From contig JAGBBW010000041.1 of assembly GCA_017938285.1 (NCBI GenBank), forward strand, positions 1 to 43,875: a stretch of 43,875 nucleotides of DNA, read 5' to 3'. Made by a program: the position numbers and the translations under genes. A model generated the notes under the pieces. That model had not been told where the DNA came from. It saw only the letters and a list, made by a program, of their open reading frames with translations, and made no database searches. How positions within the stretch are numbered: position 1 is the first letter of the stretch; each line of letters starts with the position of its first letter. The DNA comes from Lachnospiraceae bacterium. Lineage in GTDB: Bacteria > Bacillota > Clostridia > Lachnospirales > Lachnospiraceae. Shown one piece after another: positions 1-43,875 of the stretch.

Positions 1-141
1 AATACATAGAGGGTTGGTATAACCGTAAGCGGATTCACAGTGCCATTGGTTATATGACGCCTCAGCAGAAGGAGGATGAGGAACTAAAAAAAGCTGGATA
101 ACCTTTCAACTTTTTTTGTCCAAAGTATTGACATAAGTCCA
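1..141 (+). mobile_element. IS3-family insertion sequence, right end
   Basis: The window opens inside an IS whose transposase stops at 101. The following about 40 bases look like an IS terminal region: read on the minus strand from 141 they begin TGGACTTATGTC. The coding frame of the DUF6550-like gene runs directly into this point, which places the IS edge at about 141. The left end is outside the window, so the target duplication cannot be checked. Confidence 0.75.
3..101 (+). CDS. IS3-family transposase (orfB), C-terminal 32 residues
   Basis: The frame from base 3 reads YIEGWYNRKRIHSAIGYMTP and then a lysine/glutamate tail ending at TAA (99-101). This is the conserved C-terminus of the rve-type (DDE) integrase domain of IS3/IS150 transposases, which ends in a WYN-x-RxHSAxGYxTP block. 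It belongs to the catalytic OrfB part normally made by frameshifting from orfA. The 5' part is outside the window, so activity cannot be judged. Confidence 0.9.
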   Translation, partial: YIEGWYNRKRIHSAIGYMTPQQKEDEELKKAG

Positions 142-787
142 CATCATCGCCATATTCCGGCTTCTTATCCGGATTTTTGGTATCGTCCGGCGTTTTAGGT
201 TTTTCCTGTGGTTTAGTATCTGCTTTGTCTTCCTTTGTTACGTTCTCCGCAACATGGATTACTTCATCCGGTATATCTTTGTCTGTATCCAGCGTAGTAT
301 CCGGTGCCGTATCCGGGTTTTCTTCCTTACCCGGAAGTTTGTCTGTAGTATCTTCCTGCTCGCTGCCTTCCGGCACATTCACTGTTTCTTTTCCACCATC
401 ATCTTCCGGTTCAGTCTGGTTATCCACTATAACATCCGTACCCGGCATCTCTGTCCTGCCTTCCGTACCGGTTTCCGCTTCGGGAATACCGGTTCCGCTG
501 TCACCACTGGTTTCAGGAATTTCTTCTGCCGGATAAATGGTGACTTCCGGAACTGTTTCTAATGTCCCTTCTGTTTCCTCATCCACGATGCCTGCCAACA
601 CAACTGTTTCATTCTCATCCCAGGATTTCGTCTGGGAACTGTTCTCCTTATAAGACGGGACAAATTTTTCGCCTTTCGGCTCAATGCTTAAAATAAGGGC
701 CAGCCCAAACAGCGCACCACACAGGACAATCAGTGTATTCGGACTGGAAGCTATGGATGGCATGCTGAATTTTCTTTTTTTCTTCAT
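62..787 (-). pseudogene. DUF6550-like ICE surface protein, 3' end replaced by IS sequence
   Basis: I place the start at ATG 787, behind a clear AGGAGA site. The upstream in-frame ATG (832) would put that site inside the gene. The product has a lysine-rich start, one membrane helix at about residues 15-35, then a long acidic Glu/Thr/Pro/Asp-rich stretch expected outside the cell. This plan resembles DUF6550-type proteins of clostridial conjugative elements, though the family assignment is from memory. About 215 residues are native; the frame then enters the IS at 141 and ends at 62 with about 26 IS-encoded residues. It is third in the short operon with the two pilin-like genes. Whether the missing native C-terminus lies beyond the IS cannot be seen. 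Confidence 0.65.
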
Positions 788-858
788 GTGAATTTCTCCT
801 TCCTCTTTCGGTTTCTGATATTTTATACGCACATAAAATTTAATTTACAACAGCCTTA

Positions 859-1338
859 TCAATATTTCGTATTATGGGTGCCTGTCAAACGGATTTCCTG
901 CTCTATTGGCGGAAACCATCTGCCGAACATGTTGATATTGAATGTCACCAAGCCGGTTGCAATGTATTCAATTTTGTCTGAGTGCTTAAAAAATTGAATC
1001 TCAATTTCCGACAACGTATAATCATCCGTCACTAAGGGAACCTTTTCCTTCACCCCGTCAATGAAACCTTCTTCCAAAGCGGCAAGGTATTCCGGGCTGA
1101 TATGTACATCCGCCATGTAAGACATGAGATTTGCTTCCCTCTGGGAATGGAAGGTATCTGCATATATACTGGCACTGACATTATTAAGCTCCATTTTGAA
1201 GGCATTCCGGATGTTAATACAGTTAATTTTCACTGTGGCAAACAAAAGCACAAAGGACATCACCATAACCACTGCCAACATGAGAAACAGGGTAAGGAAC
1301 GGCATGTCGCCACGTTCATTTTTCCAAAGCTTTTTCAT
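859..1338 (-). CDS. TadE/pilin-like ICE membrane protein
   Basis: A 159-residue protein starting at ATG 1338 behind AGGAGG. A short basic N-terminus ending in an ERGD motif is followed by a single long hydrophobic helix (residues about 13-36) and a soluble domain of about 120 residues. A basic leader with ERG just before the helix is the layout of TadE/type IV pilin-like proteins and matches the upstream neighbour. It is 8 nt from that neighbour and probably co-translated. A role at the cell surface in conjugation is inferred from context; no catalytic motif is visible. Confidence 0.65.
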   Translation of the reverse strand: MKKLWKNERGDMPFLTLFLMLAVVMVMSFVLLFATVKINCINIRNAFKMELNNVSASIYADTFHSQREANLMSYMADVHISPEYLAALEEGFIDGVKEKVPLVTDDYTLSEIEIQFFKHSDKIEYIATGLVTFNINMFGRWFPPIEQEIRLTGTHNTKY

Positions 1339-1346
1339 AGTGCCTC

Positions 1347-1778
1347 CTATTTCCAGTAATGTTCGCTTACCCCGGCTCCTACCGCCTGAAGGTTTATCGT
1401 AACCAGGTTAAAATTCCACATACCACCCAGATTGCACCTTCCGGTAATTGTCACATAAAACGGTGTGCCAATCTGGATTTTATTTACCCTTGCCGTACTG
1501 GTTACCTGGTAGTCCAGGTTCTGGACATTGCTTATCTGCCCGGTCAGGAAGTCAAACAAATCATCCGTATCTGAGTTCGTCCCACCATTCAGCTGGATCT
1601 GTTTTACCAGCTGGTCTGCAATATGGTCCATTTCCTGTTTTGCAGAAATAATATGGAACACATTGATAACAAACACAATCAGTATAACCGTTACCAGAAT
1701 ATAAACGTAACTGTTAATGTACGAGGTTTCACCTCTCTCTGAGCGAAACAGTTTCCCTATCTTCTTTTTAATAATCAT
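1347..1778 (-). CDS. DUF4320-type pilin-like ICE protein
   Basis: A 143-residue protein with a lysine-rich start, an ERGE motif at about residue 14, one membrane helix (about 20-42) and a beta-rich C-terminal domain. It resembles DUF4320 family proteins of clostridial conjugative elements. The ribosome site GGAGGTGAT (1785-1777) is very close to ATG 1778. A GTG at 1781 is also in frame but overlaps the site, so I prefer the ATG. That ATG shares its A with the stop codon of the leader ORF (TGATG), a classic translational-coupling arrangement. It is first in the short operon driven from about 1,857. Confidence 0.7.
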   Translation of the reverse strand: MIIKKKIGKLFRSERGETSYINSYVYILVTVILIVFVINVFHIISAKQEMDHIADQLVKQIQLNGGTNSDTDDLFDFLTGQISNVQNLDYQVTSTARVNKIQIGTPFYVTITGRCNLGGMWNFNLVTINLQAVGAGVSEHYWK

Positions 1779-1846
1779 CACCTCCAGAACACAAAAAACG
1801 CAGGCGAAGCTGGGAATCTGCTTTTTGCCTGCGTTTCTCTACTCAT
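1778..1846 (-). CDS. Leader peptide ORF of the short ICE operon (22 aa)
   Basis: An ATG at 1846 lies about 10 nt after the transcript start predicted from the TAAAAT box at 1869-1864 and has no Shine-Dalgarno before it, so it would be read from an almost leaderless mRNA. The 22-codon frame begins MSRETQAK, runs through the whole terminator hairpin and ends at TGA 1780-1778, overlapping the DUF4320 ATG by one base. The same arrangement recurs at 17,487-17,567. I infer that ribosome passage through the hairpin controls termination and couples translation to the downstream gene. It could still be a chance small ORF, but the parallel copy argues against that. Confidence 0.55.
   Translation of the reverse strand: MSRETQAKSRFPASPAFFVFWR
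1796..1836 (-). terminator. Leader terminator/attenuator of the short ICE operon
   Basis: A perfect 10-bp stem (AAACGCAGGC at 1796-1805 and GCCTGCGTTT at 1827-1836) is followed on the minus strand by a run of T. It lies between the promoter at 1,864-1,892 and the first gene, within the leader ORF. It therefore looks like an attenuator rather than the end of an upstream operon; no minus-strand gene ends here. Confidence 0.75.
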
Positions 1847-1863
1847 AATTTTTCACGATACAC

Positions 1864-1929
1864 ATTTTATCACAGTGAATTTACCGTGTAAATCGCAAAA
1901 CTGTGCCAATTTAGGACAATTTTGTGCCA
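1864..1929 (-). promoter_or_regulatory. Promoter and upstream element of the short ICE operon
   Basis: On the minus strand the -35 is TTTACA (1892-1887), the spacer is 17 bp and the -10 is TAAAAT (1869-1864). Directly upstream are TTGCGA and, after two bases, TGGCACAG (1908-1901). A second TGGCACA lies at 1929-1923, exactly 21 bp (two helical turns) away. The transfer-operon promoter at 17,584-17,628 has the same boxes with the same spacing, so this is probably a shared activator or repressor site plus a sigma-A promoter. Confidence 0.75.
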
Positions 1930-2051
1930 TACAGTCATTTCTAAAACCAATATCTTATATTTTTTTAATTGTTAATTCAAAATTTTCGTGAAACGTTACA
2001 GAATTTTTGTGCAAATCATGTTAAACTAATAGAAAATATATTTTCATAACT

Positions 2052-2064
2052 TATAATGTATAAT
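2052..2064 (+). promoter_or_regulatory. Candidate -10 boxes for the cargo operon
   Basis: Two TATAAT hexamers (2052-2057 and 2059-2064) lie about 50-60 bases before the first cargo start in a very A+T-rich stretch. No convincing -35 is present at the right distance, so either a regulator assists or only the A+T composition produces the match. The motif GAGGCATAAT occurs at 2071 and again at 2106, the second copy forming the ribosome site of the first gene. Confidence 0.35.
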
Positions 2065-2115
2065 TATTATGAGGCATAATTAGCAGCACAAAAATTACAA
2101 TTGAGGAGGCATAAT

Positions 2116-3069
2116 ATGTTTTCAGAAAAAACCATACTAATAACAGGCGGAACCGGAACAATAGGACAATATTTAGTTGAGAAAATCATTATGTCAGGAT
2201 GTAAAAAAGTAATAATATTTTCTCGTGATGAAGAAAAACAATATAATATGAAACAACAATTCTTAGATAAAAAAATACAATATATCATAGGTGATATTAG
2301 AGATTGTCAACGTTTAGATAATGTTTTAGTAGGTGTAGATTTTGTAATTCATACCGCCGCAATTAAGCAAGTACCAGTTGCTGAAAACAATCCTATGGAA
2401 GCGGTCTTAACTAATATTATAGGCACACATAATGTTATCACATCATCAATACGTCAAGGTGTCAAAAAAGTTGTATGTATGTCAACAGATAAAGCAGTAA
2501 ATCCAACTAACTGCATGGGAATGTCTAAAGGAATCAGCGAACGATTAGTAAAAGCAATTCATGATTCAAGTGGGGCAACAGAAATCGTTTGCGTCAGACT
2601 AGGAAATGTTTTAGGATCTAGAGGATCCGTTATTCCTCTTTGGAAAAAACAAATCGAAAAAATTAAAAAAATCACATTGACGGACCAAAATATGACAAGA
2701 TTTATAATGACCACTGAAGAGGTATATCAATTACTGGTACATGCTTTATCAAATGGAAAGAATAGCGAGACTATTTTTTTGAATATGAAAGCCTGTAGTA
2801 TATACGATTTAGCCAAAGTTATTTGTGAAAAATATGAATTAGACAAAAAAAATGATATACAAATTACTGGATTACGTCCTGGGGAAAAGTTGTTTGAAGA
2901 ACTGTATAGTGAAGAAGAAGCACCTTACATTTATGAAAATAACGGATATTATCACATTGGATTTAAACCATGCCAAAAAATACCTCACATAGAATGCAAG
3001 TCCAATACATGTAATTTGTTAACATTGACAGAAATCAAAAATATCCTTATGAAAAATCATTTACTATAA
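2116..3069 (+). CDS. CapE/PseB-like nucleotide-sugar 4,6-dehydratase/epimerase
   Basis: A 317-residue short-chain dehydrogenase/reductase, a complete length for the single-domain PseB/CapE group (PF02719). Start ATG 2116 follows GAGGAGG. The NAD(P)-binding motif TGGTGTIG lies at residues 9-16, a GDIRD motif follows, then STDKAVNP at 123-130 with the catalytic Asp-Lys pair. The Tyr of the usual YxxxK is Met (M134...K138), as in CapE-type enzymes that work on UDP-GlcNAc. The expected reaction is 4,6-dehydration with C5 epimerisation of a UDP-sugar, but no glycosyltransferase or other sugar-pathway gene is nearby. It is first in an operon with TPR-TM, PP2C and NUDIX genes, 18 nt before the next start. 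Its substrate in this setting is unknown. Confidence 0.85.
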   Translation: MFSEKTILITGGTGTIGQYLVEKIIMSGCKKVIIFSRDEEKQYNMKQQFLDKKIQYIIGDIRDCQRLDNVLVGVDFVIHTAAIKQVPVAENNPMEAVLTNIIGTHNVITSSIRQGVKKVVCMSTDKAVNPTNCMGMSKGISERLVKAIHDSSGATEIVCVRLGNVLGSRGSVIPLWKKQIEKIKKITLTDQNMTRFIMTTEEVYQLLVHALSNGKNSETIFLNMKACSIYDLAKVICEKYELDKKNDIQITGLRPGEKLFEELYSEEEAPYIYENNGYYHIGFKPCQKIPHIECKSNTCNLLTLTEIKNILMKNHLL

Positions 3070-3087
3070 GTATTGCAAAGGAGAAAA

Positions 3088-4176
3088 ATGAAAAATTTAC
3101 ACAATGAATTATCCAAATATAAAGACCCGCAAGATGCAGATTATACAATACATTTAAAAAAAATAATATTTAATGATAAATTTTCTAAAATTCCAGATGA
3201 TTATTTTGCTATAATTAATGATACTAAAAAAAACAAGCAAGTACGTTTTTCTGCTTTTTATTGCCTATTTACTGAATACCGACGTTTTGAACAACGTTAT
3301 CAACTCTTTACTTTAGTTGACAACTATATTACTATATTTAATGAAGAAATCTATGAATATTTACGTGATATAATTTGGTCGCAGTACTATAAATTTAAAT
3401 TTCTTGATACATTACGTAAAGACTTCTATTTAAAGGCTATTCGCTATGGAAAAAAAGCTATTAATGAATATAATACCAAATCAAATAATATCGGATGTTT
3501 TAATAACTTCGCAGATATTGTTCTTGATAGTTTGCTATTTAAAAATATTGTGAGTGATACCGATGTCTCTGACGCACTGCAATATGTGGAAAGAGCTATT
3601 TACATTCATGAGGAAGAACGTAATCGTGCACCTTATTCAAGATACTATTGTTCAAAAGCAAAGTTATTGGCATATCAAGAAAATTACGCAGAGGCGAGAG
3701 AAATGATTGCGTTAGCTATCTCATATGAAAGAACAGATGAAAAAGATTCACTTATTCGAATCTCAAGTTATCATAATACGCAATTAGAAATAAATACTGC
3801 TGAAACACTACAATTGGTTGATTCAAAAGTTACGGAATCCTACGAAAGATATGAAAAAATTCAAACCCAACTCGAACAACAGCAAATTAAGTATATTGAA
3901 ATTTTAGGATTTTTTGCTACAATAATCTCATTGATAATTGGAACAATTAGCATAACATTAAATATTGATACTTTTGGAATATCCAGTGGTTTAATTATTA
4001 TATTAACAGCTTGTCTGATAATATCTTATACTGTTTTAAATATTCTTTTTTCCTCACATATAGGGATATTCCGAATTATAATTACTTGTCTTTTCACTGG
4101 GTCACTTCTTTTGCTTGGCTATTTAATTGGAAATGGTTTTGACTTAAACTTATGGAATCATATGTTTTGTAAATAA
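3088..4176 (+). CDS. Helical-repeat (TPR-like) protein with coiled coil and C-terminal membrane helices
   Basis: A 362-residue protein of no family I recognise by name. ATG 3088 follows AAGGAG. Residues about 1-235 are alpha-helical and look like degenerate tetratricopeptide repeats, clearest in the Tyr/Ala-rich helices around 170-220. Residues about 240-270 are Glu/Gln-rich and likely coiled coil, running directly into three hydrophobic helices (about 272-291, 300-320 and 328-350) and a short tail. A sensor-like helical array joined to a membrane bundle is the layout of several membrane-acting effectors of bacterial conflict systems, but this is analogy only. The next gene starts 15 nt after its stop. 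Confidence 0.7.
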   Translation: MKNLHNELSKYKDPQDADYTIHLKKIIFNDKFSKIPDDYFAIINDTKKNKQVRFSAFYCLFTEYRRFEQRYQLFTLVDNYITIFNEEIYEYLRDIIWSQYYKFKFLDTLRKDFYLKAIRYGKKAINEYNTKSNNIGCFNNFADIVLDSLLFKNIVSDTDVSDALQYVERAIYIHEEERNRAPYSRYYCSKAKLLAYQENYAEAREMIALAISYERTDEKDSLIRISSYHNTQLEINTAETLQLVDSKVTESYERYEKIQTQLEQQQIKYIEILGFFATIISLIIGTISITLNIDTFGISSGLIIILTACLIISYTVLNILFSSHIGIFRIIITCLFTGSLLLLGYLIGNGFDLNLWNHMFCK

Positions 4177-4191
4177 TCAAGGAGGTATTGA

Positions 4192-5001
4192 ATGAAGATA
4201 CTGTTAGAATATTGTCAAGGATGTAAGAAACACATAAATCAAGATGCATATGGATATAAAGATAATTTTTTTTGGGTAATCGATGGTGCAACAGATGTTT
4301 TTGACAACCATTACCTGTCCCCTCTTGGTGATGTATACTGGATCGTTCAAAAATTAAATAATGCACTAAAAAAAGGAAATACAAAATCATCACTAAAGGA
4401 ATTTGTCAGTGCTGCAATTAGAGAAGTACAATTAGAAGCGTTAGCAAAAGTCCCAAATATTAATCAGATCGCAATTAATAAATTACCCACATATGCAATT
4501 TGTTGTGTAAAATATACCCAAGGATTTTTAGAATATTTATGTTTAGGCGATTGTTCTTTATTTATTAGCAAGTCCCCTACTACGCGATATACTGACACAC
4601 GCATTCAACCATTCCATCTACAAGTTAATGAAGTAAAGGAGCAATATAAAAACAATAGTGAACAATATAGGGCTCATGTATTAGAAATAGTTCGTGAGAT
4701 AAAAAATTTTATAAATATTGAAAATGGATATTGGATTGGAATCTTAGACCCTAATATCGTAGAGCATGCTATTATAGGAAACGTTGAAATTGAAGAAAAA
4801 GACCGATTTGTAATTTGTAGTGATGGATTTAGACCTAGCATAGATGAAGCTAATCTCATATATTTCGAATCCAAGGATATATTTATTAGAGCAAAACTTC
4901 AAACCATTTTAGAGCAACAGAATCTAGAAGAAAATAACTATTTATTAAAAACAGGAATTGATATTTCTGATGACAAAACGGTTTTATTAGTGGAAATCTG
5001 A
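4192..5001 (+). CDS. PP2C-family (PPM) serine/threonine phosphatase-like protein
   Basis: A 269-residue protein starting at ATG 4192 behind AAGGAGG. It carries PPM-family metal-site motifs in order: NQD (residues 16-18), IDGATD (30-35, with the metal-binding Asp-Gly), LGDCS in the middle, a CSDGF motif near residue 205 and SDDKT near the C-terminus. These support a Mn/Mg-dependent phosphatase fold with most metal ligands kept. No protein kinase is encoded beside it, so the substrate may be a host phosphoprotein or a small molecule. It is third in the cargo operon, between the membrane protein and the NUDIX gene. Confidence 0.82.
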   Translation: MKILLEYCQGCKKHINQDAYGYKDNFFWVIDGATDVFDNHYLSPLGDVYWIVQKLNNALKKGNTKSSLKEFVSAAIREVQLEALAKVPNINQIAINKLPTYAICCVKYTQGFLEYLCLGDCSLFISKSPTTRYTDTRIQPFHLQVNEVKEQYKNNSEQYRAHVLEIVREIKNFINIENGYWIGILDPNIVEHAIIGNVEIEEKDRFVICSDGFRPSIDEANLIYFESKDIFIRAKLQTILEQQNLEENNYLLKTGIDISDDKTVLLVEI

Positions 5002-5079
5002 GCCTGCAATTTAAAAGTTTTTTCTTTGAATTTACAAAATTAAATTGATTGCTTCAAAAAAAATTATAGCGAGGTGAAT

Positions 5080-5829
5080 TTGAGATTATATTCTCATAAT
5101 AATATGATAATAAAGTTAACGGGTAATATTATTTTTGAGCAAAAGCAGCCTTTCATCATCAAAAGAACCATAGAAGAAAAACTAGAAATTAATAATATAT
5201 GGGAGGAGTTTATCAAAGAGAAGATTCCTTCTGATTACTATAATGGCGATATCTTTTTAGTTACTAATATAAAAACAAATGAAGGCAATTATATTTTTGA
5301 AATTGGAAAAACAAAATTTTCTGATTTAATATACGCCAAACGAACTAACAAATTAAAAGTTCGTTCATTATTTATCGCTTCATATATCATGACTGCTGAT
5401 AACTATTTATGTATTATTAAAAACAAACATAAAAGGATTAATACTATAGGAGGAATGGTAGACTCTTTGGACTTTGACAACAATCTATTTATACCTCAAA
5501 ATTGTTTATATAGAGAATTCCAGGAAGAAATGGCAATGGATTTAAAACATGACGAAACATTTTATGACATCAATGCAAAGTATATTAAAATTCCTTATGG
5601 TGCAGAACACGAATTGGCTCTTTATCCAATCGGAATATTATATGAAATTAAAACAACGTTGACTACCACTGAATTACTAGAAAACTTCAAAAAAAACAAG
5701 GATTTCTCTGATGGTGAAATTGAAGAACTCGTTTTTTATAATAAAAATACCTATCAACAGATTGAGCAATACGAAGCCAAAGAAAGTTATATTTCAGAAT
5801 TACTTACTCATATAATAAATGACCAATAA
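5080..5829 (+). CDS. NUDIX-family hydrolase-like protein with N-terminal extension
   Basis: About 249 residues. The start is uncertain: TTG 5080 sits 5 nt after GAGG, GTG 5074 overlaps that site, and ATG 5104 has no good site, so I chose TTG. Residues about 1-90 match no domain I know. From about 95 the chain resembles a NUDIX fold, with a box beginning IGGMVDSLD (about 123) and, after a longer than usual insert, REFQEEM (about 146-152), the REUxEE core that binds Mg. Family members cleave nucleoside diphosphates linked to another moiety, such as nucleotide sugars, ADP-ribose or dinucleotides. With a nucleotide-sugar enzyme at the head of the operon, a sugar-nucleotide or signalling-nucleotide substrate is plausible but unproven. 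It starts 78 nt after the phosphatase. Confidence 0.72.
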   Translation: MRLYSHNNMIIKLTGNIIFEQKQPFIIKRTIEEKLEINNIWEEFIKEKIPSDYYNGDIFLVTNIKTNEGNYIFEIGKTKFSDLIYAKRTNKLKVRSLFIASYIMTADNYLCIIKNKHKRINTIGGMVDSLDFDNNLFIPQNCLYREFQEEMAMDLKHDETFYDINAKYIKIPYGAEHELALYPIGILYEIKTTLTTTELLENFKKNKDFSDGEIEELVFYNKNTYQQIEQYEAKESYISELLTHIINDQ

Positions 5830-6060
5830 GGAGTAATCAAACTTTTTGATGGTTTTCTTGAGATTCACTAAAGAAGAAATATCTACTTTTAAGGCATCAA
5901 ACATCTTGCTTATCTAAATACATGGTAACACCAACAAATGACGTCTATGTAGAAGTTAGGATACCCAAGTTGAAATGTCTACACCTATGGGTACAGTATA
6001 CCCGATTTAAATTATTGAAAACTCCTCATAATAACCCTCAAAAAATTTGATTATCCCAAA
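5830..6060. other. Gene-poor A+T-rich junction after the cargo operon
   Basis: This spacer holds no gene I can support. A 22-codon frame from ATG 5848 (MVFLRFTKEE...) may be a remnant but has weak signals. Copies of TACCC and its complement GGGTA between about 5,960 and 6,005 can form a small hairpin. The base composition matches the cargo rather than the ICE backbone, so the foreign segment probably extends to about 6,060. Confidence 0.4.
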
Positions 6061-6113
6061 TAAATGTAATGGCTGACAAGTCATTCTCAATTACTTGTCG
6101 GTCGCTACATTTA
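6061..6113. repeat. Imperfect inverted repeat at the cargo/ICE junction
   Basis: TAAATGTA (6061-6068) pairs with TACATTTA (6106-6113), and inside it TGACAAGT pairs with ACTTGTC. The result is an interrupted stem of about 16 bp with an 11-base loop. It overlaps the stop codon of the S1-domain gene. It could be the terminator of the transfer operon, although no strong T run follows, or a trace of the cargo insertion. Confidence 0.5.
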
Positions 6114-7082
6114 AATACGCTGTCTAATAATCCTCGAAATCAATCCAACTGCCACATTCCGTTCCTCATCAATCCTTGTCACTACAAAACTGACCTCATC
6201 CTTTTTACCCGGCATCCTGCTGTCATAGCAGCTGTGGGCCACGGCATTGACTCCAATATGAAGGCGCACAAATACGGTTCCCTTGTGGATATCAGTCACC
6301 ACGCCGGCATACTTGCCCTGGATCTTGCACTTTGAAAGGTTCTCCTTGCTAGTGTTTCCCTTCACACTCTTTACATCTGCCTTCACTGTGATGTCCTCTA
6401 TGGATTTGACAGATACACTAAGGATACGCACCAAAATCTGCTCGCCCACATGAAAGCTCTCTGTGGCATCACCCATCCAGTCCCAGGATAAGTCACGGGC
6501 CAGAATGGAACATTCCACACCGAAGATTTCCACCCTCACAACCTTTTCCGCAACAGCAATCACCCTTGCCTGAACGATACGGTCTTCACAGACACGGGCA
6601 TTTCCTGCTGCATCCGGCAGATAAAAAATCTGGCGTTTCTTGTGCATGGCATCCTTCCTGCTTGCAACTACGCTCCTGCTCTCATTGTCAATGCCTTTAA
6701 TAATAAAATCGATTTCACAGCCAAGCATGTTGCCAAGGATTTTGTTCTGGCGCTGTACCATTTCCCCGTAGTCATGCTCCTCGCTTTCCACCAGGTTAAT
6801 CATCATTTCTGCCAGAGGAATAACCACACGCATCTCTTTGTAGTAGATGACTGCAATCGTCCCGCCGCCTTCCATCTTTTCAATACCGCCCAGGTTTCCG
6901 GTTAAAATCTTTCTGGTACGGTACGCATTCTGCAGTTCATGCCAGATAATGTCCTCTTTTGTTTCCTGTGTCTCCACCTCTGCATCTGCAGTCAGTGTGA
7001 GAATCGAAGCAGGGACATTCTTTTTTTCCTCTGCGGTCACTTCTGTTTCATGTAATTCTTCTGTTTTCTTTTTTCTAGGCAT
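6111..7082 (-). CDS. S1 RNA-binding domain protein of the ICE
   Basis: A 323-residue protein starting at ATG 7082 behind AAAGGAG. The N-terminus is charged and low-complexity (residues 1-45). The rest contains repeated OB-fold-like segments with the S1 pattern of a Gly-rich beta start, a valine-rich middle and an acidic or lysine-rich end, clearest around 160-230 and 250-315. S1-domain proteins of this size occur in clostridial ICE transfer operons; their role is not established, with RNA or ssDNA binding or translational control as possibilities. It is the last gene of the long transfer operon, 14 nt after the coupling protein, and the cargo insertion lies just beyond it. Confidence 0.75.
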   Translation of the reverse strand: MPRKKKTEELHETEVTAEEKKNVPASILTLTADAEVETQETKEDIIWHELQNAYRTRKILTGNLGGIEKMEGGGTIAVIYYKEMRVVIPLAEMMINLVESEEHDYGEMVQRQNKILGNMLGCEIDFIIKGIDNESRSVVASRKDAMHKKRQIFYLPDAAGNARVCEDRIVQARVIAVAEKVVRVEIFGVECSILARDLSWDWMGDATESFHVGEQILVRILSVSVKSIEDITVKADVKSVKGNTSKENLSKCKIQGKYAGVVTDIHKGTVFVRLHIGVNAVAHSCYDSRMPGKKDEVSFVVTRIDEERNVAVGLISRIIRQRI

Positions 7083-7096
7083 ATTACTAATCTCCT

Positions 7097-9040
7097 TTAC
7101 GACATAATTGATTTTTTATCTGTAGCTACAATGGCCCAATCCTCTTCCACCATGAAGTCTTCCGGCCATTCCACATCTGATTTTTCCGGTACAGCTTCTG
7201 CTTCCGTTTTCTTTTTTACCCTCTTCTTTTTTTCCTTTGCTTTTGGCTTCAACAGGTACGTCAGATCCTCATCCTCTTTCTCCGGAGCCTTTCTCCATTC
7301 CGGTACATGCTCGCAGGCCCGGCAGACTTTTATTTTACTGCTTTCCGGATGAAGGGTATAATCAAACTTTTCTACCTTAAGTACCTTCTGTCCCCGCAGG
7401 ATAATAAGAGCCTGGTCTAATGGCAGGCGGAGTACCTCATCCGGAGTCATCAGTTTCCGCTTTCCTACAGAACTTGTCTGCCGGTAATCCGGCGTGTAGT
7501 CAGAAATCCGCATGGTATTTAACTGCTTTGCCTCCGTGGATACAGCAACGCTTACCTCCCCTGTCCGGTTGCTGATAAACTCCGCTGTCATCTCATCGGT
7601 GCAGCCAAGAAACAGCTGAGTGTCGCAGTTGCCGATAATTTCCTGCCACTTATTGTCCGGGTACCGGTTCTGCATCTGGGGCAGGTTCTGGAAAATGCAG
7701 CTGATGGACAATGCCCTGGAACGGATGGTGCTGATTTTCTTTGTCAGGTCTGCAATCGTGCAGCCTCCGTTTGCCAGCTCATCCGCCAGGATATGTACCG
7801 GAACAGGAAGCCGTCCTCCCTTGCCATGCTTGTCCGCATACCGTACCAGCTTGATAAAAACAAAAGACATAAACAGCGATGATAAGAAATCAAACGCCGA
7901 ATCCTGGTCTGAGGTAATACAAAAGTAGGCACACTTTTTCTGTCCCGGCAGCGTAAGGCTGATTTCATCAAAACTGGTTATCTTACAGATTAACTTGTTC
8001 TGGAATACCTGAAGCCTGGTTCCAAGACCGATGATAACCCCGCTGCGGACAGAATCCGCTGCCTGCTGAAAGATATTGTACGGTGCTTTTGCCGGATGGG
8101 AAATCGGCAGCATGTCAAACAGGCTGTTCAGCTCTTTTTCAGAATTAAGCGTCAGCAGCTTATACACCTGCCCAATATTTCTGCCTTCCGGCGGAAAACC
8201 TTGGTCCACATACAAAACAAGTGCCTTTAACAGGTTCATCTCAGCATTGTCCCAGAAATGGTCACCCTTTTCCGAACCAGTATTTTTTATGATTACATCA
8301 CTGAACAGCTGCGCCATGATTTCCTGCCCTTCCACTTCTGCCAGGCAGTTCCAGCTGTCGGAGTTTTCCGGATCTACCAGGTTGAATACCCGGACAATAT
8401 AATCGTTTTCCTCCAGATAAATCCGCATGTCCCCATAAAGCTCTGACTTTGGATCTGTCACAATCAGGCTTTCGCCCCGAGCCACACACTGGAATATCAC
8501 ATTTCTGGCATACGCTCGGCTTTTCATGGAACCGCTGGCACCAAATACGGCAACATTCCGGTTCATACGGGTCTTTTCCGGCAGGCAGACTGCACTGCCG
8601 TCCAGTTTTCCCAAAATTACGCCTTTGGTATGTGCCACATTCGACACCAGCTCCAGTACCTTATTCATCTCTGCTTCACTCATGAAACCGGAGGTTCCAT
8701 AAGTACCTTTTTCCGAGTATGTCAAATTGCGCTCCTTGTCATAAGTTCCTTTTCCACCAAAACCCATACGCATGACTAAGATTATCAACAATCCAAACAG
8801 TATTACACACAGCAGTATTCCATACAGGTTATACGGAACCACTGTCATAGCCTTCAGGCAGGCTGACATCTTCCCGGACGGAAATTGTGGAGCTGTCTCA
8901 TAACCAAAAACTGCACCATTCTCATTCCACTCCTGATAATTAATCATAAACTGTGCCAGATAACCGCCTATGTACAGCAATACGAATAACAGTACCGGCA
9001 GAACCAGGCATATACAGAACAGCTTTTTCTTATCCTGCAT
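7097..9040 (-). CDS. VirD4/TraG-type type IV coupling protein
   Basis: A 647-residue membrane-anchored ATPase that would carry the relaxosome to the secretion channel. Two N-terminal membrane helices (about 8-30 and 70-90) are followed by the P-loop GASGSMKS at about residue 165 and a Walker B-like VHILADEL at about 412, with TraG/VirD4 family blocks such as VTDPKSELYGDM and SCIFQNLPQM. The C-terminal tail from about 590 is rich in Lys and Glu. ATG 9040 has no site at normal distance: the AGGAGG inside the end of the upstream gene is 17 nt away, so translation probably couples to that gene, whose stop is 5 nt upstream. Confidence 0.93.
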   Translation of the reverse strand: MQDKKKLFCICLVLPVLLFVLLYIGGYLAQFMINYQEWNENGAVFGYETAPQFPSGKMSACLKAMTVVPYNLYGILLCVILFGLLIILVMRMGFGGKGTYDKERNLTYSEKGTYGTSGFMSEAEMNKVLELVSNVAHTKGVILGKLDGSAVCLPEKTRMNRNVAVFGASGSMKSRAYARNVIFQCVARGESLIVTDPKSELYGDMRIYLEENDYIVRVFNLVDPENSDSWNCLAEVEGQEIMAQLFSDVIIKNTGSEKGDHFWDNAEMNLLKALVLYVDQGFPPEGRNIGQVYKLLTLNSEKELNSLFDMLPISHPAKAPYNIFQQAADSVRSGVIIGLGTRLQVFQNKLICKITSFDEISLTLPGQKKCAYFCITSDQDSAFDFLSSLFMSFVFIKLVRYADKHGKGGRLPVPVHILADELANGGCTIADLTKKISTIRSRALSISCIFQNLPQMQNRYPDNKWQEIIGNCDTQLFLGCTDEMTAEFISNRTGEVSVAVSTEAKQLNTMRISDYTPDYRQTSSVGKRKLMTPDEVLRLPLDQALIILRGQKVLKVEKFDYTLHPESSKIKVCRACEHVPEWRKAPEKEDEDLTYLLKPKAKEKKKRVKKKTEAEAVPEKSDVEWPEDFMVEEDWAIVATDKKSIMS

Positions 9041-9045
9041 CAGTT

Positions 9046-10161
9046 TCAGTTCAAAAACCTCCTCTCAAATTTCGACAAGTCAATAGTTTCAATCGTAACA
9101 CTTTCCCCGAAGTACTCCATAAGCACCTGCTTTTGAAAGTCAAAGCAGATAAGGTTCCCGTAAAGCCCATGCAGCGCCAGGGCTGTGGCAAACCTAGTAA
9201 TCCTTAGCATGTCAAACTCAAAAGCCACCAGTACCGGTACCCCGTCGCTCATGGCATCATGCTCCAGCCCCAGGTTACCGTCTGGAGGCTGAAGGTCAGA
9301 CACAAGGAGCTTTTTTAAGGACTCCTGAAGTTCCGGGCTGCATAATACTTTTAACAGGGTTTCGCCTGCTGGTTCTGCTGGAACATAATGAAAATATTCA
9401 AAGCTTGCATCCAGGCAGAAACAGCTTTTCTGGTACCCGCCCCTGCTGTTCATCAGTTTCAGAGCAGTGTCCATGTCCTTTCCTATCACCAGTGCCTTAA
9501 CCGGCGTATCCGGATGATACCAAGGGGAAATACAGTCTTTTGATAATATGCCACGGCTGATATGGTACTGCAGCATGGTTTTCACTTTCAGCTCTGTCCG
9601 GTATTCCCATTTCATCAGGGAATCCCCGGTGTAAAAGACTGCATAGATGCACTTTAGCGTAAACAAAACACCCATCGTCCGTGAATTATTGATTTTTACC
9701 GCTTCCGCACCCAGCTTCTTTATCTCCTTTGCCTGATAAAATACCGGAAGATCCAGTTTTAATCGTTCCCTACATTCGCCCTGGAACAATAACGGCTTCT
9801 TATCCCGGTACAGCTGCACCCCTGCCCTTATTAGCATGGCATATACAATGGATGCCTGCTGAAGCCGCAGCCTTCTTTGGTAATCGCTTCTTGGACGGTT
9901 CGTGTCTGTATTGCCACTTAAATAAAACGAAAACCGGTCCGGGTTCTCACTAAGCAGGAGCTTTTTTCCCCTGCTTGTAAGCCTGTATCCTCGTAACCGG
10001 TCTTTATAATGTGTCTTAATGTAGCCCTCTTCCTTTAATTTCGTAATGAGCTTTTCCCCATAGCTTGGGCCCACTCCCATATACGAAAGGATGTCCGCAC
10101 TGCTCTCCCCGGAAAGGGCGGTTAATGTTAATAAATGATACGCACAGGTATCTGTTTCCAA
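9046..10161 (-). CDS. Replication-relaxation-like winged-helix protein
   Basis: A 371-residue soluble protein. The start is TTG 10161, 9 nt after GGGAGG; no ATG near the N-terminus has a comparable site. Residues about 1-65 form a winged-helix domain (LTALSGESSADILSYM, then a wing ending LTSRGKKLL). The rest has the mixed alpha/beta plan of replication-relaxation family proteins (PF13814-like), which accompany coupling proteins in Gram-positive mobile elements and are thought to act in DNA processing at transfer origins. The assignment rests on architecture and position directly before the coupling protein. No relaxase motif (HUH or catalytic Tyr cluster) is evident. Confidence 0.6.
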   Translation of the reverse strand: METDTCAYHLLTLTALSGESSADILSYMGVGPSYGEKLITKLKEEGYIKTHYKDRLRGYRLTSRGKKLLLSENPDRFSFYLSGNTDTNRPRSDYQRRLRLQQASIVYAMLIRAGVQLYRDKKPLLFQGECRERLKLDLPVFYQAKEIKKLGAEAVKINNSRTMGVLFTLKCIYAVFYTGDSLMKWEYRTELKVKTMLQYHISRGILSKDCISPWYHPDTPVKALVIGKDMDTALKLMNSRGGYQKSCFCLDASFEYFHYVPAEPAGETLLKVLCSPELQESLKKLLVSDLQPPDGNLGLEHDAMSDGVPVLVAFEFDMLRITRFATALALHGLYGNLICFDFQKQVLMEYFGESVTIETIDLSKFERRFLN

Positions 10162-10336
10162 TGGTAATTACCTCCCATCCGGAGTTCAATCTTATCGCAG
10201 TTAAAAACAGCAGGATTTTACCATACCAGCCTGAAACTCCGTTAAAAAACGGTTCCGCTGCATGCCCTGCAACTGCTGGTTTTTCCTTACTCCGGCTCAA
10301 TTTTTACCCTAGTCGGATTTTTTTTGAAAAAAATCC
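10162..10336. other. Intergenic spacer with nested inverted repeats inside the transfer operon
   Basis: This 175-bp spacer is the largest gap in the transfer operon. It holds a smaller inverted repeat (AAAAACCAGCAG near 10,275 and CTGCTGTTTTT near 10,205 on the minus strand) and a CCGTT/AACGG hairpin, and it borders the alternative hairpins at 10,312-10,349. A regulatory leader or a recognition site for DNA-processing proteins such as oriT are both possible. Confidence 0.4.
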
Positions 10337-10349
10337 TTAAAAATCCGAC
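10312..10349 (-). promoter_or_regulatory. Pair of mutually exclusive hairpins
   Basis: GTCGGATTTTT (10312-10322) pairs perfectly with AAAAATCCGAC (10339-10349). The same first arm also pairs with AAAAAAATCC (10327-10336) in a second, tighter hairpin. Both cannot form together. The structure covers the stop codon of the DUF6100-like gene. The bases beyond it on the minus strand are not T-rich, so it is not a textbook terminator; processing or attenuation is possible. Confidence 0.5.
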
Positions 10350-10999
10350 ATCAGTTTTCCCTGTTCTTCCAGGGTTTTCAGCCATGCCGGAAACGCCGTT
10401 TTCTCCATAATGGTAAGCACCGTACAGTCCCTGCTTCCAAATTCTGTTGTGTGGTAAGCATCACAGAACAATCCGCTGTCATCCGTCATGATGAAGCTTG
10501 CCACGGTATCGACAATCTGCTTGCATTCCAGATTATCATAATCCCGAATCCGCCTTGAGGACAGTTTACGGTCAAAGATATGGGAAAAGCAGATTACGCA
10601 GTCCCGGAACCGGGGCAGCACCTGCTCCTTCGTATACGCTGTCAGGCTGGCATGCAGCGGATCAGTAAGAAACGTAGTATTCACCCGCTTCGTCCGCTTT
10701 GGCATCAGTCCCGGAAGCGTGATACTGACGGTATTTTCTGTATGCTCTATTACAATCCCATGTACTTCCGCCACCTTTTCCATCAGGAGCGGACGTTCCA
10801 CTAAATTCGCCGCAAATATCAGGTTCCGCAGTGAGCAGGCAATTTTCTCTGCCCGCTGTGCCGCATCCAGACTTAACTCCTCGTAGTTCTTGCCATAAGT
10901 GCCGGTATTTGTAATCTTCATGGCATTTATGGTATTAAACAGCTTCGGCAGCTCTTCCTCAATACGGGATAAACGTGTGGATAATGTTGAACGATCCAT
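10337..10999 (-). CDS. DUF6100-like ICE protein
   Basis: A 220-residue soluble protein with no signal peptide, membrane helix or catalytic motif that I recognise. The N-terminal about 70 residues are helical and amphipathic (MDRSTLSTRLSRIEEELPKL). The C-terminal part, with ICFSHIFDRKL and a DDSG segment, looks alpha/beta. Similar proteins sit between DUF5697 and coupling-protein genes in related elements; the DUF6100 name is from memory. ATG 10999 lies 1 base after the upstream stop, with a weak GGAGTG site about 14 nt before, suggesting coupled translation. Confidence 0.55.
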   Translation of the reverse strand: MDRSTLSTRLSRIEEELPKLFNTINAMKITNTGTYGKNYEELSLDAAQRAEKIACSLRNLIFAANLVERPLLMEKVAEVHGIVIEHTENTVSITLPGLMPKRTKRVNTTFLTDPLHASLTAYTKEQVLPRFRDCVICFSHIFDRKLSSRRIRDYDNLECKQIVDTVASFIMTDDSGLFCDAYHTTEFGSRDCTVLTIMEKTAFPAWLKTLEEQGKLMSDF

Positions 11000-11000
11000 A

Positions 11001-11540
11001 CTAACTTTCTGTCACTCCTTGTTTCCTGTAATATTGTACCTTTCCATCCGGCAGGACAAGGCAGAATGCTGCAATGCCCGGAAAATGAAGCCGTGCCATC
11101 TGTTCTGATTTTTCTACAATCACCAGCCGGTGGGGAGACTCCTCACCGAACCCTGCCAGCGCATGGTTTATTATGATTTCCTTATCTTCCGGAACATACA
11201 CTACATCATATCCAGCCTTGTCCGTATAAAAAGTCAGTGCCACCGGATATTCACTGACCGTATGGTATGTGATGTCTGAATAGAAATCCAGCAGCACCCA
11301 GAAGGCTGCTATCACCGCCTGGTTCCTGCTACATTCCTTCGAATACATCACCATGCCATTTTCTTTGTCAAATGCCAGCCGACCGTTCTTTTCCAGCCTT
11401 TTAAGCAGCATCCTAAGCTTCATCCCGTCCAAATCCGGAAAGGCTTTTTCCAGCTGTGCCACCTCCAGCACCTGGTACATGGAAAGCATCCTGTTAATCT
11501 TTGTCAAATGGTTTTCCTGTTCCATACTAATATGCTTCAT
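11001..11540 (-). CDS. DUF5697-like ICE protein
   Basis: A 179-residue soluble protein. ATG 11540 is chosen because AAGGAG lies 6 nt upstream; the earlier in-frame ATG codons lack a site. Residues about 10-60 look like a winged helix (MLSMYQVLEVAQLEKAF, then LLKRLEKNGRL), followed by a mixed alpha/beta domain. It resembles DUF5697 proteins, found beside VirB4 genes in clostridial ICEs and without an established function. It immediately precedes the DUF6100-like gene. Confidence 0.6.
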   Translation of the reverse strand: MKHISMEQENHLTKINRMLSMYQVLEVAQLEKAFPDLDGMKLRMLLKRLEKNGRLAFDKENGMVMYSKECSRNQAVIAAFWVLLDFYSDITYHTVSEYPVALTFYTDKAGYDVVYVPEDKEIIINHALAGFGEESPHRLVIVEKSEQMARLHFPGIAAFCLVLPDGKVQYYRKQGVTES

Positions 11541-11569
11541 GGCATACTCCTTCATAATGATTCTTGTAT

Positions 11570-11661
11570 TACATAAAGTCTGCTTACACAATACATATAG
11601 TGATTTTTCTGCCTGTTACAGCAAAATAAACCATCCGTATTCCGTACTTAAACTTTATGTA
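11570..11661. repeat. 10-bp inverted repeat bounding the VirB4/DUF5697 spacer
   Basis: TACATAAAGT (11570-11579) and ACTTTATGTA (11652-11661) are perfect complements 72 bp apart. The second arm directly abuts the VirB4 stop codon. The intervening bases are non-coding, so a weak long-loop hairpin or a pair of protein-binding half-sites is possible. Confidence 0.45.
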
Positions 11662-14610
11662 TTATCCTGCCTCCAGCATCTGCTGTCGTTCTTTTTCCTT
11701 TTCCAAAAGCCGCTTCAGTTCCAGACGGTCTGTGGTAATCAGTTCCTTTTCCAGTTCCGATGCTTTAAACTCCACAGTAACATTGTTGTTATTCGTGGAA
11801 ATCAGCCCATTGCCACGTTCAAAGTGAGTCACAGCCATGGTTTCCGCTTCCGACAGATGGAGAATGGACTGCACACGCATTGCTTCCTCATCTTCCAGGT
11901 TAAGGACAATCTTCGTCTTGGAATTGTTAATAATGCCTTTGCCATACTTGCCATCTTCCAGCGCAAAGAAATCATTCAAATCCTGTGTGGCACAGATGGC
12001 AGAACCGCCGTAGCCTCGGATAATCTTAAAGATTTCCAGTACAAACTCAGCCGCCAGACGATTGGAAGCAGCACCGATGAGCTGCCATGTTTCATCAATG
12101 AAAATGGCTTTTTCCACCGTCCGGTCTTCCTTTGCCTTGTCCCATACGAAATCAAGGGCAACAAACATGCCCACCGTAAGCAGGTCCCCGGTCAGTTCTG
12201 AAATATCAAGCACTGTGTACTTGTTATCCAGATTTACGTTGGTCTGCTGGTTGAAGGTGGAAGCCGAACCATTTACCAGACGGTTCATAATGTTCGCAAG
12301 CCGTCTGGTATTCGGATTTTCCTTTAAGATATTATAAGTGTCACCAAGGATTGGCATTTCCTTATACTGTCCCGGATTGTCCGGGTCATACAGGCTCTCA
12401 TTGTTATGTGTAATGCCTTTTTTCTTGTAGGTCTGTATCAACGCTTCATCTAGCAGCTGCTTTTCTTCATGGGACATATCAGGAATCAGCAGGGAAAAGA
12501 AAATGTGCAAACGCTGGATTTTAGCAGCCAGCAGTGATTTTTCCGTCTGCGGTCCATCCAGTATGTCGCTGGCGGAAGAATCCACTTTTCTGATTTCCAT
12601 GATATTGATACAGTTTTTCGAAGCAGGCGATATGGAAATAAACTCGCCTCCGATGTTGCTGCAGGCACGGTGGAACTCATGTCCTTTTAACGGTGCGATA
12701 ATAAATACCTGGACATTCTTTCTTCTCATGCGCAGAGCCATCAGCTGCATTAAGAATGTCTTACCGGCACCTGACGTTCCCAGGATAGCCATATTAGCAT
12801 TCTTATACACCCTTGAGTTAAAGATATCCACAATGATAAGCGAATTGTTATGCTTGTTTACACCAAGAAGGATTCCGTTATCATCGCACATCTCAAAAGA
12901 TGTAAACGGGTAGCAGCTGGCAACGCTTGTGGTGAGGATATTTCGCTTGGAGCGTTCAAAGAGGCTCTTATCTAACGATACCAGCGGCAAAGCAGAAAGC
13001 AGTGCCTGCTCCTCCCTGAAGTGGCAGGATACCGCCTCCATGTCCTGAGAAAGCAGCAGCTTTTTCATTTCATTTGTGCGCCACTCCAGTTCCTCCAGGC
13101 TGTCTGCCGTAATCGTAATAAGGATATTCATATAATAAAAATCCTCATTGGCTGCCAGACCATCCTTCAAGAAATATCCGGAGCGGATGGCACTGTCCAA
13201 ATCATCAAAGTCCGTATTCGTATCGGAAGCGTCCTTGATTTTGGACCGGTTGATTCTAAGCTGCTGTCCCAGCTTCTGCACTATCCTGTCCTTTGGCTGC
13301 CGGTCAAAGAAAATATTCACATCAATTCCTTCCCCGGCATTTACTAACAACGACATCCATCCCGCACACACCTGCGCCCGGTAACCATAGGACGGCACCA
13401 GCAGATAGGTATGGTATACCCCGTCCATTTTCACATAGCTGCCATGGGTATAATCAATGCTGTCCGGGGCCATGAACTCTGTTGCCGGTATACGGTCTAT
13501 TTCATCCCTCCGGCCTGCGTTGATATATTTTCCTATCACTTCATTTACACGGACATTGATTGGCTTTATGGCACTGGTTCTCCGGTTAAGGATACTGTAA
13601 AATACCTCTGTCGCCATCTCGTCATCATCTTCCGCCACCAGAACCTCGTTACCGCACTGCTGCAGGTATGTCTTTGCATTACGAGCCACCGTAGCCAGGG
13701 AATTGATTGCTTCTGTTTCCACATCCCCATGGTTAGCAGTCAGCGGCTCATATTCAAACACAATAAAAAAGCGCCGTGTAATGGCCTCTTTAGAGCCAAT
13801 ACGACGTATCAGGTTTTCATAATCCTTCTGCAACAACAGACATCTCTCGTCTGTTTCATTTTTCATTTCTTCCCGGATGGAATCCAGGTGACGGTTAATA
13901 TCCGCCCGTTTTGTCAGCACTTTAAACTGCAGTTTTACAGAACTGATTTTTAAGTAACTCACAAAGGAATAAATAATGCTCCTCTGCTCCCTTGCGCTGC
14001 GTAAAAGAAAATTGATAGGAATTACCTCGATAATCTTGACATAACGGCGGTCTTTTGTATAAATTATTCCGTTTTCCACCTTCTTAATCGGCAGATAGGA
14101 AGCCACCGGGTTCATCGGTTCCACTGTTTCCTTTGCACCAGCCTTTTTCTGTCCCTTATCCGGCAGTCTGGACTCCTTGCATTCCTTAAACTGCCCAAAC
14201 TCCTCTGCAAAATCCTCTTTCTTAGGCTTTACTTTCTTTTCCTTTTTCTGCGTCCTGCTCTTTGCCCTGTCCTTTTCCGGAATATCCCGGGCTTCCTCCT
14301 CTCCAACAACCCTTTTGTTTTTCATGTAGCTGAAGAAATTCAGAACAAAAGAGGAAAGACTTTCCCCGTCCATGCCGATGATGGCGAATAATGCAGCCGG
14401 CAGTACCGTCACGCAGGCAATAATTATTTTTGTTGTCAGTGATACCGGAATATGAAACACCGGAACCCCTATTACAATAACTAAAACCAGAGCTTCGACT
14501 GCATTGCGAAGCTTCATGGTTCCGCCAAACAAGGTTCCGGTGTCGATAAAATTAGGCGGAATGATGTATATATCATTCTCATCCTGTCCGGCATTCTTCT
14601 GCATAGACAT
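11662..14610 (-). CDS. virB4: PrgI-VirB4 fusion: type IV secretion ATPase with membrane-anchored N-terminus
   Basis: About 982 residues. In-frame ATGs occur at 14619, 14610 and 14604; the first is only 1 nt from AGGAGG, so I chose 14610 (spacing 10). Residues about 10-100 form a PrgI-like module: a conserved PPNFIDTGTLFGG segment, two hydrophobic helices and an FFSYMKNKR motif. A charged Lys/Glu linker follows (about 100-165), then a full VirB4 ATPase with P-loop GTSGAGKT at about 612 and Walker B AIFIDETW at about 836. VirB4 powers assembly of the conjugation channel at the inner membrane. In many Gram-positive elements PrgI and VirB4 are separate adjacent genes; here they are one chain. Confidence 0.93.
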   Translation of the reverse strand: MSMQKNAGQDENDIYIIPPNFIDTGTLFGGTMKLRNAVEALVLVIVIGVPVFHIPVSLTTKIIIACVTVLPAALFAIIGMDGESLSSFVLNFFSYMKNKRVVGEEEARDIPEKDRAKSRTQKKEKKVKPKKEDFAEEFGQFKECKESRLPDKGQKKAGAKETVEPMNPVASYLPIKKVENGIIYTKDRRYVKIIEVIPINFLLRSAREQRSIIYSFVSYLKISSVKLQFKVLTKRADINRHLDSIREEMKNETDERCLLLQKDYENLIRRIGSKEAITRRFFIVFEYEPLTANHGDVETEAINSLATVARNAKTYLQQCGNEVLVAEDDDEMATEVFYSILNRRTSAIKPINVRVNEVIGKYINAGRRDEIDRIPATEFMAPDSIDYTHGSYVKMDGVYHTYLLVPSYGYRAQVCAGWMSLLVNAGEGIDVNIFFDRQPKDRIVQKLGQQLRINRSKIKDASDTNTDFDDLDSAIRSGYFLKDGLAANEDFYYMNILITITADSLEELEWRTNEMKKLLLSQDMEAVSCHFREEQALLSALPLVSLDKSLFERSKRNILTTSVASCYPFTSFEMCDDNGILLGVNKHNNSLIIVDIFNSRVYKNANMAILGTSGAGKTFLMQLMALRMRRKNVQVFIIAPLKGHEFHRACSNIGGEFISISPASKNCINIMEIRKVDSSASDILDGPQTEKSLLAAKIQRLHIFFSLLIPDMSHEEKQLLDEALIQTYKKKGITHNNESLYDPDNPGQYKEMPILGDTYNILKENPNTRRLANIMNRLVNGSASTFNQQTNVNLDNKYTVLDISELTGDLLTVGMFVALDFVWDKAKEDRTVEKAIFIDETWQLIGAASNRLAAEFVLEIFKIIRGYGGSAICATQDLNDFFALEDGKYGKGIINNSKTKIVLNLEDEEAMRVQSILHLSEAETMAVTHFERGNGLISTNNNNVTVEFKASELEKELITTDRLELKRLLEKEKERQQMLEAG

Positions 14611-14637
14611 ACATGGCATACCTCCTGTAATTTATTT

Positions 14638-15411
14638 TTATGTTCCCATGTCATTTAAGAACAGTTCCAGATTCCTGGCATACGCTTTTGCCGTTGCCAT
14701 CTGGGTTTCTGTCAGTTCAAACACCTGTCCGGCGAAATAATCATCCCCGGTGTACTGTACCACATAATTATAGTGGGTTATCGTGGCAGATGTATTTGTT
14801 GCTTCATCCACTCTCTCATACGTTGTAACATTGACCGTATAGGAAAAAATGTTCTTTAGGTTCCGGCGCAGCAGCCACTTCAGATTCCAGAGGCTGATAT
14901 CCTGGTAGTCATATTTCGATGCACAGTACTGGGAAATAATCAGTGAACTCTCATAAACGATATTCCCTGCAAACTCGTCCGTTATGCTGTATTCACAGCC
15001 ATCCTTTAGCTTCTTTGCCTCTTTATCTATCTTTTTTAATACATCCTCATGCTTTTCACCTAAGATTTCCTCAATCGCTGCCTCCGCATCTGCCAGATTC
15101 TCCATAATCTCGCTGCTGTCCATCAGTATGGTTTTTGATGCACCATTCAGGCCGTCTGCACCAAAAATCAGGGATGGAAGCATCATGATATAAACAACCG
15201 GAAGAAACAGCAGCAGGCAGAAGACAGCCAGTGCTTTTCCAATAATCTTCCGTCCTTCCCACAAAGCAGATACCATCATACCGTATGGACCGGCAGCCGC
15301 TCCTTTTGCCACACCTGCCAGTACTTTTCCCGTTTTCACAGCACCCCTTGCAAATCCTGCACTTGCTGCCACCTGGGAAAAGACGGAATTACTTTTCTTA
15401 TCCTCTGCCAT
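14638..15411 (-). CDS. ICE membrane protein resembling the N-terminal half of the transfer C40 peptidase
   Basis: A 257-residue protein. It has a Gly/Ala/Lys-rich start (KVLAGVAKGAAAGPYG), one strong membrane helix at about 58-80 ending LPSLIFGADG, and an extracellular domain. This layout matches the front part of CD1108/CwlT-like NlpC/P60 cell-wall hydrolases of Tn1549-type ICEs. The chain ends at the point where the peptidase would begin, and no NlpC/P60 Cys-His motif is present. It may act only as a VirB8-like scaffold, with the wall hydrolase encoded elsewhere. ATG 15411 follows the upstream stop codon with no gap (TAAATG). Confidence 0.65.
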   Translation of the reverse strand: MAEDKKSNSVFSQVAASAGFARGAVKTGKVLAGVAKGAAAGPYGMMVSALWEGRKIIGKALAVFCLLLFLPVVYIMMLPSLIFGADGLNGASKTILMDSSEIMENLADAEAAIEEILGEKHEDVLKKIDKEAKKLKDGCEYSITDEFAGNIVYESSLIISQYCASKYDYQDISLWNLKWLLRRNLKNIFSYTVNVTTYERVDEATNTSATITHYNYVVQYTGDDYFAGQVFELTETQMATAKAYARNLELFLNDMGT

Positions 15412-16299
15412 TTATACCCGCTCCTTCCTTCTCGGCACTGCTGGCAGACGCTGCACGATAGACTCCCTGTACGCAATCTCCCCGGATTCCTTCATATATG
15501 GTGTCCGGTCAACAGTATCTTCGGCATACTGCCTGTACCAGGTCGAATTATCCGCAGCAGTAATTGTTTCATAATTTCCTTCCGGAGCCATGTACTGCTC
15601 TGTACTGTACATACTGAATGCGGTTCCATTTGGATGTTCCACCGATGTTTCGGTACCCATGATTCTGCCGCCGCCAATCTCTACATTGCTGTAGCTTGGG
15701 GCATCTGCCATGTCATTCTGGCCAAGGTACGAAGTCAGTGCCTGGGCTGCCTGCACTCCTGTCATGGAGCCGGTATAACTGATACTGCCCTGTGCCACTG
15801 CACCGGTTACATTATTTGCAAACTCGCCGCCTCTTCGAAGCGACGCTTCAAATGCCATCCGGCTGACCGGGTTATTCTTTTGTCCTGTCATTGCACTGGC
15901 TGCACTCTGCCCGAACCTTCTTCCAACAGCCCCAGCCAGTCCGCCAGCCATAAAGGAAGCACTGTTTGATGTTGTTCCGGCATGGTAAGAACCTCCCCTG
16001 AAAAAGGAGCCTCCAGTTACGGATTTTGCCGTTTGCAGCCCTCTTGCAGCTATCATCAGCTCTGCCATCATGGAACCTCCGGTATGTCCTACATTAATAC
16101 CAAGACTCGACATGAAACTGTCAATCTTCTGGCTTATTTTTAAGAATGCAATCGCACACAGGAACCAGATAAAAATACTCCCTGCCGCAGTTTCTTTTCC
16201 TACCGCTTCCACTTCTGCTTCCGTTATTGCATACGCAGTTACCGGATTCGACAAAAGAATGGCAACTGCCGGAATGATACATAATAATCTCTTTTTCAT
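15412..16299 (-). CDS. ICE membrane protein with signal peptide and Gly/Ala-rich domain
   Basis: A 295-residue protein from ATG 16299 behind AGGAGG. A typical signal sequence (MKKRLLCIIPAVAILL...AYA) is followed by one membrane helix (about 40-60) and a long Gly/Ala/Ser-rich region (about 75-200), low-complexity but with hydrophobic stretches. The C-terminal 80 residues are polar and Tyr-rich. I know no named family. Its place between the VirB6-like channel and VirB4 suggests a structural part of the transfer channel. It starts 10 nt after the VirB6-like stop. Confidence 0.65.
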   Translation of the reverse strand: MKKRLLCIIPAVAILLSNPVTAYAITEAEVEAVGKETAAGSIFIWFLCAIAFLKISQKIDSFMSSLGINVGHTGGSMMAELMIAARGLQTAKSVTGGSFFRGGSYHAGTTSNSASFMAGGLAGAVGRRFGQSAASAMTGQKNNPVSRMAFEASLRRGGEFANNVTGAVAQGSISYTGSMTGVQAAQALTSYLGQNDMADAPSYSNVEIGGGRIMGTETSVEHPNGTAFSMYSTEQYMAPEGNYETITAADNSTWYRQYAEDTVDRTPYMKESGEIAYRESIVQRLPAVPRRKERV

Positions 16300-16309
16300 G
16301 GTTCTCCTC

Positions 16310-17020
16310 CTATAACGATAACGGGTTTGCTAAAAAGCTTCCTACCATGGAAGTAAACAAACGGAGACACCAGGCATTCATAATCAGCAGAAACACCTGT
16401 CCTGCAAGCATCCGGCACCAGGATTTGAAAATATTTGATGTACTCTGGGAAGCTCCTGTTGCAAACGCAATCGGTGCAGTAAAAATAATGACCCCCAGAA
16501 GGATATACCGTTCCGCTGCTTCAAATAACAGCTTGATATAATTCCATGCCAGAATCAGCACCAAAATCAGTGCAATAATTGCCACCGAACCATTTGCCAC
16601 CACGCCAAGCACCGTAAGAATCACGGAATTAAAGTCAGCAAAATCAAGCGGCGGCAGTTCCGAACCCAGTATCCAGGAATATGGTGTCCCTCCGATGTCC
16701 AGCACCATGTCCGTAATATCATCACAGTAATAAATCAGTACAATGAAAATTACGGAACGTATCACCAGTTTTATCGGATCCTCTGCTTCCACGCCTGCAA
16801 TCAGCCCAAAATTTTTAAATAACTGCCATATCATATTTAACAGCACCAGCCCGATTGCTGTCGCTACGAAAATGTCATACATTGTCTGCGCCGCAGGAAA
16901 GTACCGCAGGAACGTCTCCATATTGCAGCCTAATGTTCCAAGCACCGAGGTTGTAATCAGATCAAGGATGTTCATTACCTGGGCGGCTATCCATTCCACT
17001 ATGCCGTCAAGTATACCCAC
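16310..17020 (-). CDS. VirB6/TrbL-like polytopic channel protein
   Basis: A 236-residue integral membrane protein with five or six predicted helices and a conserved-looking middle (LFEAAERYILLGVIIFTAPI) as in VirB6/TrbL-type proteins of Gram-positive ICEs, which form the inner-membrane part of the DNA channel. The start is GTG 17020, 8 nt after GGGGAGG; an ATG closer to that site is in another frame and stops at once. It follows the small membrane protein by 21 nt and shares its operon. Confidence 0.8.
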   Translation of the reverse strand: MGILDGIVEWIAAQVMNILDLITTSVLGTLGCNMETFLRYFPAAQTMYDIFVATAIGLVLLNMIWQLFKNFGLIAGVEAEDPIKLVIRSVIFIVLIYYCDDITDMVLDIGGTPYSWILGSELPPLDFADFNSVILTVLGVVANGSVAIIALILVLILAWNYIKLLFEAAERYILLGVIIFTAPIAFATGASQSTSNIFKSWCRMLAGQVFLLIMNAWCLRLFTSMVGSFLANPLSL

Positions 17021-17041
17021 GTTTCATTCCTCCCCTTATAC

Positions 17042-17440
17042 TTACTTTCCTGTCCACTTGCCACCTGTAAAAAACGGTGTCACATAGGCCATGATAAAGC
17101 CTAAGCTGTTCAGCGTAGCCCAGCATATTACAATACGTTTCAACCAGGCCCTTGCCTCGTCTACGGTTTTTCCTGATTTGCTGAAATTCATCAGTAACAA
17201 CGCAACCGATGCTGTCACGATTGCTGTAATGGTGGAAATTCCTACTATCTTTCCGTATACATCCTTCATGATGGCTTCTGCTTTCACCCAAATGGTTGTT
17301 GCATAGACCACTTCCTTTTCCATGCAGAAAAAGTAAGCAAACGCCGCCGCACCGATTACAAGGTACTGGTAGGGAATCTTCCTTTTCTTTCCCTTCGCAG
17401 CAGTCTGCTCACTTTCTTGTAAAGCTTTCTTTTTTTTCAA
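17042..17440 (-). CDS. Small two- or three-helix ICE membrane protein (VirB2/TrbC-like position)
   Basis: The most credible start is TTG 17440, 7 nt after AGGAGG, giving 132 residues. The upstream ATG (17503) would put the ribosome site inside the gene. After a basic Lys/Glu-rich N-terminus come a hydrophobic segment (about 28-45, ending YAT, possibly a signal peptide) and two helices flanking a conserved KTVDEARAWLKRIVICW loop. This is the usual first gene of ICE transfer operons of this type and may correspond to a VirB2/TrbC pilin-like subunit; that role is inferred from size, topology and position. Confidence 0.65.
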   Translation of the reverse strand: MKKKKALQESEQTAAKGKKRKIPYQYLVIGAAAFAYFFCMEKEVVYATTIWVKAEAIMKDVYGKIVGISTITAIVTASVALLLMNFSKSGKTVDEARAWLKRIVICWATLNSLGFIMAYVTPFFTGGKWTGK

Positions 17441-17486
17441 TATTCTACCTCCTAGCAAAAAAAATTGCCAATAACCTTTAATCAGA

Positions 17487-17567
17487 TTACTGGCGAAAGA
17501 CATAAAAAAAGCACCTGCTACAACAGCAGATGTTTCCTTGGTGGAATGGATACTCCTTGTATGGCAT
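17487..17567 (-). CDS. Leader peptide ORF of the transfer operon (26 aa, Cys-rich)
   Basis: ATG 17567 lies about 10 nt downstream of the transcript start predicted from TATAAT (17589-17584) and has no Shine-Dalgarno. The 26-codon frame starts MPYKEYPF, contains CCCSRC exactly where the terminator hairpin forms, and stops at TAA 17489-17487, 46 nt before the first operon gene. The sequence before the ATG (AAAATT) is the same as in the leader at 1,778-1,846, but the peptides differ. I infer translation-controlled attenuation, perhaps sensitive to ribosome stalling at the Cys codons. Confidence 0.55.
   Translation of the reverse strand: MPYKEYPFHQGNICCCSRCFFYVFRQ
17504..17532 (-). terminator. 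Leader terminator/attenuator of the transfer operon
   Basis: On the minus strand CATCTGCT (17532-17525) pairs with AGCAGGTG (17519-17512, one G-U pair), followed by C and seven T (17510-17504). It sits between the promoter at 17,584-17,612 and the first transfer gene, inside the leader ORF. No minus-strand gene ends just upstream, so it reads as an attenuator. Confidence 0.75.
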
Positions 17568-17583
17568 AATTTTGAGCATGACC

Positions 17584-17628
17584 ATTATAGCACGGGCAAA
17601 ATTACCTGTAAATCGCAATCCAGTGCCA
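17584..17628 (-). promoter_or_regulatory. Promoter and shared upstream element of the transfer operon
   Basis: On the minus strand: TTTACA (17612-17607), 17-bp spacer, TATAAT (17589-17584). Immediately upstream is TTGCGA, then two bases and TGGCACTG (17628-17621). Over the 22 bp from TGGCAC to TTTACA, 19 positions match the promoter at 1,887-1,908, with identical spacing. The ArpU-like gene ends just upstream and may encode the protein that recognises this site. Confidence 0.8.
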
Positions 17629-17664
17629 CTTCTTTCACTTTTCCTGCCATTACCATGCCATCTG

Positions 17665-18201
17665 TTATTTTTCATCCGGAAAGAACTTATTTAGCATTTC
17701 CAGACAGTCCTTCGAAGTATATCCCCAGAGTATGGAACTAAGTGCCTGGACTGCCTCCGGACGTTTCCGGTAATAGGTCCGGTGGGATATGTTTACAATA
17801 TGCGGGCGCAGGCTCTCAATGATTTCTTCCGTATTCTGCAGCTGCTGGGGAGACAGGTAGCTGTAATACAGAATCCAGTAATACTGTTCTCCATGCTTAT
17901 GCTTATTCCTAAGAATCTCCACTGCTGAATTTAGCAGATTTAACATCTTGTTGCTCCGTTCTATGCTCCTGGCATAATTCTCAAGTTTGGAGCCTCCAAT
18001 ATCCGCCCCAGCCAAATACATGGAATCCAGAAATTCCTCAATGCTGCTTCCGTATTCGATTTCAAAAGAATTTCTTACCTGCTGGACTACCAGTTCCAGG
18101 TTCCATACCGCATCCCGGTAATTTTTAAGCAGCTTCCAGGTATCATGGAACAATGGATTTTCCTCTGCTGATGGTGTATTTGCTAATTCTTTCTTACTCA
18201 T
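17665..18201 (-). CDS. ArpU/RinA-like (sigma-4-type) regulatory protein
   Basis: A 178-residue soluble, helical protein. The C-terminal third contains YLSPQQLQNTEEII, then ISHRTYYRKRPEAVQALSSI, which matches the helix-turn-helix of phage ArpU/RinA-type late-gene activators and of sigma region 4 (a STYYRxRxEA-like motif). The N-terminal two thirds are helical and unfamiliar. ATG 18201 overlaps the end of the upstream winged-helix gene by 8 nt, so both are co-translated. Its position just before the transfer-operon promoter suggests that it activates that promoter and its twin at 1,864-1,908; this is inference. Confidence 0.55.
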   Translation of the reverse strand: MSKKELANTPSAEENPLFHDTWKLLKNYRDAVWNLELVVQQVRNSFEIEYGSSIEEFLDSMYLAGADIGGSKLENYARSIERSNKMLNLLNSAVEILRNKHKHGEQYYWILYYSYLSPQQLQNTEEIIESLRPHIVNISHRTYYRKRPEAVQALSSILWGYTSKDCLEMLNKFFPDEK

Positions 18202-19351
18202 GATTTTCTATTCCTCCCTTATCTGTTTCCATCTCTTCTTTTTCTGCCGGAGTCAATGTCAGCTCAAACTGATACGGTATCCTTCCGTCCGGACAGTCGA
18301 TTTTCAGAGAATACTTTAAATTCCCCTCCATGCAGTCTGATAAGCTATATAACTTATATTGTGTTCGTGGGCATTCACAGCACGAAACCCCTTGTGCAGC
18401 AAGGATTTTTGCAACTTTCCGTACCATGGAACGTATGTTAAAATCTGAAACGCATACTTCCTCCTTTGGAACGCAGCCTTCCTCTATAATAATCTGCTCA
18501 TCCTTAATTGTTGAATCCTCCTGGAATACATTCTCCATAAGCTGTACCGGAATTTGAAATGCCATAGAAACCTCCTCTTTATCAATCATTACATCACTAA
18601 CACTAAACATGGTAGACAGGTAGTTACATAAATAAATCACACTGCCATGCCTGCCTGTAAAAGACACCAGTGACAAGTATTCCTTCTCCTGCAGTTTATT
18701 TAAAATCCGGCTTACAGAAGCCTTCGATATTCCCCACCGGCTTGCCAGGTCTGCATAGCTGGTAAGAGGATTTCCTGTGTTATTACGGAAGTACACTACC
18801 GGCCCGATATCAGATCCCTGTACCTGTTCATCGTTATAAATAGCATGAATCCACAAATCCAGCACAATATCCATTTCAGAACACTTTCCCATGCTGATTA
18901 GCTCATGCACCGCCGACACCGGAAAAAAGAAAAAGCCCACATCCTTCAGACATGGGTAATTGTAATCCAAATTTGTATTGCTCCGGCACCACCCGGTAAT
19001 TGAAAACTTAATCAGGTTTCCTCTGCCAAGCCTGGTATAGGTAAGATAGTGCTGCTCCTGCAAATAATCCAAAATCGACATCGCCTGGTGCTGAAACCTG
19101 GTGCGGAACCATTCCGACAGTTCCGCTGTCGAACACACCCATTCTCCCGGACCGACCAGATAGGAGATACCCTCCAGCTTCCGGTAAGAGGCACGGTAAT
19201 TTGCGTAAGAGCAAAGCACCATAAAATAAAAGAGATAGGAATTTCCGTTGGTACGAATTTCCCTATCTCCCATAATGTCACGAAGAAAATCCCGGTACAC
19301 CCTGCACCGTGGATAATCTACAATTTGCTTAATTTCTAAATGGTAAAACAT
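18194..19351 (-). CDS. Winged-helix DNA-binding protein, initiator- or regulator-like
   Basis: About 385 residues. ATG 19351 is preferred because AGGAGG lies 9 nt upstream; ATG 19360 is only 1 nt from it. Two winged-helix regions are visible: one N-terminal (around residues 80-120) and one central with a clear turn motif, SYADLASRWGISKASVSRIL (about 205-225), followed by a wing. The C-terminal 130 residues are polar. Tandem winged helices occur in plasmid/ICE replication initiators and in MarR-like regulators, and I cannot choose between them. It is the first gene inside the right ICE end and leads the two-gene regulatory unit. Confidence 0.6.
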   Translation of the reverse strand: MFYHLEIKQIVDYPRCRVYRDFLRDIMGDREIRTNGNSYLFYFMVLCSYANYRASYRKLEGISYLVGPGEWVCSTAELSEWFRTRFQHQAMSILDYLQEQHYLTYTRLGRGNLIKFSITGWCRSNTNLDYNYPCLKDVGFFFFPVSAVHELISMGKCSEMDIVLDLWIHAIYNDEQVQGSDIGPVVYFRNNTGNPLTSYADLASRWGISKASVSRILNKLQEKEYLSLVSFTGRHGSVIYLCNYLSTMFSVSDVMIDKEEVSMAFQIPVQLMENVFQEDSTIKDEQIIIEEGCVPKEEVCVSDFNIRSMVRKVAKILAAQGVSCCECPRTQYKLYSLSDCMEGNLKYSLKIDCPDGRIPYQFELTLTPAEKEEMETDKGGIENHE

Positions 19352-19489
19352 TTTTTCCATTCCTCCTAGCATTCATATTACAGTCGTAGTAAACCCTTAC
19401 TGTTTTCGTTTTATTTCGATATCATCTTCTCAACATGCGTTAGATTATCATTTTAGAAATGGCTTGTCCTATCATATTTTGTTTATGTT

Positions 19490-19515
19490 GTTCTTATAGA
19501 ATCGTACCATCTGCG
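19490..19515. other. ICE/chromosome junction (right attachment site region)
   Basis: The cotJC frame stays family-like up to HEDLAAD (codons around 19,512-19,530) and then reads only GTIL before a stop at 19,496-19,494. The expected conserved continuation is absent, and the sequence to the left is A+T-rich ICE-end DNA. The crossover is therefore within about 19,497-19,512. The matching left site is outside the window. Confidence 0.7.
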
Positions 19516-19916
19516 GCCAGGTCTTCATGCAGGTCAGTCAGCGGATCTCCCTTGGACTGGAAATAGGTTGCCGTAAACGGCATGCCGCTGGCTGCCTGAG
19601 GATAGATTCCAAGAGTGTGGTCTACATAATAATTGGCGAACGGGGTACCCTCAATCTGTTCTGCTGTCAGATTCCTGGTCAGCTGATGGACGATGGCGGC
19701 AATCATTTCCTCATGTGCCATTTCTTCGGTACCAATATCTGTCAGCAGTCCTGCCACTTCCGCATAAGGCATACCATACCTCTGGGACAAATATCTGCCT
19801 GCCGCTGCTTTCTCTCCATCCGGACCGCCAAGCTGGGACATAATCACCATGGCAAGCTTCGGATTGGTTGTCGTAATATTCACCGGATATTGCAATCTTT
19901 TTTCATAACTCCACAT
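19494..19916 (-). pseudogene. cotJC: Spore coat protein CotJC (manganese catalase family), truncated by the ICE
   Basis: ATG 19916 follows AGGAGG. The 140-residue frame is CotJC-like through MWSYEKRLQYPV, the QLGGPDGEKAAAGRYLSQRY block, EEMAHEEMIAAIVHQLTRN (metal-ligand Glu and His), ASGMPFTATYFQSKGD and DLHEDLAAD. Family members run to about 190-220 residues; the C-terminal helices with the second set of metal ligands (the EQKAR and REREVVHFQRFGE region) are missing. The last four codons and the stop come from ICE DNA. The native protein is a spore-coat dimanganese catalase-like enzyme and is probably non-functional here unless the ICE excises. Confidence 0.85.
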
Positions 19917-19940
19917 ACGCTGCCTCCTGATTCCTTTCCA

Positions 19941-20201
19941 TTAATAATTCTGCCATGGCCATGGTCCGCAGACCCACTTCCATTCACCACAGCCAAGTTC
20001 CACATTGCCATAGGAAGTCAGAGGCCCAAATTGTGCTTCATATTCTGCTACCGCCAGTGCTCTTTTTTCCTGTAAATCATTATAATAAGCCAGTGCCTCT
20101 ACGCAGTCCGGATGAGTATCCAGAAACAGACGAAGCTCATCCATGGTAAAACTGATTTCTGTTATTTTCATCATCAAAGGATTCTTACACATTACCGGCA
20201 T
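19941..20201 (-). CDS. cotJB: Spore coat protein CotJB
   Basis: An 86-residue protein of normal CotJB length. It carries the helical core FTMDELRLFLDTHPDCVEAL with a following YYNDLQEKR, and ends in the Trp-rich WKWVCGPWPWQ segment typical of the family. The start is ATG 20201, 11 nt after AAGGAGG; a later Met at codon 4 is possible. CotJB is a small coat or inner-coat component needed with CotJA and CotJC. It sits between cotJA (2-nt gap) and truncated cotJC. Confidence 0.9.
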   Translation of the reverse strand: MPVMCKNPLMMKITEISFTMDELRLFLDTHPDCVEALAYYNDLQEKRALAVAEYEAQFGPLTSYGNVELGCGEWKWVCGPWPWQNY

Positions 20202-20203
20202 AC

Positions 20204-20719
20204 TTAATTACACCTCCTTGCTGCAAATTCAAGATCCAGTTCACGGAATAAAGTCCCATTTTTCAATGCCTGCGGCAGAGAATAAAGATTACCATAGCAC
20301 TGCCATGGCACATAAGCCATGGCAACCGGCAACCCATTCAGTACCGTTTCCCGGTTGCATGCACTTCCACTCTGACCAATAATGATACCTCCAACCGATG
20401 TGTCATTTGCAGAACCTATTACGCCGCATGGATTACAGCAGTCATTAACCACTACCGGACCACATGGATTGCCACAGTCATTAACCACTGCCGGACCACA
20501 TGGATTGCCACAGTCATTTGCAACTGCCGGACCACAAGCACTGTTACTGCATGGACTGCCGCAGTTGTTTGTGCTTCCAATGATACCACCGGTTACTACA
20601 CATCCCGCCGCTGGTACTGCTGTACCACAGCCGGTTCCGACAGGCCTTCCGCCCGGGCGTCCGGCAAAACCAGCACCCACAGGAGTCACACAACGATTAT
20701 TTTGTCTATTTGGATTCAT
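20204..20719 (-). CDS. cotJA: CotJA-family spore coat protein with long Cys/Gly/Asn-rich N-terminus
   Basis: The C-terminal about 45 residues (LPVAMAYVPWQCYGNLYSLP, then a Glu/Leu helix) are the CotJA domain. The first about 120 residues are Gly/Cys/Asn/Pro-rich with near-identical repeats of NDCGNPCGPAVV, so the protein is 171 residues, about twice the length of Bacillus subtilis CotJA. The Cys-rich repeats may support cross-linking in the coat. ATG 20719 follows AGGAAGG by seven T residues; that ribosome site lies in the arm of a long hairpin. It leads the cotJA-cotJB-cotJC operon, expected under mother-cell sigma factor control. Confidence 0.88.
   Translation of the reverse strand: MNPNRQNNRCVTPVGAGFAGRPGGRPVGTGCGTAVPAAGCVVTGGIIGSTNNCGSPCSNSACGPAVANDCGNPCGPAVVNDCGNPCGPVVVNDCCNPCGVIGSANDTSVGGIIIGQSGSACNRETVLNGLPVAMAYVPWQCYGNLYSLPQALKNGTLFRELDLEFAARRCN
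20441..20536. repeat. 36-bp tandem repeats within cotJA
   Basis: Two full 36-bp units (20441-20476 and 20477-20512) differ at one position, followed by a diverged partial copy to about 20,536. They encode the 12-residue Cys/Asn/Pro repeat of CotJA. A period divisible by three keeps the frame, so copy number can vary between strains without breaking the gene. Confidence 0.85.
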
Positions 20720-20726
20720 AAAAAAA

Positions 20727-20774
20727 CCTTCCTGTTCATAAAATGTTTGTTACTTCATTCTATGAACAGAAAGG
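20727..20774 (-). terminator. Long hairpin with T7: helicase terminator overlapping the cotJA ribosome site
   Basis: Arms 20727-20745 and 20756-20774 (19 nt each, few mismatches, 10-nt loop) are followed on the minus strand by seven T directly before the cotJA ATG. It fits an intrinsic terminator for the upstream helicase gene. The second arm contains the cotJA Shine-Dalgarno. The first arm contains CATAGAAT, with AC 16 nt upstream of its CATA, resembling a SigK-type sporulation promoter whose transcript would begin in the loop and leave the ribosome site free. Confidence 0.65.
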
Positions 20775-20786
20775 AAATCGGTTCCT

Positions 20787-23225
20787 TTATTCCTTATTTT
20801 TTTCCCAGAAGTTTTGAAGAGTCCTTTTCATGGAAGACGCAGTTACTGTCTCATATGGAAACCACTCCCTTGGAAACAGATTCTGGTAGGATCCTGTCAG
20901 AAATCGTTCATCCAATAGTAAAACCGCCCCGGTATCCTCTGTTGTGCGGATAACCCGTCCAGCGGACTGCATGACTTTATTCATTCCAGGATACAGATAT
21001 GCGTAATCAAAGCCTCTGCCATTTTTTTCATCAAAATAAAACCTGAACAGTTCCCGCTCATCACAAACCATGGGGAGTCCGGTACCTACCACCACTGTAC
21101 CAATCAGGCGGTCCTTCTTTAAATCAATTCCTTCGCCAAAAATTCCACCCATAACACAAAATCCTACGGTACGTTGGTCCGGCCGTTCAGAAAAAGCTTC
21201 CAGAAACTGCTCTTTTTCTGCTTCTGTCATACCGGAACGCTGAACCAGTAACTGCACTCCTTCTCCTGCCGTTCCCATTTGTGCAGCCGCTTCCTCTGCT
21301 TCTTCCACTGTCAGTTCTGCCAGCTTCCACCCCAGCAGCTCTGTTACAAGTTCCACTGTTTTTTCCATCATCTGATAGGACGGAAAAAAAACAAAGTAAT
21401 TCCCCAGCTTCGCTGACACAAAATAATCCAGATACAGCGCAATTTTCTCATATTCCTCCCGGTTACGCCTCGTATATTTTGTACTGACATCCCGGCCAAT
21501 CATTAATAAACGTTTTTTTGTATCAAAAGGAGATGGCACATAAATCGCATAATCCTCCGTTTCACCACCCAGCTGCTCCTTATAATAGTTCATTGGCAGC
21601 AGCGTTGCTGAAAACAGCACTGCCGAACGCCCCTTCGCCATGCGCTCCTTCAGTTGCTTTGCCGGCTCCATGCATAAGAGTTTTAACCGGAAATCACCGC
21701 TCTCTGTATAATCTGAATAAATCCGGTACTCTTCTCCCATAACCTCATACACCGACAAAAACTGGCGCACTGCGAAATACAGGGACAATACTGCCTCCTT
21801 TGCTTCTGCATCCAGAACTGCTTCCTGCAGAAAATCCTCATACTCCGCAGAAAGCCGCAGCAGCGGAATGATAAAATCACCCACATTCTCCCACACCTGA
21901 AATGACTCACACTCCCGTTTCAGCCGCAGTAAAGCTGCATTACAGGCTTCCAGCTGCTTTTCCATCTTCCTGCTCTTCCCTTTTATCAGACGCTTTGCCA
22001 AAAGAAAATCTTCTTTTACCAGCTCTGCACTGTACATTTCCCTGGCACGTTCTACCAGATTGTGTGCCTCATCAATCAGAAAAATAAAATCCTGCTTTTT
22101 TTCCTCTGCAAAAAAACGCTTTAATGACACGGCAGGATCAAATACATAATTATAGTCACAAACTACAGCGTCTGCCCAGGTAGACACATCCAGACACATT
22201 TCAAACGGACAGACCAGATGTTTTTCGGCATACTGCTCTATCAGCCCCCTTGTAATCGTCTCCTCACTGGTCAGCATATCAAACACCGCATCATTTACCC
22301 GGTCCAGATGACCTTTTGCCCGCGGACAACTGACAGGATTGCACTCCGGCTTTTCCAGAATACAGATTTTTTCTTTGGAGGTTATGGTAACGAACCGGAA
22401 CCGGACTCCTTTTTCGGCCAGCATGGCAAACGTATCCTCTGCCACTGTACGGGCAATTGTCTTTGCCGTCAGATAAAAAACTTTCGAAGACAGTCCCTCT
22501 CCCATAGCCTTTACTGCCGGAAACACAGTTGAAATCGTCTTACCTACTCCGGTAGGCGCTTCCACAAACAGTTTCTTTTCCCTTAAAATACTGCGGTACA
22601 CCCCGGTCACAAACTCTTTTTGTCCCGGACGGTATTCAAAAGGAAACTGCAGCGCCTTAATGCTTTCGTTTCTCTGTTCTGCCCAGTCTCTCTGCCAGAA
22701 CAGCCATTTGGAATATTCCTTTACCAGATTAAAAAACCATGTCTTCAACTCTTCTTTGGTAAATACTTCTTCAAAACGCTTCACTGCCTCAGTTTCTATA
22801 TTGCAGTAAGTCATCTGTATACCGATTTTTTCCAGTTCATGCTGTTCCGCATAAATATACGCATAGCACTTTGCCTGGGCTGTATGCACCGGAACAGGCT
22901 CTTTGATGTGGGAAAGATCCCGATACATACTTTTGATTTCATCAATGAGTATTTCCGGTTCCTCTCCTTCCCGAAGCCAGACACCATCCGCCCGTCCTTC
23001 CACGGTCAGCAGCAGCTCTTTTCCACTATTCCGAAGCGGAACCTCCATTTTCAGCATCACTTCTGCCGCATAGCCGGACGGCATGCTTTTCTGAATTTTC
23101 CGGTGAATGCGGCTCCCCTCCTGCATGGCGTCCGGGTCCTTATATCCTCTTGTATTATCAATGTCTCCGGAACGTAATATAAACTCCACCAGATTTCGTA
23201 CAGATACTGTTATTTTTTCTGCCAT
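20787..23225 (-). CDS. XPD/DinG-type DNA helicase with N-terminal RecB-like nuclease domain
   Basis: An 812-residue protein. Residues about 1-185 look like a PD-(D/E)XK nuclease of the RecB/Cas4 kind: an early HRKIQ helix, GRADGV (about 78), DEIKS (about 92-96) and QAKCYAYIYA (about 113-122). The superfamily 2 helicase follows, with Walker A APTGVGKT (about 222), four Cys between about 287 and 345 fitting an XPD-like iron-sulfur cluster (ICILEKPEC, SCPRAKGH and CPFEMC), the DEAH box (about 381) and motif VI QSAGRVIRT (about 755). The predicted activity is 5'-3' DNA unwinding in repair, coupled to cleavage. ATG 23225 is the chosen start; the next gene on this strand is cotJA, beyond the hairpin terminator. 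Confidence 0.88.
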   Translation of the reverse strand: MAEKITVSVRNLVEFILRSGDIDNTRGYKDPDAMQEGSRIHRKIQKSMPSGYAAEVMLKMEVPLRNSGKELLLTVEGRADGVWLREGEEPEILIDEIKSMYRDLSHIKEPVPVHTAQAKCYAYIYAEQHELEKIGIQMTYCNIETEAVKRFEEVFTKEELKTWFFNLVKEYSKWLFWQRDWAEQRNESIKALQFPFEYRPGQKEFVTGVYRSILREKKLFVEAPTGVGKTISTVFPAVKAMGEGLSSKVFYLTAKTIARTVAEDTFAMLAEKGVRFRFVTITSKEKICILEKPECNPVSCPRAKGHLDRVNDAVFDMLTSEETITRGLIEQYAEKHLVCPFEMCLDVSTWADAVVCDYNYVFDPAVSLKRFFAEEKKQDFIFLIDEAHNLVERAREMYSAELVKEDFLLAKRLIKGKSRKMEKQLEACNAALLRLKRECESFQVWENVGDFIIPLLRLSAEYEDFLQEAVLDAEAKEAVLSLYFAVRQFLSVYEVMGEEYRIYSDYTESGDFRLKLLCMEPAKQLKERMAKGRSAVLFSATLLPMNYYKEQLGGETEDYAIYVPSPFDTKKRLLMIGRDVSTKYTRRNREEYEKIALYLDYFVSAKLGNYFVFFPSYQMMEKTVELVTELLGWKLAELTVEEAEEAAAQMGTAGEGVQLLVQRSGMTEAEKEQFLEAFSERPDQRTVGFCVMGGIFGEGIDLKKDRLIGTVVVGTGLPMVCDERELFRFYFDEKNGRGFDYAYLYPGMNKVMQSAGRVIRTTEDTGAVLLLDERFLTGSYQNLFPREWFPYETVTASSMKRTLQNFWEKNKE

Positions 23226-23266
23226 GAAATATCTCCATCCTGTCCGATTACTATAATTTTATCCTT

Positions 23267-24469
23267 TTACTTTTCCGTTTTCCCGGAGTCCAGAAATACT
23301 GCCCTCCTGACTGCCCCTGCTCCAAATTTTTCCCGGATGGCATCCATTGCTTTTTCTGCCTTTTCCTGCTTTTCATAATCTGTGGTGTCAAACAACGACA
23401 ACTGTCTTCCCTCTTCTTCTGTTACCCTGCTTACCGCAAAATTCAACAGTCTCACCGGTCTTCCATCCCAGAACTCCGAAAGCAGCCGGCGGGCATATTC
23501 AAACAATTCCCTAGTTCCCGCTGCCGGATTCTGCAGAACACACTGGTGGGAAGAGGAAATAAACCACGCATCTTTGATTCCTACGGATACCACTTCTGCT
23601 TTCTTTCCATCTGCCCGGAGTCTTCCGGATACCTGCTCCACCAATGCCAGCAGGATATCTTCTGCTTCCTCCCGTTCTGTTACATCATGCGCCAGGGTTG
23701 TTTCATTACTGTACCCTTTCGGCTCCTGATGTTTTCTGGCCGACAGACCATCATCCATTCCATTGGCAAATTTCCATATCGTATCCCCGGTGGATTTTAA
23801 ATGGCTGTGCAGTATCCCACGATCACTCTGTGCCAGTTCTCCGATGGTATGAATTCCAAGCGTATGAAGCCGGGAAGCTGTTGCCCTGCCGACAAAAAAT
23901 AGTTCTTCCACCGGAAGCGGCCACATTTTTTCCTTTATTTCTTCCGGAAACAAAGTATGTACCAGATCCGGCTTTTTGAAATCCCCTGCCATTTTCGCCA
24001 GCAGATGATTCGTGGAAATACCCACATTTACCGTAAACTTTAACTCCTCCCGGATACGGTTTTTAATCACATGGGCACACTCTACCGGAGGACCAAACAA
24101 CTGCTCCATTCCAGTCATATCCATAAATGCCTCATCTATACTGTACTGCTCCACCGTTGGAGAGTATTCTCTTAAAATCGACATAAATTTTGCAGAATAT
24201 TCCTCATAAATCCAATGTCTTGCCGGAACAATTACCAGCTCCGGACACTTCTGCAGGGCATGGGATATCGGCTCTCCTGTCGTAATCCCAAACTTTTTTG
24301 CCGGAGTGGATTTTGCCAGTACCACACCATGCCGCTTCGTTCTGTCACCACCTACAATGGACGGCACCAGCCGCAAATCTTCCGTCTCTCCTTCGGCATT
24401 CATCCGGTGCACTGCTTCCCAGCTTAAAAAAGCACTATTTACATCAATATGAAAAATTGTCTGTTTCAT
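23267..24469 (-). CDS. dinB: DNA polymerase IV (DinB), Y-family
   Basis: A 400-residue translesion polymerase. ATG 24469 gives the family-typical MKQTIFHIDVNSAF start, with AGGTG about 9 nt upstream; ATG 24490 (seven residues longer) is possible. Catalytic motifs are visible: the metal Asp in HIDVN (about residue 8), YSIDEAFMD (about 108), a helix-hairpin-helix region (LFFVGRATASRLHTLGIHTI) and the little-finger domain at the C-terminus. The C-terminal end carries LSLFD, similar to a beta-clamp binding motif. A LexA-like box overlaps its promoter, consistent with SOS control. Confidence 0.93.
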   Translation of the reverse strand: MKQTIFHIDVNSAFLSWEAVHRMNAEGETEDLRLVPSIVGGDRTKRHGVVLAKSTPAKKFGITTGEPISHALQKCPELVIVPARHWIYEEYSAKFMSILREYSPTVEQYSIDEAFMDMTGMEQLFGPPVECAHVIKNRIREELKFTVNVGISTNHLLAKMAGDFKKPDLVHTLFPEEIKEKMWPLPVEELFFVGRATASRLHTLGIHTIGELAQSDRGILHSHLKSTGDTIWKFANGMDDGLSARKHQEPKGYSNETTLAHDVTEREEAEDILLALVEQVSGRLRADGKKAEVVSVGIKDAWFISSSHQCVLQNPAAGTRELFEYARRLLSEFWDGRPVRLLNFAVSRVTEEEGRQLSLFDTTDYEKQEKAEKAMDAIREKFGAGAVRRAVFLDSGKTEK

Positions 24470-24508
24470 TCTGTTCTTCACCTGTTTCATACATCCTGTC
24501 CTAAGTGT

Positions 24509-24543
24509 ATCATACTTCCTTCCGCTGTGCAAACAAAAGTTCG
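24509..24543 (-). promoter_or_regulatory. dinB promoter with LexA/DinR-like box
   Basis: On the minus strand TTGTTT (24536-24531) and TATGAT (24514-24509) are 16 bp apart. The sequence CGAAC-TTTT-GTTTG (24543-24530) matches the Firmicute LexA consensus CGAAC-N4-GTTYG and covers the -35 box. A repressor bound there would block polymerase, so SOS regulation of dinB is expected. Confidence 0.75.
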
Positions 24544-24565
24544 TACATTTTTCCCAATTCTTAAG

Positions 24566-24595
24566 TTGACAAGATATCTGCCTGTCCTCTATAAT
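24566..24595 (+). promoter_or_regulatory. Promoter of the DUF1292 gene
   Basis: TTGACA (24566-24571) and TATAAT (24590-24595), both perfect, are separated by 18 bp. The promoter is divergent from that of dinB, and the DUF1292 start is 35 bases downstream. Confidence 0.85.
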
Positions 24596-24629
24596 GATTA
24601 TACGATAAAATAACAAATGGAGGCTAATT

Positions 24630-24938
24630 ATGGGCGACATGGATGAAATTTTTGATCAGGTAACTCTGACTTTAGATGATGACAGTGAATTAGTATGCGA
24701 TGTTATTGCCACATTCCCGGCAAAAGTAAATGGACAGGAGCAGATGTACATTGCCCTTCTCCCTGCCGATGCCACCCCGGAAAGCGAAATTTTTCTGTAC
24801 CGTTTCTTAGAAAACGGCGATGATATCGATTTGCAGAACATTGAAGATGACGAAGAATTTGATATCGTTTCCGATGCTTTCGACGAACTGCTTGACGAAG
24901 AAGAATTTGATGAAATCTTCGAAGACGGCGAAGAATAA
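24630..24938 (+). CDS. DUF1292 (YrzB-like) acidic protein
   Basis: A 102-residue very acidic protein. ATG 24630 follows GGAGG. The core VTLTLDDDSELVCDVIATF, a YIALLP segment and FLYRF match DUF1292, a small conserved Firmicute family often next to cell-division or RNA genes and of unknown function. The C-terminal 35 residues are nearly all Asp/Glu/Phe. It is single-cistron: a strong promoter precedes it and a hairpin terminator follows at 24,942. Confidence 0.9.
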   Translation: MGDMDEIFDQVTLTLDDDSELVCDVIATFPAKVNGQEQMYIALLPADATPESEIFLYRFLENGDDIDLQNIEDDEEFDIVSDAFDELLDEEEFDEIFEDGEE

Positions 24939-24941
24939 TAC

Positions 24942-24978
24942 ATGGCGGCATTCCTTTTCCGGATGCCGCCATTTGTTA
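24942..24978 (+). terminator. Terminator after the DUF1292 gene
   Basis: ATGGCGGCAT (24942-24951) pairs with ATGCCGCCAT (24963-24972), extended inward by TCC/GGA around a four-T loop, followed by TTGTTATT. This is a G+C-rich stem with a modest T tract just after the stop codon. Confidence 0.85.
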
Positions 24979-25024
24979 TTGCTGTTTCCTGCATTCCCAG
25001 GCTTTCTATAGTCCAAAATGCATA

Positions 25025-25357
25025 TTATATTTTCACAAATTTCTCCACATCCATAACAAAAATAGTAGCTCCTCCCACATCTACCATCACCGGATAAGAG
25101 ACATAACCGCTGTTCATCGCTCCTACTGTTGGCGGTGTATTCGCTGTAATCCGCTGTCTTGGTCCGCACTCCTGTTTTACAATTTCAATCACCTTATCTA
25201 CTTTTTCCGCTTCCGTACCAACCAGAAGCGTTGTATTGCCGGAACGCAGAAAACTTCCTGTTGTTGCCATTTTGGTACCACTGAACCCATGCTTGTTCAG
25301 CTGCTCCATTACCCTGTCATCATCATCACTGCTCACAATAATATAAATTAACTTCAT
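25025..25357 (-). CDS. PII-like cyclic-di-AMP receptor (PstA/DarA family)
   Basis: A 110-residue protein of full family length. MKLIYIIVSSDDDDRVMEQL and the conserved FSGTKMATTGSFLRSGNTTLLVG block, with the long-loop ECGPRQR, match DUF970/PstA, which folds like PII and binds c-di-AMP. The downstream target of the family is not settled. It appears monocistronic, with the trigger-factor-like lipoprotein upstream on the same strand separated by its own terminator. Confidence 0.92.
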   Translation of the reverse strand: MKLIYIIVSSDDDDRVMEQLNKHGFSGTKMATTGSFLRSGNTTLLVGTEAEKVDKVIEIVKQECGPRQRITANTPPTVGAMNSGYVSYPVMVDVGGATIFVMDVEKFVKI

Positions 25358-25441
25358 TCTAAATACCTCCTCATCCCCTGAACCATTTTACATTACCACT
25401 TTACTGCTTTAATTATATAATCAAATACGGTTGGACGCAAG

Positions 25442-25488
25442 AAAAAAATGTGGCTGCCACACTCAGAAATTTCATGCAGCAGCCACAT
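25442..25488 (-). terminator. Terminator after the trigger-factor-like lipoprotein gene
   Basis: On the minus strand ATGTGGCTGC (25488-25479) pairs with GCAGCCACAT (25457-25448), followed by seven T (25448-25442). It lies 15 bases after the gene's stop codon. Confidence 0.88.
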
Positions 25489-25502
25489 ACTTTTCTCTTT
25501 TT

Positions 25503-26519
25503 TTACTGTGCCTCAGAAATCACAGCATTATCAATCAGAAACTCCATTACAAGTTCTACCAGAAGGGCATCACGAACCACCTCTTCCCCATTCGCAGTTA
25601 TAAACGCTTCCGCATCCGCATAGCCGGAAGCCTCTGCATATTCTGCTGCTTTTGTATCAAAGATTTCATCCGTTACTTTAATCTTTTCCTTTTCAGCAAT
25701 TTCCATGATAATCATCCGGTTCTTTACCACTTCATACGCAAACTTGCCCATTTCTTCTTCAAAAGCCTCGGTAGACTCAAAGCCCAGAAGATACTTAATG
25801 GAACTTTCTGTATCCAGACCATACATGGAACCATAGTAAGACGCATACGCCGTATACTCATCAATCAGTGCCTGCTTTTCGTCTGCCACTTCACCTTCAT
25901 CATACTTTTCCACTTCACTGGAAGCCATAATCTGCTCTGTAATCTGCTCATAATATGTCTCTGTATTCAGATACTCCAGACGTGCTTCCTTATATTCCTC
26001 TACTGTTTTATATGCAGGAAACTTTTCTGCAACAAATGCATCGGTCAGCTCCGGCACCTGTATTTCCTTTACCGAGTTTACTGTTACCTGGAACACCACC
26101 GCCTGTCCTGCCAGCTCTGCATTCTGATACCCTTCCGGGAAGGTCAGATTTAAATCTCTCTTTTCGCCTGCTACTGCACCAATCAGACCATCTTCAAAAC
26201 CATCAATAAAACTGTTGGAACCAAGAACTAAATCATGTCCTGCCTCAGAATCATTGGTACCGCCTTCAAATGCCACTCCATCCTTCAGACCAACATAATT
26301 AATATTTACGGTATCTCCATCCTGTGCCGCACGGTCTACTTCTGCAAGCTCTGAATAGTATTCCAGCATCTGCGCAATATCCTCATCTGCTGCTGCCTGG
26401 GAAACACTGGTCAGTGCCAGTCCCTTATACTCACCAACGGTTACTTTTCCTGTACTTCCACAGCCTGCAGCAAGAACCATGGCACCGGCAAGCAGTACTG
26501 TCATTAACTTTTTCTTCAT
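25503..26519 (-). CDS. Trigger-factor-like FKBP-type peptidyl-prolyl isomerase lipoprotein
   Basis: About 338 residues from ATG 26519, behind AAAGGA at 10 nt; an ATG at 26528 (three residues longer) is closer than ideal to that site. It has a lipoprotein signal with lipobox LAAGC at about residues 16-20. An FKBP domain spans about 55-145 (GDTVNINYVGLKDGVAFEGG, then FIDGFEDGLIGAVAGEKRDL), followed by a trigger-factor-like helical C-terminal region (about 150-335). It should fold secreted proteins on the outer face of the membrane, in the manner of PrsA but with the FKBP fold. It is transcribed alone, with a terminator downstream. Confidence 0.85.
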   Translation of the reverse strand: MKKKLMTVLLAGAMVLAAGCGSTGKVTVGEYKGLALTSVSQAAADEDIAQMLEYYSELAEVDRAAQDGDTVNINYVGLKDGVAFEGGTNDSEAGHDLVLGSNSFIDGFEDGLIGAVAGEKRDLNLTFPEGYQNAELAGQAVVFQVTVNSVKEIQVPELTDAFVAEKFPAYKTVEEYKEARLEYLNTETYYEQITEQIMASSEVEKYDEGEVADEKQALIDEYTAYASYYGSMYGLDTESSIKYLLGFESTEAFEEEMGKFAYEVVKNRMIIMEIAEKEKIKVTDEIFDTKAAEYAEASGYADAEAFITANGEEVVRDALLVELVMEFLIDNAVISEAQ

Positions 26520-26686
26520 ACTTTTCATTTCCTTTCTAATCCTGTGAGGCACTATTCCTCTGTTTTTACATGCAAACCTCCCCCATCATACCATAAATGT
26601 CAAAAAAAGAAAAGTAGTTTCACAAAATTCACACATTCTTCAAAAAGCTTTACCACTGTAAAATGCCCAAGCCGGATGTCTTTTAG

Positions 26687-26715
26687 TTGAAAAAAGCTTC
26701 TGCACATGATAAAAT
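26687..26715 (+). promoter_or_regulatory. Promoter of the GH105 gene
   Basis: TTGAAA (26687-26692), 17 bp and TAAAAT (26710-26715), 37 bases before ATG 26752, which has GGAGG upstream. No obvious operator palindrome is seen. Confidence 0.7.
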
Positions 26716-26751
26716 AATACTGTTATTGAGAAATGATATTGGAGGTTACCT

Positions 26752-27888
26752 ATGAAGCAAAATCACATCGAAGCATATATTGATGAACTGCTTGAAAAAA
26801 GTACGATGGATTTCCCAGCGTGGAATATCGAAAAAAAACGTCAGAACATCAAATCTGACTGGAACTACATTGATGGTTGCATGATTAAGGCTATTCTGGA
26901 AATGTACTCTATTACCGGCAAGGAAAAATACCGTGACTTTGCCGAAAGCTACATCAGCTACCGTGTACAGGAGGATGGTTCCATCTCCGGCTACAACCCG
27001 GAAAAATTCAATATTGATGATGTCAATGCAGGCAAAACCCTGTTTGAATTATATGATTTAACCGGAAAAGAAAAATACCGCAAAGCAATTGAGCTGATTT
27101 ACTCCCAGGTGAAACGCCAGCCCCGTACCAGAGAAGGAAATTTCTGGCACAAGCTGATTTATCCGGCACAGGTCTGGCTGGACGGTCTGTATATGGGACA
27201 GCCGTTCTATATGGAATATGAAACACGCTTTAATAATAAGAAGAATTACGACGATATTTTCCAGCAGTTTTTCAATGTTGTGGACAAGTGCCGTGACAAA
27301 GAAACCGGTCTGTATTACCATGCCTATGACTGCTCCAGGGAAATGTTCTGGTGCGATAAAGAAACCGGTCTTTCCCAGAACTTCTGGCTTCGTGCCCTTG
27401 GCTGGTATGCCATGGCGTTATTAGATACGCTGGACAAGTGTGATGCTTCTGTCTGCCAGGAAAATTATGATAAATTAAAGGAAATCTACATAGATTATAT
27501 GACTTCCTTAAAGTATTTTCAGGACGAAAGCGGAATGTGGTGGCAGGTTCCAAACTTCCCAGGACGGGAACGCAATTATCTGGAAACCAGCGGCAGCTCC
27601 ATTCTCTCCTATGCTTTCTTAAAGGGTGTAAGACTTGGCTTCCTTCCAGAGGATTTTGCCATTGCCGGCGAAAAAGCATTCCATGGTATCTGTGACCGTT
27701 ACCTTACCACTGAGGAAGGTAATATGAGTCTTGACGGTATCTGCCTTGTAGCAGGTCTGGGCGGCAAGGAACGCAGTGACGGTACCTACGACTACTATAT
27801 GTCCGAGCCAGTTGTCAAAGATGATGCCAAGGGCGTAGGACCGTTCTTACTGGCTTATACCGAAATGTTACGGAGAAATGCCATCTAA
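26752..27888 (+). CDS. GH105 unsaturated rhamnogalacturonyl hydrolase (YteR-like)
   Basis: A 378-residue cytoplasmic enzyme with no signal peptide. The (alpha/alpha)6-barrel signature is visible: WNYIDGCMIKAILEMY (about 42), IYPAQVWLDGLYMGQPF around the catalytic Asp at about 144 (the DGLYM motif of YteR), FWLRALGWYAMALLD (about 214) and ETSGSSILSYAFLKG near 278. It removes the unsaturated galacturonyl residue from disaccharides released by pectin lyases. No transporter or lyase gene is beside it, so its pathway partners lie elsewhere. A long hairpin terminator follows. Confidence 0.92.
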   Translation: MKQNHIEAYIDELLEKSTMDFPAWNIEKKRQNIKSDWNYIDGCMIKAILEMYSITGKEKYRDFAESYISYRVQEDGSISGYNPEKFNIDDVNAGKTLFELYDLTGKEKYRKAIELIYSQVKRQPRTREGNFWHKLIYPAQVWLDGLYMGQPFYMEYETRFNNKKNYDDIFQQFFNVVDKCRDKETGLYYHAYDCSREMFWCDKETGLSQNFWLRALGWYAMALLDTLDKCDASVCQENYDKLKEIYIDYMTSLKYFQDESGMWWQVPNFPGRERNYLETSGSSILSYAFLKGVRLGFLPEDFAIAGEKAFHGICDRYLTTEEGNMSLDGICLVAGLGGKERSDGTYDYYMSEPVVKDDAKGVGPFLLAYTEMLRRNAI

Positions 27889-27924
27889 GGCACTGATTAA
27901 AGCGTTTTCCTAAACTATACCACA

Positions 27925-27987
27925 AAAGAGACTGCGATAAACAGCAGGTCCTTCCGGCTTCTGCCCTTTTATCACAGTCTCTTTTTC
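27925..27987 (+). terminator. Bidirectional terminator between GH105 and a convergent hypothetical gene
   Basis: A stem of about 17 bp (27925-27941 with 27968-27984, one mismatch) around AAAGAGACTG and CAGTCTCTTT has a T run on the plus strand and a mirrored one on the minus strand. It serves the converging genes on either side. Confidence 0.88.
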
Positions 27988-27996
27988 TGTTACAGC

Positions 27997-28329
27997 TTAT
28001 CTCTGAATTTCATTCTCACTGCAAACCTTCAGGTAAGCAGATAAGTCACTTAAGTGCTCCAGCTTTTCCTGTGCGAAGGACTTTACTTCCTCCACATCCT
28101 GGAATACTTTCTGGCTGCCAAGTGTAGCACTGTCAGCAGCTTCCTTGTTTGTTAAGGATAACATAATCAGTTCCCACTTTTCCTGCTTGGAAGCACCTTC
28201 CGGAACCTTCATTCCGAAAATCTCCATTACGGTGTCTAATTCTCCTTCTGCCCAATCCTGTATATTGGAACCTGCCATCAGTCCAAGACGTTCTTTTGTA
28301 TTTTTACACTGAACAAATTTACGAATCAT
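27997..28329 (-). CDS. Conserved hypothetical protein
   Basis: A 110-residue soluble protein of no family I recognise. ATG 28329 is chosen because GAGGTAATT lies directly upstream; the longer frame to 28437 has no site and is Lys/Cys-rich noise. The N-terminus reads MIRKFVQCKNTKERLGLM. The rest is helical, with SKQEKWELIMLSLTNKEAAD in the middle and an acidic amphipathic C-terminus. A short GCACAC/GTGTGC hairpin precedes the ribosome site. Genes on both sides are unrelated, so context gives no role. Confidence 0.7.
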   Translation of the reverse strand: MIRKFVQCKNTKERLGLMAGSNIQDWAEGELDTVMEIFGMKVPEGASKQEKWELIMLSLTNKEAADSATLGSQKVFQDVEEVKSFAQEKLEHLSDLSAYLKVCSENEIQR

Positions 28330-28598
28330 AATTACCTCTTTTCTGCACACTACGGTGTGCCCCAAAACTCTCTCTTTGCAACAACTTCCAACGCTGGTGT
28401 TTTTCACCAATGTTTTCTGTTGCTTTAGTTTTAGCACACTCCCTGAAAAAACGCAACTAGAAAAGACTTGCTAATTTTCCTGCAAATTTATCACTTTTTT
28501 CGTGGAACTAAACAAAATCGACCTCTTGTTTTTGTGCACCCTATACAAAAAGCAGTCTTGTCTGACATTTTTTTCACATAGTCATGAACAAAAAACGA

Positions 28599-29249
28599 CT
28601 ATGAAATCGCCTGCAGAAGACCTTCTTCCAAAAGATATTCTTCCATTTTTTTCAAAGCGGCTTCGTATGTAACTCCTTTTCCTGTCAGTATCCACTTTCC
28701 AATCAGCTCCGGCATTGCTGCCTCCAACAGCAGCACCATCTGTTCCGCCGGAATGGGCATCCCTTTTGCAATCCATTCATAAATTTCTTCCATTCCTCCA
28801 AATAAGTACAAATGCAGCACAAATCGTTCCTCCTGGTTAAGTTCCCGCTGCATATGCTGCTCCATCTGCCAGCAATAAGCGTGAAAAAAGAAATCCCGTA
28901 TAATCCGCTGGAATTCTTTCTGGGAAACCGATTGAAACGCATTTATGTAAAAAGTCTTATTATTCTCCAGACGTTTCAACCAGTACTCTGTCGTCAGACG
29001 CCACATCTGTTGTGAATCTTCTTCCAGGGCAGACTTGACTGACTGGTATAAATGCACACAATGAATCCACGAAGCCAGTTCAAATTTATCTGTAAAATAA
29101 TGATAAAATACCTGCCTGGTGACCCCTGCCTCTGCTGCAATTTCACTTACTGTTATCGTTTCCAGGGATTTCTTTTTACATATGCATTTTAATGCCTCTG
29201 CAAGACGATACGGTATCTGTTTCATTCTATAACATTTCATCCTTTCCAT
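28599..29249 (-). CDS. TetR/AcrR-family transcriptional regulator (DhaS-like)
   Basis: About 216 residues from ATG 29249. ATG 29240 and TTG 29264 are also possible, and no start has an ideal site. The N-terminal helix-turn-helix TVSEIAAEAGVTRQVFYHYF and the following FTDKFELASWIH are typical TetR. The C-terminal domain (about 70-215) is helical, resembling TetR_C-type regulators related to DhaS. A palindrome over its own -10 box suggests autoregulation. No linked transporter or enzyme gene is evident, so the ligand and targets are unknown. Confidence 0.85.
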   Translation of the reverse strand: MERMKCYRMKQIPYRLAEALKCICKKKSLETITVSEIAAEAGVTRQVFYHYFTDKFELASWIHCVHLYQSVKSALEEDSQQMWRLTTEYWLKRLENNKTFYINAFQSVSQKEFQRIIRDFFFHAYCWQMEQHMQRELNQEERFVLHLYLFGGMEEIYEWIAKGMPIPAEQMVLLLEAAMPELIGKWILTGKGVTYEAALKKMEEYLLEEGLLQAIS

Positions 29250-29291
29250 TGACACTTTTCCCAATGTGCAACTTGTTTTTCTCTTTCTTTT

Positions 29292-29341
29292 CTATTATTA
29301 TAATAGTATATTGGAGTGATGTCAAAGTCAAAACAGTGCCA
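29292..29341 (-). promoter_or_regulatory. TetR gene promoter with palindromic operator
   Basis: On the minus strand TTGACA (29325-29320), 17 bp and TATAAT (29302-29297), all perfect. The perfect palindrome CTATTA-TTA-TAATAG (29292-29306) covers the -10 and is a good candidate autoregulatory site. Upstream of the -35, TGGCACTG (29341-29334) is placed as in the two ICE promoters. Confidence 0.75.
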
Positions 29342-29378
29342 ACTTACTAAAATCTTACATAGATTATTCCCCTAAAGT

Positions 29379-29419
29379 ACAGAGGAGTCTGGTGTCAAGC
29401 CAGGCTCCTCTGTCGTTTT
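29379..29419 (+). terminator. Strong intrinsic terminator on the plus strand with no known gene before it
   Basis: ACAGAGGAG and CTGG pair with CCAG and CTCCTCTGT (29379-29413) in a 13-bp stem with one mismatch, followed by CGTTTTTTCC on the plus strand. On the minus strand the following bases (ACTTTAGGGG) are not T-rich, so it is a poor terminator for the mgtC-like gene. No plus-strand gene precedes it. Confidence 0.75.
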
Positions 29420-29453
29420 TTCCTTTTTTATCTCCGTTCTCCCTGCCAAGCCA

Positions 29454-30149
29454 TTATAATCCTTCAATATACTGAACTCCTTCCACCTGGGATAACAGTT
29501 CAATAATCTCTGTATGCGGTCTTCTTTTTTCCAGCTTTACTGTCAGAAGCACCGCTACACCGCTCTCTTCCATATGATTTGACTTTGACATTTCAATTTC
29601 ACTGATTTTCATCCCATGTTCTTTTATCCAGCTCATAAACACACCCAGATCTGACATTTTATGAAATTCCATGTACAAATCCAGAACCTTGGTATTGGCC
29701 GATACCCGGTCGTCAATCCGGTGAAGTACTGACATTACCAGAAGAATCATGGTACAGCCAATCACTGCACCAGAATAGAACCCTATACCAATGGCCAGAC
29801 CCATACAGGCATCTGCCCAGAGACCGGCAGCTGTAGTCAGACCCTTGACCCTGTTTTTTCCGGTCACTATAATTGTGCCTGCCCCCAGAAAACCAATCCC
29901 GCTGATTACCTGTGCTCCCAGTCTTGCCGGGTCCCCTGTGCCATATACCTTACAGATATACTGATTCGTCAGCATTACCAGAGTTGCTCCGACACAGACC
30001 AGCATATAGGTACGAAACCCTGCCGGACGATTCTTTTTTCCTCGTTCTATTCCAAGTATCCCACCGCATACCATTGCCAGCGCCAGACGTACAAACGTGG
30101 ACACCATATTCAAATCACCCATATAAGCATAAAATTCCTTCCAGTTCAT
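29454..30149 (-). CDS. MgtC/SapB family membrane protein
   Basis: A 231-residue protein. ATG 30149 follows GGGAGG. It has four or five membrane helices in the first 140 residues, with the family signature GGILGIERGKKNRPAGFRTY (about 30-48) and GIGFLGAGTII, then a cytoplasmic ACT-like C-terminal domain (about 150-231). Family members act in low-magnesium growth or virulence as regulators or transporters; the biochemical role here is unknown. It lies 43 nt downstream of a DeoR-type regulator on the same strand and may share its transcript. Confidence 0.9.
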   Translation of the reverse strand: MNWKEFYAYMGDLNMVSTFVRLALAMVCGGILGIERGKKNRPAGFRTYMLVCVGATLVMLTNQYICKVYGTGDPARLGAQVISGIGFLGAGTIIVTGKNRVKGLTTAAGLWADACMGLAIGIGFYSGAVIGCTMILLVMSVLHRIDDRVSANTKVLDLYMEFHKMSDLGVFMSWIKEHGMKISEIEMSKSNHMEESGVAVLLTVKLEKRRPHTEIIELLSQVEGVQYIEGL

Positions 30150-30192
30150 TTTATCCTCCCTCTATTTTATGCTGTCTGATTTATACTCAGTC

Positions 30193-30975
30193 CTAGAGCC
30201 CCTGTTCCGGCGGCTCTGTCATATCCACAGCTACGTTGTTTCTTATACACAACTCCAGCAGCGCCGGATTCATATCATAGTCTGTGATGACACGGTTCAT
30301 GTCTGCAATTTCTGCAAAAGTAAGCAACGCACTTTTCCCAAATTTGCTGGAATCCAGCAACAGATATTTCTGCTCTGAACCCGATAGTGCTGCCCGTTTC
30401 ACCTCATATTCCAAAGAAGAGGAATTTGTTACATCTCCATTTTCTGTTACTCCTGTGGCAGCAAAAAAAGCTTTCCGGATATTATACCTCGACAATATCT
30501 TACCTGTTTCCGCTGAAACAAAAGAATTCGTTTTACGCTCCAGAATACCCGGCAGACAGATTATCTGAAGGTTTGGATACGGTACGGCGTGTATAATTAC
30601 ATTCAGATTGTTGGTAAGAACCGTAACATTTTTTCTCTCCTCCAGAAAATCCACCAGATACATGGCAGTCGTTCCTGAATCAATAAAAATAATATCCCCA
30701 TCTTCTACCAGACCGGCCGCCTTATAGCAGATTGCCCTCTTTTTATCCTCATTTTTCATCTTACGTTCTTCAAATGGAACAAGACTGTTCTGATGATTAC
30801 TGCACACACCACCGTATATTTTTTTAATAGATCCTTTACTGACCAGTTGTGCCACATCCAGCCGGACGGTATTTATCGACATATCAAACTCCCGGCAAAG
30901 TTCCTCCATGGATACATGTTCCTTTTCTAATATATACTGCTCCATCCGGCGCAGTCGAAACGATTTCATTCCCAT
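30193..30975 (-). CDS. DeoR/GlpR-family transcriptional regulator
   Basis: A 260-residue protein. ATG 30975 has GAGG 6 nt upstream; a TTG at 30993 would place that site inside the gene. The N-terminal helix-turn-helix (VSMEELCREFDMSINTVRLD) is followed by the DeoR sensor domain with DGDIIFIDSGTTAMYL (phosphosugar-binding loop) and TVLTNNLNV. Such regulators repress sugar-catabolic genes and are relieved by a phosphorylated sugar. The adjacent gene is mgtC-like rather than catabolic, so its target set is unclear. Confidence 0.92.
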   Translation of the reverse strand: MGMKSFRLRRMEQYILEKEHVSMEELCREFDMSINTVRLDVAQLVSKGSIKKIYGGVCSNHQNSLVPFEERKMKNEDKKRAICYKAAGLVEDGDIIFIDSGTTAMYLVDFLEERKNVTVLTNNLNVIIHAVPYPNLQIICLPGILERKTNSFVSAETGKILSRYNIRKAFFAATGVTENGDVTNSSSLEYEVKRAALSGSEQKYLLLDSSKFGKSALLTFAEIADMNRVITDYDMNPALLELCIRNNVAVDMTEPPEQGL

Positions 30976-31104
30976 ATTTTTCCTCTTTTCCAAAAAAAAG
31001 CTGTTCTTACCACAACTTAAGCCATTTTATTTGTTCATATCCCTATTTTAGCACAAAGACTACATTTTTCAATGGTTTTTCTCTTTTTTTCGTCATTTTT
31101 CCGA

Positions 31105-31267
31105 TTGACTTACTATAAATTTATGGTATAATATATTTGTATTTAATAAAAACTTCACATATACCAAAATATTTGTTATTCTCCTGGAGGAGTTATTGCA
31201 GCAGATTGAAAAATTTACTGTGATAGCTCCTTCTCCCATTGTTATTCTGATATTTTTGTGGTATACT
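31105..31267 (+). promoter_or_regulatory. Tandem promoters before the acidic membrane-protein gene
   Basis: Two sigma-A-like promoters: TTGACT (31105-31110) with TATAAT (31127-31132), 16-bp spacer; and TTGTTA (31239-31244) with TATACT (31262-31267), 17-bp spacer. The nearer one is 31 bases before ATG 31298. Between them no gene is visible. Confidence 0.6.
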
Positions 31268-31297
31268 CATATATATAATTCATAAGGAGGTTTTCGA

Positions 31298-31609
31298 ATG
31301 AAAAAATTTATGAAGTTTTTATGCGGTGCCGCTTCCATGGCAGCTGTTGCTTTTGGTGCTTACTGCGTATACAAGAACGTAATCGAGAAAAAAGACGATG
31401 ATGATTTCGACGATTTTGATGATTGCTTTGACGAAGAAGCAGAGGACGATGCAGATGAAAACCGTGAATATGTTTCCATTAACATCACCGAGGAAACTCC
31501 TGCAGAGAACGAAGAACCGTCTGTAGATTCTGCTGATTCCAACGGACTTACAGAGGAAGAATACTCTGCATTCCAGGATGTTTTCACAAATCCGGAGGAA
31601 AAAGAATAA
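31298..31609 (+). CDS. Small acidic membrane-anchored hypothetical protein
   Basis: A 103-residue protein from ATG 31298 behind AAGGAGG. A short basic start and one hydrophobic helix (about residues 8-27) lead into an Asp/Glu-rich tail with a run of Asp/Phe (about 33-50). No signal-peptidase site or lipobox is evident, so it probably stays anchored. I know no named family. It has its own promoters and a strong terminator, so it is expressed separately from the convergent serine dehydratase genes. Confidence 0.75.
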   Translation: MKKFMKFLCGAASMAAVAFGAYCVYKNVIEKKDDDDFDDFDDCFDEEAEDDADENREYVSINITEETPAENEEPSVDSADSNGLTEEEYSAFQDVFTNPEEKE

Positions 31610-31633
31610 GTTCTCCTTTTATAAAACATCAAA

Positions 31634-31699
31634 GGCTGGCTGCCGTGTGATCCTGCGCATGTATTTTCCCAGACTCACACAGCAGCCAGCCCCTTTTTT
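31634..31699 (+). terminator. Bidirectional terminator before the sdaAA 3' end
   Basis: GGCTGGCTGC (31634-31643) pairs with GCAGCCAGCC (31682-31691), extended by GTGTGA/TCACAC. A T run follows on the plus strand (31694-31699). The last T bases overlap the sdaAA stop codon. Confidence 0.88.
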
Positions 31700-32567
31700 A
31701 TGAAAAAATTCTCTTTGTAATTTCCTGTGCACTCTTTGTTGCCGCAATGCCTCCCTGCGCAGTTTCCCGCAGCTGAGGAGGCAGCATTCGCCCTACTTTA
31801 TACATGGATTCTACCACTTCATCCGGTGTTACCGGCAAAGTCATTCCCGCCAGGGCAAGGTCGATACAGGTAAGGGCATTCACTGTCTGGGAAGCATTTC
31901 TCTGGGCACATGGAACCTGCACCAGTCCTGCAACCGGGTCACAGACCAGTCCCATACAATCAACCAGCGCCAGCACTGCTGCCCAGACTGACTGTCGTGG
32001 TGTCCCACCGCACAGTTCCACCCCTGCCGCTGCCGCCATGGCCGCTGCCACTCCGCACTCAGCCTGACACCCTCCTTCTGCACCTGCCACTGTGGCATTT
32101 TTCATAATCACAGTACCTATACCGGAAGCGGTCAAAAGTGCATTCAGCATCGCTTTTTCACTGCAGTTTTTTGCCTGTTCGATGGATATCAGCACAGCTG
32201 GCACAATACCGCAAGCTCCTGCTGTTGGTGCTGCGCAGATTCTTCCCATGGACGCATTCACCTCGCTGCCGGAAAGCGCCATAGCCATAGCCAGATTCAT
32301 AAACTCTCCACACAATGTAGTTCCCTTTGCTGTATATTCCCTGTGCTGCATGGCAATCCCACTGATTAAATTTCCTGCTGTTTCCAGCCGTTCCCCCAGT
32401 GCCCTGACTGCTGCACGTTTCATAACCTCATAACGTTCCTCCAGCTTCTGAAGAATCTTTTCTCTCTCCATACCAGACAGTTCTATTTCGTTATCCAGAA
32501 CAATTTCCGAAAGCAGCACTTCCCGGTCTTCTGCCTGCTGCAATAATTCCTTTAAACTATGATACAT
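31698..32567 (-). CDS. sdaAA: L-serine ammonia-lyase, iron-sulfur-dependent, alpha subunit
   Basis: A 289-residue protein of normal length. ATG 32567 has AGGAG 6 nt upstream. The Fe-S cluster region is intact: APTAGACG (about 125), GGCQAECG and LVCDPVAG. With SdaAB it converts L-serine to pyruvate and ammonia in the cytoplasm; the [4Fe-4S] cluster is oxygen-labile, as expected in an anaerobe. It follows sdaAB on the same strand after 59 nt. Confidence 0.95.
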   Translation of the reverse strand: MYHSLKELLQQAEDREVLLSEIVLDNEIELSGMEREKILQKLEERYEVMKRAAVRALGERLETAGNLISGIAMQHREYTAKGTTLCGEFMNLAMAMALSGSEVNASMGRICAAPTAGACGIVPAVLISIEQAKNCSEKAMLNALLTASGIGTVIMKNATVAGAEGGCQAECGVAAAMAAAAGVELCGGTPRQSVWAAVLALVDCMGLVCDPVAGLVQVPCAQRNASQTVNALTCIDLALAGMTLPVTPDEVVESMYKVGRMLPPQLRETAQGGIAATKSAQEITKRIFS

Positions 32568-32626
32568 ATCCTGCTCCTGTTTTTCTGTTTTCTTTCCTTT
32601 AACCATCTGTTTTTCATGCGGTCATA

Positions 32627-33286
32627 CTAATTAATCAGCTTCACCGTCTGCACCGCAGGAATTTCCTGCAGTTCCCGCAGCACACTTCCGGTAATATCCG
32701 AATCCGTCTCTATCACGCAACAGGCCATCGCTCCTTTTTCCTGACGTGTCAGCTTTATGGTTGCAATATTGATATCATTTGCCGCCAGAATCCGTGCTAT
32801 CTGGTACATAATTCCTTTTGTATCCCGGTTTATGACCAGCAGCGTTGTCATATTCAGTGACATTTCCAACGGAAACCCATCAATACTGCAAATTTTAATC
32901 TGTCCTCCTCCAATGGAAGAACCTATAATTTCTCTTGTTGTTCCGTCCTCCAGTAAAAAGGACATACAGACGGTATTCTCATGTGCACCGCTGATTTCTG
33001 TTTCATAAAAGTGATAGGTCAGCCCCTGCTCTTTTGCCAGTTTAAAAGAATCCCGCAGCCTTTCATCATCCTGCCGCATGCCAAGCACTCCGGCAACCAG
33101 CGCCAGATCTGTTCCATGTCCCTGATATGTCTTTGCAAAAGAACCATGCAGACCAAAATCCACATGATGAAAAGGCTGTCCGGTCAATTTTGCTGCCATC
33201 CGTCCGAGTCTCGCCGCCCCGGCAGTGTGGGAACTGGAAGGTCCTACCATAATTGGCCCAATGGCCTCAAAGATACTGATTTCCAT
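32627..33286 (-). CDS. sdaAB: L-serine ammonia-lyase, iron-sulfur-dependent, beta subunit
   Basis: A 219-residue protein with the family start FEAIGPIMVGPSSSHTAGAARLG, a GHGTDLALVAGVLG block, and a C-terminal ACT domain (about 147-219; LLVINRDTKGIMYQIARILA) that probably senses an amino acid. ATG 33286 has GAGG about 12 nt upstream. It is the first gene of the sdaAB-sdaAA unit. Confidence 0.95.
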   Translation of the reverse strand: MEISIFEAIGPIMVGPSSSHTAGAARLGRMAAKLTGQPFHHVDFGLHGSFAKTYQGHGTDLALVAGVLGMRQDDERLRDSFKLAKEQGLTYHFYETEISGAHENTVCMSFLLEDGTTREIIGSSIGGGQIKICSIDGFPLEMSLNMTTLLVINRDTKGIMYQIARILAANDINIATIKLTRQEKGAMACCVIETDSDITGSVLRELQEIPAVQTVKLIN

Positions 33287-33606
33287 TATTTCATTTCCTC
33301 ACTTTTTACCACGATATGTTTTTTATTATAGAATAACATTTCCATTACAAAAAAACTGCTATACCCATCTAATCATAGTATAGTAGATTTCTTGTAAAAA
33401 TACAAACGGATTCTGTTATATATACTACAGAAGAGAGTATATGGTTATTGTTTACGAGGTATGCGTGAACAGTAATTTTCCGTTGAATATCTTTCCAGGA
33501 TATGCTATAATAGGCGCGATTATGCGTTTCACGGCACTTATCCCTGCTATCAAGGAAACCATTTTAATTATCCACAAAAATTTTCAATAGAAACGAGGTT
33601 ATACAC
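33287..33606. promoter_or_regulatory. Divergent regulatory region between sdaAB and prfC
   Basis: For prfC, TTGAAT (33483-33488) and TATAAT (33506-33511) are 17 bp apart, about 95 bases before the start. For sdaAB, a TATAAT box lies on the minus strand near 33,330 with only a weak -35. The long prfC leader contains no hairpin or riboswitch that I recognise. No gene is seen. Confidence 0.6.
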
Positions 33607-35196
33607 ATGGGACAGTACGCACAGGAAATTAACAAGCGTCGTACCTTTGCCATCATCTCCCACCCGGATGCCGGTAAAACGACCTTAACAGAAAAACTCT
33701 TATTATACGGAGGCGCCATCAATCTGGCCGGCTCTGTTAAAGCAAAGAAGACTGCAAAGCATGCCGTTTCCGACTGGATGGAAATTGAAAAGGAACGAGG
33801 CATTTCCGTTACCTCTTCTGTTATGCAGTTTAATTATGACGGCTACTGCATCAATATTCTGGATACCCCGGGACATCAGGACTTCTCCGAGGATACCTAC
33901 CGTACTTTAATGGCAGCAGACTCTGCCGTCATGGTAATTGACGCTTCCAAGGGTGTCGAAGCCCAGACCATCAAATTGTTTAAGGTCTGTGTTATGCGCC
34001 ACATTCCGATTTTCACCTTTGTAAATAAGTTAGACCGGGAAGCCAGAAATACCTTTGAGCTTCTGGACGAAATTGAAAGCGTCCTTGGCATTGCCACCTG
34101 CCCGGTCAACTGGCCAATCGGCTCTGGTAAAAATTTTAAAGGTGTCTATGACAGAAATACCAACAAAATCACAAGATTTTTTGCTGCCAACAGCGGTCAG
34201 ACCGAAGTAGAAACCGTGGAAGCTTCTCTGGGGGACGCAGATTTGGATGAGATTATTGGAAGAGAAAATCACCAGAACTTAGTAGATGAAATTGATTTAC
34301 TTGGTGGTGCCGGTGCAGAGTTTGACATGGAGATGGTCAGTGCCGGTGAGCTGACTCCGGTATTCTTCGGTTCTGCCCTGACGAACTTCGGTGTAGAAAC
34401 CTTCTTAAAACACTTTTTGGAAATGACTTCTACGCCACTGCCTCGTAAATCCAATGAAGGTTTGATTGACCCGGTAGAAAACGATTTTTCTGCCTTTGTC
34501 TTTAAGATTCAGGCAAACATGAACAAGGCCCACCGTGACCGCATTGCTTTCATGCGTATCTGCTCTGGTAAGTTCGAGGCTGGTATGGAAGTAAACCACG
34601 TCCAGGGCGGCAAGAAGCTCCGCCTCTCCCAGCCACAGCAGATGATGGCCCAGGAAAGAAAAATTGTAGAAGAAGCCTATGCCGGTGATATTATTGGTGT
34701 TTTTGATCCGGGTATCTTCTCCATCGGCGACACCATCTGTATGCCGGGCAAGAAATTCCAGTATGAAGGTATCCCAACTTTTGCTCCGGAACACTTTGCA
34801 AAAATCCGCCAGGTGGACACCATGAAGCGGAAGCAGTTCTTAAAGGGTGTCAACCAGATTGCCCAGGAAGGTGCCATCCAGATTTTCCAGGAGTTCAACA
34901 CCGGTATGGAAGAAATTATTGTAGGCGTAGTTGGTGTCTTACAGTTTGACGTATTAAAGTTCCGTCTGGAATCGGAATACGGCGTGGAAATCCGCATGGA
35001 CCAGCTGCCATATGAATATATCCGCTGGATTGAGAATCCGGATATTGATGTTGCTTCCTTAAATGTTACTTCAGATACGAAGAAGGTAAAGGATTTAAAG
35101 GACAGACCACTCTTACTGTTTACACACGAGTGGAGTATACGAACGGTACAGGAGAGAAATAAGAGTCTGGTGCTTTCTGAGTTTGGACACGAATAA
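33607..35196 (+). CDS. prfC: Peptide chain release factor 3 (RF3)
   Basis: A 529-residue translational GTPase of full length. The G1 motif HPDAGKTTLTEK (about 19-30), EKERGISVTSS (switch I, G2), DTPGHQDF (about 88) and NKLD (about 140) are all present, as is the RF3-type insertion SVKAKKTAKHAVSDWM. RF3 recycles RF1/RF2 from ribosomes after termination. ATG 33607 has GAGG about 8 nt upstream. It is monocistronic, ending at a hairpin terminator. Confidence 0.97.
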   Translation: MGQYAQEINKRRTFAIISHPDAGKTTLTEKLLLYGGAINLAGSVKAKKTAKHAVSDWMEIEKERGISVTSSVMQFNYDGYCINILDTPGHQDFSEDTYRTLMAADSAVMVIDASKGVEAQTIKLFKVCVMRHIPIFTFVNKLDREARNTFELLDEIESVLGIATCPVNWPIGSGKNFKGVYDRNTNKITRFFAANSGQTEVETVEASLGDADLDEIIGRENHQNLVDEIDLLGGAGAEFDMEMVSAGELTPVFFGSALTNFGVETFLKHFLEMTSTPLPRKSNEGLIDPVENDFSAFVFKIQANMNKAHRDRIAFMRICSGKFEAGMEVNHVQGGKKLRLSQPQQMMAQERKIVEEAYAGDIIGVFDPGIFSIGDTICMPGKKFQYEGIPTFAPEHFAKIRQVDTMKRKQFLKGVNQIAQEGAIQIFQEFNTGMEEIIVGVVGVLQFDVLKFRLESEYGVEIRMDQLPYEYIRWIENPDIDVASLNVTSDTKKVKDLKDRPLLLFTHEWSIRTVQERNKSLVLSEFGHE

Positions 35197-35240
35197 TAAA
35201 GACTTCAAACTAATTAAGAAATTATATACCATTATATCAA

Positions 35241-35276
35241 GAGGAGCGTCGAAAACAAACGACGCTCCTCTTCTTC
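35241..35276 (+). terminator. Terminator after prfC
   Basis: GAGGAGCGTCG (35241-35251) pairs perfectly with CGACGCTCCTC (35260-35270), 8-nt loop, followed by TTCTT on the plus strand. It may also stop the convergent phosphoglycerate-mutase-like gene. Confidence 0.85.
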
Positions 35277-35317
35277 CTAACATCATACAATAACAAATTG
35301 CATTTATTTTCACTATT

Positions 35318-36520
35318 TTAAGCTTCCAGCAGCTTCTCAATCATCTCAAAACCGTTTTCCACCACAATGCCGCTCTCCAGTGCTTCCTTTTCATTATAGA
35401 AGCCGATTCTTCTGCGTTCTTTCGTATTATCATACAGAAGGAACGGAATCGGGTCGGAGGAATGGGTGCGGATTTCAATTGGTGTCGGGTGATCCGGTGT
35501 GATTAACATACGGTATTCTTCACCAGAAGCATCCATCTGTTCCTTTACCACCTTAATGACACGCTCATCCAGATATTCAATGGCCTGTAATTTACGTTCT
35601 AAACTACCCTGGTGACCCATTTCATCCGGTGCTTCCACATGAATGTAGGCAAAATCGTAACCATCCTTTAACAGGGCATCGACTGCTGCCTGTGCCTTGC
35701 CCTCATAATTGGTATGTAATGTGCCGTCGGCACCTTCTACTTCAATTACCTTCATTTCTGCACCGATGGCAATGCCCTTCAGCAAATCCACCGCAGAAAT
35801 CATTACACCCTTTTTGCCGGTCTTTTCTTCAAAGGAAGTGAGACATGGCTTTGTGCCTGCCCCCCAGAACCAGATGGAATTTGCTTTATTTAAGCCTTTT
35901 TCTGCACGTGCTACATTCAAAGGATGATTGTTCAGAATATCGTAACTCTTTTTCATCATTTCCTTTAATGCTTCTTCCTGTGGAAGATGGGAACCCATGA
36001 CTTTACCCAAAATATCATGGGGTGGTGTCAGCGGAACTACACTGCCCTTATCCCAGATGGTCAGATGGCGGTAACTGGTGCCAACATAAAACTTGTAGAT
36101 GTCTGTTTCCAGTTCTTTTCGTACCGCTTCTAATAATACCGCAGCATCTTCTGTACTGATTTCACTGGAACTATGGTCAATAATTGTCTTTTCTTCATAC
36201 GGCTTGTCATCATCGGATACCGTTACAATATTACAGCGCAGGGCAACATCCTGTTCCTTCATGTCCACACCTATGCTTAACGCTTCCAGTGGAGAACGGC
36301 CGGTATAATACTTTCTTGGATTATAACCAAGCACTGCCAGATTTGCCGTATCACTGCCCGGACTCATACCTTCCGGGATGGTATGGGCAAGACCCACCAT
36401 GCCCTTTCCTGCCAGTTCGTCCATCACCGGAGTCTTTGCTGCCTCCAGTGGTGTCTTTCCATTTAATTCTTTTATCGGACGGTCTGCCATACCGTCGCCT
36501 AACACAACAATATATTTCAT
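35318..36520 (-). CDS. Cofactor-independent phosphoglycerate mutase family protein, probable homoserine kinase
   Basis: A 400-residue alkaline-phosphatase-superfamily protein of the archaeal ApgM type. ATG 36520 has GGAG 6 nt upstream. The motifs KYIVVLGDGMAD (metal Asp), SPGSDTANLAVLGY (catalytic Ser near residue 57) and the C-terminal TPDHPTP and HSSDPIPFLLY metal ligands are present. Family members next to homoserine dehydrogenase are proposed to be homoserine kinases replacing ThrB. Here it directly follows hom (33-nt gap), supporting that role in threonine synthesis rather than glycolysis. The biochemical choice between the two activities cannot be made from sequence alone. Confidence 0.85.
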   Translation of the reverse strand: MKYIVVLGDGMADRPIKELNGKTPLEAAKTPVMDELAGKGMVGLAHTIPEGMSPGSDTANLAVLGYNPRKYYTGRSPLEALSIGVDMKEQDVALRCNIVTVSDDDKPYEEKTIIDHSSSEISTEDAAVLLEAVRKELETDIYKFYVGTSYRHLTIWDKGSVVPLTPPHDILGKVMGSHLPQEEALKEMMKKSYDILNNHPLNVARAEKGLNKANSIWFWGAGTKPCLTSFEEKTGKKGVMISAVDLLKGIAIGAEMKVIEVEGADGTLHTNYEGKAQAAVDALLKDGYDFAYIHVEAPDEMGHQGSLERKLQAIEYLDERVIKVVKEQMDASGEEYRMLITPDHPTPIEIRTHSSDPIPFLLYDNTKERRRIGFYNEKEALESGIVVENGFEMIEKLLEA

Positions 36521-36553
36521 GTCAATCTCCATTCCGGGAATATGTTCTCTCGT

Positions 36554-37774
36554 TTATTCTGCTGTCCACTCTGTACGGATTCTGTTAAGTACAGTTACCT
36601 TTGCTGCCTTTTCTTCAAATGCCTTCTCAGACATTTTCTTTGTCAGGAATGCGAATTCACCAACTACACCTGCTGCTGCGGACAGCTTCACTTCCTCAAC
36701 CTCACCAAACACTTCTCTTGCCTTTGCTTCTTCCGCCTCCGGTACACGTACAAAGAATCCACTCTCTGCTTCCTTATGGTCAGATAACGCCAGCTTTTTG
36801 CTGCTCCAGATGGTAGTGATATTTGTTCCCCAATGTTTGGTTGCGTCAATTACGTCAGCCACTACTGCACTGGCAGTTGGAAGCTTGCCGGCACCGCTGC
36901 CATAGAACATAACATCACCCAGCGTATTTCCCTTTACTAAAATACTGTTAAATACACCTCTGACACTGTAAAGCGGATTATCTTCACGAATCATCTTTGG
37001 AGTCACCATGGCATAGAACTTATCCTCCACCTTCTTACCCTGGGCAAGAAGCTTAATCTCTGCACCAAGCACCTCTGCATACTTAAAATCTGTATCCGTA
37101 ATCTTTGTAATGCCTTCCATGTAAATATCTTCAAAATCCACCTGCATTCCGTAGGACAGGGAAGCAAGAATTGCCAGCTTACGTCCGGCATCATGTCCTT
37201 CCACATCTGCTTCCGGATTTCTTTCTGCATAGCCTAAGTCCTGTGCTTCCTTTAACGCTGCTTCAAAAGTAGCACCTTCCTGACTCATCTTGGTCAGAAT
37301 ATAATTGGTAGTACCATTCACAATACCGGTAATCTCCAGGATTTCTTCGGAAGTCAGGGACTGGTTTAAAGGACGGATAATTGGAATACCACCGCCAACG
37401 CTTGCTTCAAACAGGAAGTTAATCTTCTTCTGTCTTGCAATCTCCAGTAATTCTGCACCATGTTTTGCTACCAGTGCCTTATTGGAAGTACATACACTCT
37501 TTCCACGAAGCAGACATTCCTTTACATAGGAATACGCAGGCTCAATACCTCCCATGGTTTCTACTACACAGCCAACCTCTTCATCCTCAGCAATGGTAGA
37601 AAACTCATGTACCAGCATATCCTCAATCGGACTGCCCGGAAATTCTCTTAAATCCAGGACATATTTCACTGTAATCTCTTCTCCGGCGCGCTTTGCAATG
37701 CTTTCCCCATTTCTCTCCAGCACCTCAACAACACCAGAACCAATTGTACCATAACCTAAAACCGCTATTTTCAT
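36554..37774 (-). CDS. hom: Homoserine dehydrogenase
   Basis: A 406-residue protein with an N-terminal NAD(P)-binding motif GYGTIGSG (about 7-14), SNKALVAKHG, and the family signature GIVNGTTNYILTKM with the catalytic region (ADVEGHDAGRKLAIL). It reduces aspartate semialdehyde to homoserine. The C-terminus is shorter than in forms with a full regulatory ACT domain; the adjacent ACT protein gene may be relevant. ATG 37774 follows AGGAGGAG. It is the middle gene of a three-gene operon. Confidence 0.96.
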   Translation of the reverse strand: MKIAVLGYGTIGSGVVEVLERNGESIAKRAGEEITVKYVLDLREFPGSPIEDMLVHEFSTIAEDEEVGCVVETMGGIEPAYSYVKECLLRGKSVCTSNKALVAKHGAELLEIARQKKINFLFEASVGGGIPIIRPLNQSLTSEEILEITGIVNGTTNYILTKMSQEGATFEAALKEAQDLGYAERNPEADVEGHDAGRKLAILASLSYGMQVDFEDIYMEGITKITDTDFKYAEVLGAEIKLLAQGKKVEDKFYAMVTPKMIREDNPLYSVRGVFNSILVKGNTLGDVMFYGSGAGKLPTASAVVADVIDATKHWGTNITTIWSSKKLALSDHKEAESGFFVRVPEAEEAKAREVFGEVEEVKLSAAAGVVGEFAFLTKKMSEKAFEEKAAKVTVLNRIRTEWTAE

Positions 37775-37825
37775 AATTACTCCTCCTATATGTAACTTTC
37801 ATAGTCATTAATCATTTATTCCAGC

Positions 37826-38266
37826 TTATTCAAAGCCTAAAATCTTTAAATAATGAACGCCCTGCACAGCTTCCAGATGCCGCATCATACTTTCCGTATC
37901 TTCCGTCTCCGGCTGAATTTCCACACTTAATGTGATGGAAGCAATCCCTCCCGTAGGAATTGCCTGATGAATGGTCAGTACATTTGCCCTGGCATTTGCC
38001 AGTACTCCAAGCACGTTGGACAAAAGCCCCGGCTTGTCATCCAGCTGCAGTACAAAAGTCAGTGTCCGTCCTCTTGTATTCTCATGGAAAGGATAAATAT
38101 CATCTTTATATTTATAAAAAGAACTTCTGCTGATTTCTACCTGTTCTGTTGCCTCCTGCACTGTCATGGCGCGCTCTGAATCCAGAAGGCGCTTTGCTTC
38201 TACTACTTTTAACAGTACTTCCGGAATGGCACGTTTCTTTACAATGAAAAAACTGTCGTCATCCAC
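37826..38266 (-). CDS. ACT-domain regulatory protein (PheB/UPF0735 family)
   Basis: A 146-residue protein. The start is GTG 38266, 7 nt after GGAGG. It has an N-terminal helix-turn-helix-like part (AMTVQEATEQVEISRSSFYKY) and a C-terminal ACT domain (about 65-146; LQLDDKPGLLSNVLGVLANA), as in UPF0735/PheB. ACT domains bind amino acids, so a regulatory role for the threonine branch is likely. It is first in the operon with hom and the mutase-like gene, under a promoter at 38,353-38,381. Confidence 0.9.
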   Translation of the reverse strand: MDDDSFFIVKKRAIPEVLLKVVEAKRLLDSERAMTVQEATEQVEISRSSFYKYKDDIYPFHENTRGRTLTFVLQLDDKPGLLSNVLGVLANARANVLTIHQAIPTGGIASITLSVEIQPETEDTESMMRHLEAVQGVHYLKILGFE

Positions 38267-38352
38267 GCTGCTCCCTCCGTTTCTGGACCTGCTTCAAGCC
38301 AATACTACAATAAAGTGTACGTATATCAAATACACTTGTCCGTATGACGGAT

Positions 38353-38381
38353 ATCTTACCACATTCAGACAACGAATGCAA
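38353..38381 (-). promoter_or_regulatory. Promoter of the threonine-pathway operon
   Basis: On the minus strand TTGCAT (38381-38376), 17 bp and TAAGAT (38358-38353). The leader of about 80 nt shows no T-box or threonine attenuator that I can recognise. Confidence 0.6.
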
Positions 38382-38434
38382 GGCATAAATGCAAAATTTT
38401 ATAACAATTTCGTCTTCTTTCTCTCCTTACACAC

Positions 38435-38487
38435 AAAAAAAGACGATTGAAATTGTCCTGACCGGATTCTTCCAACCGTCTTTTTTT
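38435..38487 (-). terminator. Terminator after the C-terminal processing protease gene
   Basis: AAAAAAAGACG (38435-38445) pairs with CGTCTTTTTTT (38477-38487), with further pairing inside (GTCC/GGAT). A/T runs on both sides make it bidirectional; on the minus strand it lies 11 bases after the protease stop. Confidence 0.8.
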
Positions 38488-38497
38488 GTAATTTCTA

Positions 38498-39883
38498 TTA
38501 TTTTATCTTTTTCATTAAAACTTCAATGGCTGCCGCCAGCTGGTTATCTTCTTCTTTTTCAATCACTACCTGCTGCTTCAGCTCTTCTGCCAGTTCCACT
38601 TCTACATCCGGAGTAACACCAGTACCATGAATACACCTGCCACTTGGCGTATAATAATAAGAGATTGTCACCTTTACGGCAGAACCATCTTCTTCAAATC
38701 CCTTCATACGCAACTGGGATGCCACCCAGTTTACAGGATAAATGGACTGTACAATACCCTTACCAAAACTTGTAGTTCCTACAATCGTTGCTGCTTCATA
38801 ATCCTGCATGGCTGCGGCAAAAATTTCGGAAGCACTGGCACTGTTTCCATTTACCAGTACTGCAATTGGAAGCTTCAGTTCATTATTATCTTTTCCATAG
38901 TACTCTTCCCGTTCTCCATATTTATCCTCTGTGTATACAATCAGACCATCTGGAAGAATGTACTCCAGCATATCCACTACCGCATTCAGCAGACCGCCCG
39001 GATTATCACGAAGGTCAATGACCAGCCCCTTCATTCCATCTGCTTTTAAACCATCCACCGCATCTTTAAACTGCTGGATGGTAACTTCATCAAACTCTGT
39101 AATGGTAATCAGACCAATCTTATTATCCAGCATTTCATGGGTAATGGTTTCCACTTCTACAAAATCTCTGGTAATTGTCAGGGTAACCTGTTCCCCATTA
39201 CGCATAACAGTAACCTCTACCTCTGTTCCTGCTTCTCCCTTCATCATGGCAACTACATTATTGATATCCATACCGGTTACATCCAGACCGTCTACCATGT
39301 ATACAATGTCTCCCGGAAGCATACCAGCCTTATATGCTGGTCCATTCACAAACGGCTTAATAATCGTAATCAGCATGGTTTCCATATTCTGCTGGACTGT
39401 GGCACCTATACCACAATAAATACCATTACTGGATTCCATCAGTTCTTTATATTCTTCCTCTGTATAATAACCGGAATATGGATCACCAAGACCAGCCAGC
39501 AGTCCACGGAACATTGCTTCCTGCACATCTTCCTTGGACACACCATTCAGATAACACTGGTCTACCAGTTCTCCAATCAGCTCCAGCTTATTCAGAAACG
39601 CTTCATCTTCCAGTACATCCTTTACCACAGAATCATTTACCACAGGAACCTCTTCTGTTGCGGTCTGCTGCTCTGCTGCCGTTCCCTGCTGTTCTTGTTC
39701 TGCTGTTTGGGAAGGTGTTCTGTCTTCCTTTTCTTCTTCCCTGTCTGTTGTGGAACTCTTGCTGTCTGCGCTGTACTCCTGTGCGTACTGCAGCAGCATG
39801 GCGCATCCCTGAAAACCAGACAACATGGATACTGCCATAAAAAGACAAAGTACCCTTTTTAACATTTTCTTACCCTTATTCAT
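38498..39883 (-). CDS. S41 C-terminal processing peptidase (CtpA-like)
   Basis: A 461-residue protein, exported or membrane-anchored, with an N-terminal hydrophobic signal (about 8-28; FQGCA could be a lipobox) and a Glu/Gln/Thr-rich linker (40-85). A PDZ domain spans about 150-235, and the S41 catalytic core has NGNSASASEIFAAAM with the nucleophile Ser (about 347) and TSFGKG with the Lys (about 371). It cuts C-termini of envelope proteins. ATG 39883 follows AAGGAGG. The gene lies 39 nt after ftsX and may belong to its operon, consistent with a role in envelope or division processing. Confidence 0.93.
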   Translation of the reverse strand: MNKGKKMLKRVLCLFMAVSMLSGFQGCAMLLQYAQEYSADSKSSTTDREEEKEDRTPSQTAEQEQQGTAAEQQTATEEVPVVNDSVVKDVLEDEAFLNKLELIGELVDQCYLNGVSKEDVQEAMFRGLLAGLGDPYSGYYTEEEYKELMESSNGIYCGIGATVQQNMETMLITIIKPFVNGPAYKAGMLPGDIVYMVDGLDVTGMDINNVVAMMKGEAGTEVEVTVMRNGEQVTLTITRDFVEVETITHEMLDNKIGLITITEFDEVTIQQFKDAVDGLKADGMKGLVIDLRDNPGGLLNAVVDMLEYILPDGLIVYTEDKYGEREEYYGKDNNELKLPIAVLVNGNSASASEIFAAAMQDYEAATIVGTTSFGKGIVQSIYPVNWVASQLRMKGFEEDGSAVKVTISYYYTPSGRCIHGTGVTPDVEVELAEELKQQVVIEKEEDNQLAAAIEVLMKKIK

Positions 39884-39922
39884 ATTGTATCCTCCTTGTT
39901 TACGGAAAACAGTGTTCCGTTG

Positions 39923-40843
39923 TTAATGCTGTAATTCGATTTTCCGTATCTGCCGCTTTGCCGTAATAAAGCTGGCAATTATGCCAATACCAAGACTAAA
40001 CACCAGAGCCATCGGAACAAAACGGCCCATAATCTCTTCCCTTGACAAAAACTGCAGTGCTGTAAACACAGATTCAAACTGCTCCCGCAGGGTGCGAATT
40101 ACTTCTCCATATAAAAAGTATAGCAGACCTACCGGTAAAACAGAACCTAAAAATCCAATCAGCATTCCTTCTACCACAAACGGAGCCCGGATAAAAAAGT
40201 CCGTGGCACCGATAATGCTCATAATTGATATTTCCTCTCTTCTGACACTGATACCAGTGGAAATTGTAGTACGAATCAGAAATACCGCCACCGCCACCAG
40301 AACTGCAATCAGTCCCAGTGAAACTATTCCAAGCAGGGTTTTTATCCCGGCAAAACTCTCTGCAATGGATTCTGAATGATTCACTTTCCGGACATTCTGA
40401 AAAGACTCAACATAACGTACCAATGCGTCCTGCTTTGTCACATCCTTCAGATGAATCTCCAGCGAAGCTGAATCCGCAAGCGGATTATCCGTTCCAAAGG
40501 TTGCTGCCAGTTCCTCGTTCAGACTATCTTTCTTATATTTTTCCCAGGCTTCCCCGGCAGATATGTAAACAACATCTGCCACATCTGTCCGGAATGAAAT
40601 TTCATTTTTTACTTCCAGAATCCGTTCTTCTGTTGTACCTTCTTCAAAAAAAACAGTTATTCCAACCAGGGTTTCCGCTGATTCTACTGTATAATTAAAA
40701 TTGGCAATCACAAAATAAAATACACCAAGCAGAAACAGACAGGCCATAATCGTCCCCGCAGAAGCCAGGGTATACATACGGTTTCTCCATGCGCTGCGGA
40801 TTCCCTGTCCAAAACAATACAGCAGGGTTCTAATTTTTCGCAT
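39923..40843 (-). CDS. ftsX: Cell division protein FtsX
   Basis: About 306 residues from ATG 40843 (MRKIRTLLYCFGQGIRSAWR), behind AAGG at 7 nt; a longer frame to ATG 40867 is less likely. Four membrane helices are visible: one at about 22-45, then an extracellular domain (about 46-165), then three near 170-190, 225-250 and 270-295. FtsX with FtsE forms an ABC-type complex that activates peptidoglycan hydrolases at division or elongation sites. It overlaps ftsE by 14 nt, indicating coupled translation. Confidence 0.94.
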   Translation of the reverse strand: MRKIRTLLYCFGQGIRSAWRNRMYTLASAGTIMACLFLLGVFYFVIANFNYTVESAETLVGITVFFEEGTTEERILEVKNEISFRTDVADVVYISAGEAWEKYKKDSLNEELAATFGTDNPLADSASLEIHLKDVTKQDALVRYVESFQNVRKVNHSESIAESFAGIKTLLGIVSLGLIAVLVAVAVFLIRTTISTGISVRREEISIMSIIGATDFFIRAPFVVEGMLIGFLGSVLPVGLLYFLYGEVIRTLREQFESVFTALQFLSREEIMGRFVPMALVFSLGIGIIASFITAKRQIRKIELQH

Positions 40844-41570
40844 ACTGATACCTTCCCTTTTCTTCATCACTGATAATACGGCCATCCTTTAATGTGATAA
40901 CCCGTTTCTGCATCCGGTCAACAATCTCCTGGTTATGTGTTACCACAACCACTGTAGTCCCTCTTTTATTAATATCTTCCAGAAGACTCATAATTTCCCA
41001 GGAATTTTTCGGGTCCAGATTTCCCGTAGGTTCGTCTGCCAGAAGAATCATCGGATTGTTTACCAGTGCCCGCGCCAGTGCAACCCTCTGCTGCTGACCG
41101 CCGGACAATTCTTCCGGATATGCTTTTCTTTTCTCCATCAGACCAACCAGTGACAACAGCTTTGGTACCTGCCGTTTAATCTGCCGCTCCGGTACTTCTA
41201 CAATCCGCTGGGCAAACGCCACATTTTCATATACATTCCGGTCTTTCAGCAGACGGAAGTCCTGGAATACCACTCCGATACTCCGCCGGTATTTGCTTAC
41301 CTGAAAACGACGAAGCCGTCCCAGATCACGTCCTACCACGAAAACCTTTCCTTTGGACGGAAGAATTTCCTTTAGCAGCAGACGGATCATGGTAGATTTA
41401 CCCGAACCACTGCTTCCCACAATAAAAACAAACTCTCCTTTATAAATGCGGAGGTTGATATTTTCCAGCGCCGCAATACCTTTCTGATATTCCTTGGACA
41501 CATGCTCAAAAGTAATTACCGGCGTTTCAATTTTACTTAGTTCTCTATTAATATCAAAATCTGCCGACAT
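40830..41570 (-). CDS. ftsE: Cell division ATP-binding protein FtsE
   Basis: A 246-residue ABC ATPase with Walker A GSSGSGKST (about 52), Q-loop GVVFQDFRLL, signature LSGGQQQR (about 155), Walker B ILLADEPTGNLD and H-loop THNQE. The 'DFRLL' and 'GNLD' context is typical of FtsE rather than of a transport ATPase, and ftsX follows. ATG 41570 has AAGGAG at 5 nt. Confidence 0.95.
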   Translation of the reverse strand: MSADFDINRELSKIETPVITFEHVSKEYQKGIAALENINLRIYKGEFVFIVGSSGSGKSTMIRLLLKEILPSKGKVFVVGRDLGRLRRFQVSKYRRSIGVVFQDFRLLKDRNVYENVAFAQRIVEVPERQIKRQVPKLLSLVGLMEKRKAYPEELSGGQQQRVALARALVNNPMILLADEPTGNLDPKNSWEIMSLLEDINKRGTTVVVVTHNQEIVDRMQKRVITLKDGRIISDEEKGRYQYAKN

Positions 41571-41633
41571 ATCGTCTCCTTACCTGTTATTTTTCACCCA
41601 CGCAGCCTGTCTTATACCAGGTATCTGTCTGAC

Positions 41634-41696
41634 AAAAAAACGAAGTTGCTGCAATGGCTTTTCTTTATATTACCTCAAAAGCCCCATTACAGCAAC
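41634..41696 (-). terminator. Terminator after the CdaR-type regulator gene
   Basis: GTTGCTG (41645-41651) pairs with CAGCAAC (41690-41696), extended by AATGG/CCATT and CTTTT/AAAAG with small bulges. On the minus strand it is followed by TTCG and seven T (41640-41634). Confidence 0.85.
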
Positions 41697-41708
41697 CCCC
41701 AGTTTATT

Positions 41709-42794
41709 TTACTCTGCATTTTCCATATACGTCATATATTTCACTACCATAAGTGCAATTTTAAACGTAATGGCATCCTCAAACACACGCAGGTCAAGGT
41801 TTGTACTTTTCTGCAGTTTATCCAGACGATACACCAGAGTATTTCTATGTATATAAAGCTGTCTGGAAGTTTCCGAAACGTTCAGACTGTTCTCAAAAAA
41901 CTTATTAATGGTATCCAGTGTTTCTTCATCAAATTCATCCAAAGACTTACCATCAAAAATTTCTTTAATGAACATTTTGCAAAGGGACATCGGCAACTGA
42001 TAAATTAACCGGCCAATGCCCAGATTGGAATAGGCTACTACATTTCTCTCGCTGTAGAAAATCTTTCCAACGTCCAGTGCCATTTTTGCTTCCTTATAAG
42101 AACGGGAAACATCACGGATTTCATTAACAATCGTACCATACGCCACATTTACCTTGGTCATTGCCTCCGTATTTAACATATCCAGAATTACTTTCGCAGT
42201 TTTGTTTAAATCCTCGTAATTTTCATTTACCCTTAATTCTTTTACCAGAATAATATTTTTCTCATCTACTGCGGTAATAAAATCTTTGGTCTTGCCGGCA
42301 AACAGGCTTCGTACCGTTTCCAGTGCATTTGTATCCTTCTCATTTTTTGTTTCAATAATAAATACAACACGGCGGGCTTCTGTTTCAATATGAAGCTTTT
42401 TGGCACGATTATAAATATCCACCAGAAGAAGATTATCCAGCAGCAGATTTTTAATAAAGTTATCTTTATCATAGCGTTCTTTATAAGCTACCAGTAAATT
42501 CTGAATCTGGAAAGAAGCAATCTTGCCTACCATATAAACATCATCACTGTCACCCTTGGCCAACAGTACATATTCCAGCTGATGTTCATCAAATACCTTA
42601 AAAAACTGGAATCCCTGCAGCACCTGACTATCCGCCGGCGAATCCACAAATGCAAGTACCGCATTTTCGTAAACCTCTGCATTCGGAATCGTAGATGCCA
42701 GCACCTTTCCTTCTGTGTCCAGTACACAAATATCAATTCTTGTTATCGTTTTTAATCCTTCAATGGTACTCTGTAAAATCTGATTGGAAATCAT
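41709..42794 (-). CDS. CdaR/PucR-type transcriptional regulator
   Basis: A 361-residue protein. The N-terminal about 130 residues (MISNQILQSTIEGLKTITRI...) resemble the sugar-diacid recognition domain, the middle (135-265) has a GGDEF-like fold without a GGDEF motif, and the C-terminal helix-turn-helix spans about 300-350 (LYIHRNTLVYRLDKLQK). Such regulators in Firmicutes activate genes for diacid or sugar use. It lies between the sugar-transporter ATPase gene, beyond a terminator, and ftsEX, so its targets are unclear. ATG 42794 follows GAGG. Confidence 0.88.
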   Translation of the reverse strand: MISNQILQSTIEGLKTITRIDICVLDTEGKVLASTIPNAEVYENAVLAFVDSPADSQVLQGFQFFKVFDEHQLEYVLLAKGDSDDVYMVGKIASFQIQNLLVAYKERYDKDNFIKNLLLDNLLLVDIYNRAKKLHIETEARRVVFIIETKNEKDTNALETVRSLFAGKTKDFITAVDEKNIILVKELRVNENYEDLNKTAKVILDMLNTEAMTKVNVAYGTIVNEIRDVSRSYKEAKMALDVGKIFYSERNVVAYSNLGIGRLIYQLPMSLCKMFIKEIFDGKSLDEFDEETLDTINKFFENSLNVSETSRQLYIHRNTLVYRLDKLQKSTNLDLRVFEDAITFKIALMVVKYMTYMENAE

Positions 42795-42935
42795 AAACCC
42801 TCTTACCTCTCATTCTGTGATTCTTTCGTTACAATACTTTCCCATACATAAAAAATCACTACTGCACTTGCTGCAATTTAATTTATTTTACCATAAAAAC
42901 TGTCTGAATTCAAGTAAACCTTTTCTAAAATGTCT

Positions 42936-42969
42936 GAAAAAAACCGGGTATCCACAATGGACACCCGGT
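42936..42969 (-). terminator. Terminator after the sugar ABC transporter ATPase gene
   Basis: ACCGGGTATCC (42943-42953) pairs with GGACACCCGGT (42959-42969), one mismatch, 5-nt loop. On the minus strand a T run follows directly. Confidence 0.9.
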
Positions 42970-42979
42970 ATATATCTGA

Positions 42980-43875
42980 TTAGTGAGTAATAACCTTTTC
43001 TGTTTCCTTATCGAAGATATGAATCTTGGAAAGGTCAAGTGCAATCTGGATAGTATCACCAGGTCTTGCTGTAGTACGAGGATTTACTCTTGCTGTAATA
43101 TCTACGGAATCAGCGATAGTGAAGTATAAGAATACTTCTGCACCCAGTAATTCGTAAACTCTTACAGTAGCGTCAAATGCACTGTCCTTGGATGTTTCGA
43201 TGAATACCTGCTCATCCTTGATGTCTTCCGGACGGATACCAAGAATAACTTCCTTACCAACATAGCCGCCTTCTACTAACTTCTTGCCACGAGCTTCTGG
43301 AAGCTTGATGGAACGTTCAGCGAAGTTAAGTACAATATCGCTACCCTGCTTTTCTACCTGACAGTTGATGAAGTTCATCTGTGGGGAACCCATGAAACCT
43401 GCTACGAAGAGGTTTTCTGGTCTGTCGTATAAGTTCTGAGGAGTATCTACCTGCTGAACAACACCATCCTTCATAACGATGATTCTTGTACCAAGTGTCA
43501 TAGCCTCTGTCTGGTCATGTGTTACGTAGATGATGGTTGTCTGTAACTTCTGATGTAACTTGGAAATCTCAATTCTCATCTGAACTCTCAGCTTTGCATC
43601 CAGGTTGGAAAGAGGCTCATCCATGAGGAATACCTTAGGATTACGAACGATAGCACGACCCATGGCAACTCGCTGTCTCTGACCACCGGAAAGAGCCTTT
43701 GGCTTACGATCTAAGAGGTGCTCGATATCAAGAATCTTAGCTGCTTCATGAACAAGCTTGTCGATTTCATCCTTTGGAGTCTTTCTTAACTTAAGACCAA
43801 ATGCCATGTTATCATAAACAGACATATGAGGATACAGAGCGTAGTTCTGGAATACCATCGCGATATCTCTGTCCT
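42980..43875 (-). CDS. Carbohydrate ABC transporter ATP-binding protein (MsmK/UgpC/MalK type), 5' end outside the window
   Basis: The C-terminal about 298 residues are present. The frame runs off the right edge, and the upstream codons (DRDIAMVFQNYALYPHMSVY, the Q-loop) show that the Walker A part lies beyond. Signature LSGGQRQRVAMGRA, Walker B FLMDEPLSNLDAKLR, H-loop VTHDQTEAMT and a C-terminal TOBE-type domain (about 225-298; GIRPEDI) identify the MalK/MsmK group that energises oligosaccharide uptake. These ATPases often serve several sugar transporters; no permease or binding-protein gene is in view. Confidence 0.95.
   Translation of the reverse strand, partial: DRDIAMVFQNYALYPHMSVYDNMAFGLKLRKTPKDEIDKLVHEAAKILDIEHLLDRKPKALSGGQRQRVAMGRAIVRNPKVFLMDEPLSNLDAKLRVQMRIEISKLHQKLQTTIIYVTHDQTEAMTLGTRIIVMKDGVVQQVDTPQNLYDRPENLFVAGFMGSPQMNFINCQVEKQGSDIVLNFAERSIKLPEARGKKLVEGGYVGKEVILGIRPEDIKDEQVFIETSKDSAFDATVRVYELLGAEVFLYFTIADSVDITARVNPRTTARPGDTIQIALDLSKIHIFDKETEKVITH

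Follow-up and report, generated by a model that had tools for sequence, protein, structure and literature searches.

Thoeris, CBASS and Pycsar attach exchangeable TIR and membrane-helix effectors to a common sensor or regulator. In the prophage-borne kinase–kinase–phosphatase system KKP, which has two Ser/Thr kinases, a PP2C phosphatase of family PF13672 acts as antitoxin (PMC11341870); in actinobacterial conflict systems, which are a separate context, PP2C is mentioned next to kinase and vWA genes (PMC7159879). Among the literature matches listed, which leave subscription papers mostly uncovered, none describes a pairing of PP2C with a TPR or TIR protein. The window analyzed here, a 43,875-nucleotide stretch of a Lachnospiraceae contig, contains a four-gene cassette that, judged from sequence, has the look of a bacterial immune module not described before. 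It resembles KKP in placing a PF13672 PP2C in a small mobile-element cassette, and in both the phosphatase may restrain a toxic partner; unlike KKP it lacks kinases and pairs the phosphatase with a TPR protein whose end is of membrane or TIR type. With Thoeris, CBASS and Pycsar its family shares exchangeable TIR and membrane effectors, but the conserved partner is the phosphatase. None of the four ORFs matched a kinase (ORF list and Pfam), so the KKP arrangement of a phosphatase followed by two Pkinase genes is absent; the cassette gave no TIR, ThsA or ThsB match, the window no cyclase or ThsA component, and none of the four proteins a substantial match in PADLOC-DB 2.0.0.

The cassette consists of four ORFs at 2116..5829, confirmed as real by the ORF list and profile searches. 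They and their surroundings are arranged as follows.

1347..1781, − strand: left flanking element gene, DUF4320 (PF14208, 3.8e-19)
~1930..6105, no strand: cargo insert of ~4.18 kb (blastn of the window against L102/L103 and junction alignments)
2116–3069, + strand: SDR, start ATG (the ORF itself opens at TTG 2101)
3088–4176, + strand: TPR-TM protein, start ATG; putative effector with helical repeats, a long helix and three hydrophobic segments
4192–5001, + strand: PP2C_2 phosphatase (PF13672), start ATG
5074–5829, + strand: NUDIX-like hydrolase, start GTG (box by eye and PADLOC PDC-S07)
6111..7082, − strand: right flanking element gene, S1 domain (PF00575, 3.4e-12)

The intergenic gaps are 18, 15 and 72 nt in order, and GC content is 29.0% for 2101–5829 versus 44.2% for the remaining window; with the flanking element genes on the − strand, the sequence-only reading of four co-directional, tightly spaced, A+T-rich genes opposite the element backbone was borne out. 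Its claim of good ribosome sites holds for the first three genes, preceded by the Shine-Dalgarno-like GAGGAGG (SDR), AAAGGAG (TPR-TM) and AGGAGG (PP2C) by eye, and less well for the NUDIX-like ORF, whose start is less clear. Promoter-like sites (37 versus 28.3, sd 5.5, in shuffles) were uninformative, and an Rfam search gave no match.

The insert sits within a conjugative element, at a site that takes three states in three sister elements. The sisters were located via the right-flank S1-domain gene, which is 91% identical in G001 and G002 and whose protein found nothing in a scan of viral contigs. The flanks are 74–77% identical to L102/L103, with breaks at window positions 1929/1930 and 6106/6111 (blastn). 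In G002 the site is empty, with 12 bp (L103 10467–10478) where the window has its insert; in G001 (L102) it holds, on the same strand, a BnzB-like gene (PADLOC BnzB, Bunzi; E 9e-44). The BnzB match spans part of a 720-aa protein, no BnzA partner was seen in G001, and no Bunzi component belongs to the window's own cassette. The earlier description of the genes as mobile cargo is thereby upheld.

The TPR-TM protein reaches no Pfam cut-off (the sub-threshold matches are DUF2207_C at 5e-4 and TPR_12 at 0.019) and has no PADLOC-DB 2.0.0 match; its homologues pass Pfam TPR cut-offs (PF07719, 29.5 bits, cut-off 27; PF13181, 26.0 bits, cut-off 25.7). Pairwise blastp connects it to L063 (8e-20), L090 (3e-18) and the TIR-version L096 (about 1e-11 to 3e-11), with 52–78 bits against ≤28.5 bits in 200 shuffles. 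The structure model reaches pLDDT 77–95 over about residues 141–260 (mean 65), and a Foldseek search places mostly TPR proteins in its top rows (best E 1.4e-3, with nothing at E≤0.001). By its relatives and predicted fold the window protein is a TPR protein, as anticipated in its description as a helical-repeat and membrane protein. Three C-terminal hydrophobic segments are present in the TPR proteins of the window, genus g616 (Moorella) and G686. The G522 protein ends instead in a TIR domain (PF13676, 6e-16, 59.5 bits, cut-off 28), found among the TPR relatives compared in L096 only, and the TPR part still matches across this difference (L063 versus L096, 5e-32). With TIR in place of the hydrophobic segments and the phosphatase kept, this is, as read from the aligned proteins, an effector swap.

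Relatives of the TPR protein are sparse. Plasmid searches gave no match with the window query, four records with the g616 query (Natrinema 1, Leptolyngbya 3) and one each with the G686 (Leptolyngbya) and G522 (Microvirga) queries; viral contigs gave none. The Natrinema record, the one of these whose locus was read, reached 94.5% by hhalign to the TPR alignment and 1e-8 to L096, and 15.8 bits, not above shuffles, to the window protein; it was discarded as a relative of the pair, having no adjoining PP2C and a match partly in another frame. Among 121 g616 relatives the profile found six matches, three full-length and three short TPR-only. Searched alone among 195 relatives, the protein matched two, one being itself and the other a stretch at 8e-4, set aside as it drops to E 0.24 by tblastn.

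The phosphatase matches PF13672 (PP2C_2) at 9.4e-7 (29.0 bits, cut-off 24). Its N-x-D, DG, GD, DG and DD motifs are intact, and N16, D18, D31, G32, D120, D211, G212, D260 and D261 are invariant in 17 aligned rows, window included, in agreement with the proposed metal-dependent PP2C; D18, D31, D211 and D260 are presumably the metal-site aspartates. PADLOC PDC-M21C matches (0.039 for the window protein; 0.0064) were judged too weak. In plasmids the window query found 28 records with PP2C relatives and the g616 query 39; phages and viral contigs had none. The alignment found 44 stretches in genome contigs, with one relative, Moorella mulderi. Ten plasmid PP2C neighborhoods contained no match to the TPR queries (best E 0.29). 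In one of the ten, L082, an annotated TPR protein without a match to any TPR query lies directly upstream of PP2C. Relatives also adjoin GntR, ABC-transporter, glycosyltransferase, HTH/sigma-like and anmK-like genes, and given such varied neighbors PP2C alone is uninformative on defense.

A TPR-effector gene lies immediately upstream of a PF13672 PP2C gene in five of the 17 other PP2C-bearing genomes from which regions were fetched, representing three lineages, with junction gaps or overlaps of a few bases. Three of the 11 listed g616 genomes have it; PP2C is absent from the window's three listed congeners. In the PP2C tree the TPR-linked members do not group in one clade, in a topology with seven of 14 inner branches open, four of 14 starred, and very long window and L096 rows. 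No known defense gene adjoins the G686 and G522 pairs by eye. In G1056 an AAA_15 gene lies ~0.5 kb downstream (best PADLOC match PD-T4-4_A, 5e-45); proteins of the AAA_15 kind match PADLOC models widely (119 here), so this neighbor lends weak support. The pVip matches to a g616 radical-SAM gene were not used. The complete quartet was not found again in the genomes, plasmids and viral contigs searched, which does not support the four as a conserved unit: what recurs is the TPR/PP2C core, and of the outer two genes an SDR accompanies it in three g616 genomes as well, whereas the NUDIX-like gene was found in the window only.

One of these, the SDR, is a soluble UDP-GlcNAc 4,6-dehydratase-like protein of the MxxxK type, STDKAVNPTNCMGMSK. 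It matches PF02719 (Polysacc_synt_2) at 4.4e-95 (318.7 bits, cut-off 20.2) and, by sequence, PDB entries 4j2o (5e-72) and 3vvb (CapE, 9e-68), in line with the sugar-nucleotide dehydratase call; its PADLOC-DB 2.0.0 match, E1-E2 at 7e-6, covers a short stretch only, and hydropathy gives no hydrophobic segment. It shares the SDR fold and the STDKAV..MG.SK active-site stretch with CapE, FnlA and PseB, but falls below the NCBIfam equivalog cut-offs of PseB (283.5 versus 407.75 bits) and FnlA (251.2 versus 730 bits) and has no surrounding glycan operon. At E≤1e-60, 98 of 391 class genomes carry homologues (own genome included, at most five candidates scored per genome); the best by E-value is 46% identical, and the highest identity, 49%, covers part of the protein. 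Around 29 non-window SDR loci (±1.5 kb) there was no TPR-TM, PP2C or NUDIX match.

The other is likely, though not securely, a NUDIX hydrolase on its sequence. In favor are a loose box read by eye (GGMVD...REFQEEMAM, after ~100 N-terminal residues) and PADLOC PDC-S07 at 1.4e-5 over 30 residues (141–170), with mutT at 0.073; against it, REFQEEMAM departs from the strict textbook pattern and Pfam gives no PF00293/NUDIX match at E≤1. A W..F....P..YNG stretch before the box (by eye), which we take to be a NUDT22 feature, recalls the NUDT22-type UDP-sugar hydrolases. The single-sequence structure model is of low confidence (pLDDT 31), and no PDB entry matched by sequence at E≤10. Across 397 family genomes the query hit four, itself and three at E 0.0035–0.0084; two of the latter (L014, L015) were rejected, no NUDIX gene being visible by eye in those regions. 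Genome contigs, plasmids, viral contigs and phages yielded nothing in a search that is insensitive, the query also missing a Pfam-recognized NUDIX gene that adjoins the PP2C of L091. A scan with the strict motif overlooks this L091 gene and the window's NUDIX-like gene alike.

We give about even odds to a mobile immune module of the abortive-infection type, with a TPR effector gated by PP2C and the SDR and NUDIX-like proteins as nucleotide-sugar accessories. We infer the defense role from the insertion location and the effector swap; the switch and the SDR and NUDIX roles are likewise putative. The three-state site, the TPR gene upstream of PP2C in 5/17, the TIR swap, the patchy distribution, the G1056 AAA_15 gene and the PP2C antitoxin of KKP count in favor. 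Against it count the rarity of the pair, the quartet not refound, the lack of a kinase in the cassette, the partial BnzB match without BnzA, the g616 copies in polysaccharide-like loci (by eye) and the scatter of TPR-linked PP2Cs in the tree. The sequence-only reading of a signaling or anti-phage unit is partly supported, by the BnzB-like gene at the site, the tie of TPR to phosphatase in distant genomes and the TIR swap, but not as regards the quartet as a unit; its control of the membrane protein by a modified nucleotide or phosphoprotein stays putative.

A possible though doubtful alternative is a surface-glycan control unit, in which the SDR would supply a capsule or glycoprotein glycan with a 4-keto-6-deoxy UDP-sugar and TPR-TM/PP2C would adjust this pathway at the membrane; carried as cargo, it would change the surface of the host and might, for instance, hide phage receptors. 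A 4,6-dehydratase-superfamily SDR directly precedes the pair in the window and three g616 genomes, where genes overlap and aminotransferase, sugar-transferase or glycosyltransferase-like ORFs lie nearby (by eye). Plasmid SDR neighborhoods are polysaccharide loci by annotation in five of six (the sixth is other), and some PP2C relatives adjoin a glycosyltransferase (Pfam) or, by eye, a flippase-like ORF or anmK-like genes. However, the window and g616 SDRs differ in subtype, the G686 and G522 pairs have no SDR match, the cassette lacks a glycosyltransferase or transporter, and no role in glycans is evident for a TIR domain. That four unrelated passengers collected by chance at a cargo site is improbable: the NUDIX-like gene was found nowhere else in these insensitive searches and the SDR is of an ordinary, widespread kind, yet TPR and PP2C adjoin tightly in three other lineages and all four genes share one direction and low GC. 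A KKP-like, PP2C-centered phosphorylation toxin–antitoxin, whose partner would be a host or distant kinase and whose toxic target would be TPR-TM, is likewise hard to credit; it would fit the Pfam family shared with KKP PfpC and the tight TPR-TM/PP2C coupling, but the cassette contains no kinase ORF.

Under the immune-module reading, the core would pair PP2C with a TPR protein whose C-terminal effector can be exchanged, being a three-helix membrane bundle in the window and TIR in a relative. The TPR array would keep the effector quiet, its state set by PP2C through dephosphorylation of the TPR protein itself or of some protein of the host. Infection would upset this balance, the membrane bundle would open or assemble, and growth of the cell would stop. 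The SDR and NUDIX-like enzyme would act as accessories on a UDP-sugar, through ligand supply, ligand clearance or cell-surface marking. A very unlikely extension is that the SDR makes a 4-keto-6-deoxy UDP-sugar signal, sensed by the TPR array and cleared by the NUDIX-like protein, with PP2C setting the threshold of the swappable effector; if true, its second-messenger chemistry would lie beyond cyclic nucleotides and derivatives of ADP-ribose. In a weaker form, this may be a TPR immune family that is gated by a phosphatase, swaps effectors and has no kinase of its own. If the immune-module reading is right, a phosphatase-coupled TPR switch would join the known controls of bacterial membrane and TIR effectors, and a small clonable cassette of two to four genes would allow one to ask whether an immune effector can be guarded by PP2C with no dedicated kinase present. 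The site comparison points to a defense-type cargo slot in a conjugative element that may be mined for further systems.

The cassette at 2116–5829 consists of four ORFs separated by intergenic gaps of 18, 15 and 72 nt:

2116–3069, + strand, 4,6-dehydratase-like gene (SDR)
3088–4176, + strand, putative effector with TPR and membrane parts (TPR-TM)
4192–5001, + strand, phosphatase of the PP2C family (PF13672)
5074–5829, + strand, NUDIX-like gene

Its GC content is 29.0% vs 44.2% for the remaining window, and it is flanked by − strand conjugative-element genes encoding a DUF4320 protein, an S1-domain protein, a TraG/VirD4-type coupling protein and a TraG P-loop ATPase. ORFs, gaps and GC thus bear out the sequence-only reading of four co-directional, A+T-rich ORFs opposite in strand to the element. 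Its NUDIX label was too firm: the fourth protein contains a REFQEEMAM stretch visible by eye and a PADLOC (defence-model database) match spanning just 30 residues, but Pfam search gave no NUDIX match and the stretch departs from the strict textbook pattern. The SDR, a Polysacc_synt_2 member near CapE- and FnlA-type structures, retains both S-T-D-K and M-x-x-x-K and scores under the equivalog cut-offs of PseB and FnlA; PP2C retains its conserved aspartates. Elsewhere, the window encodes a 171-aa ORF (20204–20719, − strand) whose C-terminal part matches the spore-coat family CotJA (1e-15) and a UmuC/ImpB-type Y-family DNA polymerase (23267–24640; IMS 5e-40).

Searching 11 genomes, own included, with the right-flanking S1-domain protein gave matches in five: the window's genome, two sister elements of the same genus (G001 and G002; 91% identity) and two more at E ~1e-4. 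The flanks lie ~4.18 kb apart in the window (1930–6105) vs 12 bp in G002; in G001 they enclose a single + strand gene (L102:8900–11062), whose 720-aa product (P0001) matches the Bunzi component BnzB over part of its length (PADLOC, 8.6e-44) and is a membrane protein with five hydrophobic segments. No BnzA partner was seen by eye beside it. Because cassette, BnzB-like gene and 12 bp occupy the same interval, this is one cargo slot in three states in three related elements, one with a defence-type gene; the sister sample is two genomes, 78% and 86% complete.

Beyond the window's own genome, which was examined but excluded from hits, PP2C matches occurred in 17 genomes (2/195, 8/398 and 7/291, in samples overlapping one another); distant relatives escape profiles built from one sequence or four rows, and the two scans of genome contigs depended on exact short patterns. 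Larger regions of all 17 were searched with the window proteins. Of the quartet, the centre recurs: in five genomes (G1208, G1080 and G1056 of genus g616; G686; G522), PP2C is immediately preceded by a TPR-TM relative. In the three g616 genomes, an SDR of 637–644 aa (with N-terminal hydrophobic segments in the one tested) precedes and overlaps the TPR gene, in surroundings with a polysaccharide-related look by eye; no SDR match was found near the pair in the G686 or G522 regions. None of the five pair loci gave a NUDIX match, a weak test since the same search missed a Pfam-recognised NUDIX gene in L091, another PP2C locus. By TPR-TM profile search, the gene is present in 3 of 11 listed g616 genomes. 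In Moorella mulderi (G1056), an AAA_15 ATPase (L065:4195–6182; best PADLOC match among 119 models PD-T4-4_A, 5e-45) follows PP2C at a distance of about 0.5 kb and possibly forms a separate defence pair with its 174-aa neighbour.

The TPR halves are homologous by pairwise BLAST (window–L063 of g616, 1e-9; window–L090 of G686, 3e-12; window–L096 of G522, 1e-11; L090–L096, 9e-33), and full-length hits of the window protein score 52–78 bits vs ≤28.5 in 200 shuffles. Three hydrophobic segments end the window, L063 and L090 proteins, and these ends are alike (window–L063, 3e-8; window–L090, 3e-5). The G522 protein has none, carrying instead a C-terminal TIR domain (PF13676, 6e-16); its pair with PP2C (L096:5247–7264) is the sole TIR version found. 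A further TPR relative sits beside an integrase on a Natrinema plasmid (L078:6734–7850), where the membrane-part match runs on in a different frame. A TPR-TM model built from two sequences (mean pLDDT 65; 77–95 at about residues 141–260) predicts paired helices, a long helix at 221–290 and helices at 296–320 and 326–348, with low confidence in the membrane part; Foldseek ranks mostly TPR proteins at the top, with a best E of 1.4e-3 and no row reaching E ≤ 0.001.

Other PP2C neighbourhoods vary. In three genomes of different families, PP2C adjoins genes that look by eye like the binding protein, permease and ATPase of ABC transporters (L067:5209–9962, L068:5859–10553, L069:4126–8688). Further neighbours include glycosyltransferases (L092, Pfam; L093, by eye), a flippase-like ORF (by eye) with a divergent NUDIX gene (Pfam; L091), a NAGPA-domain protein (Pfam) with a phosphohexomutase-like ORF (L094) and GntR (L016, by eye); on plasmids, PP2C adjoins HTH/sigma-like, anmK-like or GntR genes and, in one case, a gene annotated as TPR but unrelated. 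PP2C is therefore promiscuous, and the core, a TPR-effector gene directly followed by PP2C, is marked by the TPR link. In two Sphingomonadales loci (L009:5905–7898, L081:6001–7964), a PP2C relative immediately precedes and overlaps an ORF that looks by eye like an anhydro-N-acetylmuramic-acid kinase, a hint that some phosphatases of the family act in metabolism or on the cell wall.

A role of the cassette in glycan synthesis or control stays in play through the SDR and the setting of the g616 loci. Its place in a cargo slot, its patchy distribution and the exchange of effectors fit a modular system of the abortive-infection type better than a metabolic one. In the kinase–kinase–phosphatase module (KKP), toxic kinases are neutralised by a PP2C from the same Pfam family, which a phage protein blocks (PMC11341870). 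The window cassette is without kinases and not a KKP member, yet it could work in a similar way; what PP2C acts on, in which order the steps follow and whether a nucleotide-sugar signal takes part are matters of inference.
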